Positions 1-64,000 of a stretch of DNA of 64,000 bases are shown in pieces. The stretch is from Cellulophaga omnivescoria (GTDB taxonomy: Bacteria; Bacteroidota; Bacteroidia; Flavobacteriales; Flavobacteriaceae), in NCBI RefSeq assembly GCF_001999725.1, contig NZ_MDDP01000010.1:248001-312000 (forward strand), written 5' to 3'. The translations under genes were made by a program, and so were the position numbers. A model generated the notes under the pieces. It did no database searches. It was not told the origin of the DNA and saw only the letters and a program-made list of their open reading frames with translations. Positions within the stretch are counted from its first letter, which is position 1; each line of letters starts with the position of its first letter.

Positions 1-149
1 TAGCAGTCATTAGTAATTGGCGGAGAGCTATCTCTAGGGCAAGGTAAATTACCATTGCCTTTAGAATTAAAAACGCTAAGCATTGGGTGCTCTGGTCTTG
101 GCAGTTCTAAATAATTTAAATAAGCAGATAGTGTTTTAAAATGTTGCAT
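1..149 (-). CDS. AraC-family transcriptional regulator, N-terminal fragment cut by window edge
   Basis: The minus strand is open from an ATG at 149-147 to the window edge, giving 49 codons that begin MQHFKTLSAYLNYLELPRPE. The pattern 'LPRPEHPMLSVF' resembles the N-terminus of flavobacterial AraC/XylS regulators whose sensing domain precedes a C-terminal helix-turn-helix; the DNA-binding part lies outside the window. The gene starts 9 bp after the stop of the SDR gene on the same strand, so the two are probably co-transcribed and the regulator may control the oxidoreductase. The family call rests on a short N-terminus only. Confidence 0.6.
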   Translation of the reverse strand, partial: MQHFKTLSAYLNYLELPRPEHPMLSVFNSKGNGNLPCPRDSSPPITNDC

Positions 150-158
150 ACTACAAAT

Positions 159-1109
159 TTATATATTCCATTTTACACCTGTTTCTTTTTCAGACAGTTG
201 CCATAATTTTTCTGCTACAACTTTATCTTTTGCGTGTGGTTCTAATTTATGAACGCCAACAGGACCAGTCCAAAAGTTTCTGCCTGTAGGACCATAAAAA
301 CCACTTTGGTCTAAATTTGGCTCTGTTGCACACATTAATTGCGGATAAGCACCTTTTTTTGCAGATTGAGTTAATGGAGATAGTTTCATCAAATTAAAGA
401 TAAATTTCATTATAAAACTACCACTGGTATTAATTAGGTTGGTTCTAGAAGAACCAGGATGGCAAGCAAATGCTTTAACATCTGTTTTGCCATTTATAGC
501 TAATTTATTTTGTAGCTCATAAATAGTCATAATTTGCGCAAGTTTACTTTGGCTAAAGGCATTGTTTGAAGTGTAATCTTTATGCCAGTTTAAATCATTA
601 AAGTTTATGGTTTTAATTCCCATATTATACCCCATACTACCAACGGTAACTATACGTCCTTTAGATTTTTGAATAAGAGGAAATAGCAAGGCTTGTAACG
701 TCCAGTTTCCAAAATAGTTTGTACCCATTTGACTCTCCCAACCATCTACAGTAAGCGTTAATTTTGGTACTTGTGCAATTGCCGCATTACAAATTAGCGC
801 ATCAATTTTAGTAACGCTGTTAAGCACCTTTTGGGCAGCTTTTTTTACAGAGGATTGTATAGATAGGTCTAAAGTTATATTTATAACATTGCTATGGCTA
901 CCAACTTCTTGCTTTAAAGTTTGTATAGTATCATCAGCCTTTTTGGGGTTTCTGTTAAGCATTACCACTTTAGCATTTTTAGACAGCAATATTTTAGCTG
1001 CTTCAAACCCGGTTCCGCTTGTAGTGCCTGTTATAACAAATGTTTTACCGCTTAAATCATCAATTCTTTCTGGTGTCCAACCATTTTTGCCAAATTTATT
1101 TGCTTTCAT
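159..1109 (-). CDS. Short-chain dehydrogenase/reductase (retinol dehydrogenase-like)
   Basis: This is a 316-residue Rossmann-fold protein of the SDR superfamily, expected to be a cytoplasmic NAD(P)-dependent oxidoreductase. The cofactor motif TGTTSGTG is at residues 27-34, the structural NAA motif follows beta-4 (CNAAIA), and a serine sits in VTVGS. The length and the QSKLAQ context match the classical/extended group that includes retinol dehydrogenase-like proteins. The catalytic YxxxK is FSQSK here: Phe185 (codon at 555-557) replaces the usual tyrosine and Lys189 is kept. Substrate is unknown, and altered or lost activity is possible. It precedes the AraC gene by 9 bp, and an inverted repeat lies upstream at 1176-1200. 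Confidence 0.85.
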   Translation of the reverse strand: MKANKFGKNGWTPERIDDLSGKTFVITGTTSGTGFEAAKILLSKNAKVVMLNRNPKKADDTIQTLKQEVGSHSNVINITLDLSIQSSVKKAAQKVLNSVTKIDALICNAAIAQVPKLTLTVDGWESQMGTNYFGNWTLQALLFPLIQKSKGRIVTVGSMGYNMGIKTINFNDLNWHKDYTSNNAFSQSKLAQIMTIYELQNKLAINGKTDVKAFACHPGSSRTNLINTSGSFIMKFIFNLMKLSPLTQSAKKGAYPQLMCATEPNLDQSGFYGPTGRNFWTGPVGVHKLEPHAKDKVVAEKLWQLSEKETGVKWNI

Positions 1110-1175
1110 TGCTGTCTGTTTTTTTATAGATTAAAATAACATTGCAAAGATGAGGTAGTAATAGGCTTAACCGCT

Positions 1176-1200
1176 TATACAACTTTTCAGATGTTGTATA
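1176..1200. promoter_or_regulatory. Perfect 8-bp inverted repeat upstream of the SDR gene
   Basis: TATACAAC at 1176-1183 and GTTGTATA at 1193-1200 are exact reverse complements separated by 9 bp. They lie 67-91 bp upstream of the SDR start codon, just beyond a weak minus-strand -7-like element (CATCTTTG, 1144-1151, one mismatch to TAnnTTTG). The position suits an operator, possibly for the co-transcribed AraC regulator. It could instead be a degenerate end of the adjoining repeat array. Function is inferred. Confidence 0.4.
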
Positions 1201-1206
1201 CTTTTT

Positions 1207-1320
1207 GGTTGTGTTAGGTTATTTAAATAGTTAAGCACCTAGTTTAGCAAATTAAAATTTTCAACACTACAAGTAATTGTAAGTAGGCTAAAACAAGCAA
1301 TAAATTATTTGCGGTGTTGG
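1207..1320 (-). repeat. Array-1 intergenic repeat R1 (short class)
   Basis: This aligns along its length with R4 (5673-5798). Both share GTTAAGCACCTA/GTTTAAGCACCTA, a stretch with GTAAGTAGGCT, and the terminal GCGGTGTTGG/ACGGTGTTGG. It lies directly downstream of the 187-residue gene and is the outermost repeat of array 1, next to the core SDR gene. Its outer (left) end lacks the clean CAACGG found in other copies, which suggests that the array edge has decayed. Confidence 0.75.
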
Positions 1321-1330
1321 TAAATCGTTT

Positions 1331-1894
1331 TTATTCATATTCAAACCAAACTGTTTTCGAATTTCGTTCAATCGCATAGTCAATAAATCTTTTGAAATTC
1401 CTTAAGTCTTGTCCAAAATTATTTCCAATATAGCCATCTCCTTTGTCTTTAGTGAAGTCCGAAAAATAGTATTTAGAGTTCATAGAGTCAAAATCAGTTT
1501 TTATTAATCTCTCGTATAGATTATCAATTTTTTCTAGTCTATTAATTAACTTCTCTACAAGAATTTCTATATGATTTATATTTCCATTTAAGTCTTGTTT
1601 TCTCTTTTCGAAATCAGACTTTAAACGTTCCTTTTCTTCTTCATTTTCCGCAAATTCAATCATATCTATTTCTTCCTCTTCGCTTGGGTATTCGGTCATT
1701 TTGTATAAATGAGATATATCGATATTTGTTATTTTTCCTATTTGGTCAAATTCAGGTTTGTGTTTAACTATGCCTGGTCTAGACATTAGATTGCAAAATT
1801 CTCTGCTTAAAGAATAGAGATTACTATTCTCAAAGTATTCAGCCGTGATTATTTCACTGTAATTATTTACTCTTAAATTAATGTCTAAACCCAT
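1331..1894 (-). CDS. Hypothetical protein, acidic, coiled-coil centre
   Basis: I do not recognise a characterised family. The 187-residue protein begins MGLDINLRV, a start seen in several uncharacterised bacterial and phage 'GLDI' proteins. It has an acidic, Glu/Lys-rich middle (about residues 65-105, PSEEEEID onward) likely to form a coiled coil, and a C-terminus with GDGYIGNNFGQDLRNF and a final WFEYE. There is no signal peptide or membrane segment, so it is probably cytoplasmic. It is a single-gene module between R1 and R2. Unlike most modules here, its two ends (GTTGGTAAATC and TGCACAAC) are not complementary beyond GTTG, so this unit may be a recombinant of two cassettes. Confidence 0.7.
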   Translation of the reverse strand: MGLDINLRVNNYSEIITAEYFENSNLYSLSREFCNLMSRPGIVKHKPEFDQIGKITNIDISHLYKMTEYPSEEEEIDMIEFAENEEEKERLKSDFEKRKQDLNGNINHIEILVEKLINRLEKIDNLYERLIKTDFDSMNSKYYFSDFTKDKGDGYIGNNFGQDLRNFKRFIDYAIERNSKTVWFEYE

Positions 1895-1910
1895 TTTTTT
1901 AAATTATGCA

Positions 1911-2016
1911 CAACGGACTTGTGTATGAAACGTAGCGTGTAAAAAAACACTAACTTTTCAGGTAAAAACAGAGCCGAATTTTTATGTTTTGTTTTAATTA
2001 TAGCCTATTTTAGCTG
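1911..2016 (-). repeat. Array-1 intergenic repeat R2 (truncated long class)
   Basis: It starts CAACGGACTTGTGTATGAAACG, nearly identical to the start of R3 (2532-2722), and shares the ACACTAACTTTTC and TTTTGTTTTAATT stretches. It lacks the central hairpin found in the longer copies, and its left end (TTTTAGCTGTAGTG) has lost the usual GTGTTG. It separates the 187-residue module from the DinB module. Confidence 0.75.
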
Positions 2017-2026
2017 TAGTGTTTTT

Positions 2027-2494
2027 TTAATCCCATATTTTTGGTCTATCAATTTTCATTGCTCTTAAATATGACAAAAATTGTCCTGCGTGAACTGATT
2101 CGTGATATCCAATCCGCAATAAATATTTTCCAAGTATTTTCTTTTCTCCGTTCCCTGGATGAATGATTTCAGTTTTGTTTAATTCCGTATCCGAAAATTG
2201 CCATACACTTTCTATAATTTTTTTTCTATAAGGTTCGGCAAATTCAAGTTCATCAGTAACGTTAATGAATGGTCGGTTTTCCCAAGGTGTTTTATAATTT
2301 GTCATATCTCCATGATTAATAATAATATTCCATCCATAATCAGCTTCCAAAACGTGTCTTATCATTTCCGACGCACTCATAGCTTTTTCGTCAGGTTTCC
2401 AATTATAATATTTCTCAGGTAGTCCATTCCAAAGTTTTATGCTTCTTCTTCTTATTTCTATTAAATTTAAAATTATAAGTTCAGATTGGGTCAT
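2027..2494 (-). CDS. DinB-family protein (putative metal-dependent enzyme)
   Basis: This 155-residue four-helix-bundle protein belongs to the DinB/YfiT group, whose members bind a divalent metal through three histidines and are thought to act as thiol-dependent transferases or related enzymes. Candidate ligands are the His in MIRHVLEADYGW near residue 47 and the two His in YHESVHAGQF near residues 131-135. Both are in the expected helices and the length is normal. It is a single-gene module of array 1: GCTGTAGTG (2013-2021) at its 3' end pairs 8 of 9 with CATTACAGC (2523-2531) upstream. The specific substrate is unknown. Confidence 0.8.
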   Translation of the reverse strand: MTQSELIILNLIEIRRRSIKLWNGLPEKYYNWKPDEKAMSASEMIRHVLEADYGWNIIINHGDMTNYKTPWENRPFINVTDELEFAEPYRKKIIESVWQFSDTELNKTEIIHPGNGEKKILGKYLLRIGYHESVHAGQFLSYLRAMKIDRPKIWD

Positions 2495-2531
2495 TTTCTT
2501 TGTTTTCGGGAATGTCGTTTTACATTACAGC

Positions 2532-2722
2532 CAACGGACTTGTATATGAAACGTAGTGTGTAAAAAGACACTAACTTTTCGGTTTAACCACAAGCCAAAT
2601 CTTTTGTATTTTGTTTTTAATTTATCATTTTTAAAAGCCAAATTAAAAATTTGGCGGTCTTTCTAAATATACACAAACCTTTCGGTTAAGCATTTATTAG
2701 CTATGTTTTATACACCGTGTTG
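2532..2722 (-). repeat. Array-1 intergenic repeat R3 (long class, hairpin-bearing)
   Basis: It starts CAACGGACTTGTATA and ends TATACACCGTGTTG, so the termini pair as CAAC/GTTG followed by TGTATA/TATACA. The centre holds a perfect hairpin, GCCAAATT-AAA-AATTTGGC at 2637-2655. R5 and R9 share the same overall body: an AAGCC start, a T-rich tract, the hairpin, then ACACAAACCTTTCGGTT-like sequence. It separates the DinB module from the five-gene module. Confidence 0.85.
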
Positions 2723-2729
2723 GCAGTAG

Positions 2730-3173
2730 TTATTTTTTTAATATCATATGTAGCGTTGGATAAGGTTTTCCGGAAGAATCCAATTCAGAGCGTTTAATAG
2801 TTTCAAATCCGCAATGTTTGTAAAATCCGACTGCTTGTTCATTTTGTTCGTTTACATCAACTTTTGTTACATTTAAGTGGTCAATTGAATAGTCTAATAG
2901 TGCTTTTCCGATTCTTTTCCCTCTATATTCAGGGTGAATAAATAACATTTCCAAGTTTTGGTCGGCTACTCCAAGAAAACCAACTATTTTTTTGTCATTA
3001 TTCCTTATGCATCTTAATTCGACTGCATCTAAATAAGTGTTTAAAATTAGTGGTCTAAAATATTCAATATCTTCTTCTTTTAAGAAGTGATGCGTTGCTC
3101 GAACTGAAGACTCCCAAACAGCTACGACTTCTTGGTATTCAGTTTTATTAATTGGTTCTATTTTTACTTTCAT
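2730..3173 (-). CDS. GNAT-family N-acetyltransferase
   Basis: This GCN5-related acetyltransferase has about 147 residues when started at the ATG at 3173-3171. I prefer this start because the longer frame runs into the preceding gene and the ATG overlaps that gene's stop codon in an ATGA arrangement, typical of translational coupling. The acetyl-CoA loop is visible as HPEYRGKRIGKALL, followed by the usual C-terminal VNEQNEQAVGFYKHCGFE. The substrate is unknown; family members modify amines of antibiotics, peptides or metabolites. It is the last gene of the five-gene cassette (AraC, VOC, methyltransferase, membrane protein, GNAT). Confidence 0.85.
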   Translation of the reverse strand: MKVKIEPINKTEYQEVVAVWESSVRATHHFLKEEDIEYFRPLILNTYLDAVELRCIRNNDKKIVGFLGVADQNLEMLFIHPEYRGKRIGKALLDYSIDHLNVTKVDVNEQNEQAVGFYKHCGFETIKRSELDSSGKPYPTLHMILKK

Positions 3174-3586
3174 TTTTTTTCTTTCAATCTGTTTTTTGAT
3201 AAAAAGACCAGACATCCAACAGTTAACCCAACAAGTATAAAACCAGTTGACATTAACCAAGGAATTTGGACTTTATTATCTGCGGATTGTAGCGTTAATT
3301 CTGGTAAAGCAATTAAGAATATTCCCTTAAGTAGAAACATACAACCTAATACAGATACTAAAATTTGAAGCATATTTTTCCACAAGAAATGATTAACAAG
3401 AATTGCCACTCCAATGAAAAAATGAACCATACCTGATAAATTAATTAAAACAGGGTCTGTTCCTTTGTGAGATATCATTTGTGAAAAAAACTCACTTGAA
3501 ACAGAAAATCCAATACCAGTAATAACCAAATAAACAGATAGTATTTTTCCTATTTTAGATGTCATTTCCATATTATTTACTTTCAT
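3170..3586 (-). CDS. Small four-helix integral membrane protein
   Basis: The protein has 138 residues and about four hydrophobic segments: near 14-30 (LSVYLVITGIGFSV), 48-65 (LINLSGMVHFFIGVAIL), 72-92 (MLQILVSVLGCMFLLKGIFLI) and 108-128 (LMSTGFILVGLTVGCLVFL). It ends in a basic tail (KNRLKEKK). I do not recognise a named family. Its stop codon overlaps the GNAT start (3170-3173), so the pair is probably translated together. It lies 132 bp after the methyltransferase in the five-gene module. Inner-membrane location is inferred from hydrophobicity. Confidence 0.75.
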   Translation of the reverse strand: MKVNNMEMTSKIGKILSVYLVITGIGFSVSSEFFSQMISHKGTDPVLINLSGMVHFFIGVAILVNHFLWKNMLQILVSVLGCMFLLKGIFLIALPELTLQSADNKVQIPWLMSTGFILVGLTVGCLVFLSKNRLKEKK

Positions 3587-3718
3587 TTTAATTAGTAGTA
3601 ATAGTGAAGTATCTGAAAAGTGTCTTATTACAATGTTTTACCATTTTACGGTTTTCATAGACTATAAATTTATATATAGATTTATAGTATTACAACTTAA
3701 TCACTACTTTTATATGTG

Positions 3719-4378
3719 CTATAATAGATGAATAGCTTTTTGCATTATGAAATATTGAGATATCAAATTATGAGTTTTTTCATTAAATTCAATTTCTGGT
3801 TCAATTTTCTCAATTCTTTCGATAATTTTAAAATTAGTTTGTTCAATTAAAGACTCAAAATCCTCATTTCTATACTCCTTAAATCCGTATTGGGTAAAAT
3901 CGAGTGTTTGCCCACTTATAAAAGGTCTAAATGAAACTATCAATATTCCCTTTTTCTTTAAGACTCTATAAACTTCTTCTAATGCCTTTATTGGATTTTT
4001 CCAAAAGTAAATGGTGTTAACTGTACATATTTTATCAAATGTTTCATCCCACACAGGTATTTTCTCAATGTCTGCAACAAATATATCTACGTATCCTGTT
4101 TCAAATAGAGAACTATTAATCCTCTTTGCTTCAGTTATCATAGTTTCAGAAATATCAATTCCAGTATAGGATACACGAGAAGTATTGTCTAGAATATCCT
4201 TAATGAATTTACCGTTTCCAATTCCAATTTCTAGAACAGCATTATTATCGTTTATTTTTAACAATTCATAAGTTGTTTTACTTATAAATTCATTCATTGT
4301 ATTCATACCTAATGCAATATCAATTCCAAATTGTCCTGATGGATTGGCTAACTGTTTTGAAACTTTTTCAAAATTCAT
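3719..4378 (-). CDS. Class I SAM-dependent methyltransferase (UbiE-like group)
   Basis: The 219-residue cytoplasmic protein shows the Rossmann methyltransferase motifs in order. Motif I is VLEIGIGNGKFIKDI near residues 48-62, the acidic loop is GIDISETMITEAKR, motif IV is FDKICTVNTIYFWKNP, and the post-motif segment is YRVLKKKGILIVSFRP. The pattern fits small-molecule methyltransferases of the UbiE/Methyltransf_11 type. The acceptor is unknown. It starts 8 bp after the VOC gene and is part of the five-gene cassette, where an AraC regulator heads a set of small-molecule modifying enzymes. A role in handling a toxic or signalling compound is inference. Confidence 0.85.
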   Translation of the reverse strand: MNFEKVSKQLANPSGQFGIDIALGMNTMNEFISKTTYELLKINDNNAVLEIGIGNGKFIKDILDNTSRVSYTGIDISETMITEAKRINSSLFETGYVDIFVADIEKIPVWDETFDKICTVNTIYFWKNPIKALEEVYRVLKKKGILIVSFRPFISGQTLDFTQYGFKEYRNEDFESLIEQTNFKIIERIEKIEPEIEFNEKTHNLISQYFIMQKAIHLL

Positions 4379-4386
4379 TTAGCAAT

Positions 4387-4851
4387 TTATTTTGGCGTTT
4401 CGGAAAAAGTTAAAATAAAACCATTCAAGTCCATTATTGCGAACTCATTGGTGTCGTAAAAAGTTCTGTTCATAGGTTTTACGATATTAACTTCTTTAGG
4501 TAGTTGATTGAAATATTTATTTATGTCTTTTACTCTAATGTAAAAAGTTAATGCACCTCCAATTTTTAAAGATTCCATTTCTTTATACTCGGCTTTTAAT
4601 GATTTTTCCTCTTGGAACATCATTCCTACATTATCTAACATAACATAACACCATTCATATTCACCTGATTCGGGATTAGTATCTATTAATGTAAAACCTA
4701 ACTTTGTTACGTAATAATCTAAAGTTGCATTTACGTCTTTAACCATTATGTTTGGTGTAAGAGATTCTAATTTTGCCATATTATTATTTTTAGTTTGAGA
4801 ATAAGATTTAGTAGACCAACTAATGAGAACTACTATTAAAAAATATTTCAT
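4387..4851 (-). CDS. Exported VOC-family (glyoxalase/bleomycin-resistance fold) protein
   Basis: Starting at the ATG at 4851-4849 gives a 154-residue protein with a plausible signal peptide (MKYFLIVVLISWSTKSYSQ) followed by a VOC domain beginning LTPNIMVKDVNATLDYYVTKLGF. A start about 24 codons later (MAKLES) would give a cytoplasmic version. A longer upstream frame also exists, but it leaves almost no space after the AraC stop. VOC proteins bind small ligands, often through a metal site. The conserved paired beta-alpha-beta-beta-beta units are recognisable (GFILTFSETPK at the end). It sits between the AraC regulator and the methyltransferase in the five-gene module. Confidence 0.75.
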   Translation of the reverse strand: MKYFLIVVLISWSTKSYSQTKNNNMAKLESLTPNIMVKDVNATLDYYVTKLGFTLIDTNPESGEYEWCYVMLDNVGMMFQEEKSLKAEYKEMESLKIGGALTFYIRVKDINKYFNQLPKEVNIVKPMNRTFYDTNEFAIMDLNGFILTFSETPK

Positions 4852-4913
4852 GATTGTTTTAAGGCAAATGTAAAAGTTAAGAAGGTGCCATGTTTTGTAA
4901 AAAAACGACAAGA

Positions 4914-5660
4914 TTATAATTCTGAAGGATTTACTCCCGACATTTTTTTTATTTCTTTGAAGAGGTGAGAATGGTCAAAGTAACCGTTATCAAATGCTGT
5001 GTTTAATAAACTTAAGTTTGGATTTTTTGTAATACAATCTTTGACTTGATTAAAACGTATTATCGAATGATATTCTTTCATGGTAACTCCGATTGTTGTT
5101 TTAAAACGCCTTTCTAATTGTCTTAAGCTTATACAATGATTTTTAGCTATTTTGTTCAAGTCTAACTCTCTATAGTTTAGTTGGATTGATTGACAAACGG
5201 AGTGTTCCAATTTGTTTGGTGTTAAATCTGACCAATTTATTTCAGCTAATAAAAATTTATTGATTATTTGGACTTTTTCCCAATGATGCTTTTTTTCAAC
5301 TAATTCATCTAAAAACGAATTGTTAAGTTTAAAGAAAAAGTTTGATGCATTAATGGTAGTGTTTTTTATTTCTGAAAGAGGTATATTCGAGATAGCATTA
5401 AATTGTCCTGTTTTAAATCTTATACCTAGTGTTTCTGAATTTTTTCTTGATATTACTTTTTTAAACTTTGTCATCATTCCTGAAATTCTAATTTCATTTT
5501 CTGAGTTCAAATGCTTTTGCTTGTTAAGGTCAAAAACAATATCTACATATCCATCAGGCAAGATTCTAGACTCTATTTCTTTTCCATTGTTTGTTGCTAT
5601 CCAAATGGTATCAACAATTGAATTCAAATTTTCAGATGGTATGTATTTTTTATAGTTCAT
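4914..5660 (-). CDS. AraC-family transcriptional regulator
   Basis: The 248-residue protein uses the ATG at 5660-5658. The open frame extends five codons further to a TTG inside repeat R4, which is unlikely to be the start. The N-terminal half is a sensor domain (KKYIPSENLNSIVDTIW, RILPDGYVDIVFDL) of the kind fused to AraC HTH domains in Bacteroidota. The C-terminal HTH pair is visible as LDLNKIAKNHCISLRQLERRFKTTIG and LSLLNTAFDNGYFDHSHLFKEIKKMSGVNP. It is the first gene of the five-gene cassette and likely regulates it. TACTGCCAAC (5667-5676), just upstream, is the exact complement of GTTGGCAGTA (2719-2728) at the far end of the module. Confidence 0.85.
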   Translation of the reverse strand: MNYKKYIPSENLNSIVDTIWIATNNGKEIESRILPDGYVDIVFDLNKQKHLNSENEIRISGMMTKFKKVISRKNSETLGIRFKTGQFNAISNIPLSEIKNTTINASNFFFKLNNSFLDELVEKKHHWEKVQIINKFLLAEINWSDLTPNKLEHSVCQSIQLNYRELDLNKIAKNHCISLRQLERRFKTTIGVTMKEYHSIIRFNQVKDCITKNPNLSLLNTAFDNGYFDHSHLFKEIKKMSGVNPSEL

Positions 5661-5672
5661 TCTAATTACTGC

Positions 5673-5798
5673 CAACGGTCTTGTGTATGGTTAGTTACGT
5701 TGTTTAAGCACCTAATTTAGCAAATAAAACATAGTTAGAAAATCCGCGATGATTTTCGTAAGTAGGCTTGCACTAGCAATTAATTTTATACGGTGTTG
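5673..5798 (-). repeat. Array-1 intergenic repeat R4 (short class)
   Basis: It starts CAACGGTCTTGTGTATGG and ends TTATACGGTGTTG. The ends pair as CAAC/GTTG, then GTATG/TATAC. Its body matches R1: GTTTAAGCACCTAATTTAGCAAAT, then GTAAGTAGGCT, then AGCAATTAATTTTATACGGTGTTGG. It separates the five-gene module from the 237-residue gene, and its left end encodes the last residues of that gene. Confidence 0.85.
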
Positions 5799-6499
5799 GC
5801 AACTGGCTTTTTATTCAGTCTGTTTATTATTTCTTCGTCTTGGAATGTTTTAATTCCGTTTTTATAATTGTTCAGAAAATACTCGTCATAACCAGTTTCA
5901 TTTATTCTTTCAGCTATAATTTTTTCGTTTAACAAAGATTTCGGATTGGGAACAGTCAATGTCGCTATCAGAAAATCAAATTCGTTCATTTCATCAGTCC
6001 ACTCTATTTTTAAAAATCCGTTTTTGTCAATTATTTCAGGTTCTTTTTCAATAATGTAATCGGATGGATTGAAATTATAATCTGCATATATTTTTGTCCA
6101 ACGTTCTTTTATAATTTCAAGATTTCTGGTTTTCTCAATCTTTGGATTTATTAAAAGTCCAACAGTTCCCCAATTTTTATTCAAAGATGGTCCTGATTCT
6201 TTCCATAGACCTTCAGCTCCAGCCATAGCAAAAGCTTGACTTTCTATATTCCGTGCGTTTTTCAGCACTTCCTTAAATCTCAAAATATACGCATTTCCAA
6301 ATTCCGTTTTTGGGTGATTTGACAAAATCATTGTATGTGTATTTCTCCGAGAACTTGATTCTCTTCCGTAACGAATTCGAGCTTTTATTGGAATTAGATT
6401 TTCTATAGATTCCAGATTGAGTTTTCTCCATTTAATTCGTTTAGGTTCGTTGTCCCAAAGTAATGAACCTATGATTATTGCTCCTCCTTTAAATTCCAT
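5786..6499 (-). CDS. Conserved hypothetical protein, 237 residues
   Basis: I do not recognise a characterised family. The N-terminus GGAIIIGSLLWD followed by IKARIRYGRESSSRRNTHTMIL is reminiscent of uncharacterised bacterial proteins with a gamma-glutamylcyclotransferase-like opening strand. The middle contains NIESQAFAMAGAEGLW and WGTVGLLINP, and the C-terminal half FDFLIATLTVPNP. No signal peptide or membrane segment is seen. It forms a single-gene module: GTTGGCAAC (5795-5803) at its 3' end is the exact complement of GTTGCCAAC (6519-6527) upstream. The last residues (VANTV) are encoded by the cassette end and the repeat. Confidence 0.75.
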   Translation of the reverse strand: MEFKGGAIIIGSLLWDNEPKRIKWRKLNLESIENLIPIKARIRYGRESSSRRNTHTMILSNHPKTEFGNAYILRFKEVLKNARNIESQAFAMAGAEGLWKESGPSLNKNWGTVGLLINPKIEKTRNLEIIKERWTKIYADYNFNPSDYIIEKEPEIIDKNGFLKIEWTDEMNEFDFLIATLTVPNPKSLLNEKIIAERINETGYDEYFLNNYKNGIKTFQDEEIINRLNKKPVANTV

Positions 6500-6523
6500 C
6501 TATTTCGTTTTTCAGCTTGTTGC

Positions 6524-6713
6524 CAACGTCTCGGCTATGATTAGTACGGGAATAAATAAGTGATTAATTTCCGATTAAGCACTTAGCCAAAACTTTTTAT
6601 TTTGTTTTATCTTTTCATTTTAAAAGCCAAATCAAAAGATTTGGTGAACTTTATAAAAGTACACTAAACTTTGGGTTAAACACCAAAACCCGTATTAATT
6701 ATAGCCATTGTTG
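6524..6713 (-). repeat. Array-1 intergenic repeat R5 (long class, hairpin-bearing)
   Basis: It starts CAACGTCTCGGCTATGATTAG and ends AATTATAGCCATTGTTG. The terminal pairs are CAAC/GTTG and an inner GGCTATGATT/AATTATAGCC, nine of ten complementary. The central hairpin is CCAAATC-AAAA-GATTTGG (6627-6644, with a further G-T pair). It separates the 237-residue module from the DndC-like module and encodes the last residues of the DndC-like protein. Confidence 0.85.
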
Positions 6714-7754
6714 TAAGGCGTTTTCTGAATAATTATCATTTATTTTATCAATTTCCCACAATTCATAGATTCTTTTTATTTCCTCTTGACTAATTAAATT
6801 CAAACCACTTATTTTCTCTGTGACTAATAACTTTTCTAAAATTATTTTTCTTCCTTCTAATGTTATAGGTCCTAAACCTTTAACTCCATTTCTTCTGAAA
6901 GAACATCTGTATTTTACATTATCTCTAAATTCTGAAATCCAATTCCTGAAGTCATATAATTCTTTTAATTCTGAGTATCCATTTTCTATCATATTACCCA
7001 TAGACTTATCTTTTCGAACTACCGTACAAGTCCAACAGCCAAACCTTGAGTTTCCACAAGAAGAGCCTTTAGATTCTCTATAAGTAGGACATTCAGATTC
7101 AGCATCTTGATATATTGAACGAATCTTTTTAAAGTCAATACTTTTAGGCAATTCGTTATACCGTAAAGTCAACCACACATCTTCTAATGCGTGATTAATA
7201 ATTGGACTAAAAATTATATTCTTTGATGAACCACTTTGTTTTAAATAATATTGATTGTTTGTTTTATGTTTAGATATTGTTCTATCTCTTTGTTCACTTT
7301 CAGAGCTTCTTACTCCTAATAAAATAACTGCTTTTTTATCTTTATCTATAAGCTGTTTAACAGGATTAATTCTTAATTTATCTGTACACCAACGAAAAAT
7401 ATTAGTAGGTGTAGGGTAACCTCTTCCAATTACCTTTACAAAAAACCTATCTTCCAATTTTGGTTTTACAATCTTCAAAATCAATGGTATCTTTAATTCT
7501 TCACATTCTTTTTTAAGTTTATCAAAAGTATCATAAACATAAGTTGTTACAATAGGGTTTTCTACACCGGTGTCACAATACAATACTGTGACGGGTTTAT
7601 GATAAAAATCTATTTGTTTTAAAGCATTAAAAACTAATTTTAACATTGAAGAAGAATCTTTTCCCCCACTGTAGCCAATATACCAAGGTATATAGTTTTT
7701 AACATATTCTTTTTTGATGACTTTAATAACTTGTTGGTCAATTTTACTATTCAT
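6699..7754 (-). CDS. DndC-like phosphoadenosine phosphosulfate reductase-family protein
   Basis: The 351-residue protein (ATG at 7754-7752; a TTG lies one codon earlier) has the N-type ATP pyrophosphatase P-loop SGGKDS near residues 29-34, CDTGVENPIV, GRGYPTPTNIFRWCTDKLRINP and LGVRSSES. It carries four cysteines near residues 222, 233, 240 and 243 (ECP, SCGNSRFGCWTC) followed by DKSM. This is the layout of DndC, the sulfur-transfer component of DNA phosphorothioation, where the cysteines hold a 4Fe-4S cluster. DndB, DndD and DndE homologues are absent here. It overlaps the four-helix membrane gene by 8 bp, suggesting a two-gene unit. The chemistry is inferred from the family; the substrate is unknown. 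Confidence 0.85.
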   Translation of the reverse strand: MNSKIDQQVIKVIKKEYVKNYIPWYIGYSGGKDSSSMLKLVFNALKQIDFYHKPVTVLYCDTGVENPIVTTYVYDTFDKLKKECEELKIPLILKIVKPKLEDRFFVKVIGRGYPTPTNIFRWCTDKLRINPVKQLIDKDKKAVILLGVRSSESEQRDRTISKHKTNNQYYLKQSGSSKNIIFSPIINHALEDVWLTLRYNELPKSIDFKKIRSIYQDAESECPTYRESKGSSCGNSRFGCWTCTVVRKDKSMGNMIENGYSELKELYDFRNWISEFRDNVKYRCSFRRNGVKGLGPITLEGRKIILEKLLVTEKISGLNLISQEEIKRIYELWEIDKINDNYSENALQQWL

Positions 7755-8409
7755 CAAGTTTAGTTAAAGTTTCAGTTATTTTGGTGTTTACTAAATTTAT
7801 ATGATGAGTTTCTATAAATTCAATTTGTTCATTTGATAATTTAATGTGTTTTAGAAAAGCGAGTGCGTGCAAACCAAGGCTAATTAAACCGACCATAATA
7901 GTTGTTAAGCCAAACATTAATAAGTTGTTTTTGATGCTTCCCTCAAACATTGTCATAGAAATAAGAATTAATACAGATATAAATATTGAAATTATAGAAA
8001 GGTCAGCAGTTGAAGTCCATATGATTCCATTAAAATAAATATTTTTACTTTTTTGCTTAAGAGATTCATCATTATCTACCACGTGATAAAAGATACTTTT
8101 TAATCTGTTTTTTTTAAAAAGAAATTGTCGTTGTATATCAGTTAGAGGTTGAGTGAACAGTCTACAAATATGATTCTTTATATTCAAGTCAATTTTTTTA
8201 TGAGAATAATTTGTGACAAGATATCTGACTTCAAACATTTCATATAAAACACCAATAATAACAGCTATTACAGTAGGAATTGTATATTCTTTAAATTCAA
8301 AACCTGAGAATTCTTTTTTTGTAATTATTGAGATGTAAATTAAGCCATAAATTACTATTATAATTCCTGGGATTAAGAGTCTTAATTTTTTTAATGTTTC
8401 TAAGTTCAT
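7747..8409 (-). CDS. Four-helix membrane protein paired with the DndC-like gene
   Basis: The protein has 220 residues and four hydrophobic segments in two pairs: about 9-29 (LRLLIPGIIIVIYGLIYISII), 43-60, 134-155 (DLSIISIFISVLILISMTMF) and 162-186 (NLLMFGLTTIMVGLISLGLHALAFL). Between them is a charged cytosolic loop of about 70 residues, and a soluble C-terminal tail follows. I see no named domain. The topology recalls membrane effectors of phage-defence modules, including S-4TM-type proteins, but I cannot confirm homology. It is the first gene after the boundary element of array 1, and its last codons overlap the start of the DndC-like gene. Confidence 0.75.
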   Translation of the reverse strand: MNLETLKKLRLLIPGIIIVIYGLIYISIITKKEFSGFEFKEYTIPTVIAVIIGVLYEMFEVRYLVTNYSHKKIDLNIKNHICRLFTQPLTDIQRQFLFKKNRLKSIFYHVVDNDESLKQKSKNIYFNGIIWTSTADLSIISIFISVLILISMTMFEGSIKNNLLMFGLTTIMVGLISLGLHALAFLKHIKLSNEQIEFIETHHINLVNTKITETLTKLDE

Positions 8410-8426
8410 TTATTTTTTGTCTTAAT

Positions 8427-8536
8427 GCCTTACAACTACACATAAACGCAATACATTGCGTTTATTCCACCCATATGGCTGTGTAAACGCACATTTTGCA
8501 TTTTTGGTTGTTATTTTTCTCACAATTTATAATTAT
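8427..8536 (-). repeat. Array-1 boundary element A (shared with 59525-59626)
   Basis: It contains GCCTTACAAC (8427-8436), the exact complement of GTTGTAAGGC at 6710-6719 at the far end of the same module. Next comes a perfect palindrome AAACGCAAT-AC-ATTGCGTTT (8444-8463), then TATGGCTGTGTAAAC, then TTTTTCTCACAATTTATAA. The palindrome and the following stretch align closely with the element at 59542-59621. It lies between the core ssb gene and the first cassette gene, and all array-1 genes are transcribed away from it. Possible roles are an attI-like insertion end, an outermost repeat copy, or a shared promoter region. The role is inferred. Confidence 0.75.
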
Positions 8537-8712
8537 TTTCTGTATTATAATTACGCAAATGTGTAATTAGCCCAATTTTATGTGTAAAATGCACTAAAAT
8601 AAACCCTTTTTGTATTTTTAGTTTAAGGTTGTTTTTACCGTTTTTAAACGACTACAAATAGTTACAACCGAAAGTAAGCACTTTGTAACCGCATATAGTT
8701 TGGTTGACGTTT

Positions 8713-8741
8713 TAGGTTTGCAGTGCCATTGCAATGGTGCT
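8713..8741 (+). promoter_or_regulatory. ssb promoter -7 element with adjoining 20-bp palindrome
   Basis: TAGGTTTG at 8713-8720 matches the Bacteroidota -7 consensus TAnnTTTG and lies 60 bp upstream of the ssb start. I see no well-spaced TTG at -33. Immediately downstream, 8722-8741 is a 20-bp near-perfect palindrome (AGTGCCATT-GC-AATGGTGCT, with two G/T mismatches in the arms) that would overlap the transcription start. It could be an operator for a damage- or growth-responsive repressor, or a 5' RNA hairpin. Confidence 0.5.
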
Positions 8742-8780
8742 TTGGTAGTAATAACTGTTAAACATTAAAACACACAAATT

Positions 8781-9116
8781 ATGAACGCACTTAAAAACAG
8801 AGTACAGTTAATTGGGAACTTAGGTAACGATCCAGAAATTATAAACTTAGATGGCGGTAAAAAGCTGGCACGCTTTTCTATAGCTACTAATGAGACGTAC
8901 AAAAACGCTGCTGGCGAAAAAATAACAGATACCCAATGGCACAATGTTGTTGCTTGGGGTAAAACTGCAGAAATTGTAGAGAACTTTTTAACCAAAGGAA
9001 AAGAAATTGCTTTAGAGGGCAAATTGGTTAACAGGTCTTACGAGACCAAAGAAGGAGAAAAAAGATATAGTACAGAGGTTAATTGTAACGAGATTTTAAT
9101 GCTTGGTAAAGGATAA
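8781..9116 (+). CDS. ssb: Single-stranded DNA-binding protein, short form
   Basis: This 111-residue OB-fold protein of the SSB family starts MNALKNRVQLIGNLGNDPEI, with LARFSIATNETYKN, TQWHNVVAWGKTAEIVENFLTKGKEIALEGKL and a YSTEV strand. It binds single-stranded DNA in replication, repair or recombination. It ends right after the OB fold (EILMLGKG) and lacks the glycine-rich linker and acidic tail that recruit partners in housekeeping SSB, so it is probably a second, specialised SSB. It is monocistronic, with a strong terminator 29 bp after the stop. It is the core gene directly next to the boundary element of array 1. Confidence 0.92.
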   Translation: MNALKNRVQLIGNLGNDPEIINLDGGKKLARFSIATNETYKNAAGEKITDTQWHNVVAWGKTAEIVENFLTKGKEIALEGKLVNRSYETKEGEKRYSTEVNCNEILMLGKG

Positions 9117-9144
9117 AAATACACCAAACACTAACCAAAATTAA

Positions 9145-9176
9145 AAAGGCTTTCTATACTGGTTTAGAAAGCCTTT
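9145..9176. terminator. Bidirectional rho-independent terminator between ssb and tex
   Basis: AAAGGCTTTCT (9145-9155) pairs with AGAAAGCCTTT (9166-9176) over 11 bp with a 10-nt loop. A runs precede it and T runs follow, so it can serve ssb on the plus strand and tex (ending at 9183) on the minus strand. Confidence 0.9.
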
Positions 9177-9182
9177 TTTGTA

Positions 9183-11306
9183 TTACATTTTTTTATGTAG
9201 TGCCAGTTGTATGCGCTTACGGGCAACGTCTACCTCTAATACTTTTACTACAATTTGTTGGTGTAGGCTTACGTGCTCATTTACGTCTTTTACAAAAGTG
9301 TCTGCCAGGTTAGATATGTGTATTAAACCACTTTCTTTAATACCAACATCTACAAAACAGCCAAAATTGGTAATATTGTTTACAATGCCGGGTAATAACT
9401 GCCCAGCAACAAGATCTGTAATAGACCGTATGTTTTGGTTAAAAGAAAATACTTTGGCTTTTTCTCTAATATCTAAACCTGGTTTTTCTAGCTCCTTAAC
9501 AATGTCTTGCAATGTTGGTAAACCAACAGTGTCTGTACAGTATTTTTGTAGGTCTATTTTTTGTAAAACCTCCTTATTACCAATTAACTCCTCAATAGGT
9601 ACTTTGGTATCTTTAGTTATCTGTTGTACTATGCTGTAACTTTCTGGGTGTACAGCAGAATCGTCTAAGGGGTTTTTTGCATTTTTTATGCGTAAAAAAG
9701 CAGCACCTTGCTCAAATGCTTTTCCGCCCAAACGCGGTACTTTTTTTATAGCTGTTCTGCTTGTAAAAGCACCATTTTCATTACGGTAATTTACTATGTT
9801 TTCTGCTAATTTTGGCCCAATACCAGATACATAACTTAGTAAAGATGTACTTGCGGTGTTTATATTTACACCAACCGCATTTACACAACTCTCTACAACG
9901 GTGTCTAAAGATTGTTTTAGTTTGCTTTGGTCTACATCATGTTGGTATTGCCCAACACCAATAGATTTTGCATCTATTTTTACCAATTCTGCTAACGGGT
10001 CTGCCAATCTACGCCCAATAGAAACTGCACCACGTACGGTAACATCATAATTAGGAAACTCGTCCCTAGCAATTTTTGATGCCGAGTATATAGATGCTCC
10101 CGCTTCACTAACCACAAAAACCTCTACAGGGTTTTTAAAATGTATTTGTTTTACCAAATGCTCTGTTTCTCTAGATGCTGTACCGTTGCCAATAGCAATG
10201 GCTTCAATTTTATAAGCATCTGTTAACGAGCTAATTTTTTTAATAGCCTCTGTGCTTTTATTTTGTGGTGCATGCGGATAAATGGTTTCATTATGCAACA
10301 AATCTCCTTGCGCATCTAAACACACCAATTTGCAACCGGTTCTAAAACCAGGATCTAAGGCTAAAATTCTTTTTTCGCCTAACGGAGAACCTAAAAGTAA
10401 CTGTTTTAAATTTTTAGAGAATACAGCTATTGCATCTGCATCTGCTTTTTCTTTAGCACTTTTTAATAGCTCGTTAGACAAAGAAGGTAGTAGCAGTCTT
10501 TTGTAAGCATCTTGTATAGCAAGTTCTATTTGAGTGCTACAGGAATTGTTACTTTTAATAATTCTACTTTCAATTTTATCTAAAGCTCTATCATTGTCTA
10601 TTTCTATTTTAACCCGAATAAAACCTTCTTTTTCGGCTCTTAAAATAGCAAGTAACCTGTGTGATGGGCATCGTTTTAAAGCCTCGCTCCAATCAAAATA
10701 ATCTCTAAACTTCTGGGCTTTTTCGTCTTCTTTTTTAGTGCCAACCACTTTGGTTGTTATAAGTGCATAATTTTCTAACTGGTGGCGTATACCGTTTCTA
10801 ATATCAGTACGCTCATTAATCCATTCAGCAATAATATGTCTGGCTCCTTCTAACGCCAAATCTTCATTAACAATAACATCATTTAGGTATCTAGAGGCTG
10901 TATATTCAATTTCATCATTACGCTGTGCCATTATTATTTTAGCCAAAGGCTCTAAACCGTTTTTAATAGCGGTTTCAGCTTTTGTCTTGCGCTTCTTCTT
11001 ATAAGGCAAGTAAATATCCTCTAACGTTGTAATGTTGTCTGTGGTAGCAATTTTAGCTTGTAGTTCTGTAGTTAAAACGTCTTGCTCTTGTAAGGCTTTA
11101 AGTATTGCTGTTTTTCTTTTTTCTAAGGCTTCAAACTGTGTTTTGTAGGTTACAATGGCACCAATTTGTACCTCGTCTAAATTACCTGTTTTTTCTTTAC
11201 GGTATCTAGATATAAAAGGTATGGTACAGTCTTCATTTAAAAGCTCTATAGTATTTTTTACACTTAGTTCTGGTAACTGTGTGTGTTTAAGTATATATTT
11301 TATCAT
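9183..11306 (-). CDS. tex: Tex family RNA-binding transcription accessory protein
   Basis: The 707-residue cytoplasmic protein is full length for Tex. The N-terminal helical region has CTIPFISRYRKEKTGNLDEVQI, followed by LEDIYLPYKKKRKTKAE. The YqgF-like RNase H-fold core begins RILALDPGFRTGCKLVCLD. Helix-hairpin-helix elements follow (LLSYVSGIGPKLAENIVNYR, FTSRTAIKKVPRLGGKAFEQGAAFLRI), then a C-terminal S1 RNA-binding domain (LLPGIVNNITNFGCFVDVGIKESGLIHISNL). Tex acts on transcription and RNA in bacteria and is broadly conserved. A perfect terminator-like hairpin sits immediately before its start codon (see 11307-11342), implying attenuation or read-through from the OmpA gene. Confidence 0.95.
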   Translation of the reverse strand: MIKYILKHTQLPELSVKNTIELLNEDCTIPFISRYRKEKTGNLDEVQIGAIVTYKTQFEALEKRKTAILKALQEQDVLTTELQAKIATTDNITTLEDIYLPYKKKRKTKAETAIKNGLEPLAKIIMAQRNDEIEYTASRYLNDVIVNEDLALEGARHIIAEWINERTDIRNGIRHQLENYALITTKVVGTKKEDEKAQKFRDYFDWSEALKRCPSHRLLAILRAEKEGFIRVKIEIDNDRALDKIESRIIKSNNSCSTQIELAIQDAYKRLLLPSLSNELLKSAKEKADADAIAVFSKNLKQLLLGSPLGEKRILALDPGFRTGCKLVCLDAQGDLLHNETIYPHAPQNKSTEAIKKISSLTDAYKIEAIAIGNGTASRETEHLVKQIHFKNPVEVFVVSEAGASIYSASKIARDEFPNYDVTVRGAVSIGRRLADPLAELVKIDAKSIGVGQYQHDVDQSKLKQSLDTVVESCVNAVGVNINTASTSLLSYVSGIGPKLAENIVNYRNENGAFTSRTAIKKVPRLGGKAFEQGAAFLRIKNAKNPLDDSAVHPESYSIVQQITKDTKVPIEELIGNKEVLQKIDLQKYCTDTVGLPTLQDIVKELEKPGLDIREKAKVFSFNQNIRSITDLVAGQLLPGIVNNITNFGCFVDVGIKESGLIHISNLADTFVKDVNEHVSLHQQIVVKVLEVDVARKRIQLALHKKM

Positions 11307-11342
11307 TAAAAAAGACCTTATAAATTTAGTTTTATAAGGTCT
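11307..11342 (-). terminator. Terminator/attenuator hairpin abutting the tex start codon
   Basis: On the minus strand AGACCTTATAAA (11342-11331) pairs perfectly with TTTATAAGGTCT (11324-11313) over 12 bp with a 6-nt loop. Six T residues follow, then AATG, where ATG is the tex start. It would terminate transcripts from the OmpA-type gene at 11394-12101. No space remains for a separate tex promoter, so tex must be read through this hairpin or driven from a promoter upstream of it. Confidence 0.85.
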
Positions 11343-11393
11343 CTAATATATTTAACTCAATTGATTTAATCGAATTTATGTGCTATAAATTTT

Positions 11394-12101
11394 CTAGTTT
11401 TCGCCAGATTCCATTTTAGCATCATTTATCATTTTCTCATTAGGTAAAATTGCAACGTTAACTCTTCTGTTTTTTGCTCTACCTTCTGGAGTACTATTAT
11501 CATGTGTTGGTTTTTCTTCTCCAAACCACTCTGTAGTAAATCTGCTTGCAGCAATTCCTTTTGCTGTTAGGTATGATGTTACAGCGTTTGCTCTGTTTTT
11601 AGATAATGTCATATTATAATCTGCAGCACCAGAACTATCTGTATGGCCTACAACCAAAATATTAGTGTCTGGATACTCTATAAATACATTAGCTAATTTG
11701 TTTAAAGATGTTTTAGAAGCACCGTTAATGTTGTATTTAGCTGTGTCAAAAAATACACCACTGTTTTCATCAAAAGTTACAACAATACCATTGTCTACAC
11801 GCTCTACTTGTGCACCCGGAATTTCTTCTTCAATTTTTTGTGCTTGCTTATCCATTCTGTTACCAATAAGCACACCAGCACCACCACCAACAACACCGCC
11901 AATAACAGCACCTAGCTCGCCATTGCCTCCTTTGCCTACATTATTGCCAATTATAGCGCCTAAAATTGCACCACCAGCAGCACCAATTGCACCACCTTTT
12001 TGTTTGTTGTTTGCGTTTTGTACAGCATCACAACTTGTAAAATTTGCCATTAATAGTAATGCAAATGCTGCTGTAGCTATCTTTTTTATTATTGTTTTCA
12101 T
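11394..12101 (-). CDS. OmpA-family outer-membrane lipoprotein with glycine-zipper
   Basis: The 235-residue precursor has a lipoprotein signal (MKTIIKKIATAAFALLLMANFTSC; lipobox FTSC). A glycine-zipper segment follows (KGGAIGAAGGAILGAIIGNNVG and AVIGGVVGGGAGVLIGNRMDKQ, about residues 35-85), then an OmpA C-terminal peptidoglycan-binding domain from about residue 105. That domain has ILVVGHTDSSGAADYNMTLSKNRANAV and GRAKNRRVNVAI. The protein should anchor the outer membrane to peptidoglycan, with the zipper possibly inserted in the membrane. It precedes tex on the same strand, separated by a terminator hairpin. Confidence 0.92.
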   Translation of the reverse strand: MKTIIKKIATAAFALLLMANFTSCDAVQNANNKQKGGAIGAAGGAILGAIIGNNVGKGGNGELGAVIGGVVGGGAGVLIGNRMDKQAQKIEEEIPGAQVERVDNGIVVTFDENSGVFFDTAKYNINGASKTSLNKLANVFIEYPDTNILVVGHTDSSGAADYNMTLSKNRANAVTSYLTAKGIAASRFTTEWFGEEKPTHDNSTPEGRAKNRRVNVAILPNEKMINDAKMESGEN

Positions 12102-12143
12102 AAGGTTATTTTAAATTATTAAATAATTAATGGATTGTGTTTA

Positions 12144-12620
12144 TTACAAAGTTGCTTTGGTAAAATTCATTGTAATTGTAAATGGTTTTCCATCTACAGA
12201 TAAAGTTTGTGTCCAGGTCATATTAGACTCTGTTAACAAGGCGAGTGATAACCTAAAACCAACGTTGTTTTGACTTTTACCTCTTGCGTCTGTAGGCTTA
12301 ATTAAAAAGTCGTACAAACCTGTAGTTTCATCAATTTCCTGAATAGTAAAAATAAAATTACGTTCTCCAGTAGCACAATTTGCATTGTTTATGCTATACT
12401 TACCAGTATTGTTGTTAGGTATAAAAGACCAAGAACTGCCTTGGAAACACTCTTTAGAGACATCGTTTAAAAGGGTAACGTTATATTCACCAGCTTCACT
12501 ATAAGATATGTTGCTAAGTGTCCATTCTCCTTTAATTACTTTTTTTGATGTTCTAACGGTTTTTGATGCTCCGCAAGAAACTAAACTTACTGCAAGTAGT
12601 AGTACTATTAACTGTTTCAT
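12144..12620 (-). CDS. Lipocalin-like lipoprotein
   Basis: I chose the ATG at 12620-12618 because it gives a proper lipoprotein signal (MKQLIVLLLAVSLVSC, lipobox VSC); the open frame continues 17 codons upstream without purpose. The mature part of about 140 residues has KVIKGEWTLSNISYSEAG and repeated beta strands ending WTQTLSVDGKPFTITMNFTKATL. This pattern matches the lipocalin-like domain common in Bacteroidota lipoproteins. Ligand and role are unknown. It is 42 bp upstream of the OmpA lipoprotein on the same strand, so the two are likely co-transcribed. Confidence 0.8.
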   Translation of the reverse strand: MKQLIVLLLAVSLVSCGASKTVRTSKKVIKGEWTLSNISYSEAGEYNVTLLNDVSKECFQGSSWSFIPNNNTGKYSINNANCATGERNFIFTIQEIDETTGLYDFLIKPTDARGKSQNNVGFRLSLALLTESNMTWTQTLSVDGKPFTITMNFTKATL

Positions 12621-12792
12621 AATATTTGTTTGTTTTTGTATATACGAAATAACTGTTTTTTTAGACCACATAGTAACTCATTTGCATAAAATGATAATGC
12701 AATAAATTTGTAGTCTAAATACTATGTAAAGATACTAGATGTTGTATTAACTAGATGTGAAAAAAACTGTAAATTAGATGAAGTGCGTAGTC

Positions 12793-12969
12793 TTATGCTA
12801 CTTTTTTAAGCAAATCAAAACAAGGACATTTTTTACAACGTTTGCTTTCAGATTTCTTGTATTTTTTACAGCATTTACTTTTTACCTTATCAGCAACTTT
12901 TGGAGTTGTTGCCTTTAGTAATTTTTTTAATGCTTTTTTTTCCTTTTTCTTATCCTTTTTTTTGCCCAT
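12793..12969 (-). CDS. Small Lys/Cys-rich protein, 58 residues
   Basis: The minus strand encodes a 58-residue protein from ATG 12969-12967 to TAA 12793-12795. It starts MGKKKDKKKEKKALKKLL and ends KRCKKCPCFDLLKKVA. It is strongly basic (about 24 lysines) and has five cysteines, arranged CC, then C-x2-C-x-C (SKCCKKYKKSESKRCKKCPC). Those cysteines could bind a metal, and the charge suggests nucleic-acid binding. The patterned composition, intact frame and fit in an otherwise empty gap between two minus-strand genes argue for a real gene. The function is unknown; similar small proteins occur in flavobacteria to my recollection. Confidence 0.65.
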   Translation of the reverse strand: MGKKKDKKKEKKALKKLLKATTPKVADKVKSKCCKKYKKSESKRCKKCPCFDLLKKVA

Positions 12970-13044
12970 AACTACTTATGCCTAAAAATAGTAAGGCAAA
13001 AGTAGTTATTTTAAATTAATCTAAATAAAATTATTTTGTTAAAC

Positions 13045-13563
13045 TTATTGCGGATTTTCTGTAGAGGCTGTAGATACTGTTATTTGCTGTATATCTCTGT
13101 CAAACAAATACAAGCCACCTTTATCATCTCCAATAAGGTTTATTTTGTCTAAAATAGTACGTGCCATAGCTTCTTCCTCTATTTGTTCTGATACGTACCA
13201 TTGTAAAAAGTTATGTGTGGCATAATCTTTTTCTTGTAAAGTAATGTGTACTAACTCATTAATACTGTTAGATACAAATACTTCGTGTTCAAAAAGTTTT
13301 TCAAACATTTCTTTAAAAGAATTAAAGGTAACATTTGGTGCCGCAAGCTGAGAAATTTGTGCGTGTCCGCCACGCTCATTAACAAATTTAACCAGTTTTA
13401 GCATATGGTCTCGCTCTTCGTTAGACTGGTCGTACATAAAGCCAGCAACACCTTCTAGCCCTTTAACTTCTGCCCAACAAGCCATTGCTAAATAAATTTG
13501 AGAAGATTCTGCTTCTATTTTTATCTGATTGTTAAGTGCTTTTTCTATATTTTTTGATAACAT
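13045..13563 (-). CDS. ftnA: Non-haem ferritin
   Basis: The 172-residue protein belongs to the bacterial ferritin (FtnA) family, which forms 24-mers that oxidise and store iron in the cytoplasm. Ferroxidase residues are recognisable: the Glu in IKIEAESSQIYLAMACW near residue 17, Glu and His in NEERDHMLKLV near 49-53, and the later Glu residues of the third and fourth helices (YVSEQIEEEAMA). Length is normal with a short C-terminal tail. It starts 29 bp after the metG stop on the same strand. Confidence 0.93.
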   Translation of the reverse strand: MLSKNIEKALNNQIKIEAESSQIYLAMACWAEVKGLEGVAGFMYDQSNEERDHMLKLVKFVNERGGHAQISQLAAPNVTFNSFKEMFEKLFEHEVFVSNSINELVHITLQEKDYATHNFLQWYVSEQIEEEAMARTILDKINLIGDDKGGLYLFDRDIQQITVSTASTENPQ

Positions 13564-13592
13564 AATTTTCTTCTTTTTATAAAATTACAAAA

Positions 13593-15671
13593 TTAATTTA
13601 TTGTTTCACCACTATTTACACCATCTTCATCTGGGTTCACAAAAACTAATTTGCCATCTGCATTCTCTGTCATTAAAATCATTCCCTCACTCTCTACACC
13701 GCGTAAAGCTCTTGGAGCTAGGTTTACTAAAACGGTAACTTTTTTACCAACAATTTCTTCCGGAGTAAAGCTTTCTGCAATACCAGATACTATAGTGCGG
13801 GTATCTAAACCAGTATCTACCTTTAAAACCAATAGTTTTTTGGCTTTTGGCATTTTTTCAGCTTCTATAATGGTACCCACACGCATGTCTAACTTTGTAA
13901 AATCGTCAAAAGTAATGGTGTCTTTTTGCGCAGCTACTTCTTTATTCATTTGTAAGTTTGCTTTTTTTGTAGCTTCTAATTTTGCTAATTGAGCTTCAAT
14001 TTCTTTGTCTTCTACTTTTCTAAACAATAACTCTGCTTTGTTAATTGTATGTCCGGCTGGTAATAACACATCTAAGGTAGAAACGGTGTTCCATTCTACA
14101 GTTGTGTCTGTAGCAGCTATATTTAAAATGTTTTTAAGTTTAGCAGATGTAAAAGGTAAAAATGGCTCACTTAGTACAGCCAATGCAGATGCTATTTGTA
14201 AAGCAACGAACATTATGGTTTTTACACGTTCTTCATCTTGCTTAATAACTTTCCAAGGTTCTTCATCTGCTAAGTACTTGTTACCAAGTCTGGCAAGGTT
14301 CATTAATTCTTGTCCGGCTTCTCTAAATCTATAGCGCTCTAAAGAACTAGAAATTATTTCTGGGTATTTTTTAACCTCTTCTAAAGTAGCTGTATCTATT
14401 TCAGAAAATGTTGCAGGAGTAGGTAAAACACCGTTATAGTATTTGTTTGTTAATACCACAACTCTGTTTATAAAGTTACCAAAAATGGCTACCAACTCGT
14501 TATTATTACGTGCCTGAAAATCTTTCCAAGTAAAATCGTTATCCTTAGTTTCTGGTGCATTTGCAGTTAATGTATAACGTAACACATCTTGCATATCTGG
14601 GAAATCTTCTAAATACTCATGCAACCAAACAGCCCAGTTTTTAGAGGTTGATAACTTATTGCCTTCTAAATTTAAAAACTCATTTGCTGGTACGTTTTCC
14701 GGTAGAATAAAATCTCCGTGTGCTTTTAGCATACTAGGAAAAATAATACAGTGAAACACTATATTGTCTTTACCTATAAAATGAAGCATTTTTGTGTTTT
14801 CATCTTTCCAATACGGTTCCCAGTCTTTACCCTCACGAGCAGCCCATTCTTTTGTAGATGAAATGTAACCAATAGGAGCATCAAACCAAACATACAGTAC
14901 TTTGCCTTCGCCACCAGGAACAGGTACTGGAATTCCCCAGTCTAAATCTCTGGTTACTGCACGTGGTTTTAAACCATCATCTATCCAAGATTTGCATTGT
15001 CCGTAAACATTGGGTTTCCAATCATTTTTATGGCCTTCTAAAATCCATTCTTTTAAAAAGTCCTCGTACCTATCTAAAGGTAAAAACCAGTGTTTTGTTT
15101 CTTTTAATGTTGGTACAGCACCAGATATTGTAGATTTTGGATTTATTAGCTCGGTAGCATTTAAGGTAGACCCGCAATTTTCGCACTGGTCACCATAAGC
15201 TTCTTCATGACCACATTTAGGGCAGGTGCCAATTACAAATCTGTCTGCTAAAAACTGTTTAGCTTCTGCGTCATACAATTGTTCTGTGGTTTCTTCTATA
15301 AAATCACCTTTGTCATACAAATTCTTAAAAAACTCAGAAGCTGTATCATGGTGTACTTGTGCAGATGTGCGCGAGTAATTATCAAACGTAATTCCAAAAT
15401 CTAAAAACGATTGTTTAATTATTGCGTGGTATTTATCTATAACTTCTTTAGGTGTAATACCTTCTTTTTTGGCTTTCATAGAAATAGCTACACCGTGCTC
15501 ATCACTACCGCAAACAAAGGCAACGTCTTTATTTGTTCCTCTTAAATAACGTGCATAAATATCGGCAGGAACATATACACCTGCCAAATGCCCAATATGT
15601 ATTGGTCCGTTTGTGTAGGGTAATGCTGCTGTAATTGTATATCTGTTTGGTGTTTTTGTTTGCTGTGCCAT
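13593..15671 (-). CDS. metG: Methionyl-tRNA synthetase
   Basis: The enzyme has 692 residues from the ATG at 15671-15669 ([20 protein letters not shown]); an in-frame ATG seven codons upstream is less likely. It charges tRNA-Met. Class I signature HIGH appears as PIHIGHLAG, the KMSKS loop as KLSTSKN, and the zinc knuckle as [18 protein letters not shown]. The C-terminal third carries the tRNA-binding (OB/EMAP-like) domain, [30 protein letters not shown], found in dimeric MetRS. A -7 element (TATTTTTG, minus strand, 15697-15690) lies 19 bp upstream. Confidence 0.97.
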
Positions 15672-15842
15672 TAAAATTGAATTAAAGCACAAAAATACAT
15701 TTTTGCCAGCAGTACTAAAGAAAAAGATAGAAATAAATACGTGATACAGGCGCTTGTTGCTTTTAAAAACTGTGGCATTACAACGATTATTTAAAATATA
15801 TGCTGTATTTTTTAGTTGTAATAGTATAAAAAAGATAAAGTT

Positions 15843-16013
15843 ATGAGTGGCAAACCAGTACGTAAAGATATTTTAAAGTCTGTAGATCTAGATGCTATAA
15901 AAGACACAACTAAAGCTAAAGATGATATTACACGTGTGTACAAAAACAAAAACTCTAGAGTTAAAAAGGAGCTAGATTTTAAAACCAAAAAAAACAATAC
16001 CAAATTGGCATAA
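15843..16013 (+). CDS. Small charged protein, 56 residues
   Basis: The plus strand encodes a 56-residue, highly charged protein from ATG 15843 to TAA 16011-16013. It begins [20 protein letters not shown] and ends with Lys-rich [11 protein letters not shown]. Periodic charges suggest helix. The opposite-strand frame over the same bases is hydrophobic and looks like a shadow of this one. The gene lies alone between metG and the DUF1501 gene, both on the other strand. Its stop codon is at the edge of the terminator for the DUF1501 gene. Function is unknown and the gene call is tentative. Confidence 0.5.
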
Positions 16014-16043
16014 AAAAGCACCTAAAACGTAAGTTGAAGGTGC
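16012..16043 (-). terminator. Rho-independent terminator for the DUF1501 gene
   Basis: On the minus strand GCACCT (16043-16038) pairs with AGGTGC (16023-16018) across a 14-nt loop and is followed by a run of six T residues (16017-16012). It lies 33 bp past the stop of the gene at 16076-17791. Confidence 0.7.
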
Positions 16044-16075
16044 ATTAAAGTAACATTAATTGTAACGTAAACTAT

Positions 16076-17791
16076 TTAGGATACCATTACAGATTTGCTC
16101 ATTTTTTGGTCTTTAACACTTATTCTGTATATATATTTGCCGGTAGCAAGGTTTACAGGTAAGCGTTCTCTAATGTTAATTTCTTGGGCTCCTTCAGTAG
16201 TCATAGCATTGTATACCGTGCCTATGTTTTGCCCTAAAATGTTATAAATTTGGATATCTACATGTGCCGTAAAAGGCATTTCTAAATGTATTGTTGGGTT
16301 TCCTTTTGTAGGATAATATGGTTTGTGTACTACCATATTTTCTATTACAGGGTCTGGTTCTGTAGGATCCGTGCCACCGTCACCAGGACCTGGTAAAACA
16401 GGCGTTTCATCATCAATTGCAATATCCGGAAAATCTTCTCCACTACAACTAAAACCTAAATCTACTGGCACATAAGTGCGCCCTAATAAATGCCTTTCTA
16501 CAGCTTCTCTAGGTACACATAACCATTCTGCTAAAACAGTACCGTACAAATCTCTAAAATCCATTGTGTACTCTAGGTTTCCTCTTTCGTTGGGGTCATC
16601 TAACGATGGATGATCACCAACAAAGGCACTACCATTTAAAGCAGAACCAAAAAATAGGGTAGGACTGGCTTTACCATGATCAGTACCGTTAGATCCGTTT
16701 TCGTAAATTCTACGTCCAAACTCAGAGAAAGTCATACTTAAAACCTTGTCGTCTTGATCTGTACAGGCTAAATCCTGATAGAAATCACTTACTGCAACAG
16801 ATAAATTTGTCATTAAACGCTCATGCGCTAATGGCTGATTTCCGTGTGTATCAAAACCACCCATAGAAATCATATATACTTTTGTGCCTAAACCTCCTTT
16901 AATAAGTTTAGCTAACACAGCTAATTGTCTAGCAAAACTATTGTCTTGGTATTCTATACCACAACCCAATGCCTCACCACGTTCATAAGCTTCATGTATT
17001 TTGCCAGAGTACTCATAAGTTGTGTTTGCAACACCTCTTAAAAATTTAATTTGGTCACCATACATACAGTCACCAAAAATGGTTTCGTCTGCTATTTCAT
17101 ACTGGTTACCTGTTTCTGCAATACGTTCTAGTTGGTTAATATTACTAGTAACAAAGGCATAATTAGTTTCTTCTCCCTGAAATACTAAGCTACCGTATTG
17201 TCCTATTTGAATGGCAGCAGGAGCTTCTGGAGGATTTATTAAATAATCTTGATATAATTCTTCAAAATGTCTACCCATCCAACCTGTATTTTCTCCAGAA
17301 AAACCTGTGGTTGTTAAGTCGGTATTGGCAAAAATATCTGATCCTGTAAAGTGAGATAAACTCTGACCTTCATATCCAACACCGTGCACAGCTTTAAATT
17401 GGCCTTCTCCCCACATACGTTCTAGAGATGTCATATATGACGGCACACCAAAATTATCGGTTAATTTTAGAACCTTACTTTCTGGTATGTAAATATTTGG
17501 TCTTGCATTTGCGTACGTATCATATTGCTCTATTGGTATAACAGTACTTAAACCGTCATTACCACCTGCAAGTCTTATTAAAACTAAAACTTTACCGTCT
17601 GACTCTGCATCTGCAATTGCAGTAGATAAGGGAGATTTGGCCGAAGCGTTTAAAACATTACTGCCTAATAGCATAGAACCAGAGCCAACCATACCCATTG
17701 CTTGTAAAAATGAACGTCTGTTCCATTTTTTATGCTCTAAGTCATGAGCCTCTTTGTCTGCATGTTGTACTTTAGAATTTGTATTGCACAT
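16076..17791 (-). CDS. DUF1501 surface protein with Tat-like signal and T9SS sorting domain
   Basis: The 571-residue protein matches DUF1501 (an alkaline phosphatase/sulfatase-like fold): VLVLIRLAGGNDGLSTVIP, GQSLSHFTGSDIF, MISMGGFDTHGNQ, FSEFGRRIYENGSNGTDHGKASP. The N-terminus has a twin-arginine motif, NRRSFLQAMGM, followed by a hydrophobic stretch ending ASA, so Tat export is likely. A proline-rich linker near residue 475 leads to a C-terminal T9SS type A sorting domain (IYNILGQNIGTVYNA, LATGKYIYRISV, KSVMVS), so it should be carried to the cell surface. It is 9 bp downstream of the DUF1800 gene, a standard partner in Bacteroidota and Planctomycetes. Enzymatic role is not established. Confidence 0.92.
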   Translation of the reverse strand: MCNTNSKVQHADKEAHDLEHKKWNRRSFLQAMGMVGSGSMLLGSNVLNASAKSPLSTAIADAESDGKVLVLIRLAGGNDGLSTVIPIEQYDTYANARPNIYIPESKVLKLTDNFGVPSYMTSLERMWGEGQFKAVHGVGYEGQSLSHFTGSDIFANTDLTTTGFSGENTGWMGRHFEELYQDYLINPPEAPAAIQIGQYGSLVFQGEETNYAFVTSNINQLERIAETGNQYEIADETIFGDCMYGDQIKFLRGVANTTYEYSGKIHEAYERGEALGCGIEYQDNSFARQLAVLAKLIKGGLGTKVYMISMGGFDTHGNQPLAHERLMTNLSVAVSDFYQDLACTDQDDKVLSMTFSEFGRRIYENGSNGTDHGKASPTLFFGSALNGSAFVGDHPSLDDPNERGNLEYTMDFRDLYGTVLAEWLCVPREAVERHLLGRTYVPVDLGFSCSGEDFPDIAIDDETPVLPGPGDGGTDPTEPDPVIENMVVHKPYYPTKGNPTIHLEMPFTAHVDIQIYNILGQNIGTVYNAMTTEGAQEINIRERLPVNLATGKYIYRISVKDQKMSKSVMVS

Positions 17792-17800
17792 AATAAATGG

Positions 17801-19294
17801 TTATTTTAATTGGAATTCTGGTTGTCTAATAATATGCATCATAAGCTGAAAAACTAATACTTCTGCGCCTGGGTAATATAAGTTCCAGGTGCCGTCTCCT
17901 TCAGGCGGAGCGTAATATTGTACAAGTGCATCATCTCTAAATACATCATACGCATTTTGTAACTCATCTGCAGCAATACCTTTTGGTAATAATTTACCTA
18001 AAATGGCATCTGTAACTCTATCTGGACTGCTTTCTGTAGATGCATTGGGTGTAACAGAAATGGCAAATTCTCTAAATTGCTCAGAGTTTGCATTGTATGC
18101 AGTTTGTAAGTATAGTTCTGCAGACAACCAACGTCCAATCATAAAATTGGTGTTTATCCAGTACCTATCTCTGTACCATCCTTCTACTCCAGGAGGGTTA
18201 AAAATTTCCTGTCCTAATAGTCTACACGTGTTTTCTACGCTTGCAATTGTATCCTCATCAAACGCAAAGTTTGTTTCGTTTATTAAATTAACATAAATAT
18301 CAAACGGACTTTTTATAATTACACCTACAGCTTCCTCATCATAAAAATGTTCACTTTTAAAAAGTACTCTTAATACTTCTGCTATTTCAAAACCACTGTT
18401 TCTAAAAACAACGGCTAACTCACTAACAATTTGCTTTGCATTCCCATTATTTTCTTCATCATCAGAATCAGGGTGAATAAAAAATTCATAAAGTTTTTTA
18501 CAAATAAACCAGCTAATTTTTTCTTCTCTTTGGTCAAATAAATTGTCTATAACCCCATCATAATCAAAAGTATCTGTTTGACCAAAAATTATTTTAGTTC
18601 CAGCATCGTGCTTTGTAGGGTCAAAAGTAATAGGAGTGTATCTTTCTTCACCGCGTTCTACCCAACCCGTTAATGCTCTAGAAGTTTCTATAATATCTTC
18701 TTCTGTATAACCATTACCCTCGCCTAAAGTAAATAACTCATACAACTCACGAGCATAGTTTTCGTTAGGGTTGTTTCCATTATTAAATACGCCATCTAAA
18801 TAAAAAAGCATTGCATCGTTAAGGCCTATTTCTCTTACAAAATCTTTAAAGTTGCCTATTGCATTGCGTTGCAAACAATCTACATACCTGTATAATAGTG
18901 GCGGAGCCATATAGTTTCTGTATTCGGTAACAAAGTGGTTGCTCCAAAAGAAACTTAATCTGTCTTTTAAATTATTTGTAACTAAACCATTAATATATAG
19001 GTTTATGAACTCGCGTTTTTGTTGTGTAGTAATTTGACTTTTTGCATCATTATCCTCTGGATAATCTGCTCCGGTCCAGTTTGCCCAAGTTGGGGTTGCA
19101 ATCCCTGGCATACTAATAGCCTCAGCTATTAAATTGTCTACATAAGCAGAAACATTCTGCCCTACTGCGTTAGTAATAGTGTCTACAGAGGCACTAAAAC
19201 CTAATCTCCTGTATAGATGTTCAGCTTTTTGTTTGTCTAGTGAGCCAGCTATGGGGTTTAGCGATGCAGAGTTGCAATTCACAAAATATTCCAT
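17801..19294 (-). CDS. DUF1800 domain-containing protein
   Basis: The 497-residue protein has the DUF1800 pattern: LYRRLGFSASVDTI near the N-terminus, FFWSNHFVTEYRNYMAPPLLYRYVD, NYARELYELFTLGEGNGYTEEDI, then ALTGW and FIHPDSDDEE. It has no clear classical signal peptide. It starts 9 bp before the DUF1501 gene, forming the usual DUF1800-DUF1501 pair. Their function is not established; a surface or periplasmic complex is inferred from the partner's export signals. The 195 bp upstream, shared with divergent yraN, should contain both promoters. Confidence 0.9.
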   Translation of the reverse strand: MEYFVNCNSASLNPIAGSLDKQKAEHLYRRLGFSASVDTITNAVGQNVSAYVDNLIAEAISMPGIATPTWANWTGADYPEDNDAKSQITTQQKREFINLYINGLVTNNLKDRLSFFWSNHFVTEYRNYMAPPLLYRYVDCLQRNAIGNFKDFVREIGLNDAMLFYLDGVFNNGNNPNENYARELYELFTLGEGNGYTEEDIIETSRALTGWVERGEERYTPITFDPTKHDAGTKIIFGQTDTFDYDGVIDNLFDQREEKISWFICKKLYEFFIHPDSDDEENNGNAKQIVSELAVVFRNSGFEIAEVLRVLFKSEHFYDEEAVGVIIKSPFDIYVNLINETNFAFDEDTIASVENTCRLLGQEIFNPPGVEGWYRDRYWINTNFMIGRWLSAELYLQTAYNANSEQFREFAISVTPNASTESSPDRVTDAILGKLLPKGIAADELQNAYDVFRDDALVQYYAPPEGDGTWNLYYPGAEVLVFQLMMHIIRQPEFQLK

Positions 19295-19489
19295 AATAAT
19301 TATTGCATTAGTATTGATCGGTTATTGGGTTGTGTGTTTATTTTTAACGTTAAAATATACATAACAGTATATCTATGGTTAAAAAATTTAACAACATAAC
19401 GCTATTAGCTACGTAAATTAAGTAGTTTTAGATGATGAAAGGCTTTTTTTTTCGATGAAATACTGTAATTTGTGTGTTAAATTTTATTT

Positions 19490-19849
19490 ATGAGTAATCA
19501 CAATGAGTTTGGTAAGGAAGGCGAAAAGCTTGCAGTACAATTTTTAAAAGACAATGGTTACACTATAAAGCGCCTTAATTATCGCTATTTAAAAGCTGAG
19601 GTAGATATTATTGCTCAACAACAACATACACTTGCAATTATAGAGGTTAAGTCTAGAAGTAGTGAGGCATTGCAGAACATTGCTGATACGGTAACCGCAA
19701 AAAAAATAAAGCTTTTAGTAATGGCGGCAGATCACTATGTTGCTGATAATGATTTAGATGTAGAGGTTAGATTTGATATTATTACAATTCTTAAAAATGC
19801 AGATAATTTAAAAATTGAGCATTTAAAGGATGCTTTTTATCATTTTTAA
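19490..19849 (+). CDS. yraN: YraN/UPF0102 family endonuclease-like protein
   Basis: The 119-residue protein has the Holliday-junction-resolvase-like nuclease fold of UPF0102: FGKEGEKLAVQFLKDNGYTI, then YLKAEVDIIAQQQHTLAIIEVKSRS. This gives the E-x-D-x-x-E-x-K catalytic layout of PD-(D/E)XK nucleases. Activity in cells is not well defined. It is cytoplasmic, of usual length and divergent from the DUF1800 gene. The ACT-domain gene follows 157 bp later with its own promoter. Confidence 0.9.
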   Translation: MSNHNEFGKEGEKLAVQFLKDNGYTIKRLNYRYLKAEVDIIAQQQHTLAIIEVKSRSSEALQNIADTVTAKKIKLLVMAADHYVADNDLDVEVRFDIITILKNADNLKIEHLKDAFYHF

Positions 19850-19881
19850 AATTCACCCTACTTATTTTTATCATATTACAA

Positions 19882-19912
19882 TTGTTACATTTAAAACAAT
19901 TTGTTATTTTTG
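19882..19912 (+). promoter_or_regulatory. Bacteroidota-type promoter for the ACT-domain gene
   Basis: TTG at 19882-19884 is separated by 20 bp from TATTTTTG at 19905-19912, a full match to the TTG-N19-21-TAnnTTTG consensus. The predicted transcript would have a leader of about 85 nt before the start at 20007. Confidence 0.75.
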
Positions 19913-20006
19913 AATCATCAAAATGTATTTTTTTCTTTTTTATTGAAGATTTTTTTGATAGCACATACAAACTAACAACCAAAAATTAACTTAAACTTGT
20001 AACAAG

Positions 20007-20666
20007 ATGAAAACAATATCATCAGTAGTAGAGGAGTACATTAAAAAGAAACCTTTTTTACAAAGCGCTTTAGCACAGAGTATTATTAACTTAACTTCAT
20101 TATCTAGAATAATTAAGCCGGAAATTGAATCTGAATTAGGAAAAGATATTAGAAATGGAGCTATTGTTATGGCTTTAAAAAGATTGTCTGACGATTTAGA
20201 ATTTAGAGCAACACACAAAATTGTTAAGGTTTTAAAAAATATTGGCGAAATTACCGTAAGGTCTTCTTTAACAGATTTTACTTTTTTACTGTCTGATTCT
20301 ATCTTAGATAACCAAACTAAATTAATTAGAGAAGTAAATAAAAATAAAGACGTTTTTTACACATCTTCTAGAGGTGTAAATGAGCTAAATATTGTGGTAA
20401 ACAACACCCTAGATAATACGGTGGAAGAACTGTTTAAACACGAAAGATGCACACAAAAGGCCGAAAATTTATCGTCTATAACAGTAAAGCTACCAGCAGA
20501 AAATGTATCTGTACCTGGTATTTATTACTTTATTTTTCAGCGTTTGGCTTGGGAAGGTATTGTGCTTTTTGAGGTGATTTCTACAACCAATGAGTTTACT
20601 ATTTTAGTAAATGATGAGCAGGTAGACGTAGCCTTTAAAACTATAAAAGATCTAAAGGCTTTATAA
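20007..20666 (+). CDS. ACT-domain protein of unknown function
   Basis: The 219-residue cytoplasmic protein starts MKTISSVVEEYIKKKPFLQ. A helical N-terminal half (DIRNGAIVMALKRLSDDLEF) resembles a small regulatory or HTH-like region. The C-terminal half has an ACT-like beta-alpha fold: SITVKLPAENVSVPGIYYFIFQRLAWEGIVLFEVISTTNEFTILVNDEQVDVAF. ACT domains bind amino acids and regulate metabolic enzymes or transcription. Homologues in flavobacteria are often labelled aspartate kinase, but no kinase domain is present, so that label would mislead. It has its own promoter. Confidence 0.7.
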   Translation: MKTISSVVEEYIKKKPFLQSALAQSIINLTSLSRIIKPEIESELGKDIRNGAIVMALKRLSDDLEFRATHKIVKVLKNIGEITVRSSLTDFTFLLSDSILDNQTKLIREVNKNKDVFYTSSRGVNELNIVVNNTLDNTVEELFKHERCTQKAENLSSITVKLPAENVSVPGIYYFIFQRLAWEGIVLFEVISTTNEFTILVNDEQVDVAFKTIKDLKAL

Positions 20667-20677
20667 GTCTATTTGTA

Positions 20678-21994
20678 CTATTTTTTATTTAAATATTCTA
20701 GAACTTCTTTGTAGGTTTCTGGCTTGTTTACAATTTTTTTATCCCTGTCTAAAATAAAGTAAGTAGGTGTTGCAGAAATGTTGTACAATTCTGCATATTT
20801 GCTATCCCATTTTCCAAGGGCTATTGCATGAGTAAAGCTTTTTAGTTTAGCAGACTCGGTGTCCCAATAATTGTATTCATCTTCTAGGCCTACAGCAAGT
20901 ACTTTTACGTTGTTATATAGTTGTATTGCTTTGTTAAGTTCTGGCAATTCTTTTAAACAGTGAGAGCAGGTACTACTCCAAAACACAACTACGTAATTGT
21001 CTGCAGCAGCTAACTTGCTTAGACTGTTTTTTCCATCATTCCAAGTAATTTCTGGAGCTTTTGCACCAATTCTTAATCTTGTATGTGCCTCTATACCTTT
21101 TATTAATTCTTGATTATTAGTAACTGAGCCTAATTTTTTTAGGAAATTACTGTAGATAAAATCTGATGTTTTATCATACTTTGCACTGGCAGCATAAATC
21201 CACATATCATAAAACAAGCTAAACTTAAAAGTATCAGTAACACCATCTAGTTTACTAGCTACAGTTTGTACATTTTGCTGTAATATTGTTTCTGTAGCAT
21301 CTTTTGTAATTTTATTTAACGGCAAAGATGTAAATACATAGTTTAGTGTTTTATCTGTTAAAAAAGAAGAGGCTTGTAGCTGCTTGTTTTTAAAATCTAT
21401 TGCTGTAAAATAGTTTTGCTTTTTATGTTCTACAAACTCATATATAGACTCAAAATTACTTGCTATATATGGCTTATTTGCCTTAATAAAATTGAGAGCT
21501 ATTAAATCTTTAGCATCAGCTTCATACTTAGCCTGTGTGCTATTTATTTTATCATAAAGCTTTGCTAGTTCTTTTTTGTTAGTGCTGTTAGAGGTGTAAA
21601 AATCAATAACCTGCTTTTGTAGTGCATTAATTTCTAAAAAGTAACTATTAAGCATTTTATTTTCTTTAGATGTGGTGTAGGTAGCCCCATCTTGAGCATT
21701 AAAATTAAGTACAATGTCTTCTTTACCGTTGTACAAAACATCAAAATTAAACTCTTCTTGCGGGACCGCGTATACTAACCTATAAGTTCCGGCTGCTGCA
21801 CTTGCTGGTAATTCTAATTTAAATTTACCATCTTCTATTTTAGTATCTGCAACATAAACTTGTGTGCCAGGTTTAAGTTGGTATGCAATAAGCCAAGTAT
21901 ACTCTTTAGCAGGTGAAAATGTGCCAGAAATAGTGTGTTGTGCTGCTAATGATACAGCTATAAATGCAAATAATAAAGTTAATGTTTTTTTCAT
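20678..21994 (-). CDS. TlpA-like thiol-disulfide oxidoreductase with N-terminal DUF4369-type region
   Basis: The 438-residue exported protein has a signal peptide (MKKTLTLLFAFIAVSLAAQ), an N-terminal beta-sandwich-like region of the DUF4369 kind (HTISGTFSPAKEYTWLIAYQL), a long helical middle (about 105-300) and a C-terminal thioredoxin domain. The redox site is CSHC in FWSSTCSHCLKELPELNKA near residues 340-343; TPTYFILDRDKKIV supplies the cis-proline strand. Such proteins reduce or protect periplasmic thiols in Bacteroidota. It converges on the ACT gene with only 11 bp between stops. Confidence 0.9.
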   Translation of the reverse strand: MKKTLTLLFAFIAVSLAAQHTISGTFSPAKEYTWLIAYQLKPGTQVYVADTKIEDGKFKLELPASAAAGTYRLVYAVPQEEFNFDVLYNGKEDIVLNFNAQDGATYTTSKENKMLNSYFLEINALQKQVIDFYTSNSTNKKELAKLYDKINSTQAKYEADAKDLIALNFIKANKPYIASNFESIYEFVEHKKQNYFTAIDFKNKQLQASSFLTDKTLNYVFTSLPLNKITKDATETILQQNVQTVASKLDGVTDTFKFSLFYDMWIYAASAKYDKTSDFIYSNFLKKLGSVTNNQELIKGIEAHTRLRIGAKAPEITWNDGKNSLSKLAAADNYVVVFWSSTCSHCLKELPELNKAIQLYNNVKVLAVGLEDEYNYWDTESAKLKSFTHAIALGKWDSKYAELYNISATPTYFILDRDKKIVNKPETYKEVLEYLNKK

Positions 21995-22077
21995 AGTATG
22001 CTTTTTAGCAATGGTTATTGCTTAGTTACTTAGCTTATTTTCAAAAATCGAACCAAACTAAGTATTTGTGTTCATTT

Positions 22078-25000
22078 TTAATGTGTGTTAAACGGAGCTA
22101 AGCTCTTTAATGCTTTTTCTACAGTAGTAATTTTATCAAAAACTAAAAGTAAACGTAAGCCAGCTCTAGTTTGTTTTTCTTTCATTTTGCAAATTGCGGT
22201 GTTGGCTTGTACAAATTGTAAAACTTTAGTGAATTTAGCACTTTGGTAAAATCCTGACTGTTGGTCTGCTATAAAATACCCAATCATTTTACCTTTTTTA
22301 AGTACAATTTTTTCTAAACCTAAACTGTTTGCAATCCATTTTATACGAACGGAGTTTAGTAAGTCTTCAACAGGACTAGGTATTTCTCCAAAGCGGTCTA
22401 CCAATTCTTTTTCATACTTTGCTAAACCTTCTTCTGTGGTAATTTGGTTTAATTGGGTGTAAAGGTTTAATCGTTCTGTAACATTATTTACATAATCATC
22501 AGGAAATAAAAGTTCAAAATCTGAGTCTATTTGGGTTTCTTTTACATACACTTTGTCTTTGCCTTCTACTTCTTCGTATAAATCTTTAAACTCGTTTTCT
22601 TTTAATTCTTCTACCGTTTCTGCTAATATTTTTTGGTAGGCATCAAAACCAATTTCATTAATAAATCCGCTTTGCTCACCACCTAAAATATCACCTGCAC
22701 CACGTATTTCTAAATCTTTCATAGCAATATTAAACCCGCTACCCAACTCTGTAAATTGTTCTAGAGCTTGTATACGTTTACGGGCATCTGTACTCATGGA
22801 GTCATAAGGTGGTGTAATAAAGTAACAGAAAGCCTTTTTATTGCTACGCCCAACACGGCCACGCATTTGGTGCAAATCACTTAAACCAAAATTGTTGGCA
22901 TTGTTTATAAAAATAGTATTGGCGTTAGGCACGTCTAAACCACTTTCTATAATGGTTGTAGACACTAAAACATCAAACTCGCCATTCATAAAAGCAAGCA
23001 TTAAAGTCTCTAGTTTTTTACCGTCCATTTGCCCGTGACCAATGCCAATTTTAGCATCAGGAACCAAACGTTGTAACATACCAGCAACCTCTTTAATATT
23101 TTCTATACGGTTGTGTATAAAAAATACTTGTCCGCCTCTTTGTATTTCATAAGAAACAGCATCTCTTATAGTATCTTCTGTAAAGCGTACAACGTGACTT
23201 TCTATTGGGTATCTGTTTGGAGGTGCTGTATTTATTGTAGATAAATCTCTGGCTGCCATTAAACTAAATTGTAATGTTCTTGGGATTGGCGTAGCAGTTA
23301 ACGTAAGTACATCTACATTTTCTTTAATAGACTTTAATTTATCTTTTACAGCAACTCCAAATTTTTGCTCTTCATCTACAATTAGCAAGCCTAAGTCTTT
23401 AAAAACTACGTTTTTATTAACTAATTGGTGTGTACCTATAATAATATCTACTTTACCCTCTGCTAGGCGTTGTAGTGTTTCTTTTTTCTCTTTTGCAGTT
23501 CTAAAACGGTTTACATAGTCTACCGTTACAGGCATGTCTTTTAAACGCTCTGCAAATGTTTTATGATGCTGAAAAGCCAATATAGTTGTTGGTACTAAAA
23601 CAGCTACTTGTTTGCCATTATCTACCGCTTTAAAGGCGGCACGTATAGCAACCTCTGTTTTACCAAAACCAACATCGCCACAAATAAGACGATCCATTGG
23701 CCTGTCACTTTCCATATCTTTTTTAAGATCTTCGGTGGCCTTACTTTGGTCTGGCGTATCTTCATAAATAAAAGAAGCCTCTAACTCGTGCTGTAAATAG
23801 CTATCTGGTGCGTATTTAAACCCTTTTTTAAGTCTACGATTGGCGTACACTTTAATAAGGTCAAACGCAATTTGTTTAACTCTGGTTTTGGTTTTCTGCT
23901 TCAGTTTTTTCCAAGCACCAGAACCTAGTTTAAATATTTTAGGAGGCTTACCGTCTTTACCAGCAAACTTAGATATTTTGTGTAGTGAGTGTATGCTTAC
24001 GTAAAGCACATCTCGCTCGCTATACATTAATTTTATAGCCTCTTGTTTTTTTCCTTCTACATCTATTTTTTGTAAACCACCAAATTTACCAACGCCATGG
24101 TCTATGTGTGTTACATAATCTCCAATATCTAATTTGGTAAGTTCCTTAAGTGTTATAGCTTGCTTTTTAGCATAGCCATTTTTAAGGTTGAATTTATGGT
24201 AACGCTCAAAAACTTGATGATCTGTGTAGCAGGCAACTTTTATATCATCTAAAATAAAACCCTGAAAAAGAGGTAAAACTACAGTTTGGTAATGTACATC
24301 TTGCTCTACTTCATCAAAAATATCATGAAAACGTTTTGCTTGTTGCTCTGTAGCACAAAAAATATAATTGGTATGGTTATTAGCGTGATTTTGATCTAGG
24401 TTTTCAATAAGCAAGTCGAACTTTTTATTAAAAGACGGCTGTGGTTTAGAATGAAAAACAATAGACTTGTCTGCATTTGTTGCTGTTTGATGAATGCGTA
24501 TAACATTAAACGCATCAAACTCTTTTTTTAACTGATTAGAATCTACAAACAACTCACTTGGTTGAGCGTGTTTTAGCTCGCCTGTAAGTTTTGTAAAGGC
24601 TTCTTCTGCTTTTGCGTAAAGCGAGTCTAGTCTGTCGTGTAAAAGCTCTGTGTTTTTAGAAAAAATGACAGTTTTAGAAGCAATATATTTTAAAAAGCTT
24701 TCTCTAGTTTCGTCTAAAAATTTATTTTCTACATTGGGTACAATGGTAATTTTAGTGACTTTGTCTGTAGATAATTGTGTTTCTACATCAAAAGTTCTAA
24801 TACTATCTACCTCGTCACCAAAAAATTCTATTCTGTAAGGTACATCGTTAGAAAACGAAAAAACATCTACAATACCACCACGAACCGAAAATTCTCCAGG
24901 TTCTGTAACAAAGTCTACACGTTTAAACTTATACTCAAACAACACTTCATTTAAAAAGTCTAGGGTAATGGTGTCATCAACCTTAATTTTTAAAGTGTTT

Positions 25001-25419
25001 TTATCTAGTTCTTTACGGGTTACCACTTTCTCAAACAACGCATCTGGATACGTAACTAGTAATGCTGGTTTTTTACGCGAATTAATTCGGTTTAAAACCT
25101 CTGCACGTAGCAGTACATTGGCATTATCTACCTCGTCTATTTGGTAAGGCCTACGGTAACTGCCAGGATAAAACAGCACATCTTTTTCGCCTACCAATTG
25201 CTCCAAGTCATTTAAATGGTAAGCAGCCTCTTCTTTGTCGCTAAAAACAACCAAAAAAGGAGTGTCTGCTTCTTTAAAAGTTTCAGCTAAAACAAAGGAT
25301 AGGGCAGAGCCTATTAAACCTGTAAGTGTTGTGTTTTTTTCATTTTTGGCAATAGTAGTTTGCAGTTTCTGCATTTGCGGAAGCTGTGCCAACGATTTTA
25401 AAATGAGAGATTTTCCCAA
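22078..25419 (-). CDS. mfd: Transcription-repair coupling factor Mfd
   Basis: The protein has 1113 residues, full length. It displaces RNA polymerase stalled at DNA lesions and recruits UvrA. Features in order are the UvrB-like N-terminal region (LFYPGSYRRPYQIDEVDNANVLLRAEVLNRI), the RNA polymerase-interaction domain (LDIGDYVTHIDHGVGKFGGLQ), Walker A GDVGFGKTE near residue 580, the DEEQ box near 682, and LTATPIPRTL. Then come helicase C motifs (GLDVPNANTIFINNA, QMRGRVGRS) and the C-terminal D7 domain. The only in-frame start that keeps the whole N-terminus is TTG at 25419-25417, because a stop lies two codons upstream. An ATG 15 codons later is the alternative. Confidence 0.96.
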   Translation of the reverse strand: MGKSLILKSLAQLPQMQKLQTTIAKNEKNTTLTGLIGSALSFVLAETFKEADTPFLVVFSDKEEAAYHLNDLEQLVGEKDVLFYPGSYRRPYQIDEVDNANVLLRAEVLNRINSRKKPALLVTYPDALFEKVVTRKELDKNTLKIKVDDTITLDFLNEVLFEYKFKRVDFVTEPGEFSVRGGIVDVFSFSNDVPYRIEFFGDEVDSIRTFDVETQLSTDKVTKITIVPNVENKFLDETRESFLKYIASKTVIFSKNTELLHDRLDSLYAKAEEAFTKLTGELKHAQPSELFVDSNQLKKEFDAFNVIRIHQTATNADKSIVFHSKPQPSFNKKFDLLIENLDQNHANNHTNYIFCATEQQAKRFHDIFDEVEQDVHYQTVVLPLFQGFILDDIKVACYTDHQVFERYHKFNLKNGYAKKQAITLKELTKLDIGDYVTHIDHGVGKFGGLQKIDVEGKKQEAIKLMYSERDVLYVSIHSLHKISKFAGKDGKPPKIFKLGSGAWKKLKQKTKTRVKQIAFDLIKVYANRRLKKGFKYAPDSYLQHELEASFIYEDTPDQSKATEDLKKDMESDRPMDRLICGDVGFGKTEVAIRAAFKAVDNGKQVAVLVPTTILAFQHHKTFAERLKDMPVTVDYVNRFRTAKEKKETLQRLAEGKVDIIIGTHQLVNKNVVFKDLGLLIVDEEQKFGVAVKDKLKSIKENVDVLTLTATPIPRTLQFSLMAARDLSTINTAPPNRYPIESHVVRFTEDTIRDAVSYEIQRGGQVFFIHNRIENIKEVAGMLQRLVPDAKIGIGHGQMDGKKLETLMLAFMNGEFDVLVSTTIIESGLDVPNANTIFINNANNFGLSDLHQMRGRVGRSNKKAFCYFITPPYDSMSTDARKRIQALEQFTELGSGFNIAMKDLEIRGAGDILGGEQSGFINEIGFDAYQKILAETVEELKENEFKDLYEEVEGKDKVYVKETQIDSDFELLFPDDYVNNVTERLNLYTQLNQITTEEGLAKYEKELVDRFGEIPSPVEDLLNSVRIKWIANSLGLEKIVLKKGKMIGYFIADQQSGFYQSAKFTKVLQFVQANTAICKMKEKQTRAGLRLLLVFDKITTVEKALKSLAPFNTH

Positions 25420-25540
25420 AAGTCAATACATTTTTTGCAAATATAAAGCTACAATTTTAAACAATTATAGTTTGTAGCTAATTTTAAAAAGTACAATGCG
25501 TGGTAAAATAAAGGTTAATTGTAATTACGTTTTATAATTT

Positions 25541-25636
25541 TACTGCGTTAGTGATAGCAGTGAATAACCCGCAGCTTTTTGCGAGGATTAGTAACGTATA
25601 GCACGGCGTTAAAAACAGTGGTTTTAACGAACGTCC
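25541..25636 (+). ncRNA. Candidate structured RNA element (Flavo-1-like?) between mfd and a terB-like gene
   Basis: This 95-bp stretch has a non-random, GC-richer composition: ACTGCGTTAGTGATAGCAG, then CCCGCAGCTTTTTGCGAGGATTAG, then GTAACGTATAGCACGGCG. It ends in a hairpin, GTTAAAAAC-AGTG-GTTTTAAC (25608-25628). It resembles from memory a sequence repeated in flavobacterial genomes and possibly the Flavo-1 RNA motif, but I cannot verify that. It lies in the 290-bp gap between divergent mfd and the terB-like gene, with no reading frame of note. I see no second copy in this window. Confidence 0.4.
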
Positions 25637-25653
25637 AAAATAATTTTAAAATT

Positions 25654-25686
25654 TTGAAGTTCTATTATTGCAAAAAATTATATTTG
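25654..25686 (+). promoter_or_regulatory. Promoter of the terB-like gene
   Basis: TTG at 25654-25656 and TATATTTG at 25679-25686, with a 22-bp spacer, match the Bacteroidota consensus. The start codon of the terB-like gene is 23 bp further on. Confidence 0.65.
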
Positions 25687-25709
25687 CAATCTAAATTAAA
25701 TTATAAATT

Positions 25710-26132
25710 ATGTCTTTTAAAGATTTATACGGTAATAGCGAACATAGAAAAAATGTTGCACACTTTGCATCTATTGCTTCTTTAGCAAGTGTAGATGGTG
25801 AGGTTAACGATGCAGAAAAAGTTGTTTTAGACCGTTTTGCACGTAAATTAGATATTACTGAAACTGAGTACAAAGAGGTAATGAAAAACCCTGGGGCTTA
25901 CCCAATTGATCCGCCAACAAGTTTAGACAGACGTTTAGAGCGTATGTATGATTTGTTTAAAATTATTTTTGCAGATCATGATATTGATGATGATGAAAGA
26001 GTACTTATAAAAAAATATGCTATTGGTTTAGGATATTCTAATGAGTCTGCAGATAAAGTTATCTCTAGATCTATTGTAATTTTTGGAGGTAAATTAGATT
26101 TTGATGATTATGCTATGCTGGTAAGAAAATAA
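25710..26132 (+). CDS. TerB-family (tellurite resistance B-like) protein
   Basis: The 140-residue helical cytoplasmic protein has the TerB pattern: a helix with ASIASLASVDGEVNDAEKVVLDRFARKL, then an acidic metal-binding-like repeat, FADHDIDDDERVLIKKYAIGLG. TerB proteins bind calcium or other metals and are tied to stress or membrane surveillance; tellurite resistance itself should not be assumed here, as no other ter genes are present. It has its own promoter and a bidirectional terminator shared with fbp. Confidence 0.85.
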   Translation: MSFKDLYGNSEHRKNVAHFASIASLASVDGEVNDAEKVVLDRFARKLDITETEYKEVMKNPGAYPIDPPTSLDRRLERMYDLFKIIFADHDIDDDERVLIKKYAIGLGYSNESADKVISRSIVIFGGKLDFDDYAMLVRK

Positions 26133-26153
26133 GCAAATAGTGTTTTAGAGTAT

Positions 26154-26183
26154 AAAAAAAACGAGGCATTTGCCTCGTTTTTT
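26154..26183. terminator. Bidirectional terminator between the terB-like gene and fbp
   Basis: ACGAGGC (26161-26167) pairs with GCCTCGT (26172-26178) around ATTT, with an A run before and a T run after. It lies between convergent genes and can serve both. Confidence 0.92.
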
Positions 26184-26187
26184 ATTT

Positions 26188-27198
26188 TTATTTATTAGCC
26201 TTTGCAATAAATTCTTCTGCCTTTTCTACCATTTTGGTGCTACCACAAAAGAAAGGTACACGTTGGTGTAACTCTGTTGGTTTTAAAGCCATAATACGCC
26301 CTTTACCATCACTTGCTTTACCATTAGCTTGTTCTGCTAAAAATGCCATTGGGTTACACTCGTATAACAAGCGTAGTTTGCCTTCATGAGCCTTGCTGCT
26401 TTTTGGGTACATGTAAATGCCACCTTTTATCATATTTCTATGAAAGTCCGATACCAATGAGCCAATATACCTAGAGGTGTAAGGTCTGTCTCCTTCTTCT
26501 TGCTGGCAATATTTTATGTAATCTTTTACGCCTTGCGGAAAGTGTATGTAGTTACCTTCGTTTACAGAGTATATTTTGCCAGTTTCTGGAAATTGCATAT
26601 TTGGGTGCGATAGGTAAAATGTACCAATTGCTGGATTTAATGTAAAACCATTTACACCGTCACCTGTTGTATATACTAACATTGTAGATGTACCGTAAAC
26701 AATGTAGCCTGCTGCTACTTGGTTATCTCCTGGTTGCAAAAAGTCATCAATTGTAACCGGTGTGCCAACAGGAGTTACTCTGCGATAAATAGAAAAAATA
26801 GTACCTACAGACACGTTTACGTCTATATTAGAAGAGCCATCTAATGGGTCTATTAGTACAATATATTTGTTTTGGTGTTGTTCATCTTGGCTATTAATGC
26901 TAATAAAATCATCTTCTTCTTCAGATGCTATACCACAAACAATTTCTCTGTTTTTTAACGTTTGTATAAACTTTTCATTAGCTAAAACATCTAGTTTTTG
27001 TTGGTCTTCACCTTGTATGTTAGTGTCGCCAGCGGCTCCTAAAATGTCTATTAATCCTGCTTTGTTTACCTCATGGTTAACCACTTTTGCGGCTAAACGT
27101 ATGGCGTTAATCAGTTTAGAAAGTTCTCCAGAAGAATATTGAAATGAGGATTGGTTTTCAATAATGAATTCTCCTAAAGTCTTGTTTTTTTTGTCCAT
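26188..27198 (-). CDS. fbp: Fructose-1,6-bisphosphatase, class 1
   Basis: The 336-residue gluconeogenic enzyme hydrolyses fructose 1,6-bisphosphate to fructose 6-phosphate in the cytoplasm. The metal site [13 protein letters not shown] is near residues 116-128, preceded by the acidic [10 protein letters not shown]. The substrate loop [19 protein letters not shown] and [20 protein letters not shown] follow. Length and motif order are as in class 1 FBPase. It is convergent with the terB-like gene and divergent from the GNAT gene at 27311. Confidence 0.96.
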
Positions 27199-27310
27199 TA
27201 ATAGCTGTGTTTTATTTAACTACAAATATCGATAATTTTGTGATACTACAACGATTTCGCTATTTAAAGTCGCTTAAACGTGTTACTTTGCAGTTTATTA
27301 GAGATTAATT

Positions 27311-27790
27311 ATGGAGTTTATTACTAGAGATGCAACCAAGGAAGATATGCCGCAAGTGCTTAATTTAATTAAGGAATTGGCGCTTTTTGAAAAAGAACCA
27401 GAAGCGGTAGAGGTTACTGTAGACGATTTAATTTTAGATGGTTTTGGAGATCATAAATTGTTTCACTGTTTTGTTGCAGAAGCAAATAATAAAGTTGTTG
27501 GTTTGGCTTTGGTTTACAACAGATACTCTACTTGGAAGGGACCTGTTTTGCATTTAGAAGATTTAATTGTTACCCAAAAAATGCGAGGTTCTGGTGTGGG
27601 AACGTTGTTGTTAAATGAGGTTATAAAGTACGGCCATAGTCAAGGTGTTAAACGTATATGTTGGGAAGTTTTAGATTGGAACGAGCCGGCAATTAAATTT
27701 TACCAAAGTAAAGGTGCAGACGTAAAAAGAGATTGGGACGTTGTGCATTTAGATGAAAAAGGGATTAAAAATTATATAGCAAACCTATAG
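27311..27790 (+). CDS. GNAT-family N-acetyltransferase (diamine acetyltransferase-like)
   Basis: The 159-residue protein starts MEFITRDATKEDMPQVLNLIKELA and has the acetyl-CoA binding loop LIVTQKMRGSGVGTLLLNEVIKYG and the C-terminal WEVLDWNEPAIKFYQSKGAD. This resembles spermidine/spermine or diamine acetyltransferase-type GNATs, which modify small amines in the cytoplasm. It lies 37 bp upstream of the aspartate kinase gene on the same strand and is probably co-transcribed with it. The substrate is inferred from family resemblance. Confidence 0.85.
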   Translation: MEFITRDATKEDMPQVLNLIKELALFEKEPEAVEVTVDDLILDGFGDHKLFHCFVAEANNKVVGLALVYNRYSTWKGPVLHLEDLIVTQKMRGSGVGTLLLNEVIKYGHSQGVKRICWEVLDWNEPAIKFYQSKGADVKRDWDVVHLDEKGIKNYIANL

Positions 27791-27827
27791 GTAATAGGTT
27801 AGCTAATACAAAACATAACATAATAGA

Positions 27828-29078
27828 ATGAAGATTTTTAAATTTGGTGGCGCTTCTGTAAAAGATGCTGCTGGTGTAAAAAATGTTGTAAATGTGTTAC
27901 AACAAGTTGGGCATACAAATACTTTAGTTGTAGTTTCTGCAATGGGCAAAACTACTAATGCAATGGAAGATGTTGTTAATGCATATTTTAATAATAAAGC
28001 TGGTTTGCCGGCAACAATACAAGAAATTGTAGATTTTCATATAAACATTTTAAATGATTTGTTTGACAATACACAGCACGAAGTTTATACTAAAGTAAAA
28101 GTTTTGTTTGATGAGGTGCAAGGGTTTTTAGCGTGGAACAAATCACCAAAACGTAGTTTTGTGTACGACCAAGTTGTTGGTTATGGAGAGTTGCTTTCTA
28201 CTACAATTTTAAGCGCGTATTTAAACCAAGTTAATATACAAAACAACTGGTTAGATGTTAGAGAGTTTATAAAAACAAGCGACAATTACAGAGATGCTAT
28301 TGTAGATTGGGATAAAACACAAGAGAAAATTACTGCAGGTATAGATAAAAGTAAACTAAATATTACACAAGGTTTTTTAGGGAGTGATGATAACAACTTT
28401 ACCACTACTTTGGGTAGAGAGGGGTCTGATTATTCTGCTGCTATATTAGCGTACTGTTTAAATGCTACGGAGGTTACCATTTGGAAAGATGTGCCAGGTG
28501 TTTTAAATGCAGATCCTAGGTATTTTGAAGAAACACAGTTGCTAAACAAAATATCATACAGAGAGGCAATAGAACTTGCTTTTTACGGTGCGTCTGTAAT
28601 TCACCCAAAAACATTACAGCCTTTACAGCGTAAAGAAATTCCGCTGCGTGTAAAATCTTTTTTAAACCCATTAGATGCGGGAACTACTGTAGGTAAAGGT
28701 GAAGGAATAGAACCAAAAGTACCTTGTTTTATTATTAAAAGAGACTTAGTTCTAATGAAACTTTCTTCTTTAGATTTTTCTTTTATTGTAGAAGATAGCA
28801 TTAGTGAGTTATTTAAATTGTTGCATGACCATAAAATGAAGGTAGATTTAATACAAAATTCTGCTATTAGTTTTTCTGTGTGTGTAGATAATAAGTTTGA
28901 TCAGTTACCAGATTTATTAAACAAACTAAAAGGAAAGTTTAAGGTAAACCACCAAGAGGGAGTTTCTCTGTATACTATTCGTCATTTTAACACAAAAGCC
29001 ATAGAAAGTATACAAAACGGAAAAGAAATTTTATTGGAACAAAGAGCTAAAGAAACCGTACAATTGGTGGTAAAGTAA
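27828..29078 (+). CDS. lysC: Aspartate kinase
   Basis: The 416-residue monofunctional enzyme starts MKIFKFGGASVKDAAGVKNV (KFGGxSV signature) and has VVVSAMGKTTNAM, the aspartate-binding GFLGSDDNNFTTTLGREGSDYSAAILA and VTIWKDVPGVLNADPR. ACT-type regulatory sequence forms the C-terminus (LMKLSSLDFSFIVEDSISELFKLLHDHKMKVDLIQNSA). It phosphorylates aspartate in the first step toward lysine, threonine and methionine. It follows the GNAT gene closely. Confidence 0.93.
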   Translation: MKIFKFGGASVKDAAGVKNVVNVLQQVGHTNTLVVVSAMGKTTNAMEDVVNAYFNNKAGLPATIQEIVDFHINILNDLFDNTQHEVYTKVKVLFDEVQGFLAWNKSPKRSFVYDQVVGYGELLSTTILSAYLNQVNIQNNWLDVREFIKTSDNYRDAIVDWDKTQEKITAGIDKSKLNITQGFLGSDDNNFTTTLGREGSDYSAAILAYCLNATEVTIWKDVPGVLNADPRYFEETQLLNKISYREAIELAFYGASVIHPKTLQPLQRKEIPLRVKSFLNPLDAGTTVGKGEGIEPKVPCFIIKRDLVLMKLSSLDFSFIVEDSISELFKLLHDHKMKVDLIQNSAISFSVCVDNKFDQLPDLLNKLKGKFKVNHQEGVSLYTIRHFNTKAIESIQNGKEILLEQRAKETVQLVVK

Positions 29079-29106
29079 TATCTTATTGGCATTATAATAA
29101 GCTACA

Positions 29107-29139
29107 TTGTTTTACATTAAAACTAATAAGTTATATTTG
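29107..29139 (+). promoter_or_regulatory. Promoter upstream of the olsF-like gene
   Basis: TTG at 29107-29109 and TATATTTG at 29132-29139 are separated by 22 bp and fit the Bacteroidota consensus. The start codon at 29158 is 19 bp beyond the -7 element, implying a short leader. Confidence 0.6.
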
Positions 29140-29157
29140 TTTATCACAATATAATGT

Positions 29158-30969
29158 ATGGGATTAGTTACAGCAAAAGAAGTTGCGCAAGCCATTAAAG
29201 TAGATAAGTTTGGTTTTGTTGGCACTTTTATAGGTTGGTTGTTAATGAAGGTGACTAAAATATCTAGTATTAATACCTTTTATGACAACCATAAACACCT
29301 TAACGGAACAGCTTTTTTAGATGCTATTTTAGAGCATTACCAAATTAAATTTGAGATTCCTGAGGAAGATTTTAAAAGACTTCCAAAAGACGGTGCATAC
29401 ATAACCATATCTAACCACCCGCTGGGTGGTATAGATGGTGTTTTGCTATTAAAATTATTATTACAGCATAGAGAAGATTTTAAAATAATGGCTAATTTTC
29501 TGTTAAACAGAATAGAGCCAATGTCGCCTTACATACTTCCCGTAAATCCTTTTGAGACTAGAAAGGAAGTAAAAAGTAGTTTAGCCGGATTTAAAAATGC
29601 AATGCTACATTTAAGAGGTGGTCACCCATTAGGTATTTTTCCAGCAGGAGAGGTGTCTACCTACAGAGATGGTAAATTAATTGTAGATAAACCTTGGGAA
29701 GAAACCGCTTTAAAATTAATAAGAAAAGCAGAAGTACCCGTTGTTCCTATCTATTTTCACGCAAAAAATAGTAGGTTGTTTTATAGGTTGTCTAAAATTA
29801 GTGATGTTTTTAGAACTGCTAAATTACCTTCTGAGGTTACTACGCAAAAAAACAGAGTTATTAAGGTTAGAATTGGTCAGCCTATAACAGTAAAAACACA
29901 AAACGAGCAAAGTAGTTTGGCAGATTTTACCGAGCTATTACGTAGAAAAACCTATATGCTATCTAATGCTTTTGAAAAAGAGAGGTTAATAGATAAAGTG
30001 CCAACAACACTTAAAATACCTAAGGCACCAAAAAAAATAGCAACTCCTGTAAGTAGAGAACTAATAGAGAAAGAAATTGAAGAGTTACGCAAAAAAGATT
30101 GTAGACTTTTACAAAGTAAGTCTTATGAGGTTTTTTTAGCTACAGCAGTAGATATGCCATTTATTTTACAAGAAATAGGTAGGCAAAGAGAAGTTACTTT
30201 TAGAGCCATAGGTGAGGGTACAAACAAGGCAATAGATTTAGATGAGTTTGATAATTACTATCACCATTTATTTCTTTGGGATGATGAAGGTAAAGCTATT
30301 GTAGGTGCATACCGTATGGGATTAGGTGCAGAAATTTTTGATAAATATGGTATTGATGGTTTTTATGTACAAGATCTTTTTAGGTTAGAGCCAGAATTGT
30401 ATGGTATGATGAAACAAACCATAGAAATGGGTAGAGCATACATTATTAAAGAATACCAACAAAAACCTATGCCTTTGTTTTTATTATGGAAAGGAATTGT
30501 GCACACAACACTTAGACATCCAGAGCATAAATATTTAATAGGTGGTGTTAGTATTAGTAATCAGTTTTCTAATTTCTCTAAATCTTTAATGATAGAGTTT
30601 ATGAAATCTAACTACTGGGACCCATATGTAGCGCAGTATATTAGGCCTAAAAAAGAGTTTAAGGTAAAATTAAAAGACGCAGATAAAGAATTTATTTTTG
30701 ATGAAACTGAGGCTGATTTAAATAAGTTTGATAGACTTATTGATGAAGTAGAACCAGGTAATTTAAGATTGCCAGTTTTAATTAAAAAATACATTAAACA
30801 AAATGCAAAAGTGGTAGCTTTTAATGTAGATCCGCTTTTTAACAACTCTGTAGATGGCTTAATGTATATTAAAATTGCAGATATACCAGAGAGTACTGTA
30901 AAACCTGTTATGGAAGAATTTCAGGCAGAATTGGAGCAAAAACTACACAATAACGAACAGGCAGAATAA
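29158..30969 (+). CDS. olsF: Bifunctional ornithine lipid synthase OlsF-like (PlsC + OlsB-type GNAT)
   Basis: The 603-residue protein fuses two acyltransferase domains. The N-terminal PlsC-type lysophospholipid acyltransferase has ISNHPLGGIDG (His87, Asp93; an HX5D rather than the usual HX4D spacing) and GIFPAGEVSTYRDGK near residue 160. The C-terminal half (about 310-490) is an OlsB-like ornithine N-acyltransferase of the GNAT fold: REVTFRAIGEGTNKAIDLDEFDNYYHHLFLWD and MGRAYIIKEYQQKP. This is the architecture of OlsF, which makes ornithine lipid in Flavobacterium and Serratia. It is a peripheral membrane enzyme, followed by a gene only 6 bp later. Confidence 0.85.
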   Translation: MGLVTAKEVAQAIKVDKFGFVGTFIGWLLMKVTKISSINTFYDNHKHLNGTAFLDAILEHYQIKFEIPEEDFKRLPKDGAYITISNHPLGGIDGVLLLKLLLQHREDFKIMANFLLNRIEPMSPYILPVNPFETRKEVKSSLAGFKNAMLHLRGGHPLGIFPAGEVSTYRDGKLIVDKPWEETALKLIRKAEVPVVPIYFHAKNSRLFYRLSKISDVFRTAKLPSEVTTQKNRVIKVRIGQPITVKTQNEQSSLADFTELLRRKTYMLSNAFEKERLIDKVPTTLKIPKAPKKIATPVSRELIEKEIEELRKKDCRLLQSKSYEVFLATAVDMPFILQEIGRQREVTFRAIGEGTNKAIDLDEFDNYYHHLFLWDDEGKAIVGAYRMGLGAEIFDKYGIDGFYVQDLFRLEPELYGMMKQTIEMGRAYIIKEYQQKPMPLFLLWKGIVHTTLRHPEHKYLIGGVSISNQFSNFSKSLMIEFMKSNYWDPYVAQYIRPKKEFKVKLKDADKEFIFDETEADLNKFDRLIDEVEPGNLRLPVLIKKYIKQNAKVVAFNVDPLFNNSVDGLMYIKIADIPESTVKPVMEEFQAELEQKLHNNEQAE

Positions 30970-30975
30970 TATTAA

Positions 30976-31986
30976 ATGCAAATGAAAACAACACTCTTTT
31001 TTTTATTTGCATTTGTTTTCTTAAAAGTCAACGCACAGCAAACGGTTACGGGTTATGTTTTAGATGCAAATACTAAAGAACCCCTAGTTGGCACCTCTGT
31101 TTTTTACGATGGTACAACTATTGGTGTTGTAACCAATACAAAAGGGTATTTTAATATTTCTACAGAAAAAAATAGCACAGCGCCACTTGTTATAAGTTAC
31201 TTTGGTTATAAAAATAAAATTATAAGTGCAGTAGGTAAAAAAGATCTTGGTAACATTTATTTACAAGAAGAAGTAGAGCAGTTAAATGAAGTTGTATTGG
31301 AGCCAGATACTTGGAGTAGAGAAAAGAAATTACGCATCTTTAGAAATCAATTTTTAGGAACTACTTTACCAGCGCAAAAATGTAAAATTTTAAATGAAGA
31401 TGATGTACGCTTGTACTATAGTAAAAAAGAAGACATACTATATGCTTATGCTAACAAGCCTATTAAAGTTCAAAATAAATTTTTAGGGTATAATTTAGAG
31501 TATCATTTGCAAGATTTTGAAGTTAGATACAAAACCAATGCCAATGGTTTTAGGCTAACAGGTTCTGTATTTTATGCAGGAACTACTTTGTTTATGGAGA
31601 TTGATAAAAAACCAAGACGTAAGTATATTAAAAATAGAGAACTTACTTATTTTGGTTCTACATTGCATTTTATGCGTGCTTTGTCTGCAAAGCGACTAAC
31701 AAAAGAAAAATTTAGAATTTTTAAAGAAAGCTTAGAGGTACAGCCTTATGATTATTACAAAATAGAAAAAATAGAAGATGGCAGCGCTAAAGTAGTTCAG
31801 TCTTTAGAACGTTTAAATATACTGTACAACAGGTGGAGTAATTCTTTTATTATGGTAACTCAAAATCCTTTTTATATTGATGCTTACGGAAACCATTCTC
31901 CTGTAGATGTAGTGTTGTTTGGTGGTGATATGGGCTTACTTAGAATTGCAAATACATTGCCACTAGATTATGAGTCTGTAAACTAA
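30976..31986 (+). CDS. Exported protein with carboxypeptidase-regulatory-like domain
   Basis: The 336-residue protein starts six bases after olsF. It has a signal peptide (MKTTLFFLFAFVFLKVNAQ from the second Met), then a CarboxypepD_reg-like beta-sandwich (QTVTGYVLDANTKEPLVGTSVFYDGTTIGVVTNTKGYFNIS, about 20-100) as found at the N-terminus of TonB-dependent receptors and their relatives. An uncharacterised C-terminal region of about 230 residues follows, with no beta-barrel plug motif. Periplasmic or outer-membrane location is likely. The link to ornithine lipid is only positional. Confidence 0.82.
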   Translation: MQMKTTLFFLFAFVFLKVNAQQTVTGYVLDANTKEPLVGTSVFYDGTTIGVVTNTKGYFNISTEKNSTAPLVISYFGYKNKIISAVGKKDLGNIYLQEEVEQLNEVVLEPDTWSREKKLRIFRNQFLGTTLPAQKCKILNEDDVRLYYSKKEDILYAYANKPIKVQNKFLGYNLEYHLQDFEVRYKTNANGFRLTGSVFYAGTTLFMEIDKKPRRKYIKNRELTYFGSTLHFMRALSAKRLTKEKFRIFKESLEVQPYDYYKIEKIEDGSAKVVQSLERLNILYNRWSNSFIMVTQNPFYIDAYGNHSPVDVVLFGGDMGLLRIANTLPLDYESVN

Positions 31987-32017
31987 AAAGGCCATCTAAA
32001 AAATAGATAGCCCTTTT
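31986..32017. terminator. Bidirectional terminator
   Basis: AAAAGG...ATCTA pairs with TAGAT...CCTTTT (31986-31998 with 32004-32017), with one mismatch and one bulge, around an A-rich loop. It lies between convergent genes ending at 31986 and 32041. Confidence 0.7.
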
Positions 32018-32040
32018 GTACTGTAATTTGTTTTAATTTT

Positions 32041-32355
32041 TTAGAACCAAGGCTTTCTACCTACTTGGTATGTGTTGTAAAAATCTTCATCAGATTTTGT
32101 TAAGTATATAATGCCTTCAATAAACCCTATAATTCCGGCTACACCACAAGTTACCACAGTTGCTATTATTTGTATAATTCCTTCTTTTTGGTAGCCCAAT
32201 ACAAATTTGTGAATCCCTAAAGAGCCAATTAATATTGCTAAAATACCCGCAAGCATTTTCTTGTTTTCTCCACCAGCCATATTGTTTAAGCCTTCTGAGA
32301 ATTCATTAGCTGTTTCTTTTGCTTCTGTGTTAAAATCTTTGTTTTCTTCTGACAT
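32041..32355 (-). CDS. TM2-domain membrane protein
   Basis: The 104-residue protein has an acidic soluble N-terminus of about 30 residues and a TM2 domain: two membrane helices (MLAGILAILIGSLGIHKFVLG and IIQIIATVVTCGVAGIIGFIEGIIYL) joined by GYQKEG, with a conserved Asp (DEDF). TM2 proteins sit in the inner membrane and are of uncertain function. It is the last gene of the minus-strand group that begins at 37321. Confidence 0.9.
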   Translation of the reverse strand: MSEENKDFNTEAKETANEFSEGLNNMAGGENKKMLAGILAILIGSLGIHKFVLGYQKEGIIQIIATVVTCGVAGIIGFIEGIIYLTKSDEDFYNTYQVGRKPWF

Positions 32356-32414
32356 AATATTTGTGTGTTGGTTTAATTTAATTGTGGGTTAAATGTAGTA
32401 ATTTTTTTTAATTA

Positions 32415-32798
32415 TTACTTAAAAGCATCATCTTTTGGCTCCCATAGTTCTAGTTTATTTCCTTCAGGGTCTAGTATCCATCCAAATTTTCCGTAGCTAT
32501 ATTCTTCTATTTCACCAACAATAGTAACACCTTCTGCTTTTAATACTTCTAATAATTTCACTAGGTTTTCTACCCTAAAATTCATCATAAAAGAAGATTT
32601 GCTAGGTTCAAAATACGTAGTGTCATTTTTCATTGGACTCCATTGGGTGCTACAATCGTTTCCTTCTTTATCTTTCCACCAAAAAGTACAACCATAACGG
32701 TCTGTATCTAGGCCTAGTCTGTCTTTGTACCATTGTTTTATTTTATCTGGGTCTTCTGTTTTAAAAAAGAATCCTCCTAAGCCTGTAACTCTTTTCAT
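32415..32798 (-). CDS. VOC-family glyoxalase-like protein
   Basis: The 127-residue single-domain protein has the VOC fold: MKRVTGLGGFFFKTEDPDKIKQWYKDRLG and a C-terminal FGWILDPEGNKLELWEP carrying a likely metal-binding Glu. Members include glyoxalases, dioxygenases and resistance proteins. The substrate is unknown. It begins 7 bp after the DUF1801 gene in the same operon. Confidence 0.88.
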   Translation of the reverse strand: MKRVTGLGGFFFKTEDPDKIKQWYKDRLGLDTDRYGCTFWWKDKEGNDCSTQWSPMKNDTTYFEPSKSSFMMNFRVENLVKLLEVLKAEGVTIVGEIEEYSYGKFGWILDPEGNKLELWEPKDDAFK

Positions 32799-32805
32799 AT
32801 TGGTT

Positions 32806-33261
32806 TTATTTTTTAGTGTTTTTCTCGTATAAATCTATCCATTGTTGTACTGTCATTTTTGTAGCCAGTTCGCCAATTAACTCGTATGGGATATCATCTA
32901 TCTTTTTAAATCTTATACAGCTTTTGCCCATATCTAATTTGCGCTTACAGTGTTTAGGATACTCTTTAGTAAACCAGTTTAAAAGGTTAGAATCTGCATA
33001 AATACCGGAATGGTACAATGCTATAAAGTTTTTTTGTGATGCCACATTTATAAAGGGGAGCGGCAACTTAGGATCGCAATGGTAGCCGTCTGCATACAAA
33101 GTATGTGGTACAACATAGCCTAACATACCATAACTCATAGTTTCTGTAAAACCACTAGGAATATTGCTTAAAATTGTTTCTCTAATTTTAGATACAGCTT
33201 CTTTGCGCTCTTCTGGCAGCTCTTTAATGTATTGTTCTGGTGTTGTGGCTTTAGATTGCAT
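32806..33261 (-). CDS. DUF1801 domain-containing protein
   Basis: The 151-residue cytoplasmic protein has the DUF1801 (YdhG-like) pattern: TPEQYIKELPEERKEAVSKIRETILSNIPSGFTETMSYGMLGYVVP, with a later FIALYHSGIYAD and KLDMGKSCIRFKKIDDIPYELI. Function is not established for the family. It sits between the dehydrogenase (28 bp upstream) and the VOC gene (7 bp downstream). Confidence 0.88.
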   Translation of the reverse strand: MQSKATTPEQYIKELPEERKEAVSKIRETILSNIPSGFTETMSYGMLGYVVPHTLYADGYHCDPKLPLPFINVASQKNFIALYHSGIYADSNLLNWFTKEYPKHCKRKLDMGKSCIRFKKIDDIPYELIGELATKMTVQQWIDLYEKNTKK

Positions 33262-33289
33262 AATTGGCAGTGTATTGGTTGTTTTAAAG

Positions 33290-34228
33290 TTACAAAAACT
33301 TTGCTTTTACCTTGTCTACAATAGTTTGTGCAAGTTTAATTTTGCTCTCTACCGTCCAACCTGCTACGTGCGGACTAAGTAATACGTTATCAGATTTTAT
33401 TAAATATTCAAAAGCTTCTGGTAGCTCGTTATCTGTAAACATATGTTCAAAAGAAGCTTTCTCATACTCTAAAACATCTAAACCAGCACCTAGTATTTTA
33501 CCCTTTTTTAGTGCTGCCACTAAATCTGCTGTTATTACACATTTACCACGAGCTGTATTAAATAACCAAAACGGCTTTTTAAAGCCATTTATAAATGTAC
33601 TTTTCACCATATTTTTGGTAAGCTCTGTTTGTGGTACGTGTAAACTTAATACATCTGCTTTTTGTTGCAATTCTTCTAGAGATACCTGTGTCGCATTTTC
33701 GTTTCCAACATCATCTTTAATGTCATAACACAATACATCAACATCAAAACCACGTAGTTTTTTAGCAAAAGCATTGCCCATATTTCCATAACCAATTATG
33801 CCTACAGTTTTGCCGTCTAACTCAATTCCGCGGTTGCCTTCTCTGTCCCATTTTCCGTTACGTACTTCTTGGTCTGCTTTGTTTAGCTTGTTAAATAAAG
33901 ATAAAATCATACCTAACGTATGTTCACCAACAGCATTACGGTTGCCTTCTGGGGCAGAGGCTAAAAAAATGCCTTTTTGCGTAGCGTAATCGGTATCTAT
34001 ATTTTCTAGACCAGCACCTAATCTTCCTATAAATTTTAAGTTTGTTGCTTTGTCTAAAAATGCTTTGTCTAACGGAAACCTACTGCGTATAATTAAGCCT
34101 TCGTAGTTATGAATAATAGCTTCAACTTCTTCTTTGCTTGCTGTATAATCTACATCGTTCGTAAAACCAAAACCTTTAAATTGTTCTATTATTAAAGGAT
34201 GGTTTTTATCTAAATGCAATACTTTCAT
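33290..34228 (-). CDS. D-2-hydroxyacid dehydrogenase (phosphoglycerate dehydrogenase-like)
   Basis: The 312-residue protein has the D-isomer-specific dehydrogenase layout. It shows the N-terminal LIIRSRFPLDKAFLDKATNLKFIGRLGAGLENID, then TVGIIGYGNMGNAFAKKLRGFDVDVLCYD (NAD site), LSLHVPQTELTKNMV, and NTARGKCV with the catalytic Arg region. The C-terminal LLSPHVAGWTVES carries the catalytic His. It resembles SerA-type enzymes without the C-terminal ACT domain. The substrate could be 3-phosphoglycerate or another 2-hydroxyacid. It starts 2 bp after the cupin gene and is probably translationally linked. Confidence 0.88.
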   Translation of the reverse strand: MKVLHLDKNHPLIIEQFKGFGFTNDVDYTASKEEVEAIIHNYEGLIIRSRFPLDKAFLDKATNLKFIGRLGAGLENIDTDYATQKGIFLASAPEGNRNAVGEHTLGMILSLFNKLNKADQEVRNGKWDREGNRGIELDGKTVGIIGYGNMGNAFAKKLRGFDVDVLCYDIKDDVGNENATQVSLEELQQKADVLSLHVPQTELTKNMVKSTFINGFKKPFWLFNTARGKCVITADLVAALKKGKILGAGLDVLEYEKASFEHMFTDNELPEAFEYLIKSDNVLLSPHVAGWTVESKIKLAQTIVDKVKAKFL

Positions 34229-34230
34229 TA

Positions 34231-34596
34231 TTATATTTTTGGATATTCAGTTTGTGTTTTCTCGTCAATAACAGTACCTGTGTGTAAAATAGATTGTTTT
34301 TCAAACAACAAAACCTCTACAACTTCATCGTTTTCTGTTCTAGGGCAGTGTTCTACGCCTTTTGGTATTACAATAATTTCACCTTCTCTTACAATTTCTG
34401 TACGGTCTCTAAATTGCATATACAGTGTACCTTTTAGTACCTGAAAAAGTTCATCTTCATTTTCGTGAGCGTGCCAAACAAAGTCGCCTTTTAATTTGGC
34501 TAAAAGTACCTGCATATTGTCTACAACAGCAATTTGGTGAGGATGCCACTGTTCACTAAACTTGCTTTGTTTTTCTTTTAGGTTGATGGTTTTCAA
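34231..34596 (-). CDS. Single-domain cupin
   Basis: The 121-residue cytoplasmic protein has the cupin motifs GDFVWHAHENEDELFQVLKGTLYMQF (His, His, Glu ligands) and GEIIVIPKGVEHCPRTEN (second His). A metal site is therefore intact. The ligand is unknown. It lies 17 bp after ggt and 2 bp before the dehydrogenase, so it belongs to the same operon. Confidence 0.88.
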   Translation of the reverse strand: MKTINLKEKQSKFSEQWHPHQIAVVDNMQVLLAKLKGDFVWHAHENEDELFQVLKGTLYMQFRDRTEIVREGEIIVIPKGVEHCPRTENDEVVEVLLFEKQSILHTGTVIDEKTQTEYPKI

Positions 34597-34613
34597 AATA
34601 AAATGTATTAAAA

Positions 34614-36284
34614 TTAATAACCAATTGCGCCACCGTCTGGACTAGATGAGTCTGATGCTCCAATATAAACCTTATTTTCAGTATCTACAGTAATACCCAT
34701 TAATCTGCCTAAGTGCTCGCGTTCTACCATAGTGTGTCCCATAGCTTCTAATGACTTTACAGTGTCTGGAGACAGTAAATCTTTTTCATACAAAATACGG
34801 TCTGGTAACCATTGGTGGTGAATTTTCATAGCTTCAATAGCTTTGTGTATAGGCATATTAAACTCAATAACATTTAAAACTGTCTGAAAAACTGTGTTTA
34901 TAATTGTTCTTCCGCCTGGGCTACCAATAACCAAAACAGCTTTACCGTCTTTGGCAACAATTGTAGGTGTCATACTAGAAAGCATTCTTTTTTCTGGCTT
35001 AATAATGTTAGCAGCGGAACCAATTAAGCCTTTGCTATTTGTGTATCCTGGTTGCGGATTAAAATCGCCCATTTCATTATTAAAAATAAAACCAAGTTTT
35101 GGAGAGCCTAATCTAGAGCCATAAGAGTGTTCTAAGGTATATGTTAAAGACACTGCATTGCCATCTTTATCTAAAATTGATAAATGTGTGGTATTGTTGC
35201 CTTCATAAATTTGTCCAAATTTGGTAGAATCGCTTACAGATGCTTTTTGCCAATCTATATTTTTAAACCTGTTTTTAGCAAATTGTTTAGACGTAAGTTT
35301 TTCTAAAGGCATATTTAAATTAAAGTCTGGGTCGCCTAAATGTTCTGCTCTATCTGCAAAAGCTCTACGCATAGCTTCTGCTACCAAATGTACGTAAGGA
35401 GTAGAGTTAAAAGGCTTTTTGTTAAAATCTGCTAACTCCATAATATTCATCATTTCTAACAATGCAACTCCACCAGAACTAGGAGGTGGCATTACAAGAA
35501 TGTCGTATCCCTTATAAGTTCCTTTTAAAGGAGCTCTTTCCACGGCTTCATATTTTGCTAAATCTTTTAATGTAATTAAACCGTCATTTTTTTTCATAAA
35601 ACGAGCAATTTCTTTGGCTACTTTACCTTTGTAAAAACCGTCTTTACCATTGTCTCTAATTTCTTTTAGCGTTGCGGCAAGTACAGGTTGTTTCCAAATT
35701 TCATCCATTTGTGTTATTTCACCTTTTTCATTGGTAAAATAATTGGCCATAAATTCAGATTCCTTTTTGTAATGTAAGGCGTGCTTATAAAGCGTATAAG
35801 ACAAAGGCACACCGTTTTCTGCTAAATTAATAGCTGGTTGTACTAGTGAAGACCAAGGTAGTTTGCCATATTTTTTGTGCGCCATATATAAACCTGCAAC
35901 GGTTCCGGGTACACCAACAGATTGTAAACCATTGTGGTTAGAGCCAGGTTTTAAGTTGCCCTGTTCATCTAAAAACATATTTGTAGTTGCTTTTAAAGGT
36001 GCTTTTTCTCTAAAATCTATTGTAGTAGCGTTGCCATCAGATTTCATAAAAACCAAAAAGCCACCACCGCCAATATTACCTGCTTGTGGGTGCGTAACTG
36101 CCAGTGCAAAAGCAGTTGCTACAGAGGCATCTATTGCATTACCGCCTTTTTTTAGTATTTCTGTGCCAACTTTAGATGCTACGCTGTTGTCTGATACTAC
36201 CATACCATTTTTAGCATAGGTTTGTGCGTTGGTTACTGTTGTAAAAAGTGCACAAACTAAAAGATAAAATAGTTTAATTTTCAT
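34614..36284 (-). CDS. ggt: Gamma-glutamyltransferase
   Basis: The 556-residue periplasmic precursor has a signal peptide (MKIKLFYLLVCALFTTVTNAQ). The family core is NAIDASVATAFALAVTHPQAGNIGGGGFLVF, the autoprocessing site is GNNTTHLSILDKDGNAVSLTYTLEHSYGSR (the second Thr becomes the N-terminal nucleophile), and ERMLSSMTPTIV precedes VIGSPGGRTIINTV. It cleaves the gamma-glutamyl bond of glutathione and transfers it to water or amino acids. It lies 41 bp downstream of the PqqB-like gene and heads the ggt-cupin-dehydrogenase run. Confidence 0.95.
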   Translation of the reverse strand: MKIKLFYLLVCALFTTVTNAQTYAKNGMVVSDNSVASKVGTEILKKGGNAIDASVATAFALAVTHPQAGNIGGGGFLVFMKSDGNATTIDFREKAPLKATTNMFLDEQGNLKPGSNHNGLQSVGVPGTVAGLYMAHKKYGKLPWSSLVQPAINLAENGVPLSYTLYKHALHYKKESEFMANYFTNEKGEITQMDEIWKQPVLAATLKEIRDNGKDGFYKGKVAKEIARFMKKNDGLITLKDLAKYEAVERAPLKGTYKGYDILVMPPPSSGGVALLEMMNIMELADFNKKPFNSTPYVHLVAEAMRRAFADRAEHLGDPDFNLNMPLEKLTSKQFAKNRFKNIDWQKASVSDSTKFGQIYEGNNTTHLSILDKDGNAVSLTYTLEHSYGSRLGSPKLGFIFNNEMGDFNPQPGYTNSKGLIGSAANIIKPEKRMLSSMTPTIVAKDGKAVLVIGSPGGRTIINTVFQTVLNVIEFNMPIHKAIEAMKIHHQWLPDRILYEKDLLSPDTVKSLEAMGHTMVEREHLGRLMGITVDTENKVYIGASDSSSPDGGAIGY

Positions 36285-36325
36285 AGGTGTAATTTTTAAG
36301 TAAATATAGTATTTGTAAGGTGTTT

Positions 36326-37321
36326 TTATAAGTTGTAAACACCGTTAATTTGTGCTATGTTAAAACCGTTTTTTATAATTTGTTTTGCCTTAGCGCTTTT
36401 AATGTTTAAGGCTGGGTTTGTATGGTTAAAATGGATGAAGTTTATTTTACTTTTTTCTGTAAAAGTTAACTCTTTAAATAATTCCATACTTTCTACAATA
36501 AATGGATGAGGTATTTCAGAAATATCTCTGTTGTTTATTTCTGCGGCATCAAAAAAAGTAGCATCTATAAAGGCATAATCTACTTTTGCAATTTCAGTAA
36601 TAATATCTTGTTCCCACTTATTCCACTTGTCAATATCTGGAATAAACAAAGCACTTTTGTTTGGTCCAATTATGGTGTAACCTACGGTTTCAGAAAACTC
36701 ATCTCTGTGTGGAACAGTAAAAGGAACTACTTTTAAAGTAGAGGTTAGCTGTATTGTTTTGTTGTTTTCAGTAGCTTTTATTTCTATGTTTTGGTTGGCC
36801 ACAAGCTGACTCCAAGGCCCATTGTTTTCTAAAAATGTTTTCATTTTAGGCATAGCATAAACAGGTGTGTTACTAGCATTCATAGCTTCTTTTCCTAAGT
36901 ACATTAAACCTGCGTAATGACCAATATGTGCGTGTGTTAAAAAAACACCGGTAGGAATTTCATATGCATTAAAATTAGCACTGTTTTTTAAGGTCTTTAC
37001 TTGTGTTGCAATATCTGGTGTGGCTTCAAACAAAAAAGTTGCTTTGTTTTTGGTGTCTACAACTCCTAATGAAACAACTTTTCTGCTTGGGTCAGGGTTT
37101 GTAAATAAGTCTTTACAACAATCTTTTTTGCATCCTATCTGTGGTGAACCAGCATCTTGTACCGTTCCTAAAATAACCAATGCAGTATTGGTAATTTTGG
37201 GCGTGTTATTTATTGTTGTCTTCTTGTTAGTTATTTTTGTGGTGCTTTCTGGTTTTTCTTTGGGTTTGCAAGCACTTAATATAAGCAGTAAAACACATAT
37301 GTGTAATAAGTTTTTTATCAT
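36326..37321 (-). CDS. PqqB-like metallo-beta-lactamase-fold lipoprotein
   Basis: The 331-residue precursor has a lipoprotein signal (MIKNLLHICVLLLILSAC; lipobox LSAC) and a metallo-beta-lactamase fold related to PqqB: LVILGTVQDAGSPQIGCKKDCC, GVFLTHAHIGHYAGLMYLG and a C-terminal FIHFNHTNPAL. The usual HxHxDH motif reads HAHIGH, with Gly at the Asp position, as in other proteins of this group to my recollection. No other pqq genes are present, so a role in PQQ synthesis is unlikely. It is anchored in the periplasm or outer membrane. Substrate is unknown. Confidence 0.85.
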   Translation of the reverse strand: MIKNLLHICVLLLILSACKPKEKPESTTKITNKKTTINNTPKITNTALVILGTVQDAGSPQIGCKKDCCKDLFTNPDPSRKVVSLGVVDTKNKATFLFEATPDIATQVKTLKNSANFNAYEIPTGVFLTHAHIGHYAGLMYLGKEAMNASNTPVYAMPKMKTFLENNGPWSQLVANQNIEIKATENNKTIQLTSTLKVVPFTVPHRDEFSETVGYTIIGPNKSALFIPDIDKWNKWEQDIITEIAKVDYAFIDATFFDAAEINNRDISEIPHPFIVESMELFKELTFTEKSKINFIHFNHTNPALNIKSAKAKQIIKNGFNIAQINGVYNL

Positions 37322-37362
37322 TGGTTATTGCTTTGTTATTTATAAAGATAACCAATTGGTAA

Positions 37363-37398
37363 CAAAAAAAGCCAATGGAAAATACTTCCATTGACTTT
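37363..37398 (-). terminator. Terminator of the histidine decarboxylase gene
   Basis: CAATGGAA (37373-37380) pairs with TTCCATTG (37386-37393), extended by three to four further pairs across one mismatch. On the minus strand a run of T residues follows (37370-37364). It lies between hdc and the PqqB-like gene. Confidence 0.82.
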
Positions 37399-37423
37399 TA
37401 GGTTCTAAACTAGTAGTGTTAAT

Positions 37424-38575
37424 CTAAAAATCTAGCTCAAATTCTTCTTCTTCAATAGTGCTGGCTTGCGACATATCATAAATAAACTCATCTATTTGTG
37501 CTTTTGTAACATTGGGCATACAAATAACATGGGCAACATTACCTTCTGTAGCTAATTGCCATTTTTGTTTTACTTCTATAGCCGTTTTAGGAAATACAAC
37601 AGTAATAGAATTTGGATTACGCCAAGCGTTTACTCCAATTTCTTTTAGTCTGTTTTCACAATACACAGCAGTTTCTAAACTTTTTTGGTAACGGGCTCTT
37701 AAGCCATTTACGCCTAGTTTTTTAAGTGCATACCATAAAAATAGTGGACTATGACCATTTCTAGAACCTGTAATTGTAGTATCTAAAGAACCAATGTAAG
37801 AGATGCCTTTTGCAATACGATCCCTATTGCTACGCTTGGTAATTATAACACCAGACGGAATAGGGGAACCTATAAACTTATGTCCGCTTATAGATATACT
37901 ATCTGCCCCATCTTTAAAGTCAAACGGTATGCGTGGCTCCATAAATGCGCCGTATGTGCCAGATAATGCAGCGTCACAATGTATATAATGGTCTTGTATG
38001 GCTAAGTTTTTTAAAATACTTTTTATTTTAGAAACATCGTCTTTTGCTTCTTTCATTGTAGTGCCAAATGTAGTGAGTACAATGGCAGGTTTATGACGAT
38101 TCATTTTAACTGTATTCTCAAAATCTTCATAATCTATTTCTCCATTTTCTTGAGAACGAATTATTATACTTGGAATATTTAACAAATGAATATTTTTACG
38201 CACGCTATAGTGTGTAGACTCAGAATAATACACCATTCCTTTTGGGTATAATTCTCTTGCTAAATACAAACCGTATAAGTTGCTTTCTGAGCCACCATTG
38301 GTAATATAACCCCAATAATCTGTTGGTTGTGCTCTAAATAGTTTTGCAAAAAAAGCAACAACTTCTTTTTCCATTTCGTGGGTTTGTACTTTGTACGTAC
38401 CATCTTCAAACGGATCTCCTAAGTTGTTTATTGGGTATTGTAAAAAGCTGCTAAGCTCAGAATAATCAAAATCTTTAGATACAGGGTAACCTAAAAATGT
38501 ATCTCTGGCTTGTTCTATGTTTTCCTTTAGTTTGTAAAGGCGTTCTGTGTCTTTTTCTGATATGTTTTGATACAT
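37424..38575 (-). CDS. hdc: Pyridoxal-phosphate-dependent histidine decarboxylase
   Basis: The 383-residue cytoplasmic protein closely follows the Gram-negative PLP-type histidine decarboxylase pattern: FLGYPVSKDFDYSELSSFLQYPINNLGDPFEDG, WGYITNGGSESNLYGLYLARE, YYSESTHYSVRKNIHLL, YIHCDAALSGTYGAFMEP and SISGHKFIGSPIP with the Schiff-base lysine. TITGSRNGHSPLFLWYAL and NAWRNPNSITVVFP follow. It converts histidine to histamine; related decarboxylases acting on other amino acids cannot be excluded. A divergent Lrp-type regulator starts 162 bp away, and a terminator ends the transcript. Confidence 0.88.
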   Translation of the reverse strand: MYQNISEKDTERLYKLKENIEQARDTFLGYPVSKDFDYSELSSFLQYPINNLGDPFEDGTYKVQTHEMEKEVVAFFAKLFRAQPTDYWGYITNGGSESNLYGLYLARELYPKGMVYYSESTHYSVRKNIHLLNIPSIIIRSQENGEIDYEDFENTVKMNRHKPAIVLTTFGTTMKEAKDDVSKIKSILKNLAIQDHYIHCDAALSGTYGAFMEPRIPFDFKDGADSISISGHKFIGSPIPSGVIITKRSNRDRIAKGISYIGSLDTTITGSRNGHSPLFLWYALKKLGVNGLRARYQKSLETAVYCENRLKEIGVNAWRNPNSITVVFPKTAIEVKQKWQLATEGNVAHVICMPNVTKAQIDEFIYDMSQASTIEEEEFELDF

Positions 38576-38736
38576 AGTAGTATAGTAGGTTTTAATGCTG
38601 TAAAATTAGTATTTCCAGGCAAAGTGTCTTTAATTTGTTGTTAGTTTGATAAATAATACTGTTATGTTTTTTATTTTCAGTATGATTATTCTGTTTTAAA
38701 TTGAATTTTATCGACCTAACAAAAAAATATACTGAT

Positions 38737-39189
38737 ATGGATGCTGTAGACAAAAAAATACTAATGCTATTGCAACAAAATGCAAAGCAAAACACTAAAG
38801 AAATTGCAGATAAAATTGGACTAACAGTATCGCCTACTTTTGAGCGTATTAAAAAGTTAGAGCAGCAAAATTATATTAAAGGCTATGTTGCATTACTTAG
38901 TGAGGAAATGATTAATAAAACCATTAAAGTATATTGCCATATTACATTAGCAACGCACTCTAGGGAATTAATAGATAATTTTAAAAATAGCGTGGCTAAT
39001 TTGCCAGAAATAATGAGCTGCCAACACTTGTCTGGTAATTACGATTTTTTACTAAAAGTTGCTGTTAGTGATATGACGCAGTACCAACAATTTGTATTAG
39101 ATAAATTATCTGTAATTAAGGGCATATCTAACGTGCAAAGTTCTTTTGTTTTAGAGGAAATTAAGAATGATACCGCTTATGTTTTATAA
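38737..39189 (+). CDS. Lrp/AsnC-family transcriptional regulator
   Basis: The 150-residue protein (ATG at 38737, MDAVDKKILMLLQQNAKQNT) has an N-terminal winged HTH (TKEIADKIGLTVSPTFERIKKLEQQNYIKGY) and a C-terminal ligand-binding ACT-like RAM domain (VYCHITLATHSRELIDNFKN, CQHLSGNYDFLLKVAVSDMTQYQQFV). Such regulators respond to amino acids. It is divergent from hdc, making local control of histidine decarboxylase by an amino acid a reasonable inference. Its stop overlaps the mgtE stop by 6 bp on the opposite strand. Confidence 0.92.
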   Translation: MDAVDKKILMLLQQNAKQNTKEIADKIGLTVSPTFERIKKLEQQNYIKGYVALLSEEMINKTIKVYCHITLATHSRELIDNFKNSVANLPEIMSCQHLSGNYDFLLKVAVSDMTQYQQFVLDKLSVIKGISNVQSSFVLEEIKNDTAYVL

Positions 39190-40530
39190 GAACATTTTAG
39201 CTATTGAAAAATAAATTATAATACCAAAAATATCATTACTAGTAGTGATAAACGGACCAGTTGCAATGGCAGGGTCTATGCCTCTTTTATGTAAAAAAAT
39301 AGGGACAAACGTGCCAATAATACCAGCAACAATTATAACAGCAATTAATGAAATAGAAATCGCAAATGCCATTTTTACATCGCCTTCCATTAGCCAAGCA
39401 AAGCTAAAAAGTATTATAGCTAGTATAGTACCGTTAAGGGCAGACAGTAGAATCTCTTTAATTAGCCTATTAATCATACTACCTTTAAGGTCATCATTAG
39501 CAATACCTTGTACTATAATTGCACTAGATTGTACACCAACATTACCAGCCATAGCGGCAATTAATGGTGTAAATAATAGTAAGGATATGTGACCTTTAAT
39601 AACGCCTTCAAAAGTGCCCATAATAGTGGCAGAGCCTACACCGCCAAAAAGACCTAGTATTAACCAAGGTAAACGTGCTTTTGTAAGGTCTAAAATACTA
39701 TCATCTGCTTCTACATCTTGTGATATACCTGCCGCCATTTGGTAATCTTTGTCGGCTTCTTCTTTAATTACGTCTACAATATCATCAATAGTAATTCTAC
39801 CCACAAGTCTGCCAATTTCATCTACAACGGGTATGGCTTCAAGGTCATACCTAGACATTATTTTAGCAATTTCTTCTGGTTTTTCGTTTACAGAAACAGA
39901 ATCTACCTTTGGGATATACACATCTTTAATGTGTGTTTTTGTTGATGTGGTAAGTAAATCTTTTAATGATAATCTTCCTTTTAATTTTTCTTCGTCATCT
40001 ACTACATAAATAGAGTGTACTCTGGTTACATTTTCTGCCTGTGCGCGCATTTCTTTTACGCAGGTAAGCACATTCCAATTTACATTTACTTTAACAAGTT
40101 CTTTTGCCATTAATCCACCAGCAGAATACTCATCATATCGTAAAAGGTCTACAATGTCTTTTGCATGTTCCCTGTCTTCTAGTTCAGATATTACCTCTTG
40201 TACAATGTTTTGTGGTAACTCTGCAACAATATCTGCGGCATCATCTGTATCTAGTTCATTAAGCTCATCTGCAATTTCCTTGGTAGATAAGTTTCCTAAA
40301 ATAGATTCTCTTACGTCTTCATCTAGCTCGGTTAAAATATCAGAGGTTTTATCACTCTCTAATAGTTTAATAATGTAAGTAGCTTCATCAGTATTTAGCT
40401 CATTAACTATTTCTGCAATATCTGCATAGTGTATTTCCTCTAAAAGAAGCTGAATATCTGCATCTTTTTGATTGGAAATTAATGTTTCTATATGCTGTAA
40501 AAACTCGTCTGTTAATTTAAACGGTGTCAT
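39184..40530 (-). CDS. mgtE: Magnesium transporter MgtE
   Basis: The 448-residue inner-membrane protein has the MgtE layout. The acidic N-domain is built of helical repeats ([38 protein letters not shown]; about 20-130). Paired CBS domains ([23 protein letters not shown] and [26 protein letters not shown]; about 140-265) sense intracellular Mg. Five membrane helices follow ([39 protein letters not shown] onward). It mediates Mg2+ uptake. Its start overlaps the end of rsmA by 14 bp, so the two are co-transcribed. Confidence 0.95.
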
Positions 40531-41377
40531 TGGCTATCTTTTTTGTAAGTGCTACAAAATCCGCAACTGCTAATTGTTCTGGACGTTTGCCAAAGATAGG
40601 GTCTTCTTTTAAATTATCAGAAAGTTCAAAGGTTTTTAAGCTATTTCTGATGGTTTTTCTACGCTGATTAAATACTGCTTTTACAACACGGTATAATAAT
40701 TTTTCATCTACACCTATGTCTAAATTTTCTTTACGAGTTAGCCTTAGTACACCAGAGTCTACCTTTGGCGGTGGATTAAAAACTGTTGGAGGTACAGTAA
40801 ACAAATACTCTGCGTGGTAGTAAGCTTGTGTTAATACAGATAAAATACCATAAGCTTTACTACCTTCTTTAGAGCAAATGCGCTCTGCAACTTCTTTTTG
40901 AAACATACCTGTAAACTCTGGTATCTGCTCTTTGTGTTCTAGTGTTTTAAACACAATTTGTGTAGATATGTTGTACGGGAAATTACCGCTTATAGCAAAT
41001 TGTTCGTCGCCAAAAATGGTAGTTAAATCTTGTTTTAAAAAATCTGCCTCCACAACTTTAAATGTACCTTTTCGGTTAAGTAAATCTGGGTGTTCTAATA
41101 AAAAATTCTGATTTAAATATGCTATAGATTCAGTATCTAAATCCATAGCTATTAAATTTAAATTATGTTTTAAAATGTACTTGGTAAGTACACCAGTACC
41201 CGGACCAATTTCTATAACGTTTGTGTACCCAGTATGAGTTAATGTTTCTGCAATTTGTTGTGCAATAGCTTCATCTGTCAAAAAATGCTGGCCAAGGTGT
41301 TTTTTAGCCTTAACAGGACTATCATTTTTACGTTCGGCCTTATTTTTCTTGAAAAATTCTTTCTTTTTTTTAGACAT
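40517..41377 (-). CDS. rsmA: 16S rRNA (adenine1518-N6/adenine1519-N6)-dimethyltransferase RsmA
   Basis: The 286-residue cytoplasmic enzyme dimethylates two adjacent adenines in helix 45 of 16S rRNA. Visible motifs are [36 protein letters not shown] (SAM site), [18 protein letters not shown] (NLPY-like catalytic motif as NFPY), and [19 protein letters not shown]. The first 22 residues are a lysine-rich extension ([18 protein letters not shown]). It overlaps mgtE by 14 bp. Confidence 0.95.
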
Positions 41378-41425
41378 ATTTATGTAGCTAATTGTTTAAA
41401 ACTTTGTTTTTTGCAAAAGGTAGTT

Positions 41426-41758
41426 TTATTTTTTTGCAGGAGTTAATACTGCTTCTCCAATAACTTCTAACTCTGTTCTAAAAGCAACAAACTTGCCAGC
41501 AAAAAGCTTGTTTGCTTCCTGGCGTAGTTTATCTGCGTCATCTTTGTAATAAACGTCTAAAGTTTCTTTGTTTGGTGTGCTGTATTGTACAGAGTATGTT
41601 ACACCTCCCATTTCTTCTTTTATAATAACCTTACACATTTTTGCACCTGTAAATTTACCAGTAGCTAACATATCTGGTATGTGTGTTTCTTTCATCCAAG
41701 ACAACCACTTATCGTGCACTTCTTCCTCTACATTAATGGTTACGTTGTATATATACAT
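41426..41758 (-). CDS. DUF4286 family protein
   Basis: The 110-residue cytoplasmic protein matches the DUF4286 pattern: MYIYNVTINVEEEVHDKWLSWMKETHIPDMLATGKFTGAKMCKV, then VTYSVQYSTPNKETLDVYYKDDADKLRQEANKLFAGKFVAFRTELEVI. A ferredoxin-like alpha/beta fold is probable. Function is unknown. It is between the TPR protein gene (51 bp) and rsmA (48 bp) on the same strand, a conserved-looking neighbourhood. Confidence 0.85.
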   Translation of the reverse strand: MYIYNVTINVEEEVHDKWLSWMKETHIPDMLATGKFTGAKMCKVIIKEEMGGVTYSVQYSTPNKETLDVYYKDDADKLRQEANKLFAGKFVAFRTELEVIGEAVLTPAKK

Positions 41759-41809
41759 AATCTTTTTTTTAGTGTAATGTTTATTTTTGTACAGTTTGCA
41801 AAGCTATAA

Positions 41810-43597
41810 CTAATTTATAGCGTCTCCTCTAAGTTTTCTAAACTCTTTTCTTGCTAACGGGAAAAAATAGCTGTCTTGGTAACTGTATATTATTTTTTCA
41901 TAGTGATATTTAGCTTCTTCTGGCTTATAAAGTATGTTTTGGTACAAATTACCTAAAGCATAATGAGCATCATCGGCTAAAATACCTGTTCCATAAAACT
42001 CTATAATTTTCAGGTAATTAAACTCCGCTTTTTCATATTTTTTTTGCTCTATAAGTAGCTCTGCCTGTTTTAATAAGGCTTCATCTTCAATTTTTTCTCC
42101 TTTGTGATTTTCTAAAATATCATCTAAAGCCGCTATTGCTGCTGCGGTTTTATTTTGGTATGCTAATAAATCTGCCGTAGCATACTTTTTAAGTGCTGTT
42201 TTGGTAGAGTCTTGCAAACTATTATCTGAAATTAAAAGGCTAAGTTGCATTGCATCATTTGCAATTAATTGAGAAGTAGAGCTACGTAAGACCTTTAATT
42301 GTGCCAAAGCCCAATCAAAATCTCCTTTATAAAAACTAGCCTTAGCTACTTTAAAGCGTGCATTTTGCGCTAAAATATCATTTTTTAGATTTTTTTGTAT
42401 TTGTGTGTAATAAATTAAGGCTTCGTTAAATCTTTTATTATAAACCAAAATATCTGCTAAAGCCATTTTTACTTTGGCTTCTTCATATCTGTTAAGTTGT
42501 AACTCTAAAGTTTTTTTTAAGACAGATGTAGCTTCTGCGGTACTGTTTTTTTTAAAGGCCAAAAAATTGGCATATTTTAATTGTAATTGTATGCTATGTG
42601 GTTTATAGCCATAGGTTTCTAAAAGATAGTTAAAAGATTTTTGAGCTGCTTCTGTGTTTTTATTTTCAGACAAATCTAAGTCTAGTTCTACTCTCTGCAA
42701 CTCTGCATATAATTTTATATTATCTACTCTAGTGCTATTTGTTACAATGTAATTAAAAATTTCTTGTGCAGTTTCTTTTTCATTTTCATCAACACATATA
42801 TTAGCCAATGTTTGTAATCTTCTTAAGCTGGCGTCTTGTGAGCGCTTATAAATAGCTTTTTCTTGACTAAAGGCACTGTAATATTGCTTTTGCTGTATAA
42901 ATAACCAACTTAGCATCTCATTCCAAATAATATCCGGACTCCTTTGTGCGTTTTTAAGTATAAGTTTTTTTAATATTGTGTTGTTTCGGTAATCAGAATC
43001 TGCTGTAATAAAATCGTCTAAATTACGTATTACAGTAGGCATTTTATTTGGGTCTTTGCCCACTATGTTTAATAAACTAGAAAACATTTTTTCTACATTA
43101 CCCTGTTCTCCGTATATGCGCGCTAATTGAAAATTAAAGTCTAAAGCAGGGTTTAGTTGCATTGCTTTACTGTACGTTTTTGCCGCATAGTCTAAAAGGG
43201 AATAATTCTGAAATTTATAAGCTAAACCGTAGCCATCTCTAGGGTTTTCTTCAACTTTAGAGTATGCTAAATCGTAATACTTTGTGGCTTCTGCATCTTT
43301 ACCTTGTAAGGTGTAGTTGTGCCCTAAGTCTATGTAATAAACTGGGTGTGGGTTGGGAGATTGTAGGTTTGCTTTTATAAGTTTTTCTGCATCTGCATAA
43401 CGCTCTAACTGTTGGTAACAACTAATTAAAAACGTTTGATAGTCTGATCTTCTTGGGTTTTCTTTAACCAATCTTTCGTAAAAAACTACAGCCTTGTCAA
43501 AATCGCCATCATCAAAATATTGTTTAGCTAAAAAGCTGTTTTGCCCAACGGAAAGTTGCGCAAAACAGCAGGCTAGTATAAGTATAAATATTCTCAA
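41810..43597 (-). CDS. Exported TPR-repeat protein
   Basis: The 595-residue protein has a signal peptide (MRIFILILACCFAQLSVGQ). TPR-type helical repeats run through most of its length, for example AKQYFDDGDFDKAVVFYERLVKENP, VYYIDLGHNYTLQGKDAEATKYYDLAYSK, LADILVYNKRFNEALIYYTQIQK and AELLIEQKKYEKAEFNYLKIIEFYG. It is likely a periplasmic scaffold for an envelope complex. No enzymatic domain is visible. It follows serS by 56 bp. Confidence 0.88.
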   Translation of the reverse strand: MRIFILILACCFAQLSVGQNSFLAKQYFDDGDFDKAVVFYERLVKENPRRSDYQTFLISCYQQLERYADAEKLIKANLQSPNPHPVYYIDLGHNYTLQGKDAEATKYYDLAYSKVEENPRDGYGLAYKFQNYSLLDYAAKTYSKAMQLNPALDFNFQLARIYGEQGNVEKMFSSLLNIVGKDPNKMPTVIRNLDDFITADSDYRNNTILKKLILKNAQRSPDIIWNEMLSWLFIQQKQYYSAFSQEKAIYKRSQDASLRRLQTLANICVDENEKETAQEIFNYIVTNSTRVDNIKLYAELQRVELDLDLSENKNTEAAQKSFNYLLETYGYKPHSIQLQLKYANFLAFKKNSTAEATSVLKKTLELQLNRYEEAKVKMALADILVYNKRFNEALIYYTQIQKNLKNDILAQNARFKVAKASFYKGDFDWALAQLKVLRSSTSQLIANDAMQLSLLISDNSLQDSTKTALKKYATADLLAYQNKTAAAIAALDDILENHKGEKIEDEALLKQAELLIEQKKYEKAEFNYLKIIEFYGTGILADDAHYALGNLYQNILYKPEEAKYHYEKIIYSYQDSYFFPLARKEFRKLRGDAIN

Positions 43598-43653
43598 GAA
43601 ATCTATTTTTTAGTAAAGATACCAAGAATATAAGAAGTTCTTGTTAAAGTAAC

Positions 43654-44925
43654 TTAATCTATCATATCAAAACCACAGTAAGGCACAAGAACATCTGGTA
43701 TTTTAATGCCATTTTCTGTTTGGTAATTCTCTAAAATTCCGGCTAAAACACGTGGCAAAGCTAAAGAGCTACCATTTAAAGTATGCGCAAATTGGCTTTT
43801 ACCATTGTCATCTTTAAAACGTAACTTAAGTCTGTTTGCTTGGTATGCTTCAAAGTTAGACGCAGAACTAATTTCTAACCAACGGTCTTGTGCTGTAGAA
43901 AAAACTTCAAAATCAAACGTAAGCGCAGCAGTAAAACCAAGGTCGCCACCACATAGGCGTAAAATTCTGTAAGGTAGTTTTAATTCTCTTAAAATATCTT
44001 TAATATGTTCTACCATACCATCTAATGCGGCATAAGAGTTGTCTGGGTGTTCTACGCGTACAATTTCAACCTTATCAAACTGGTGTAATCTATTTAATCC
44101 TCGTACGTGTGCACCGTAACTACCAGCTTCTCTTCTAAAACAAGGAGTGTAACCTGTGTAGGTTATAGGAAAATCTTTTTGATTTACTATACTGTCTCTA
44201 AAAATGTTAGTTACTGGTACTTCTGCAGTTGGTATTAAGTATAAATCATCGGCAGTAACGTGGTACATTTGTCCTTCTTTGTCTGGTAACTGCCCTGTTC
44301 CGTAACCAGAAGCTTCATTAACTAAATGCGGAACCTGAATTTCTTGGTAGCCAGCAGCTGTATTTTTATCTAAAAAATATGAAATTAAGGCACGTTGCAA
44401 TCTTGCTCCTTTTCCTTTATAAACAGGAAAACCGGCACCAGCAATTTTAACTCCAAGTTCAAAATCTATTATGTCATATTTTTTAGCTAGTTCCCAGTGC
44501 GGTAAAGCACCTTCTGCTAATTCAGGAATATCTCCTTCTCTAAAAATTTCCTCATTATCTTCATCAGTACTTCCTGCAGGCACACTTGAGTGTGGTACGT
44601 TAGGAATTTGGTACAGTAAGCTTTGTAATTCTTCTGCAACGCTATTTAGTTCTTCTTGGTAGATTTTAGATTCGTCTTTTAAAGCAACAGTACGTTCCTT
44701 TAAAACGTTAGCTTCTTGCGCTTTTCCGGACTTAAAAAGCATACCAATTTCTTTAGATAACTTATTGCTCTCTGCAAGTGTGTTGTCTAATTTGGTTTGT
44801 GCATCTCTACGTTTTTCATCTAATGAAAGTACGTTTTCTAACAAAGGAGCTGCATCTATATTACGCTTTTTTAGGGCGATAATAATCTCGTCTTTTTGTT
44901 CTCGGATAGCTTGAAGCTGTAGCAT
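43654..44925 (-). CDS. serS: Seryl-tRNA synthetase
   Basis: The 423-residue class II synthetase charges tRNA-Ser. The N-terminal antiparallel coiled coil (about 1-110) binds the long variable arm. The catalytic part has LIPTAEVPVTNIFRDSIV, motif 2 in TPCFRREAGSYGAHVRGLNRLHQFDKVEIVRVEHP, and motif 3 in TLNGSSLALPRVLAGILENYQ. It is full length, with a well-formed promoter upstream (44944-44973). Confidence 0.96.
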   Translation of the reverse strand: MLQLQAIREQKDEIIIALKKRNIDAAPLLENVLSLDEKRRDAQTKLDNTLAESNKLSKEIGMLFKSGKAQEANVLKERTVALKDESKIYQEELNSVAEELQSLLYQIPNVPHSSVPAGSTDEDNEEIFREGDIPELAEGALPHWELAKKYDIIDFELGVKIAGAGFPVYKGKGARLQRALISYFLDKNTAAGYQEIQVPHLVNEASGYGTGQLPDKEGQMYHVTADDLYLIPTAEVPVTNIFRDSIVNQKDFPITYTGYTPCFRREAGSYGAHVRGLNRLHQFDKVEIVRVEHPDNSYAALDGMVEHIKDILRELKLPYRILRLCGGDLGFTAALTFDFEVFSTAQDRWLEISSASNFEAYQANRLKLRFKDDNGKSQFAHTLNGSSLALPRVLAGILENYQTENGIKIPDVLVPYCGFDMID

Positions 44926-44943
44926 TTATTTAAATTTTAAAAG

Positions 44944-44973
44944 CAAATTTAATGGTAAAAAGGGATTGCGCAA
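44944..44973 (-). promoter_or_regulatory. Promoter of serS
   Basis: On the minus strand TTG (44973-44971) is followed after 19 bp by TAAATTTG (44951-44944), an exact match to TTG-N19-TAnnTTTG. The serS start codon is 18 bp downstream of the -7 element. Confidence 0.8.
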
Positions 44974-45013
44974 AAGAGAAAGCGTAAAACTTGAAGAGTT
45001 TAGTGCTTGTAAT

Positions 45014-46324
45014 TTACTTTGGACTAGGTAAAATAAAATTATTGTGCTTAAAATGATGCCATTTTTCTTGTGCTAAATCTACTTTAGGATCTATAAAAGG
45101 TTGGTATGGTTTGCCGTTAATGCTAACTCTAGAGTTTACGTACACAGCAATATTTTTATTTTCCTTTTTAGCTTCTTTTTTTAAATGTTGTGCAAATTGC
45201 CAAATAAAATCTGGATATGCTCCTATTTTTCTGCGTTGTTTTTTAGTAAGATAGTTGCTTAAATTAATTCGCTTTTTTTCATTTGTGTCTTTGTCTACTG
45301 TAGTAAAAGTAACGCTGCCAGAACGTGAGCGCAACATCATACGCCAACTAAGTCTGTGTCCTTCTTCGGTCCATAAAACATCGTCTTTAAAAAAATGATG
45401 TCTTACAGGTAATACTAATTGAAATAAAAAATAAATTATCCAAATACTAACAACAAGGTTTTTATGTTTAGGAGTAGTTGTGGTAATTGGTAGAGCCTTT
45501 TTCTCTACCATATAAAATATTTTTCTAAGTTTTTGTGGCTCAAAAAAGAAAACGGTAAAGGCTAAAGCCAAGTATGGGAAAATACCTATTTGAAAAACAA
45601 TTGAGTTAAACAAGTGAAAAAAGATAGCTAAAACAAAAGCTATTTTTCGGCTAGGTTTCCATAATAATGCCGGAATAATAAGTAAATCAAACAAAATACC
45701 AAAAACAGCAACTACTTTATGTACCCATGCTAGTTGTAAAAATTCTCCAATTAAAAAATAATTGGCCTTGTTTTGCATAAGTACTTTTATAAAACCAAAG
45801 TCTAACCAGTCTGCATATAATTTAGCTACAGATGCATACGTATAAACTATGGTTAATTGTAATACAATTATGTACTTGTTGTACGCATACATTTTATTGG
45901 TGCGTATTTCTGGATTTTTCCTAGCATCTATAGAGTTGTCTGCATTTGCAGGGAAAAATACCATTATCCAAGAAATTAACATTAATAGGTAATAATGGTT
46001 GTTGTATGATGTTTTTTGCATTAAGTAAACACTAGTCCATAGCAACGCAAAAGTTAACATACTGTAGCGGTATTTATACCCAACGGAAATAAAAATACCT
46101 GTAATACCCATAATTACAAAATAAGCATACATACCTGGGCCAGTAATTGTGTTTAGCCACTCAAAACCTATAAAACTAAAATTAAAAGTAGGTTCTACCA
46201 GGTTGGCTTTTACCCAGCCAGTAAGTATAGCGCCAAAAGACTCTAAACTTATAAGTATGCCAAAAAATATTCTAAAAAGAATTAAGCCGGCATTGTCTAT
46301 TTTTTTAAATAGGAAAGTGGTCAT
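45014..46324 (-). CDS. HTTM / vitamin K-dependent gamma-carboxylase-like membrane protein
   Basis: The 436-residue inner-membrane protein has about seven or eight hydrophobic helices (for example LILFRIFFGILISLESFGAIL, AYFVIMGITGIFISVGY, LLMLISWIMVFFP, VVAVFGILFDLLIIPALLW). It also has VYTYASVAKLYADWL, which matches the YAxxAKLxxDWL signature of the HTTM/gamma-carboxylase family, and a C-terminal soluble region with EGHRLSWRMMLRSRSGSVTF. Eukaryotic members carboxylate glutamate; bacterial substrates are mostly unknown. Its ATG overlaps the ribF stop by 4 bp, so it is translated with ribF. Confidence 0.82.
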   Translation of the reverse strand: MTTFLFKKIDNAGLILFRIFFGILISLESFGAILTGWVKANLVEPTFNFSFIGFEWLNTITGPGMYAYFVIMGITGIFISVGYKYRYSMLTFALLWTSVYLMQKTSYNNHYYLLMLISWIMVFFPANADNSIDARKNPEIRTNKMYAYNKYIIVLQLTIVYTYASVAKLYADWLDFGFIKVLMQNKANYFLIGEFLQLAWVHKVVAVFGILFDLLIIPALLWKPSRKIAFVLAIFFHLFNSIVFQIGIFPYLALAFTVFFFEPQKLRKIFYMVEKKALPITTTTPKHKNLVVSIWIIYFLFQLVLPVRHHFFKDDVLWTEEGHRLSWRMMLRSRSGSVTFTTVDKDTNEKKRINLSNYLTKKQRRKIGAYPDFIWQFAQHLKKEAKKENKNIAVYVNSRVSINGKPYQPFIDPKVDLAQEKWHHFKHNNFILPSPK

Positions 46325-47250
46325 AGTTTAGCAATTAAACTAGTAGCAGTTTCTTGGTCTTTTGTAAGCTGATTTTTTAAATCGTCTAAAGAGTTAAACT
46401 TTATCTCATCTCTTATGCGGTCTAAAATGTCTACCTGTATTTTTTTGCCGTACAGGTCTTCGTTAAAGTTAAAAAAGTGTACCTCTATAGTTTGTTCTGT
46501 GCCGTTAACGGTAGGGTTGTAGCCAATATTCATCATACCAAAAACAGTAACATTATGTAATTTAGCTTTAACTACATACACTCCGTTTTTAGGAATTAGC
46601 TTATATTCTTCTTTAATATAAATATTTGCAGTAGGAAAATTTAATTGCCTGCCTAAACCTTTACCTTTTGTAACAATACCCGTTAGCATATAGTTGTAAC
46701 CAAGGTAACTGTTTGCTTTTTTAACATCACCTTCTGCTAAAGCTTTTCTAATTTTAGTAGAGCTAACAGATACATCATCAATTTCCTGTGCAGTAATTTC
46801 TTCCACATCAAAATCAAATGTAATGCCGTAATTTTTAAGGTCGTTAATATCTGCATTACGGTTACGTCCAAATCTGTGATCGTAACCAATAATAATTTTT
46901 TTAGTATTGAGTTTATTAACTAAGAGGTCGCGGACAAAATCTATTGCACTTAGTCTAGAAAATTCTTTAGAGAAAGGATGAACAATTAAAAAGTCTAAGC
47001 CTAAGTTGCTTAGTATCATTTCTTTTTCTTCAATAGTGTTAAGTAATTTAATATTACTATCTTGTTGCAAAACCATTCTAGGATGTGGGAAAAAAGTAAG
47101 TACTGTACTTTCTATTTCTAACAGTTTGGCACTATTTATGAGTCTTTCTAGTATCTTTTTATGGCCAATATGTACACCGTCAAAAGTACCAATTGTAATA
47201 ACTGTAGCGTGTGCTTTGTCGAATTTTGAAATGCTTTTAATTGTTATCAC
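46321..47250 (-). CDS. ribF: Bifunctional riboflavin kinase / FMN adenylyltransferase
   Basis: The 309-residue enzyme makes FMN and then FAD from riboflavin. The N-terminal adenylyltransferase domain has VITIGTFDGVHIGHKKILERL, TFFPHPRMVLQ and IIIGYDHRFGRNRNADI. The C-terminal riboflavin kinase domain has GIVTKGKGLGRQLNFPTANIYI, NGVYVVKA and VHFFNFNEDLYGKKIQVDILDRIRDEIKF. Length and order are standard. It heads a two-gene unit with the gamma-carboxylase-like gene and is divergent from the protease gene. Confidence 0.96.
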   Translation of the reverse strand: MITIKSISKFDKAHATVITIGTFDGVHIGHKKILERLINSAKLLEIESTVLTFFPHPRMVLQQDSNIKLLNTIEEKEMILSNLGLDFLIVHPFSKEFSRLSAIDFVRDLLVNKLNTKKIIIGYDHRFGRNRNADINDLKNYGITFDFDVEEITAQEIDDVSVSSTKIRKALAEGDVKKANSYLGYNYMLTGIVTKGKGLGRQLNFPTANIYIKEEYKLIPKNGVYVVKAKLHNVTVFGMMNIGYNPTVNGTEQTIEVHFFNFNEDLYGKKIQVDILDRIRDEIKFNSLDDLKNQLTKDQETATSLIAKL

Positions 47251-47298
47251 GAGACTAAAATAATAAAAAGACTATTTTTGAATATTAAATTGCTTTGA

Positions 47299-50200
47299 AT
47301 GATTACAAAACTACGCCTTGTTTTTTCAATAACCATATTATTTGGTAGCTTTTACGGTATTGCACAACAGAATTATTGGAAAACTAGTGATTTGCAACGT
47401 AATTCGGCAGCTAAATCTATACAAAATTTAGATGTAAATGAAGCAAAAACGTTTTATTTAGATGAATCAGCATTTTCTACAACATTACAAGCAAATAAAA
47501 GTGCTAAAGGAAAAAAAGTGGTTTATTTTCCAGATGTAAATGGAGAATTAAAAGCCTTTTATGTAAATGAACATACAATTTTTGCACCAGGTCTTGCAAA
47601 AAAATATCCAAATATTAAGTCTTATGTAGGGTACGGTGTTGTAAATCCAAAAGAAAGAATACGTTTTAGTATGTCTCATAAAGGTATACAAAGTATGATG
47701 GTGTCTGCAGACAGAGAAGAGGCGATTTATATGCAGCCTACAAAACAAAGTAAAGAAGAATATGTAGTGTACAAAGCAAGTGCGCACCAGCATAAAGATG
47801 AGTTTGTTTGTGAAACTAAATCTGTTATTGCTACAAGTAAAAAAGCATCTGCAGCTAGGCAAATAAACGACCAAACTTTAAGAACATACAGAATAGCTAT
47901 TTCTGCATCTGGTGAATATACAGCTTATCATGGTGGTAGTGTGGCAGATGCATTGGCAGCAATAAATGCAACACTAACAAGAGTAAACGCGGTTTTTGAG
48001 ACCGATTTAGGAATACATTTAGAACTGGTAGCAAATACAGACCAAGTTATATACACAGATGCAGCAACAGATCCGTATTCTGGTAGTTTAAATACACAAG
48101 CCCAAAATACATTTACTACGGTAATTGGTTCTGCTAATTATGATGTAGGGCATCTTTTTCATCAAGGACCAAACGGAGGTAATGCTGGTACAGTAGGCTC
48201 TGTTTGTGACGATAATTGGAAAGGTAGAGCTTATTCTTCTCGTAGTACGCCAGAAGGAGATTTGTTTGATGTAGATTTTGTTGCTCATGAAATTGGACAC
48301 CAATTTGGAGCAAACCATACCTGGTCTTTTGACTCTGAAGGAACTTTAGTGCAAGCAGAACCAGCTAGTGGATCTACAATTATGGGATATGCAGGCATTG
48401 CAGATGGTAATAATGTGCAAACTAACGGAGATGATTATTTTCATTATTATAGTATTTTTCAAATTGCTGAGTATGTTAGTAACATAAGTTGTGGTGTAAC
48501 TACGGCAATTTCCAATAATCCGCCTGTAATAAGTCCTTTGTCTAACTATATAATTCCTAAGTCAACCCCGTTTGTTTTGTCTGGAGAGGCAACAGATTTA
48601 GATGCTGGAGATGTGTTAACATATGCCTGGGAGCAGATAGATAATGGCGTTGTTACCCGAACTAATTTTGGACCAGAGAACCCTAGTGGAGCTAATTTTA
48701 GATCTTTAAAGCCTACAATTGAAAAAGAACGTTATTTTCCTAAAATAGAGCGTGTTATACAGGGTAATTTAACTCAGGTAAATCCTTCTGAAGGTTCTTC
48801 TTGGGAAACAGTTTCTGATGTAGAGAGAGATTTAAATTTTGCTTTAACAGTAAGAGACAATGTTGTTGGAGGCGGACAAGTAGTATCTGAAACTATGAAT
48901 GTGCGAGTGGTAAATGCTGCAGGGCCATTTAAGGTAACATCACAATCTAATAATGAGGTATACCAATCTGGTTCTGTACAGTTGGTAACATGGGATGTGG
49001 CAGGTACTAATGCGGCACCCATAAACACAGAGGCAGTAAATATATATATGTCAATAGATTCTGGATTGTCTTTTCCTATTGTATTGGCAGAGAATGTAAT
49101 TAATGACGGATCGCAAATTGTACAAATACCAAATGTTGTTACAACAACTGCTAGAATACGTGTAATGCCTACAGACAATGTGTATTATGCCATTAATTCA
49201 TCAAACTTTACTGTAAATACATCAGATGTTAACTTGGAATTTGTAGAGTTAACTTATAATGTATGTCAGCCTAACAATGTAGTAATACCTTTTAAATATA
49301 CTGTTAATAATGGATTTGATGAGACCTCTACGTTTAGTGTTTTTGGTGCGCCAACAAATTTAGGCGTAGCTTTTTCTACTCCAACGGCAGATACAAATAA
49401 TACCAATGTAGATTTAACCTTGTCTAATACCCAAAATGTAGCGCCAGGAACTTATGAAATTACTGTACTTTCTACATCTGCAACAAATACTACGGGAGTG
49501 GTTATTACATTAGTAATTGGCAATACTAGTTTTGCAGATGTGGGGTTAATTTCTCCAGGTAATGGTGCGGCCGGTGTTAATATGAACGAAACGCTACTGT
49601 GGGAAGAAAACGTAGCATATTCTTCTTATGATTTAGAGATAGCCACAGATGCTGCTTTTACCAATATAGTTGAAGCAAAAACAACTCCTTTTACCACATA
49701 TAAACCAACTGGTTTGTTGGCAGAAACAACGTATTATTGGCGTGTTAAACCAAAAAGTTTGTGTGCAGAAGGTACTTTTGGTCCAGCGTATACATTTACC
49801 ACAGCCTTGGTTAGTTGTAATACCAAGCAGGCTCAAGACTTACCTAAAACCATACCAACCGTGGGTACATCTGTGCTACAGTCAAAAATTACCTTTTTAG
49901 ATGATTTGCCTATTACAGATGTAAATGTTAGTGTAGATATTACCCATAGTTTTTTAAGTGATTTAACTATAAGCCTTATTTCTCCTCAAGGAACAAGAGT
50001 GGTGTTAACCTCAAATTCTTGTGGAGATTTTCAGGATATTAATGCGGTTTTTGATGATGATAGTGCAAGTTTTGTTTGTGGTAGTGGCTCTGGTGCAGCA
50101 ATTGGTGGTAGTGTTAGGCCGTTGGGTTCATTGGCTTCATTAAATGGTGAATCGGTTTTAGGCGAATGGATTTTAGAGGTAAAAGATGGCGCTTCTTCTG

Positions 50201-51069
50201 ATGGTGGACAAATAAATAATTTTAGTTTAGAAATATGTGTAGAAGGTTTGTCTAGACCAGATGCAGATAATGATGGTGTTTTTGATGATGGAGATGATGC
50301 TTGTTTAGGAACACCAAATGGAGCAGAGGTAGATGTTAACGGTTGTGCTATTTACAGGTTTAGACCAGATAATTTTACAATTTCTATAGAAAGTGAAGCT
50401 TGTTCTACTAGCAATGATGGAGAAATTTTTATTGATGCTGTAGAAGAAATTAATTACAGTGTATCCATAACTGGTAACGGAGTTAATATTACAGAAGCAT
50501 TTACAGATACAGTAAGTTTAGACGATTTAAGTGCTGGTACGTACCAAATTTGTATATCTGGTACAGACGGTACAATTACTTATGAAGATTATTGTGTAAC
50601 AGTTGTTGTTACCCAACCAGATGTGTTACAAGTATTATCTGCTGTGCAGAATAAAACACTTAAATTGCAGTTAAGTGGTGCTAATTTGTACAATTTAGAG
50701 TTAAATGGAGTAACGCTACAAACTACAGATAAAACAGCTAGCTTGGCGCTTAAAAATGGTTTAAATACAGTAAAAGTGTCAACAGGTCTAGAATGCCAAG
50801 GGGTGTACCAGCAGCAAATTTATATTGCAGCAAATCCGGTAATATCACCAAACCCAACACAAGGCAAGGCTGTGGCTTATTTAGGTACTTTATCTGGCTC
50901 TGTAACGGTTACTATTTATACTTTAAGCGGACAAATATTAGAGCAGAAAGAATATACTGTTAAAGACGGAAAAGTGAATTTAGATGTATCTGCCTTAGCA
51001 AAGGGTATGTATGTTGTATTGTTTGATGGTGGTGTGGTTAAAGGTGAAACAAAATTAATTAAGAAATGA
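47299..51069 (+). CDS. Secreted reprolysin-like zinc metalloprotease with T9SS sorting domain
   Basis: The 1256-residue precursor has a signal peptide (MITKLRLVFSITILFGSFYGIAQ), a propeptide and an M12-type metalloprotease domain with the zinc motif HEIGHQFGANH at residues 330-340 and a later Met-turn (STIMGYAGIA). Further domains are an Ig/cadherin-like region, an FN3-like repeat (about 750-835), a proprotein-convertase P-domain (about 840-980), a thrombospondin type 3 calcium repeat (PDADNDGVFDDGDDACLGTPNG) and a C-terminal type A T9SS domain (NPTQGKAVAYL...GETKLIKK). It should act at or outside the cell surface. Its stop overlaps the next gene by 4 bp. Confidence 0.92.
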   Translation: MITKLRLVFSITILFGSFYGIAQQNYWKTSDLQRNSAAKSIQNLDVNEAKTFYLDESAFSTTLQANKSAKGKKVVYFPDVNGELKAFYVNEHTIFAPGLAKKYPNIKSYVGYGVVNPKERIRFSMSHKGIQSMMVSADREEAIYMQPTKQSKEEYVVYKASAHQHKDEFVCETKSVIATSKKASAARQINDQTLRTYRIAISASGEYTAYHGGSVADALAAINATLTRVNAVFETDLGIHLELVANTDQVIYTDAATDPYSGSLNTQAQNTFTTVIGSANYDVGHLFHQGPNGGNAGTVGSVCDDNWKGRAYSSRSTPEGDLFDVDFVAHEIGHQFGANHTWSFDSEGTLVQAEPASGSTIMGYAGIADGNNVQTNGDDYFHYYSIFQIAEYVSNISCGVTTAISNNPPVISPLSNYIIPKSTPFVLSGEATDLDAGDVLTYAWEQIDNGVVTRTNFGPENPSGANFRSLKPTIEKERYFPKIERVIQGNLTQVNPSEGSSWETVSDVERDLNFALTVRDNVVGGGQVVSETMNVRVVNAAGPFKVTSQSNNEVYQSGSVQLVTWDVAGTNAAPINTEAVNIYMSIDSGLSFPIVLAENVINDGSQIVQIPNVVTTTARIRVMPTDNVYYAINSSNFTVNTSDVNLEFVELTYNVCQPNNVVIPFKYTVNNGFDETSTFSVFGAPTNLGVAFSTPTADTNNTNVDLTLSNTQNVAPGTYEITVLSTSATNTTGVVITLVIGNTSFADVGLISPGNGAAGVNMNETLLWEENVAYSSYDLEIATDAAFTNIVEAKTTPFTTYKPTGLLAETTYYWRVKPKSLCAEGTFGPAYTFTTALVSCNTKQAQDLPKTIPTVGTSVLQSKITFLDDLPITDVNVSVDITHSFLSDLTISLISPQGTRVVLTSNSCGDFQDINAVFDDDSASFVCGSGSGAAIGGSVRPLGSLASLNGESVLGEWILEVKDGASSDGGQINNFSLEICVEGLSRPDADNDGVFDDGDDACLGTPNGAEVDVNGCAIYRFRPDNFTISIESEACSTSNDGEIFIDAVEEINYSVSITGNGVNITEAFTDTVSLDDLSAGTYQICISGTDGTITYEDYCVTVVVTQPDVLQVLSAVQNKTLKLQLSGANLYNLELNGVTLQTTDKTASLALKNGLNTVKVSTGLECQGVYQQQIYIAANPVISPNPTQGKAVAYLGTLSGSVTVTIYTLSGQILEQKEYTVKDGKVNLDVSALAKGMYVVLFDGGVVKGETKLIKK

Positions 51070-51746
51070 AAAAATTACTAATGCTTTTGTGTCTATTATT
51101 GGCACTGTCTTGTTCTAAAAGTTCTCCAAAGCCACCATCATCACCAGAACTTGTTTACCCTTTAAAAAGCTCTGAGTGTACTACTGGTATTGCTATAGGT
51201 ACAACAAATACAAGTGAGGTAGAGTTGCAGTGGAATGCATCTGCCAGAACAGATTTATACGATGTTAAGATTACCAATTTAAATACTAATTTAACGCAAA
51301 CATTAACTACAACAGCCACTACGCAAAAGGTTGTTTTAGATAAGGGAGTTGCTTACTCTTGGTTTGTAATTGCTAAAAATGATGAGGTTTCAGAGACAAC
51401 AGCCAGTGAAATTTGGAAATTTTACAATGCAGGTTCGCAAACTACATATCCGCCTTTTGCGGCAGAGATAATAGCTCCTAAATCTGGGCAAACGGTATTT
51501 AAAGATACCAATAACGATGTAGAGTTAGAGTGGATAGCAGAAGATGTAGATAATGATATAGCTAGTTACCAAGTGTATTTTGGAACGGTAACACCACCAA
51601 CAGGATTATTAACAACAAATGCACCAGATAATACTACGGTAAAAGTAGGTGTGGTAGTTAATACTGTATGCTACTGGAAAGTTGTAACTATAGATGAAGA
51701 GGGAAACTCATCAGACTCTGGAATTTATGAGTTTAAAGCTAAGTAA
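51066..51746 (+). CDS. Lipoprotein with FN3-like domains
   Basis: The 226-residue precursor has a lipoprotein signal (MKKLLMLLCLLLALSC; lipobox ALSC). A proline-rich tether (SSPKPPSSPELVYP) precedes two FN3-like beta-sandwich repeats, VELQWNASARTDLYDVKITN...YSWFVIAKND and VELEWIAEDVDNDIASYQVYFG...CYWKVVTIDEEGNSS. The ATGA overlap with the protease gene indicates coupled translation, so a role at the cell surface with that protease is a fair inference. Confidence 0.85.
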   Translation: MKKLLMLLCLLLALSCSKSSPKPPSSPELVYPLKSSECTTGIAIGTTNTSEVELQWNASARTDLYDVKITNLNTNLTQTLTTTATTQKVVLDKGVAYSWFVIAKNDEVSETTASEIWKFYNAGSQTTYPPFAAEIIAPKSGQTVFKDTNNDVELEWIAEDVDNDIASYQVYFGTVTPPTGLLTTNAPDNTTVKVGVVVNTVCYWKVVTIDEEGNSSDSGIYEFKAK

Positions 51747-52382
51747 TTAAGTGTTGTTAAAATGGTTCATAGTAGTTTTTACGCCAGCCAATACAAAAGA
51801 CTTAATAAGTTCTATGGAGCGCTCTAAACGTTCTTGCATCTTTTCTTGTTCTTCTTGGTTCCATTCCCCCAAAACATAATCTACCTGTCTGCCTTTTCCA
51901 AAATCGGCACCAACACCAAATCTGTATCTGTTGTAAGAACTAGTTTGTAATACGTTTTGTGTGTCTTTTAAGCCGTTATGGCCACCATCGCTACCTTTGG
52001 TTTTAACGCGTATAGTGCCAAAAGGCAAATTAATATCATCTGTTATTACTAATAAATTTTCTAACGGAATTTTTTCTTTTTCTAACCAATATCTAATAGC
52101 CTTACCGCTTAGGTTCATATAAGTAGAAGGTTGTAAAAAAAGAATGGTTCGTCCTTTAATTTTGTACGTAGTAACAGCCCCTAGTTTTTGCGGTTCAAAA
52201 GTTAAAGATTCTTTTTTTGCGAAGGCATCAAGTATTTTAAAGCCAATATTATGTCTTGTTTCTGTATATTCTGCGCCTATATTTCCTAGGCCTACTACTA
52301 AAAACTTTTTCATAGGATCTTTCTCTTCTAAAACGAACAATGATTTTGTTCTAAAAATTGATTTGATTATTTGTGCAATCAT
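51747..52382 (-). CDS. pth: Peptidyl-tRNA hydrolase
   Basis: The enzyme recycles stalled peptidyl-tRNA in the cytoplasm. The core starts MKKFLVVGLGNIGAEYTETRHNIGFKILDAF (Asn and His of the active site in the NIGAEYTETRHNIGF stretch), with FLQPSTYMNLSGKAI, LLVITDDINLPFGTIRVKTKGSDGGHNGLKD and FGVGADFGKGRQVDYVLGEW. The 211-residue frame carries a 23-residue N-terminal extension (MIAQIIKSIFRTKSLFV) before the usual start (ATG at 52313-52311). I recall similar extensions in other flavobacterial Pth proteins, so the longer start is plausible. It follows rplY and an intervening hairpin. Confidence 0.95.
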   Translation of the reverse strand: MIAQIIKSIFRTKSLFVLEEKDPMKKFLVVGLGNIGAEYTETRHNIGFKILDAFAKKESLTFEPQKLGAVTTYKIKGRTILFLQPSTYMNLSGKAIRYWLEKEKIPLENLLVITDDINLPFGTIRVKTKGSDGGHNGLKDTQNVLQTSSYNRYRFGVGADFGKGRQVDYVLGEWNQEEQEKMQERLERSIELIKSFVLAGVKTTMNHFNNT

Positions 52383-52401
52383 AAGTTATAAAAGCATCAA
52401 A

Positions 52402-52449
52402 AATACAAAAGCATCCTGAAACTTGGTAAATTCCAAGGCAGGATGCTTT
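52402..52449 (-). terminator. Terminator or attenuator between rplY and pth
   Basis: AAAGCATCCTG (52408-52418) pairs with CAGGATGCTTT (52439-52449) over 11 bp, with a second inner pair CTTGG/CCAAG. On the minus strand a T-rich tract (TTTTGTATTTTTG) follows. It would reduce transcription from rplY into pth, which starts 20 bp further on. Confidence 0.75.
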
Positions 52450-52468
52450 AATTTATATTTGTTGAGAT

Positions 52469-53077
52469 TTACTCAGCAGCAGGAGCCTCAGCAGCTTCCT
52501 CTTCTTCGTCATCATCATCAGTAGCAACAACGTTACGAGATGATTTAACCTGTACAACAACTGTATTGTTTGGGTGTAAAATAGTAAAATCATCATTTAT
52601 TAATGAAGATACTGATATGTTACCACCAATTTTTAATTTATTGATATCTACATCAAAGAAATCTGGTAATTTAGCTGGTAAAGCTTTAATAGTAAGCTTT
52701 CTTTTTCTAAATAATAATCTACCACCATTTCTAACCCCTGGAGAGTTACCAACTAAACGAACAGGAATATCCATAGTTACCGCTTTATCATCAAATAATT
52801 GGTAAAAATCTATGTGAATAATTCTGTCTGATACTGGGTGAAACTGAATGTCTTGTATAACTGCATTCACTTTTTCTCCGTTTTCCAAATCTATCACAAC
52901 TGTGTGCGCGTTTGGAGTGTACACTAAATCTTTGAACGCTAGTTCTGGTGCTGAAAAATGTAGTGGTTGCTTTCCTCCGTATACTACGCAAGGAACCATT
53001 CCAGCATTACGTAAGGCTTTAGTTGCTTTTTTGCCCACGCTTTCTCTTTGTGATCCTGTAATTGTAATTGACTTCAT
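52469..53077 (-). CDS. rplY: 50S ribosomal protein L25/general stress protein Ctc
   Basis: The 202-residue protein is the two-domain (TL5/Ctc) form of L25 that binds 5S rRNA. The N-terminal domain has [40 protein letters not shown] and [19 protein letters not shown]; the C-terminal beta domain begins [20 protein letters not shown]. It ends in an acidic tail ([16 protein letters not shown]). It lies between prs and pth in the order prs-rplY-pth, a common arrangement. Confidence 0.95.
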
Positions 53078-53122
53078 TATATATATTTAATTAATGTGCA
53101 AAATTAGTGTATTAGATCTATA

Positions 53123-54064
53123 TTACATTAAAAATTTAGAACTAATAGATGTATTGTTGTGTACTCTAGTCATAACATCTGCAAATAACTCTGCAGATTC
53201 TACAACTTTAACTTTAGAGCTTTGTTTTTTTAACGGAATTGAATCTGTTACAATAAGCTCTAATAATTTAGATTTTTCAATTTTTTCATAAGCATCACCA
53301 GAAAGTAAAGCGTGTGTTGTAATAGCTCTTACGCTAAGTGCACCTCTTTCCATCATAAGATCTGCTGCTTTTGTTAATGTACCTGCTGTATCTACCATAT
53401 CATCTACAAGTACAACATTTTTACCTTCTACGTTACCAATAAGCTCCATATGAGAAATTACATTTGCTTTTTCTCTTTGTTTGTAACATATAACAACATC
53501 ACTCTCTAGTGCTTTAGAGTATGCGTAAGCTCTTTTAGAACCACCCATATCTGGAGAAGCAATAGTTAAGTTGTCTAGTTTTAAACTTTTTAAGTATGGT
53601 AAAAATAATGTAGATGCAAAAAGGTGATCTACTGGTTTTTCAAAGAATCCTTGTATTTGGTCTGCGTGTAAGTCCATAGTAATAATCCTAGTTGCACCAG
53701 CTGTTTCTAGCATTTTAGCTATTAACTTTGCAGCAATTGGCACTCTTGGTTTGTCTTTACGGTCTTGTCTTGCCCAACCAAAATAAGGCATAACAGCTGT
53801 AATATGCCTTGCAGATGCTCTTTTGGCTGCATCTAACATTAAAAGCATTTCCATTAAGTTTTCTGAGCTTGGATTTGTAGATCCAATAATAAAAACTCTT
53901 GCTCCACGAACAGACTCTTCAAAAGAAGGCTGAAACTCGCCATCACTATATCTTGAGAATTTTACTTTTCCTAAGTCAGATCCAAATGATTTGGCAATTT
54001 TTTCTGCTAAAGCAGTACTTTGCGTACATGCAAAAATTTTAGGTTCTGGTACTGTGTATGACAT
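53123..54064 (-). CDS. prs: Ribose-phosphate pyrophosphokinase
   Basis: The 313-residue cytoplasmic enzyme forms PRPP from ribose 5-phosphate and ATP. Visible are the N-terminal FSRYSDGEFQPSFEESVRGARVFIIGST, MPYFGWARQDRKDKPRVPI, the His-containing MDLHADQIQGFF and the PRPP-binding VVLVDDMVDTAGTL. The length is standard for class I PRPP synthetase. It is the first gene of prs-rplY-pth. A -7 element (TAAATTTG, minus, 54138-54131) lies 67 bp upstream. Confidence 0.96.
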   Translation of the reverse strand: MSYTVPEPKIFACTQSTALAEKIAKSFGSDLGKVKFSRYSDGEFQPSFEESVRGARVFIIGSTNPSSENLMEMLLMLDAAKRASARHITAVMPYFGWARQDRKDKPRVPIAAKLIAKMLETAGATRIITMDLHADQIQGFFEKPVDHLFASTLFLPYLKSLKLDNLTIASPDMGGSKRAYAYSKALESDVVICYKQREKANVISHMELIGNVEGKNVVLVDDMVDTAGTLTKAADLMMERGALSVRAITTHALLSGDAYEKIEKSKLLELIVTDSIPLKKQSSKVKVVESAELFADVMTRVHNNTSISSKFLM

Positions 54065-54179
54065 TGTTGTGTTGTTGATTTCTATGTTGGTCGTTATCAG
54101 TATTTTAAATACCTTTTTTTAAACGAGGTGCAAATTTATAAATTTATTTGTGAAGCTAAAGGATAATTGTTTTTATTTT

Positions 54180-54212
54180 TTGCAAAATAATTAGAAATTA
54201 TTTTTACTTTTG
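54180..54212 (+). promoter_or_regulatory. Promoter of tRNA-Leu
   Basis: TTG at 54180-54182 and TACTTTTG at 54205-54212 with a 22-bp spacer match the Bacteroidota consensus. The tRNA starts 16 bp after the -7 element. Confidence 0.7.
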
Positions 54213-54227
54213 CAGCCCGTTACAATT

Positions 54228-54307
54228 GCTCGAGTGGCGGAACTGGTAGACGCGCTGGATTCAAAATCCAGTTCTTCGGAGTGTGGGTTCGATTCCCACC
54301 TCGAGTA
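54228..54307 (+). tRNA. tRNA-Leu (anticodon CAA)
   Basis: The 80-nt cloverleaf has acceptor stem GCTCGAG/CTCGAGT (one G-U pair), D-arm TGGCGGAACTGGTAGACGCG, anticodon stem CTGGA/TCCAG with loop TTCAAAA (anticodon CAA at 54262-54264) and a long variable arm around TTCTTCGGAG. The T-arm is GTGGGTTCGATTCCCAC and A73 is the discriminator. The CCA end is not encoded. The long variable arm and D-loop are as in class II leucine tRNAs. A terminator follows, so it is a single-gene transcript. Confidence 0.95.
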
Positions 54308-54313
54308 CAATGA

Positions 54314-54345
54314 AAAAAGCCTTGATAGTGATATCAAGGCTTTTT
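54314..54345. terminator. Bidirectional terminator after tRNA-Leu
   Basis: AAAAAGCCTTGATA (54314-54327) and TATCAAGGCTTTTT (54332-54345) form a perfect 14-bp stem with a 4-nt loop. It serves the tRNA on the plus strand and the lipoprotein gene ending at 54358 on the minus strand. Confidence 0.93.
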
Positions 54346-54357
54346 AAGTTTTAAGAT

Positions 54358-54846
54358 TTATTCTGTTATAAAAATTAAAGATTTTTTATAGTTGTCTTTG
54401 TCTCCACTAGCAAATACCATTCTATTTTCAGTAAGCTCTATAAGTTGTAAGCTAAAAGAAGTGCTTTTAACAAGATTGTTGGTAATTTCACCTCTTAACA
54501 TTGTTGCAAACAAATGCCCTTCATCTTCATAAAACCTATATTCTGCTTCAGCAATTTCGTTATCTCCGTAATTACAATTTTCTAACCCAGCTACTATTTC
54601 AATAATTCCGTTTGGCTTAAAAGTGTAAATGTCATCTACAAGACAATCATTTTGTTCACTTTTTTGCTTGGAATTGTAATCAATAAAATATGCTTCTAAT
54701 TTCCAGGTTTTAGAGCTGTTATTGTGCATAATACTTAAATCTTCTGTTGAGTATAGTTCTTGACTGGCATTATCATCATCACTACTGCAAGAAGTGGTAA
54801 TTATTAAAATTAATAGTGATAAGATTGATAATTTAAAGTTATTCAT
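54358..54846 (-). CDS. Lipoprotein, lipocalin-like
   Basis: The 162-residue precursor has a lipoprotein signal (MNNFKLSILSLLILIITTSC; lipobox TTSC) followed by SSDDDNA, typical of Bacteroidota surface lipoproteins. The mature part has SSKTWKLEAYFIDYN, CLVDDIYTFKPNGIIEIVAGLENC and repeated beta strands to the end, consistent with a lipocalin-like domain. Two cysteines may pair. Function is unknown. It lies 63 bp downstream of the PD40 gene on the same strand. Confidence 0.8.
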   Translation of the reverse strand: MNNFKLSILSLLILIITTSCSSDDDNASQELYSTEDLSIMHNNSSKTWKLEAYFIDYNSKQKSEQNDCLVDDIYTFKPNGIIEIVAGLENCNYGDNEIAEAEYRFYEDEGHLFATMLRGEITNNLVKSTSFSLQLIELTENRMVFASGDKDNYKKSLIFITE

Positions 54847-54909
54847 AAAATAAGATTTTTTGTTCTGTGTCTTTCAACCAATTATTATACCACTTATGTT
54901 TTTGTAAGT

Positions 54910-55845
54910 TTAATTTTTAATTATGTTTAATTTGGCAACATATATTTTACTTAAACCGTTTTTACTCTCTTTTATATAGTTTTTAAAGTCTAAAACTGTT
55001 TTAAAGTCTTGTGGTTGAATGTTTTTTCTTTTGCTAGTGAAGTATAATTTTTGATTTTCTTCATCGTAAAAAGGACAATACTCCATATATTTTGTGTTTA
55101 TAGGAAGGCCTAAGTTTGTGGCTTTAGCCCAATTGTTATTTTTGTCTTTTTTAGAAATGTATAAATCGCCACTTCCTTGTCCGTCTACTGTGTTGTATTT
55201 TGTAAATAGTAAAAAGTCTTCATTTTTAGAGATAAAGGCATTAAACTCATAGCCATCACTATTAATGTTTTTGTTTAAAAGAACGGGTTCTTTGTATTTG
55301 CCTAGCTTCCATTCACAAAAATAAATATCATCTTTACCCAAGCCGTTTGGTGATGCCATTGTAAAGTATAAATTGTTATTGCTGCTTACGGTAGGGTAAA
55401 ATTCATCTAGACTAGAGTTTACAGGTTTGCCCAAGTTTTTTGGTTTAGACCAACTATTGTTTATGGTGTCTTTATCTACATACCAAATATCAAAATCTTT
55501 TTTTTGAATACTAGAGTTATTTATTGGTCTGTCTGACACAAAAAATAGTCTGTTTTGGTCTGGAGTTAAAAATGGCTCTAAATACATAAACTCGTCACAA
55601 AAGGGTAGTAGTTCTGGTTCTAACCATTTGTTGCCTTCTTTTTTTAGTGTGGCAATTTGTGAAATTTCTCCAGAAGGACTTTGTATGGTAAAATAGGCTT
55701 CATTACCGTTATTAGAAATGCAAAAATCACGTATGTTGTAAAACTGATCTAGTTTTTTGCTAAACGTAGTAATGTCATTTTCAGATTGGCCACTTAATAA
55801 GTTTGAAAATAAAATTAAAGCTAGTAACAGTAGTATTTGTTTCAT
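54910..55845 (-). CDS. Exported PD40/TolB-like beta-propeller protein
   Basis: The 311-residue precursor has a signal peptide (MKQILLLLALILFSNLLSGQ). It then has about four PD40-type repeats: YFTIQSPSGEISQIATL, PDQNRLFFVSDRPIN, NNNLYFTMASPNGLGKDDIYFCEW, KNEDFLLFTKYNTVDGQGSGDLYI and ENQKLYFTSKRKN. These WD40-like blades occur in TolB and in surface or periplasmic proteins. It is a probable scaffold with no catalytic residues visible. A downstream lipoprotein follows on the same strand. Confidence 0.85.
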   Translation of the reverse strand: MKQILLLLALILFSNLLSGQSENDITTFSKKLDQFYNIRDFCISNNGNEAYFTIQSPSGEISQIATLKKEGNKWLEPELLPFCDEFMYLEPFLTPDQNRLFFVSDRPINNSSIQKKDFDIWYVDKDTINNSWSKPKNLGKPVNSSLDEFYPTVSSNNNLYFTMASPNGLGKDDIYFCEWKLGKYKEPVLLNKNINSDGYEFNAFISKNEDFLLFTKYNTVDGQGSGDLYISKKDKNNNWAKATNLGLPINTKYMEYCPFYDEENQKLYFTSKRKNIQPQDFKTVLDFKNYIKESKNGLSKIYVAKLNIIKN

Positions 55846-55862
55846 AGTTTTTAAAATAAGGC

Positions 55863-55907
55863 AAAAAAAAATCCGAAGCTCAGGAACGCGTGCAACAAAG
55901 CTTCGGA
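55863..55907 (-). terminator. Terminator of the cupin gene
   Basis: TCCGAAGCT (55872-55880) pairs with AGCTTCGGA (55899-55907) over 9 bp across an 18-nt loop, followed on the minus strand by a run of eight or more T residues (55871-55863). It lies about 53 bp past the stop at 55961. Confidence 0.85.
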
Positions 55908-55960
55908 AATTTTAATACATAATGTACTGTTAACTTTTAAAAAACAGCGTTTTTTTAGTG

Positions 55961-56335
55961 TTATTTCTTATCTCCAAAATAAGATACACCGTCACCGCTC
56001 AAGAAATCTTCTCTAACAGGACTAAACGTGTCTATAAGCATACCTTCTTCTAGGCAAACAGCACTGTGCAGTAAGTTTGGTTCTATATAAACGCCATCTC
56101 CTGCTTCAACAATTTTCTTTTCACCGTCAATTGTAAACTCAAATTTACCAGATACGCAGTAGGTAGCTTGTGTATGAAAGTGTTGGTGTGGAGCTCCTAG
56201 CGCACCTTTGTCAAACTTTACTTTTACCATCATAATTTGGTTGTCATAACCTAAAAATTTTCTGGAAACTCCTCCGCCAAGTTCTTCCCAATCCAATTCT
56301 TTTGTGGTAATAAATTTTTTACTAAATCGTTCCAT
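55961..56335 (-). CDS. Cupin-domain protein, KdgF-like
   Basis: The 124-residue single cupin has GALGAPHQHFHTQATYCVSGKFEFTIDGEKKIVEAGDGVYIEPNLLHSAV, with intact His ligands, followed by LIDTFSPVREDFLSGDG. The latter resembles the C-terminus of KdgF, a cupin that linearises 4,5-unsaturated uronates from pectin or alginate. No polysaccharide-degradation genes are nearby, so the role is uncertain. The gene ends at a strong terminator and appears monocistronic. Confidence 0.8.
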   Translation of the reverse strand: MERFSKKFITTKELDWEELGGGVSRKFLGYDNQIMMVKVKFDKGALGAPHQHFHTQATYCVSGKFEFTIDGEKKIVEAGDGVYIEPNLLHSAVCLEEGMLIDTFSPVREDFLSGDGVSYFGDKK

Positions 56336-56521
56336 TTTTTTATACTTTTTAATGATTTTAGCAATATAATTTATTTTTAAATATAATTATTGGTAATACC
56401 TGGTTTTATTACATATTTGTATTAACTGCTATCTGTATTATTTTACAATATATGGCAGGGTAAGCAATGCCTATTTTATGTTAAATGTTTGTATTAATTA
56501 TTAAGGAGTAAGCGCCTATGG

Positions 56522-57001
56522 TTACTTAAGGGTTTTGTTGGTATTAGTAGTATTACGAGAGTTATAAACATTAGGGTTGTGCTTCTCCATATAAAACTCA
56601 GGATTAGCTATTTCTGTAAATCCATATTTTTTGTAAAGCCATTCGGCCGTATTGGTTAGCAAAATCCAGCGCCTTAATCCTTGAAGATTTGGGTGTTGCA
56701 TAATTTCATTTATTAACCATTTGCTTAATCCTTTTCCTCTGTATTCTTGTAAAACAAAAACGTCTCCTAAATATGCAATGGTTGAAAAGTCTGAAATTAT
56801 TCTGGCAAAACCAATTTGTTGGTTTTTGTAGTAAAGTCCAAAATTTAAAGAGTTTTTAATTGATGTTTTTAAAGTGTTTATTGGAATATCTTTTGCCCAA
56901 TCTGTTTCGTTTGCAAGGAATTTGTGAATGCCTAAAATATCTAGTTTGTCCTTGTTGGTAGAAATGGTGTAATCATCTCTATATGATTCTATAATTTTCA
57001 T
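56522..57001 (-). CDS. GNAT-family N-acetyltransferase
   Basis: The 159-residue protein has the short GNAT form with YLGDVFVLQEYRGKGLSKWLINEIMQHP (acetyl-CoA loop) and RRWILLTNTAEWLYKKYGFTEI. It starts MKIIESYRDDYTISTNKDKLDI and ends with an Asn/Thr-rich tail. The substrate is unknown. Its ATG overlaps the stop of a short upstream coding remnant (56998-57093), suggesting that it was once the second gene of a pair. Confidence 0.85.
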   Translation of the reverse strand: MKIIESYRDDYTISTNKDKLDILGIHKFLANETDWAKDIPINTLKTSIKNSLNFGLYYKNQQIGFARIISDFSTIAYLGDVFVLQEYRGKGLSKWLINEIMQHPNLQGLRRWILLTNTAEWLYKKYGFTEIANPEFYMEKHNPNVYNSRNTTNTNKTLK

Positions 57002-57093
57002 TTTGTTGCATACATTTTTTTACCAAGTTCCCATTGATTATGTGTAGCACTCCAGCCGATTTTATTAGGAACTGATTTTGGTGGTTCTTGATT
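56998..57093 (-). pseudogene. Probable C-terminal remnant of a gene upstream of GNAT
   Basis: A 31-codon frame after an in-frame stop reads NQEPPKSVPNKIGWSATHNQ and continues to ATK, with protein-like composition (Trp, Pro, His). Its TGA overlaps the GNAT ATG as ATGA. An ATG-AAA-TAA lies just before it, so no useful start remains. This looks like the decayed 3' end of a gene formerly coupled to GNAT; a leader peptide is the other possibility. Confidence 0.4.
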
Positions 57094-57517
57094 TTATTTC
57101 ATTGTTTATACACAATTTTATGCTTGGTTATTTTATGCTATTATTTTAATTAACTTTTATGTGGTAGTGCATAAACCTTATTTTTCATTTAGTCCTTTAT
57201 TAGCATTGGTTACAGGATTAAAGTTAATGTATTTTTAGGTTAGTAAAGACCTTAGCAATTCCGAGCAAATTCTGACGTAGTCTCCCTAATTGTTAGGATG
57301 CCGTAATTGTGGTTATACTTTGTTAATATTTTGTTGTTTTTGTTCCGTTATTACTTTTTGTCTAAAGTTTAATTGAATTCTGTTAGTGTTTATTCTGCAA
57401 ACGTTTTGTGATTAGGGTTGAGCAAGCAAATATGCAATTTTTTAAGTTTCGTTTAATTCGGTTTTTTCTAAGTTCAGTCTCTAAATTTTTAAATGAGCAA
57501 AAATTGAATTTATTAAT
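57094..57517. other. Intergenic stretch without a supported gene
   Basis: About 420 bp of AT-rich sequence. The plus strand has a hydrophobic open stretch near 57095-57236 (ending ...LALVTGLKLMYF) with no start codon, which I do not call. Around 57239-57320 there is a GC-richer patch. No clear copy of the array repeats is found, so the left edge of array 2 is not defined here. Confidence 0.4.
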
Positions 57518-57715
57518 TTATTCAGGGTTTACATCTTTAAAAGGCATTTTAACCCTTTTTTTAAGTAATATTCCAAAAGCTCCAAAAATTAGTAAACCAA
57601 CATATATAAATTTATCGTCAATTTGACTATTAACTAAGAATCCTGCTAAAAAAACTAATGCTAAAATGAAAATCATTTCTAGCCAGTCTAATCTGAAACC
57701 AATTTTATTTTTCAT
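57518..57715 (-). CDS. Small two-helix membrane protein, 65 residues
   Basis: The protein starts MKNKIGFRLDWLEM. It has two hydrophobic helices (IFILALVFLAGFLV, about 15-28, and FIYVGLLIFGAFGILL, about 36-51) separated by NSQIDDK, then a basic tail (KKRVKMPFKDVNPE). Inner-membrane location is likely. I do not recognise a family. It lies just downstream of repeat R7 in array 2. Its outer cassette end is not recognisable. Confidence 0.6.
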   Translation of the reverse strand: MKNKIGFRLDWLEMIFILALVFLAGFLVNSQIDDKFIYVGLLIFGAFGILLKKRVKMPFKDVNPE

Positions 57716-57754
57716 AGATTATTTTTCAATTTGAGTTCGTCTTGTAAATGCATG

Positions 57755-57834
57755 CAACGGTTTCGTATAAGAATAGTTACGGGTTTACTATCTTTGATTA
57801 GACACATAATCGTAATTATTTTTATACTTTGTTG
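57755..57834 (-). repeat. Array-2 intergenic repeat R7
   Basis: It starts CAACGGTTTCGTATAA and ends TTTATACTTTGTTG: CAAC pairs with GTTG, then GTATAA with TTATAC. At 80 bp it is shorter than the array-1 copies but shows the same paired-end layout. It separates the 65-residue membrane gene from the NTF2-like gene. Confidence 0.8.
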
Positions 57835-57849
57835 TACGCAGGCTTTCTT

Positions 57850-58221
57850 TTATAATTGCTCCACTAGTTTTCTAGCAGTAACAGTATCATATATAATTTT
57901 TAGTTTACTAATCTTGTTTTGATTATCAAATTCAATAATGTCTACTACATCAAATTCCACTTTTTGATTATTCTTTAAAGTCCATTTATAGGTGAAATAA
58001 AGAGCTAAATCATTTGAGTCATTATCTTCAAAAATTCCTTTTAAATAAAGTTCAGAATTTGAAGTATCGTTATTCAATTCACGATAAAATTCATCTGCTT
58101 TTTTTATTCCGTATAGTGGCGAGTCAACCATTCCATTTTGATTGAATAAAGCGATTACTTGTTCAATATTTCCATTTTCAAGGTGAGTAATATATTGCCT
58201 TGCGATTTCTTTTTTATTCAT
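57850..58221 (-). CDS. NTF2-like (SnoaL) fold protein
   Basis: The 123-residue cytoplasmic protein has the NTF2/SnoaL pattern: an N-terminal helix pair (KKEIARQYITHLENGNIEQVIALFNQNGMVDSPLYG), then strands including LALYFTYKWTLKNNQKVEFDVVDIIEFDNQNKISKLKIIYD. Such proteins form cone-shaped pockets and may be isomerases, hydrolases or binding proteins. It forms one cassette: GTTGTACGCAGGCT (57831-57844) pairs 12 of 14 with AGCTTGCGTATAAC (58259-58272). Confidence 0.8.
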   Translation of the reverse strand: MNKKEIARQYITHLENGNIEQVIALFNQNGMVDSPLYGIKKADEFYRELNNDTSNSELYLKGIFEDNDSNDLALYFTYKWTLKNNQKVEFDVVDIIEFDNQNKISKLKIIYDTVTARKLVEQL

Positions 58222-58258
58222 TATTTCATCAATTTTTAAATTTCTGAGTATGTTTCTC

Positions 58259-58313
58259 AGCTTGCGTATAACGTTTCGTATAATGTTAGTTGCGGTTATA
58301 CAATGTTGTGGTG
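58259..58313 (-). repeat. Array-2 intergenic repeat R8 (minimal copy) with cassette ends
   Basis: The core AACGTTTCGTATAA...TTATACAATGTT (58270-58307) is only about 38 bp and keeps little besides the paired ends (AAC/GTT and GTATAA/TTATAC) around a short loop. The flanking AGCTTGCGTAT belongs to the NTF2 cassette and GTTGTGGTG to the lipoprotein cassette. It shows the smallest form of the element. Confidence 0.75.
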
Positions 58314-58319
58314 TCGTTT

Positions 58320-58913
58320 TTATTCACTCTCGATCTCATTTACTGGCGGTGGTGGCAAATACCGAATTGATTCCCAAAATGCAAAATTTAGTTCCAAATC
58401 GGTTTCGAGTCTATCGTATTCTTGAGTTATATTCGTTATAAATTTTTCAATTCCATCTACATTTCCCTTTCGTTCGGATTCTAAAATAATCAGATAACTT
58501 TCAGGTTTGTCCGAATTTCGATAATATGAAAAATCCTCAGTCAATTTTTTGCTTAATGAGTCAGGTAATATTTCTATAATAGTTTGCCATTCGTATGGTT
58601 TTCCTTTTCGAAAAGTAACATAGTGTTTTCCATCTGGGTCAAAAATTATGGGCTCACAAAGTTCAGTCGGATATATATTGCGAATCAGATTTTTTTCTTT
58701 AACAACTAATTTTGGAATGCTATCATTGCAGGTTATTTCACGAATTCTGTCAATTAGGTTTCCATAATTTTTGAATTCCGATAGTTCAAGAGATAGATTT
58801 AAACTTCCACTTTCGTTTTTTGAAAATCCATAATTCTTTATTTCAGTTTCTTGCATTTCACAACTTGCCAAAAGCAGTGTAATAATCAAATATTTGGCAA
58901 ATTTTAAATTCAT
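58320..58913 (-). CDS. Hypothetical lipoprotein, 197 residues
   Basis: The precursor has a lipoprotein signal (MNLKFAKYLIITLLLASC; lipobox LASC). The mature part contains LNLSLELSEFKNYGNLIDRIREITCND, EPIIFDPDGKHYVTFRKGKPYEWQTIIEIL and a C-terminal WESIRYLPPPPVNEIESE. I recognise no domain. It is a single-gene cassette of array 2: GTTGTGGTG (58305-58313) is the exact complement of CACCACAAC (58934-58942). Confidence 0.75.
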   Translation of the reverse strand: MNLKFAKYLIITLLLASCEMQETEIKNYGFSKNESGSLNLSLELSEFKNYGNLIDRIREITCNDSIPKLVVKEKNLIRNIYPTELCEPIIFDPDGKHYVTFRKGKPYEWQTIIEILPDSLSKKLTEDFSYYRNSDKPESYLIILESERKGNVDGIEKFITNITQEYDRLETDLELNFAFWESIRYLPPPPVNEIESE

Positions 58914-58933
58914 TTCAAGGGTTTGTTTAAATG

Positions 58934-59137
58934 CACCACAACGGCTTCGGCTATGGCAAGTAGGGCAGGCAAGGAAACTTTTCGTTTCCGTTTATGCACG
59001 AAGCTAAAGCTTATTGTTTTGCTTTTTCTTTTTTTCTTCCAAAGCTAAATCCATAAGATTTAGCGACTTTATAGATATATACAGACCTTTCGGTTTTGCC
59101 CTAAAGTCCGCATTACGTTTAGGCTTTGTTACCAAAC
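58934..59137 (-). repeat. Array-2 intergenic repeat R9 (long class, hairpin-bearing)
   Basis: It starts CACCACAACGGCTTCGGCTATGG and contains the central hairpin GCTAAATC-CATAA-GATTTAGC (59044-59064), followed by ATATATACAGACCTTTCGGTTTTGCC, matching R3 and R5. Compared with R3 (GCCAAAT/ATTTGGC), both arms have changed so that pairing is kept. Its left end (TAGGCTTTGTTAC) is more degenerate. It separates the lipoprotein cassette from the 59-residue membrane gene. Confidence 0.8.
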
Positions 59138-59316
59138 GTTTTTTGCGTTCTTTTTGTACGTTTCCATTTGGCAAAACCTCCATCTTTATTTTCTTTACAC
59201 AATTAAGGAAAGTCCATTAGCGTAACGATTGCATTTGAGTAAAGTCCATTTACGCATTTTTATAAAGCCTCGGTCGTAATTGTTTTATATAGAATAGATG
59301 GTTTTTATTGAGATTC

Positions 59317-59496
59317 CTATTCAGATTTTTTTAATTTAAAATAATAAAAAAAAGAAAAAACAGCAAAGGAGAAAAACATTAAATTTTGTCCCCATTTGAT
59401 TTCAAGTGAGTCATCAAATAGATAGCCAGAGATAGAGTTAAGAAAGGCTATTCCAGTTATTATTCCGCAAATTAAAAATATTGTTTTCTTGTTCAT
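59317..59496 (-). CDS. Small two-helix membrane protein, 59 residues
   Basis: The minus strand encodes 59 residues from ATG 59496-59494 to TAG 59319-59317, starting MNKKTIFLICGIITGIAFLN and ending YYFKLKKSE. There are two hydrophobic helices (IFLICGIITGIAFLNSI and LMFFSFAVFSFFYYF) separated by a short acidic loop (DDSLEIKWGQ). It is the cassette nearest the boundary element of array 2: TACCAAAC (59130-59137) is the complement of GTTTGGTA (59525-59532). No family is recognised. Confidence 0.6.
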   Translation of the reverse strand: MNKKTIFLICGIITGIAFLNSISGYLFDDSLEIKWGQNLMFFSFAVFSFFYYFKLKKSE

Positions 59497-59524
59497 AAAT
59501 ACTTTTTTAGTTGATTATATAAAT

Positions 59525-59626
59525 GTTTGGTACTAGTTAGTAAACGCAATTAATTGCGTTTATTCCGCCAATATGGCTGTGTAAACACATGTTTTGTGTA
59601 TTTTTCTTACAATTTATAAATGTTTA
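59525..59626 (-). repeat. Array-2 boundary element B (shared with 8427-8536)
   Basis: It contains the perfect palindrome AAACGCAAT-TA-ATTGCGTTT (59542-59561), then TATTCCGCCAATATGGCTGTGTAAAC, then TATTTTTCTTACAATTTATAA. This matches element A with only a few substitutions and a short gap. As with A, it lies between a core gene (RidA) and the first gene of the array, with array genes transcribed away from it. Confidence 0.75.
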
Positions 59627-59835
59627 TTTATAGCAAAAAATATATTGTGTGGTTTTTTATTTGTAAACTTTTTAAGTAGGGTTAATTTTGGGAGTAACTG
59701 GCTTGTAATTTTTATAAACTAGTTCAATAAATATGTCTACATCGCTATCAGCGTAGTATATTGGTTTCATTGGTTTTTGTATGCCATTTTTGTAGGTGAT
59801 AATTTTACTGGGCATAGTTTTATAAATTTTAGTTA

Positions 59836-60291
59836 TTATTTTATGGTAAATGTTGCTGTTAAACCTACACTAAAGTTACGGGGTAATTTATGTACACCAA
59901 AAATGGCTCTTGTGTGTTTCCCTTTTTCTTCTAATACATTTACAAATAGGTCTGATGCTCCGTTAGCTACAGTTGGAGAATCATCCCAATCTTGTCCTGA
60001 CTGAAAATAGATATCAATATGATTTAGACCAATAATAGTATTAAACCCAATTTTATTATTTACCTGTGCCAATACATTTAATGCGCATATTTCCATTGCT
60101 TTATAGCCTTGTTGAGTAGAAATTTGGTCTCCTAAACGCCCTTGGTATAGGTATTTGTTGTTTGCTATAGGAAATTGTATTGCTATGTAGGCTATATTTC
60201 CTCTAATGTTTACTGATACATAGTTGCCACCTGGGGTAGATACTTCTGGTAGCTCAAGATTTAGCTTTTTTAGATTATCTAAGGGGTTCAT
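59836..60291 (-). CDS. RidA-family protein
   Basis: The 151-residue cytoplasmic protein has the RidA/YjgF fold: LPEVSTPGGNYVSVNIRGNIAYIAIQFPI, KYLYQGRLGDQISTQQGYKAMEICALNVLAQV, and the C-terminal SPTVANGASDLFVNVLEEKGKHTRAIFGVHKLPRNFSVGLTATFTI. RidA proteins deaminate reactive enamine/imine intermediates; this longer COG0251 subgroup is less well defined. The Arg seen in classical RidA active sites falls within HTRAIFGVHKLP. It is the core gene adjoining the array-2 boundary. Confidence 0.88.
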   Translation of the reverse strand: MNPLDNLKKLNLELPEVSTPGGNYVSVNIRGNIAYIAIQFPIANNKYLYQGRLGDQISTQQGYKAMEICALNVLAQVNNKIGFNTIIGLNHIDIYFQSGQDWDDSPTVANGASDLFVNVLEEKGKHTRAIFGVHKLPRNFSVGLTATFTIK

Positions 60292-60504
60292 TGTTTAAAA
60301 TTTTTGTGTTTTGGTTTTTAGATAGTTATCTATGTAAAATTAGTTAATTTTAATTAGTGTAAAATTATGTTCTTACTTTATAATAGGCGTAACCATTGTG
60401 CTGCTATTTGGTTTACTACATTTTTATAAGTGTTTTTTTATTATTAAAATATAGTGTAGGTCTGTACCATTTTATGGCTTATTTGGCATTATAGTTTATT
60501 GCAT

Positions 60505-60532
60505 AAAAAAAGCCCTAAGCTTTACTTAGGGC
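60505..60532 (-). terminator. Terminator of the sensor kinase gene
   Basis: GCCCTAAG (60512-60519) pairs with CTTAGGGC (60525-60532) with a 5-nt loop, followed on the minus strand by TTTTTTT (60511-60505). The rest of the 60292-60574 gap is AT-rich with nothing else recognised. Confidence 0.9.
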
Positions 60533-60574
60533 AGTTGTTAATTGTATGGCTACAATTACTTATAATTAATATAA

Positions 60575-61777
60575 TTATTTTTTAATACTAAAACTAAAGG
60601 TAGAGCCTTTGCCTAGTGTGGAGTTTACTTTTATAGTACCACCAGATTTTTCTACTATTTTTTTTACGGTAGCTAAACCAATACCATTACCACGCACGCC
60701 GTATTTGTCTTGGTTAGCGTTTACTTCAAAAATTTTAAAAATTTGTTCTTGTTTTTCTTCTGGTATACCTGGCCCATTATCTTTTACATAAAACTGATAA
60801 TGGGTTTTTGTATCGGTTACACCTAACTCTATTTGTATGTGCTCTTTATTATTGTATTTAATAGCATTGGTAACTAAGTTTATTAATATTTGATCTAAGG
60901 CAGTTTCGTTTATATACAAATCTGTAATAGTGTTGTGCATGCTAAAGGTTACATTTTTTTCAAAAGAAAATAATCCAAAAATGGTGTTTTTAACAGATTC
61001 TACCTTAACATCTACCTTATTTTTGCCTAAAATACTCTCACTTCTACTGTAATCTAATAAGCCTTCAATTAAGCCTTTCAATTTGTCTGATGAGTCTATA
61101 ATCATCTTTAAAATTTGTTTTCCTTCATCATCTATTTTAGACTCATACATATCTAAAAACATACTTGTTAAACTAGATACATTGTTTAAAGGAGACTTTA
61201 AATCGTGAGCAGCAATAAAAGCAAAGCGTTCTAGGTCTAGGTTTTTTTCTTCTTGCTTTTGTAGTTCTTCTTCTAATCTTTTTTTGCTTTTTCTAAGGCT
61301 AAGTAAGTTCATTACTTGTTTAGATAATGCTTGTAAAGATTTTTGTTGATGCTCTGTAAGTGTATTTGGTTTTTGGTCTACAACACATAATGTGCCTAAA
61401 GGTAAACCGTCTTCTGTGGTAAAAGGTACGCCTGCATAAAACAGCACGTTGGTTTCACCAGTAACCAAAGGGTTGTCATAAAAGCGCTCATCTTCACTGG
61501 TGTTTGGCACCATAAAAACTTGTCCGTTTTCATGTATTGCGTGCCCACAGAACGATATGTCTCTGTCCATTTCATCTACATCTATACCATAACTAGATTT
61601 AAACCACTGCCTATCTTTATCTATAAGTGTTATCATAGCCATTGGCATATTGCATATTTCTGCTGCAATTGCTGTAATGTTGTCGTAATCAGACTCTGGT
61701 AAGGAATCTAATATGGAGTAAGATTGTAGTTTATCTAATCGTTCTCTTTCTTTAATATGCTCTTTTGGTGCTATCAT
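60575..61777 (-). CDS. GAF-domain sensor histidine kinase
   Basis: The 400-residue cytoplasmic kinase starts at the ATG at 61777-61775 (MIAPKEHIKERERLDKLQSYSI); the frame continues 15 codons upstream. An N-terminal GAF domain (about 15-165: AMITLIDKDRQWFKSSYGIDVDEMDRDISFCGHAI, YAGVPFTTEDGLPLGTLCVVD) is followed by a coiled-coil linker. The HisKA domain has FAFIAAHDLKSPLNNVSSL, and HATPase_c has the N box LINLVTNAIKYN and G boxes DNGPGIPEE and GNGIGLATVKKIVEKSGG. No membrane helix and no response regulator are adjacent, so it is an orphan soluble kinase. Confidence 0.92.
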   Translation of the reverse strand: MIAPKEHIKERERLDKLQSYSILDSLPESDYDNITAIAAEICNMPMAMITLIDKDRQWFKSSYGIDVDEMDRDISFCGHAIHENGQVFMVPNTSEDERFYDNPLVTGETNVLFYAGVPFTTEDGLPLGTLCVVDQKPNTLTEHQQKSLQALSKQVMNLLSLRKSKKRLEEELQKQEEKNLDLERFAFIAAHDLKSPLNNVSSLTSMFLDMYESKIDDEGKQILKMIIDSSDKLKGLIEGLLDYSRSESILGKNKVDVKVESVKNTIFGLFSFEKNVTFSMHNTITDLYINETALDQILINLVTNAIKYNNKEHIQIELGVTDTKTHYQFYVKDNGPGIPEEKQEQIFKIFEVNANQDKYGVRGNGIGLATVKKIVEKSGGTIKVNSTLGKGSTFSFSIKK

Positions 61778-61907
61778 GGGGCCGTAGCTTTTTTTACTTA
61801 TTGTAGGTTGTAAAAAACACAAGAATGCATTTCACGGGACTTTCCACACACTTAAACGGTGTTTTAATGTGTTTATTGTGTGGTGGTTGTATGTATTAAC
61901 CTTCTTT

Positions 61908-62531
61908 TTATTTTAGGTTTTTGTATTTGTTATATTGTGCAGTATTGCCTTGTTTTAAATAGAGTTTTAGTAATTTTCTAAGTGAACTTGCATTACCTTT
62001 TTTGTGGTTGTCTACAGCAGATTTCCAAATTTTTTCTGCATTTACTAAATCTCCTTTTTTATAATAAGCCTCACCAAGTAAGTTTTTGGTAAAGACAGAA
62101 GTAGAGTCTAGTTCTAGGTATTTTATAGCCTCATCATACCTTCTTAGTTTTAAATATGCATTACCAAGGTTGTAAATCACATCTAAATTACCTTTGTCTG
62201 CTAATGTTTTTGCGTATTTAATTGTGCCTTCATAGTCTTCATTACTAGCACATAAAGAAGCTAATATTTGAGCGGCAGACTCATTGCCTTGCTCAAAACT
62301 CATTTGATAGTATTTTTTTGCTTCACTAAGATTATGGTTGTTAACATACAGTAATGCTAACTTGTTCATAGATCTTGTGCTGCCATCCTCAATAGCCAAT
62401 TTGTAGTGTTTTATGGCTTTTTCTGTGTCTCCGTTCTTTTTGTATTTGTCTGCTAAAGACTCGTTAGATGGCGAACAACTGTTTAGCAGAATCACAAATA
62501 CAGAAATCTGTAGTAAGTTCTTCATTCTCAT
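61908..62531 (-). CDS. TPR/Sel1-repeat lipoprotein
   Basis: The 207-residue precursor has a lipoprotein signal (MKNLLQISVFVILLNSC; lipobox LNSC; start at 62531 or the ATG two codons later). Helical TPR/Sel1-like repeats follow: SLADKYKKNGDTEKAIKHYKLAIEDGS, SMNKLALLYVNNHNLSEAKKYYQMSFEQGN, VIYNLGNAYLKLRRYDEAIKYLELD, NLLGEAYYKKGDLVNAEKIWKSAV. It is a likely periplasmic or outer-membrane protein-interaction module. Confidence 0.85.
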   Translation of the reverse strand: MRMKNLLQISVFVILLNSCSPSNESLADKYKKNGDTEKAIKHYKLAIEDGSTRSMNKLALLYVNNHNLSEAKKYYQMSFEQGNESAAQILASLCASNEDYEGTIKYAKTLADKGNLDVIYNLGNAYLKLRRYDEAIKYLELDSTSVFTKNLLGEAYYKKGDLVNAEKIWKSAVDNHKKGNASSLRKLLKLYLKQGNTAQYNKYKNLK

Positions 62532-62918
62532 AGGTTAAAGTTCTTAGGTTTGTATATTTCTTATTTAATGCCCGTAATAGCGTTCAAAAATTACTTGCCA
62601 AATCTGGGGAAGATATGGTGGCTTAAAAAAGATTTTTTAGTTTTATATCATTTGTAAATTTTTACTGGTTTTTAAAATTAATAATAGATTAAAGGTAAGT
62701 TATTTAGGGTACAAAAATAAGGTTATTCTTGCAAATCGTGAAAAAAGTTGTAATTAATTAACATATAAGGTTTTAGTAGTTGTTGCTAATTTTTAGGTAC
62801 GTTAGTTTTATAATTACATTTTGTAACTTAATATATGTATCTAAACTTTTAATTAGCACATAACTTTATGTATGTTTTTTTTTCTAAAAATGGATGGTTT
62901 AAACGGTAGGGAAGAAGT
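62532..62918. other. Intergenic stretch of about 390 bp, nothing recognised
   Basis: AT-rich sequence between the TPR lipoprotein gene and the end of the FMN-binding gene, all read on the minus strand. The promoter of the lipoprotein gene should lie here, but I see no exact TAnnTTTG at a suitable distance and no convincing coding frame. Confidence 0.4.
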
Positions 62919-64000
62919 TTATATTTTGTTCTTGTATAATTTTTTAAAATTAATAACTGCTTGCTTTTGTGTGTTGCTTAGCTTTTTGTTTGATAAAAAC
63001 CAGTATACACGCCTTGCAGTTAAAAAATCTCCATTGAGTAAAGGAGTTAGGTTGTTTGCTGTTTGGTTTGAGAAGTATTGCTTTTTTTCTAGCATATTTA
63101 TTAAAGCATCTACTTCTTGGTAAGTTTGTAACGTATTTGCATAACTGCTAATGCTTTCTAAATAAATGGGAGTTGCTTGTTTATTTGTTAATGTAATAGA
63201 TTTTAAAGCAGCTATTTTTTGCTCAGAGTTTCCTATAATAAATAACTTTTTTATGTTTTTAAAATAGCCATTTTTTGTAGAGCTTTCAAAATAAGTAATT
63301 GTTGGTTTTACAATTGCTGGTGAGTTATTAATATGTTTAAAAATAGCATCTAAATACGCTTTTTTATATAGTTTTCTGTGGGTTAGTTCTTTTAAGGCCA
63401 AGGCGTAATACGTAGGCTTTTTGGTTTTTATGTAAGCTACTAATTGTTTGGTAGATGCAGTTTTGGAGGTTAACTGTTGTATGGTGTTAACTACATCTCC
63501 GTTTGCCCAATGCCATAGGGTAAAACAGGTAAGAGCAGCTCCTGGCACTGTATCTTTGGTGTCTAGTTCTAAAGCTGTGGCGCCAGATATTACGTCTACA
63601 TTAGTATTAAGTTCATTTTTTACGGTTAATATATCGCCTATAAAAACTTCTTTAAATGGCGAGTTTTTATTTAAAAGAATACGGTGTAGTTTTTTGTAGT
63701 CGTTAGCAGTAAACACATCTGCTTCGTATTTTTCTAGGGTAGCTAATTCTTCAAGCTCGTAACGTTGGTAATTACCTATGTCATCCCAATGTAAACGTAC
63801 AGGAATTATTTTACACACATTTTCTAAACATATTACAGATTCTACATCCATAAAATACCCTGTAGTAAATCCGGCTTTATCTTTTACTTGGGTTAATACC
63901 GCTTTAATAGGCATTTTTTCTCCAGGATGATGAATAGTAACCTTATACTCTATGTTGTTAAGATTATTGTGATTCTCTTTTTGAAAAATAATTAAGAAGA
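62919..64000 (-). CDS. FMN-binding-domain protein, 5' end beyond the window
   Basis: The frame stays open to the window edge upstream of the first visible ATG (63914), reading FLIIFQKENHNNLNNI and then EYKVTIHHPGEKMPIKAV, so the gene is truncated. It contains an FMN-binding-like domain: GFTTGYFMDVESVICLENVCKIIPVRLHWDDIGNYQRYEL and the signature VDVISGATA, where the Thr would carry covalent FMN, then FTLWHWANGD. The C-terminal half is helical (LVAYIKTKKPTYYALALKELTH) and of unknown function. It may belong to electron transfer at the membrane or periplasm; the missing N-terminus decides location. Confidence 0.75.
   Translation of the reverse strand, partial: FLIIFQKENHNNLNNIEYKVTIHHPGEKMPIKAVLTQVKDKAGFTTGYFMDVESVICLENVCKIIPVRLHWDDIGNYQRYELEELATLEKYEADVFTANDYKKLHRILLNKNSPFKEVFIGDILTVKNELNTNVDVISGATALELDTKDTVPGAALTCFTLWHWANGDVVNTIQQLTSKTASTKQLVAYIKTKKPTYYALALKELTHRKLYKKAYLDAIFKHINNSPAIVKPTITYFESSTKNGYFKNIKKLFIIGNSEQKIAALKSITLTNKQATPIYLESISSYANTLQTYQEVDALINMLEKKQYFSNQTANNLTPLLNGDFLTARRVYWFLSNKKLSNTQKQAVINFKKLYKNKI

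Follow-up and report, generated by a model that had tools for sequence, protein, structure and literature searches.

The window (the whole stretch of 64,000 nucleotides of Cellulophaga omnivescoria DNA analyzed here) holds two minus-strand arrays, one with its cassettes at 1207-8436 behind an attI-like hairpin at 8444-8463 and a smaller one at 57755-59561, and we consider it probable (roughly 0.8) that the array serves as a platform for cassettes, with integron-like function and a dedicated tyrosine recombinase; the evidence is comparative, and recombination itself is deduced from sequence. The initial annotation had proposed a mobile, integron-like cassette system, and this proposal is supported by the matching of module ends, by units bordered at GTT and by an integrase with an attI-like site.

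The sequence and coordinates of that annotation were correct when rechecked, and the features are listed in Table 1. A covariance model (R1) built from sites of other genomes only, with a cut-off of E 0.01 for matches in the window, gave exactly the borders previously assigned to the repeats at 2532-2722, 5673-5798 and 6524-6713, whereas the two other repeats claimed, 1207-1320 and 1911-2016, are weaker: they resemble the other repeats by blastn, look decayed and are absent from the R1 matches at that cut-off. A stretch taken for a further repeat (R8, 8437-8536) is instead the attI-like hairpin and leader. The covariance-model search that had been suggested found sites both in the C. omnivescoria genome and in related genomes. 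The product of cassette 1 gene 6699-7757 is DndC-like (305.9 bits) and that of gene 7747-8409 is hydrophobic by inspection; Pfam searches gave no match for the gene of cassette 2 (5786-6499) or that of cassette 5 (1331-1894). The second-array cassette that ends in the 40-nt site has the arms GTTGTGGTG / CACCACAAC. An Rfam family was also considered for the repeats and rejected: window positions 1-9000 gave a single chance match (E 0.21, 25.6 bits against a gathering threshold of 70), and seven loci gave none at the gathering threshold.

Table 1. Features of the two arrays in the window
Feature	Position	Strand	Details
attI-like site and leader	8433..8570	-	hairpin 8444-8463 = AAACGCAATGTATTGCGTTT (minus strand); GTT 8434-8436; leader conserved to ~8570
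Cassette 1	6524..8436	-	genes 7747-8409 and 6699-7757, own site 6524-6713; arms GTTGTAAGGC / GCCTTACAAC
attC-like site, long class, 190 nt	6524..6713	-	R1, 49.6 bits
Cassette 2	5673..6527	-	gene 5786-6499, own site 5673-5798; arms GTTGGCAAC / GTTGCCAAC
attC-like site, short class, 126 nt	5673..5798	-	R1, 86.6 bits
Cassette 3, large	2532..5676	-	five genes and own site 2532-2722; arms GTTGGCAGTA / TACTGCCAAC; Pfam
Cassette 3 genes			AraC-type regulator 4914-5675; glyoxalase-like 4387-4911; methyltransferase 3719-4378; unknown 3170-3586; GNAT acetyltransferase ~2730-3170
attC-like site, long class, 191 nt	2532..2722	-	R1, 40.5 bits
Cassette 4	1911..2535	-	DinB-like gene 2027-2494 (Pfam DinB_2); decayed own site 1911-2016
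Cassette 5	1207..1914	-	gene 1331-1894; decayed terminal site 1207-1320
attI-like hairpin, head of second array	59542..59561	-	hairpin pattern and shared leader
attC-like site, second array	58939..59131	-	R1, 25.5 bits, E 0.004
attC-like site, second array, 40 nt	58269..58308	-	R1, 28.1 bits, E 0.001
attC-like site, second array, 80 nt	57755..57834	-	R1, 64.4 bits

The two ends of one module had been described as complementary, and they are exact reverse complements at 2719-2728/5667-5676, 5795-5803/6519-6527 and 6710-6719/8427-8436; the arms of cassette 4 (2013-2021/2523-2531) match at 8 of 9 bases, as claimed, the odd base being at the conserved mismatch position (below), and those of cassette 5 showed no complementarity when compared. 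Do ends match within modules more often than between them? Sites found blind to their arms gave 5-nt end matches in 132 of the 170 modules from relatives and in 8 of the 12 from the C. omnivescoria genome, as against 1.4-1.5% between modules and maxima of 10 and 5, respectively, in 2000 permutations, which is far in excess of shuffled pairs. This comparison, rather than the 229-module set used below, is the unbiased arm test. The two arms that lie within one in-array site rarely match (4/195 and 0/23). Extended end matching also occurs in canonical integrons, and so by itself it is no distinguishing mark. The repeats are long, similar and folded, as RNA-level or regulatory intergenic elements might be, and the genes could then have been shuffled by homologous recombination between repeats; such recombination, however, would not yield module-specific end matching or borders at the GTT triplet and would not explain the missing match within single in-array sites, and this is the least probable of the alternatives we weighed. 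Another possibility is that each module is a small transposon with terminal inverted repeats of its own, moved by a transposase acting in trans. Module ends are indeed inverted repeats, but the matching ends vary by module, the borders are at a single triplet and insertions lie behind attI or beside another site, and a search of the C. omnivescoria genome with PF01797, the family of the Y1 (REP/IS200-type) transposases considered as movers, gave no match, so we regard the transposon explanation as extremely unlikely.

The sites are palindromic, their cores are AAC/GTT and their L boxes pair, which is a trait by which integrons are recognized. In the L stem 94.3% of 954 cells are paired, and both sides have changed in 188 cells versus 48 in shuffles. 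Most sites fall into two length classes, 115-132 nt (170/203) and 186-194 nt (23/203). For 162 distinct short-class sites the folding energy of the bottom strand is lower than that of the top strand in 161 (the canonical control comprised 10 sites from three loci), and where the top strand has conserved A.C mismatches the bottom strand has G.T pairs. Integron sites have two or three extrahelical bases on the R''-L'' arm; by a simple pairing rule, 107 of 189 sites here have no bulge, 58 have a one-base bulge (on the right arm in 56) and 24 have other arrangements. A set of 229 modules of other genomes, from 18 of 20 loci (L081 and L084 lack a chain of three), was picked by exact match of the first nine outer positions, so that its independent information is limited to outer positions 9-13 and the inner stem; one fixed arm position carries a C/A mismatch in 204 of these modules, the GTTRRRY box fits 8, and RYYYAAC, a consensus to which the initial annotation had found the repeats not fully to conform, also fits 8 of 229.

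Could these be ordinary integron cassettes, with a canonical IntI acquired occasionally and the recombinase that lacks the IntI-specific insertion (I2 region) unrelated to them? Canonical IntI is present over its cut-off in 84 of 296 genomes of the phylum, and end matching of this kind is also seen in the canonical arrays at L195, L211, L214 and L220. However, 86 of the 89 genomes with a canonical IntI match are kin at the level of the phylum only, two belong to the same class, of which one exceeds the cut-off, and the last belongs to the same family (141 bits, under the cut-off); the boxes fit as rarely as stated above, and in many genomes an attI-like site and the start of an array lie directly behind the I2-less integrase. 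We therefore think this explanation very unlikely.

The contents of the arrays are consistent with a cassette platform. The units (median 737 bp) are in tandem, mostly single-gene and in one orientation with a site after each, as in integrons, and the sense strand carries the longest ORF in 175 of the 184 modules that have an ORF of at least 60 aa (203 considered). Cassettes that are 99.5-100% identical are found at separate places of one array with their borders at GTT, and behind one orthologous attI, that at 8433-8570 of the window, five congeners have five first cassettes without alignable similarity, while the leaders are 77-91% identical. Genes and repeats thus move as units, the point that a strain comparison had been proposed to check. 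The 100 cassette proteins taken from 177 candidates include 62 Pfam families with at most three members each, and so the cargo is mixed; defence was considered as its purpose and rejected, there being few PADLOC matches (16 families, E 1e-10) in the same protein set.

The window itself gave no tyrosine-recombinase match, as had been noted of integrases, and a search for an IntI-like or other tyrosine recombinase found a suitable one elsewhere in the genome: a 297-aa protein whose gene (G000:C2:216-1109) is on the same contig, about 255 kb away, and has an attI-like hairpin behind it. Only 215 bases of contig remain on that side of this intact gene, so no full array is seen beside an integrase in C. 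omnivescoria; a second copy in this genome is broken. With TIGR02249, whose cut-off is 265 bits, the 297-aa protein scores 200 and four relatives score 174-207. Six residues, which from their pattern we take to be those of the active site, are invariant in 14 aligned integrases. In a 65-row tree (without L131, L142, L143, L144, L106, L115, L128 and L145) these integrases form a clade apart from IntI, the separate groups having supports of 100/96 and 100/99; we make no claim as to which of the Flavo, IntI and IS91 groups are sisters. The I2 region is absent from them (33 and 11 IntI-only alignment columns), and they are thus not IntI with its additional domain; the structural look at the integrase model covered residues 94-369. 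PMC2727003 and PMC8138268 hold this insertion to be necessary for IntI activity.

The recombinase might instead belong to the chromosome-dimer Xer system or be IS91-associated, and lie beside arrays by chance. The 297-aa protein does score 210 bits with the XerA/integron model NF040815, whose cut-off is exceeded by two longer relatives, and relatives at ~34-37% identity adjoin IS91 transposases in proteobacterial plasmids. Against this, the C. omnivescoria genome encodes a separate XerD (332.5 bits, cut-off 329.6) and an XerC-like protein (286.6 bits, under the cut-off of 335), no IS91-type gene was recognized by eye among the ORFs on the contig-covered side of the integrase (the other side is the contig end), and the IS91-linked recombinases form a tree group of their own (100/99). 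We consider this explanation highly improbable.

Association of the I2-less integrase with attI-like sites and cassettes is evident at many loci. The hairpin pattern occurs at 11 places in the C. omnivescoria genome (7 exact, 4 with one mismatch) and at none in the reversed control; a leader is shared, and attI-like sites are found both next to integrases and as dispersed orphan copies. After the integrase stop, a hairpin plus GTTR is present at 24 of 30 family loci (strict rule) and 7 of 25 named-genome loci, with controls of 3/55 (shuffled) and 4/55 (upstream). An attI adjoining the integrase with cassettes starting there is a further integron trait, and in the best cases among the loci listed a chain of 16-24 modules follows directly on the integrase stop; chains also begin behind the integrase at L149, L154 and L155. 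Some integrase-linked loci among those listed have chains of 0-3, and in the named-genome search forward chains were 0-2 at most loci, inside the shuffled range of 0-3. A multi-copy leader is found in only 5 of 18 congeneric genomes, those with the 297-aa integrase type (Fisher 1e-4), including G490, whose integrase copy is broken and whose leader is still multi-copy.

Integrase relatives occur in 125 of 199 genomes of the family and 160 of 295 of the class. Among the family genomes they are present in 123 of 175 with sites versus 2 of 24 without (Fisher 5e-9), a table that is biased because the genomes used to build R1 carry the integrase and belong to the same draw, and in which four siteless genomes were assigned by elimination. 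The 52 of 175 site-bearing genomes with no integrase match at E 1e-40 may have another enzyme at work or relatives below the threshold. The suggestion of a flavobacterial system stands as to its presence in flavobacteria, but related integrases reach well beyond them and the integrase is not IntI proper. Carriage by phages was considered and rejected (68 phage records, none with 80% query coverage). Plasmid records number 1144 at E 1e-15 (297-aa query) and 267 at E 1e-40 (375-aa query), all with identity below 60%. On one Acinetobacter plasmid an integrase relative is followed by a hairpin of the same type and GTTA directly before tet(X3), an arrangement that suggests one explanation for the proximity already known between xerD and tet(X); passages of PMC7473080 leave the role of xerD near tet(X) open, and xerD there has the opposite direction. 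Bacteroidota (PMC8618304) and the Bacteroidetes/Chlorobi group (PMC2426708) are named as integron carriers in passages of those papers. The titles and abstract starts of the open-licence PMC full-text papers listed contained no such system in Flavobacteriaceae or Bacteroidia, though one may have been described in other literature.

How might such a platform work? The tyrosine recombinase would recombine circular cassettes, each of one gene (at times several) and its 3' site, into attI-like sites at the GTT triplet. The cassette site would be used as a folded bottom strand, in which the cassette's own two ends form the outer stem with the L stem inside and a variable top; structure and strand asymmetry suggest this single-strand substrate use, and the asymmetric A.C (top) or G.T (bottom) positions would mark the strand. 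We infer that the 297-aa recombinase is the enzyme that acts on the cassettes, and its action on the window's orphan attI would be in trans. Because a site within an array joins arms from two different cassettes, its fold is predicted to be poorer than that of the circular cassette, and insertion would then be favoured relative to excision.

A broader conclusion, tentative and in our estimate somewhat short of an even chance, is that this is a second integron lineage, not derived from IntI, across Bacteroidia, which would combine hairpin reading without I2, an A.C/G.T strand code in place of bulges, an insertion ratchet from module-specific arms and one trans-acting integrase for many dispersed attI. 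If real, it would add a gene-capture platform for a large part of Bacteroidia. Integron surveys identify attC from its boxes and fold and IntI from its extra domain; the present system misses that domain and those boxes, and such surveys could therefore fail to recognize it as a complete integron. Passages of PMC4792948 see a chicken-and-egg paradox in how the I2 domain and attC arose together; an I2-less integrase that serves folded sites would allow this to be tested on a living example.

Compared with XerA-type and archaeal Xer-like tyrosine recombinases (PDB 5hxy, 4a8e), the 375-aa type here, encoded for example by Winogradskyella ursingii (L154), has ~90 extra N-terminal residues, and cassette arrays are attached. 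In the integron-like tyrosine-recombinase subgroup of PMC8138268 the insertion is, in the passages concerned, not fully conserved, so members without it had already been noticed, but those passages describe no attI, arrays or attC-like sites for them. The window array resembles CALIN (attC clusters without IntI) in having no neighbouring integrase and differs from them in that the window arrays have an attI-like head and non-canonical sites. We know of no cassette array in Xer hijacking of the CTX phage type. That process shares the folded site and recombinases without an I2-like domain, but the CTX phage has no recombinase of its own (passages of PMC4792948). Chromosomal (sedentary) IntI integrons (e.g., IntI4/VchIntIA, PDB 2a3v) likewise have sense-strand genes with 3' palindromic sites, AAC/GTT cores and insertion at attI, and their cassette ends are also complementary beyond the box (over 9-11 nt; PMC2727003). 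They differ in that the integrase here belongs to a separate group without the IntI-specific insertion, the box consensus is unmet, the sites have two main length classes, A.C/G.T positions and often no bulge, and there are orphan attI copies. In addition, attI and the array lie 3' of the integrase here, whereas the array is on the 5' side in the four canonical loci checked (TIGR02249 400-506 bits); in archaeal integrons, however, attI is reported to be immediately downstream of intI (passages of PMC9668308).

The module ends annotated in the window were complementary within each module, and the coordinates given for them and for the five repeats in the initial annotation proved correct when the sequence was re-read; the ends are exact complements in three of the four pairs and off by one base in the fourth. 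The match was compared with chance as follows: sites were located from their inner motifs and L-stem (inner) pairing alone, ignoring the arms (the two module ends, which form the outer stem), and the ends were compared afterwards by five-base exact match. Module ends match in 8 of 12 cases in the C. omnivescoria genome (2 of 132 between modules; 2000-permutation maximum 5) and in 132 of 170 in relatives (414 of 28,730 between modules; permutation maximum 10), a clear excess over shuffled modules. Comparing the left with the right arm of a single in-array site gave a match in 0 of 23 cases and in 4 of 195, respectively. The end match is therefore a property of the module rather than of the repeat, as would be predicted for modules that had each existed as a circle.

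A covariance model of attC-like sites, R1, built from 80 sites taken exclusively from other genomes, recovered three of the five annotated repeats with identical borders and failed to recover two, and it revealed a second array in the window (table). This small array has an attI-like hairpin and includes sites of just 80 and 40 nt. A blastn search with the five window repeats found about 40 related stretches on nine contigs of the genome (13 fetched stretches). Sites on contigs C6, C13, C39, C46, C47, C50 and others are frequently no more than a few kb from a contig end, so arrays probably account for breaks in the 51-contig assembly, and further cassettes probably exist.

Features in the window and on contig C2
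Feature	Location	Strand	Recovered by R1
Main array	window 1207-8436	minus	
Repeat	window 1207-1320		no
Repeat	window 1911-2016		no
Repeat	window 2532-2722		yes, identical borders
Repeat	window 5673-5798		yes, identical borders
Repeat	window 6524-6713		yes, identical borders
attI-like hairpin heading the main array	window 8444-8463		
Second array, as revealed by R1	window 57755-59131		yes
Second array with attI-like hairpin	window 57755-59561		
297-aa recombinase gene	C2:216-1109		

In gene direction the sites consist of left arm, [C/T]AAC-A-NN, L box (for example GTATAT, GTGTAT or GGCTAT), variable top, paired L box, spacer, GTT[G/A] and right arm; among 203 sites, lengths fall at 115-132 nt in 170, at 186-194 nt in 23 and elsewhere in 10. 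The L stem covaries: 94.3% of 954 cells are paired versus 71.6% when shuffled, 188 cells are altered on both sides versus 48 in shuffles, and slid controls are 24.5-45.0% paired. Inner-stem mismatches in 202 sites are lopsided on the top (sense) strand, with 493 A.C versus 38 G.T (384 other, 2519 Watson-Crick), and outer stem position 10 is C on the left and A on the right in 204 of 229 modules. Top-strand A.C positions are G.T pairs on the bottom strand, and accordingly the predicted energy of the modelled circular site, on average -29.3 kcal/mol for the bottom and -24.8 for the top strand, is lower for the bottom strand in 161 of 162 short-class sites; the bottom strands of in-array sites average a predicted -22.5 kcal/mol. 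Ten canonical (IntI-type) sites have a smaller mean strand difference, -2.05. By a simple pairing rule, 107 of 189 distinct sites have no bulge (104 of these with at least two A.C), 58 have a one-base bulge and 24 fall into neither group.

A search for an IntI-like or other tyrosine recombinase, which the initial annotation had suggested, found in the C. omnivescoria genome XerD, a XerC-like protein, a weakly scoring 411-aa recombinase and a 297-aa candidate (integron-integrase model, 200 bits, cut-off 265; XerA, 210 bits, cut-off 220); the candidate's second copy, on C51, is broken. A hairpin, GTTG and an apparent cassette start lie 3' of both copies (the intact copy's contig stops 215 bases on), and in relatives, too, the integrase stop is followed by a hairpin and then GTTG or GTTA. 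Counted strictly, this arrangement is present at 24 of the 30 loci from the family and at 7 of the 25 from a named-genome search (controls: 3 of 55 shuffled, 4 of 55 upstream). De novo chains of matching modules from these sites reach 24, 22, 21, 16 and 13 at loci L077, L083, L089, L079 and L090 (shuffles 0-2), and are short at other integrase loci (0 at L075; 1 at L092 and L093; 2 at L081; 3 at L076, L078 and L080). Among the named carriers, chains are longer than the 0-3 seen in shuffles in Seonamhaeicola aphaedonensis (L155, 7), Winogradskyella ursingii (L154, 4) and Flavobacteriaceae bacterium S0862 (L149, 4), and these chains begin 42-65 bases past the integrase stop, whereas for canonical-model enzymes in the same search (400-506 bits; L195, L211, L214, L220) chains of 3-6 begin 5' of the gene. 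The 375-aa integrase type has an N-terminal alpha/beta part (L154 residues 1-90), missing in the 297-aa type, for which the long proteins that were scanned gave no hit in Pfam.

Integrase relatives (E 1e-40) occur in 125 and sites (R1, E 1e-4; no more than 17 counted in any one genome) in 175 of 199 family genomes; both occur in 123, sites only in 52, integrase only in 2 and neither in 22 (two lists compared; Fisher 5e-9, an association inflated because R1's training genomes were integrase-bearing members of the same draw). At class level 160 of 295 genomes have integrase relatives (E 1e-50). Canonical IntI scores above cut-off in 84 of 296 phylum genomes, with one in this class and none in this family among the genomes listed. 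At least 15-17 sites were counted in G019, G059, G071, G097 and other genomes with no integrase match at E 1e-40; such genomes may have another recombinase or a weak relative, or may have lost the enzyme. The longer integrase matches 267 plasmid records at E 1e-40, and 50 of these are from Acinetobacter. In an A. baumannii plasmid (NZ_CP104447.1, about 3232-3422) a recombinase of the clade, 50.6% identical over 81% of the query and without the N-terminal part, has a hairpin and GTTA behind it, with tet(X3) immediately after them, and in a Klebsiella michiganensis plasmid (NZ_CP084417.1) blaVEB-3 follows a partial relative of the integrase (43.7%) at a distance of about 110 bases.

Do genes and repeats move as units, as had been proposed? 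Cassettes 99.5-100% identical occupy different positions of one array, and in many pairs at L083 two GTTs, the first one and the one past the site, mark the limits of the identity (offsets 0 to -3 at the start and +2 to +6 at the end); in other pairs it goes beyond these limits, either because adjacent sites resemble each other or because several cassettes were copied as a block. A 403-bp cassette with a 71-nt site is present several times in that array, some copies being 99.8-100% identical. Movement as units is also borne out by unrelated sequence behind a conserved leader in five congeners. The C. omnivescoria genome has 11 copies of the attI-like hairpin, 7 of them exact (control 0), and a leader of about 130 bases is common to the inspected copies away from an integrase. 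Among 18 genomes of the genus, the multi-copy leader is present solely in the five with the 297-aa type (C. omnivescoria itself and four with enzymes 82-83% identical, of which that of G490 is broken; Fisher 1e-4); the other 13 have integrase relatives at 41-54% only, and no leader was found in them except one weak 50-base match in G492. Beside ssb in the five genomes, leaders are 77-91% identical pairwise as far as the GTT, and the 1200 bases past it share nothing over a 40-base chance-level match (best by E-value, 21 bases at 5e-4). These divergent cassettes are the strongest sign that the window platform has swapped cassettes since the species split.

The cargo is varied: a draw of 100 from 177 cassette proteins gave matches to 62 Pfam families, none with more than three members, and the window carries DndC-like, DinB, GNAT, methyltransferase, glyoxalase-like and AraC-type proteins. 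We infer the action of the enzyme on the sites, the strand that it uses and its action in trans. In the structural and comparative tests that we ran, the system does what an integron does. The earlier integron-like reading holds for structure, co-occurrence and comparative mobility, which the analysis showed. Tests for two features that define integrons proper came out negative: the integrase is not an IntI with the insertion, and the sites do not follow the box consensus. We therefore call the system integron-like rather than place it among the IntI integrons.
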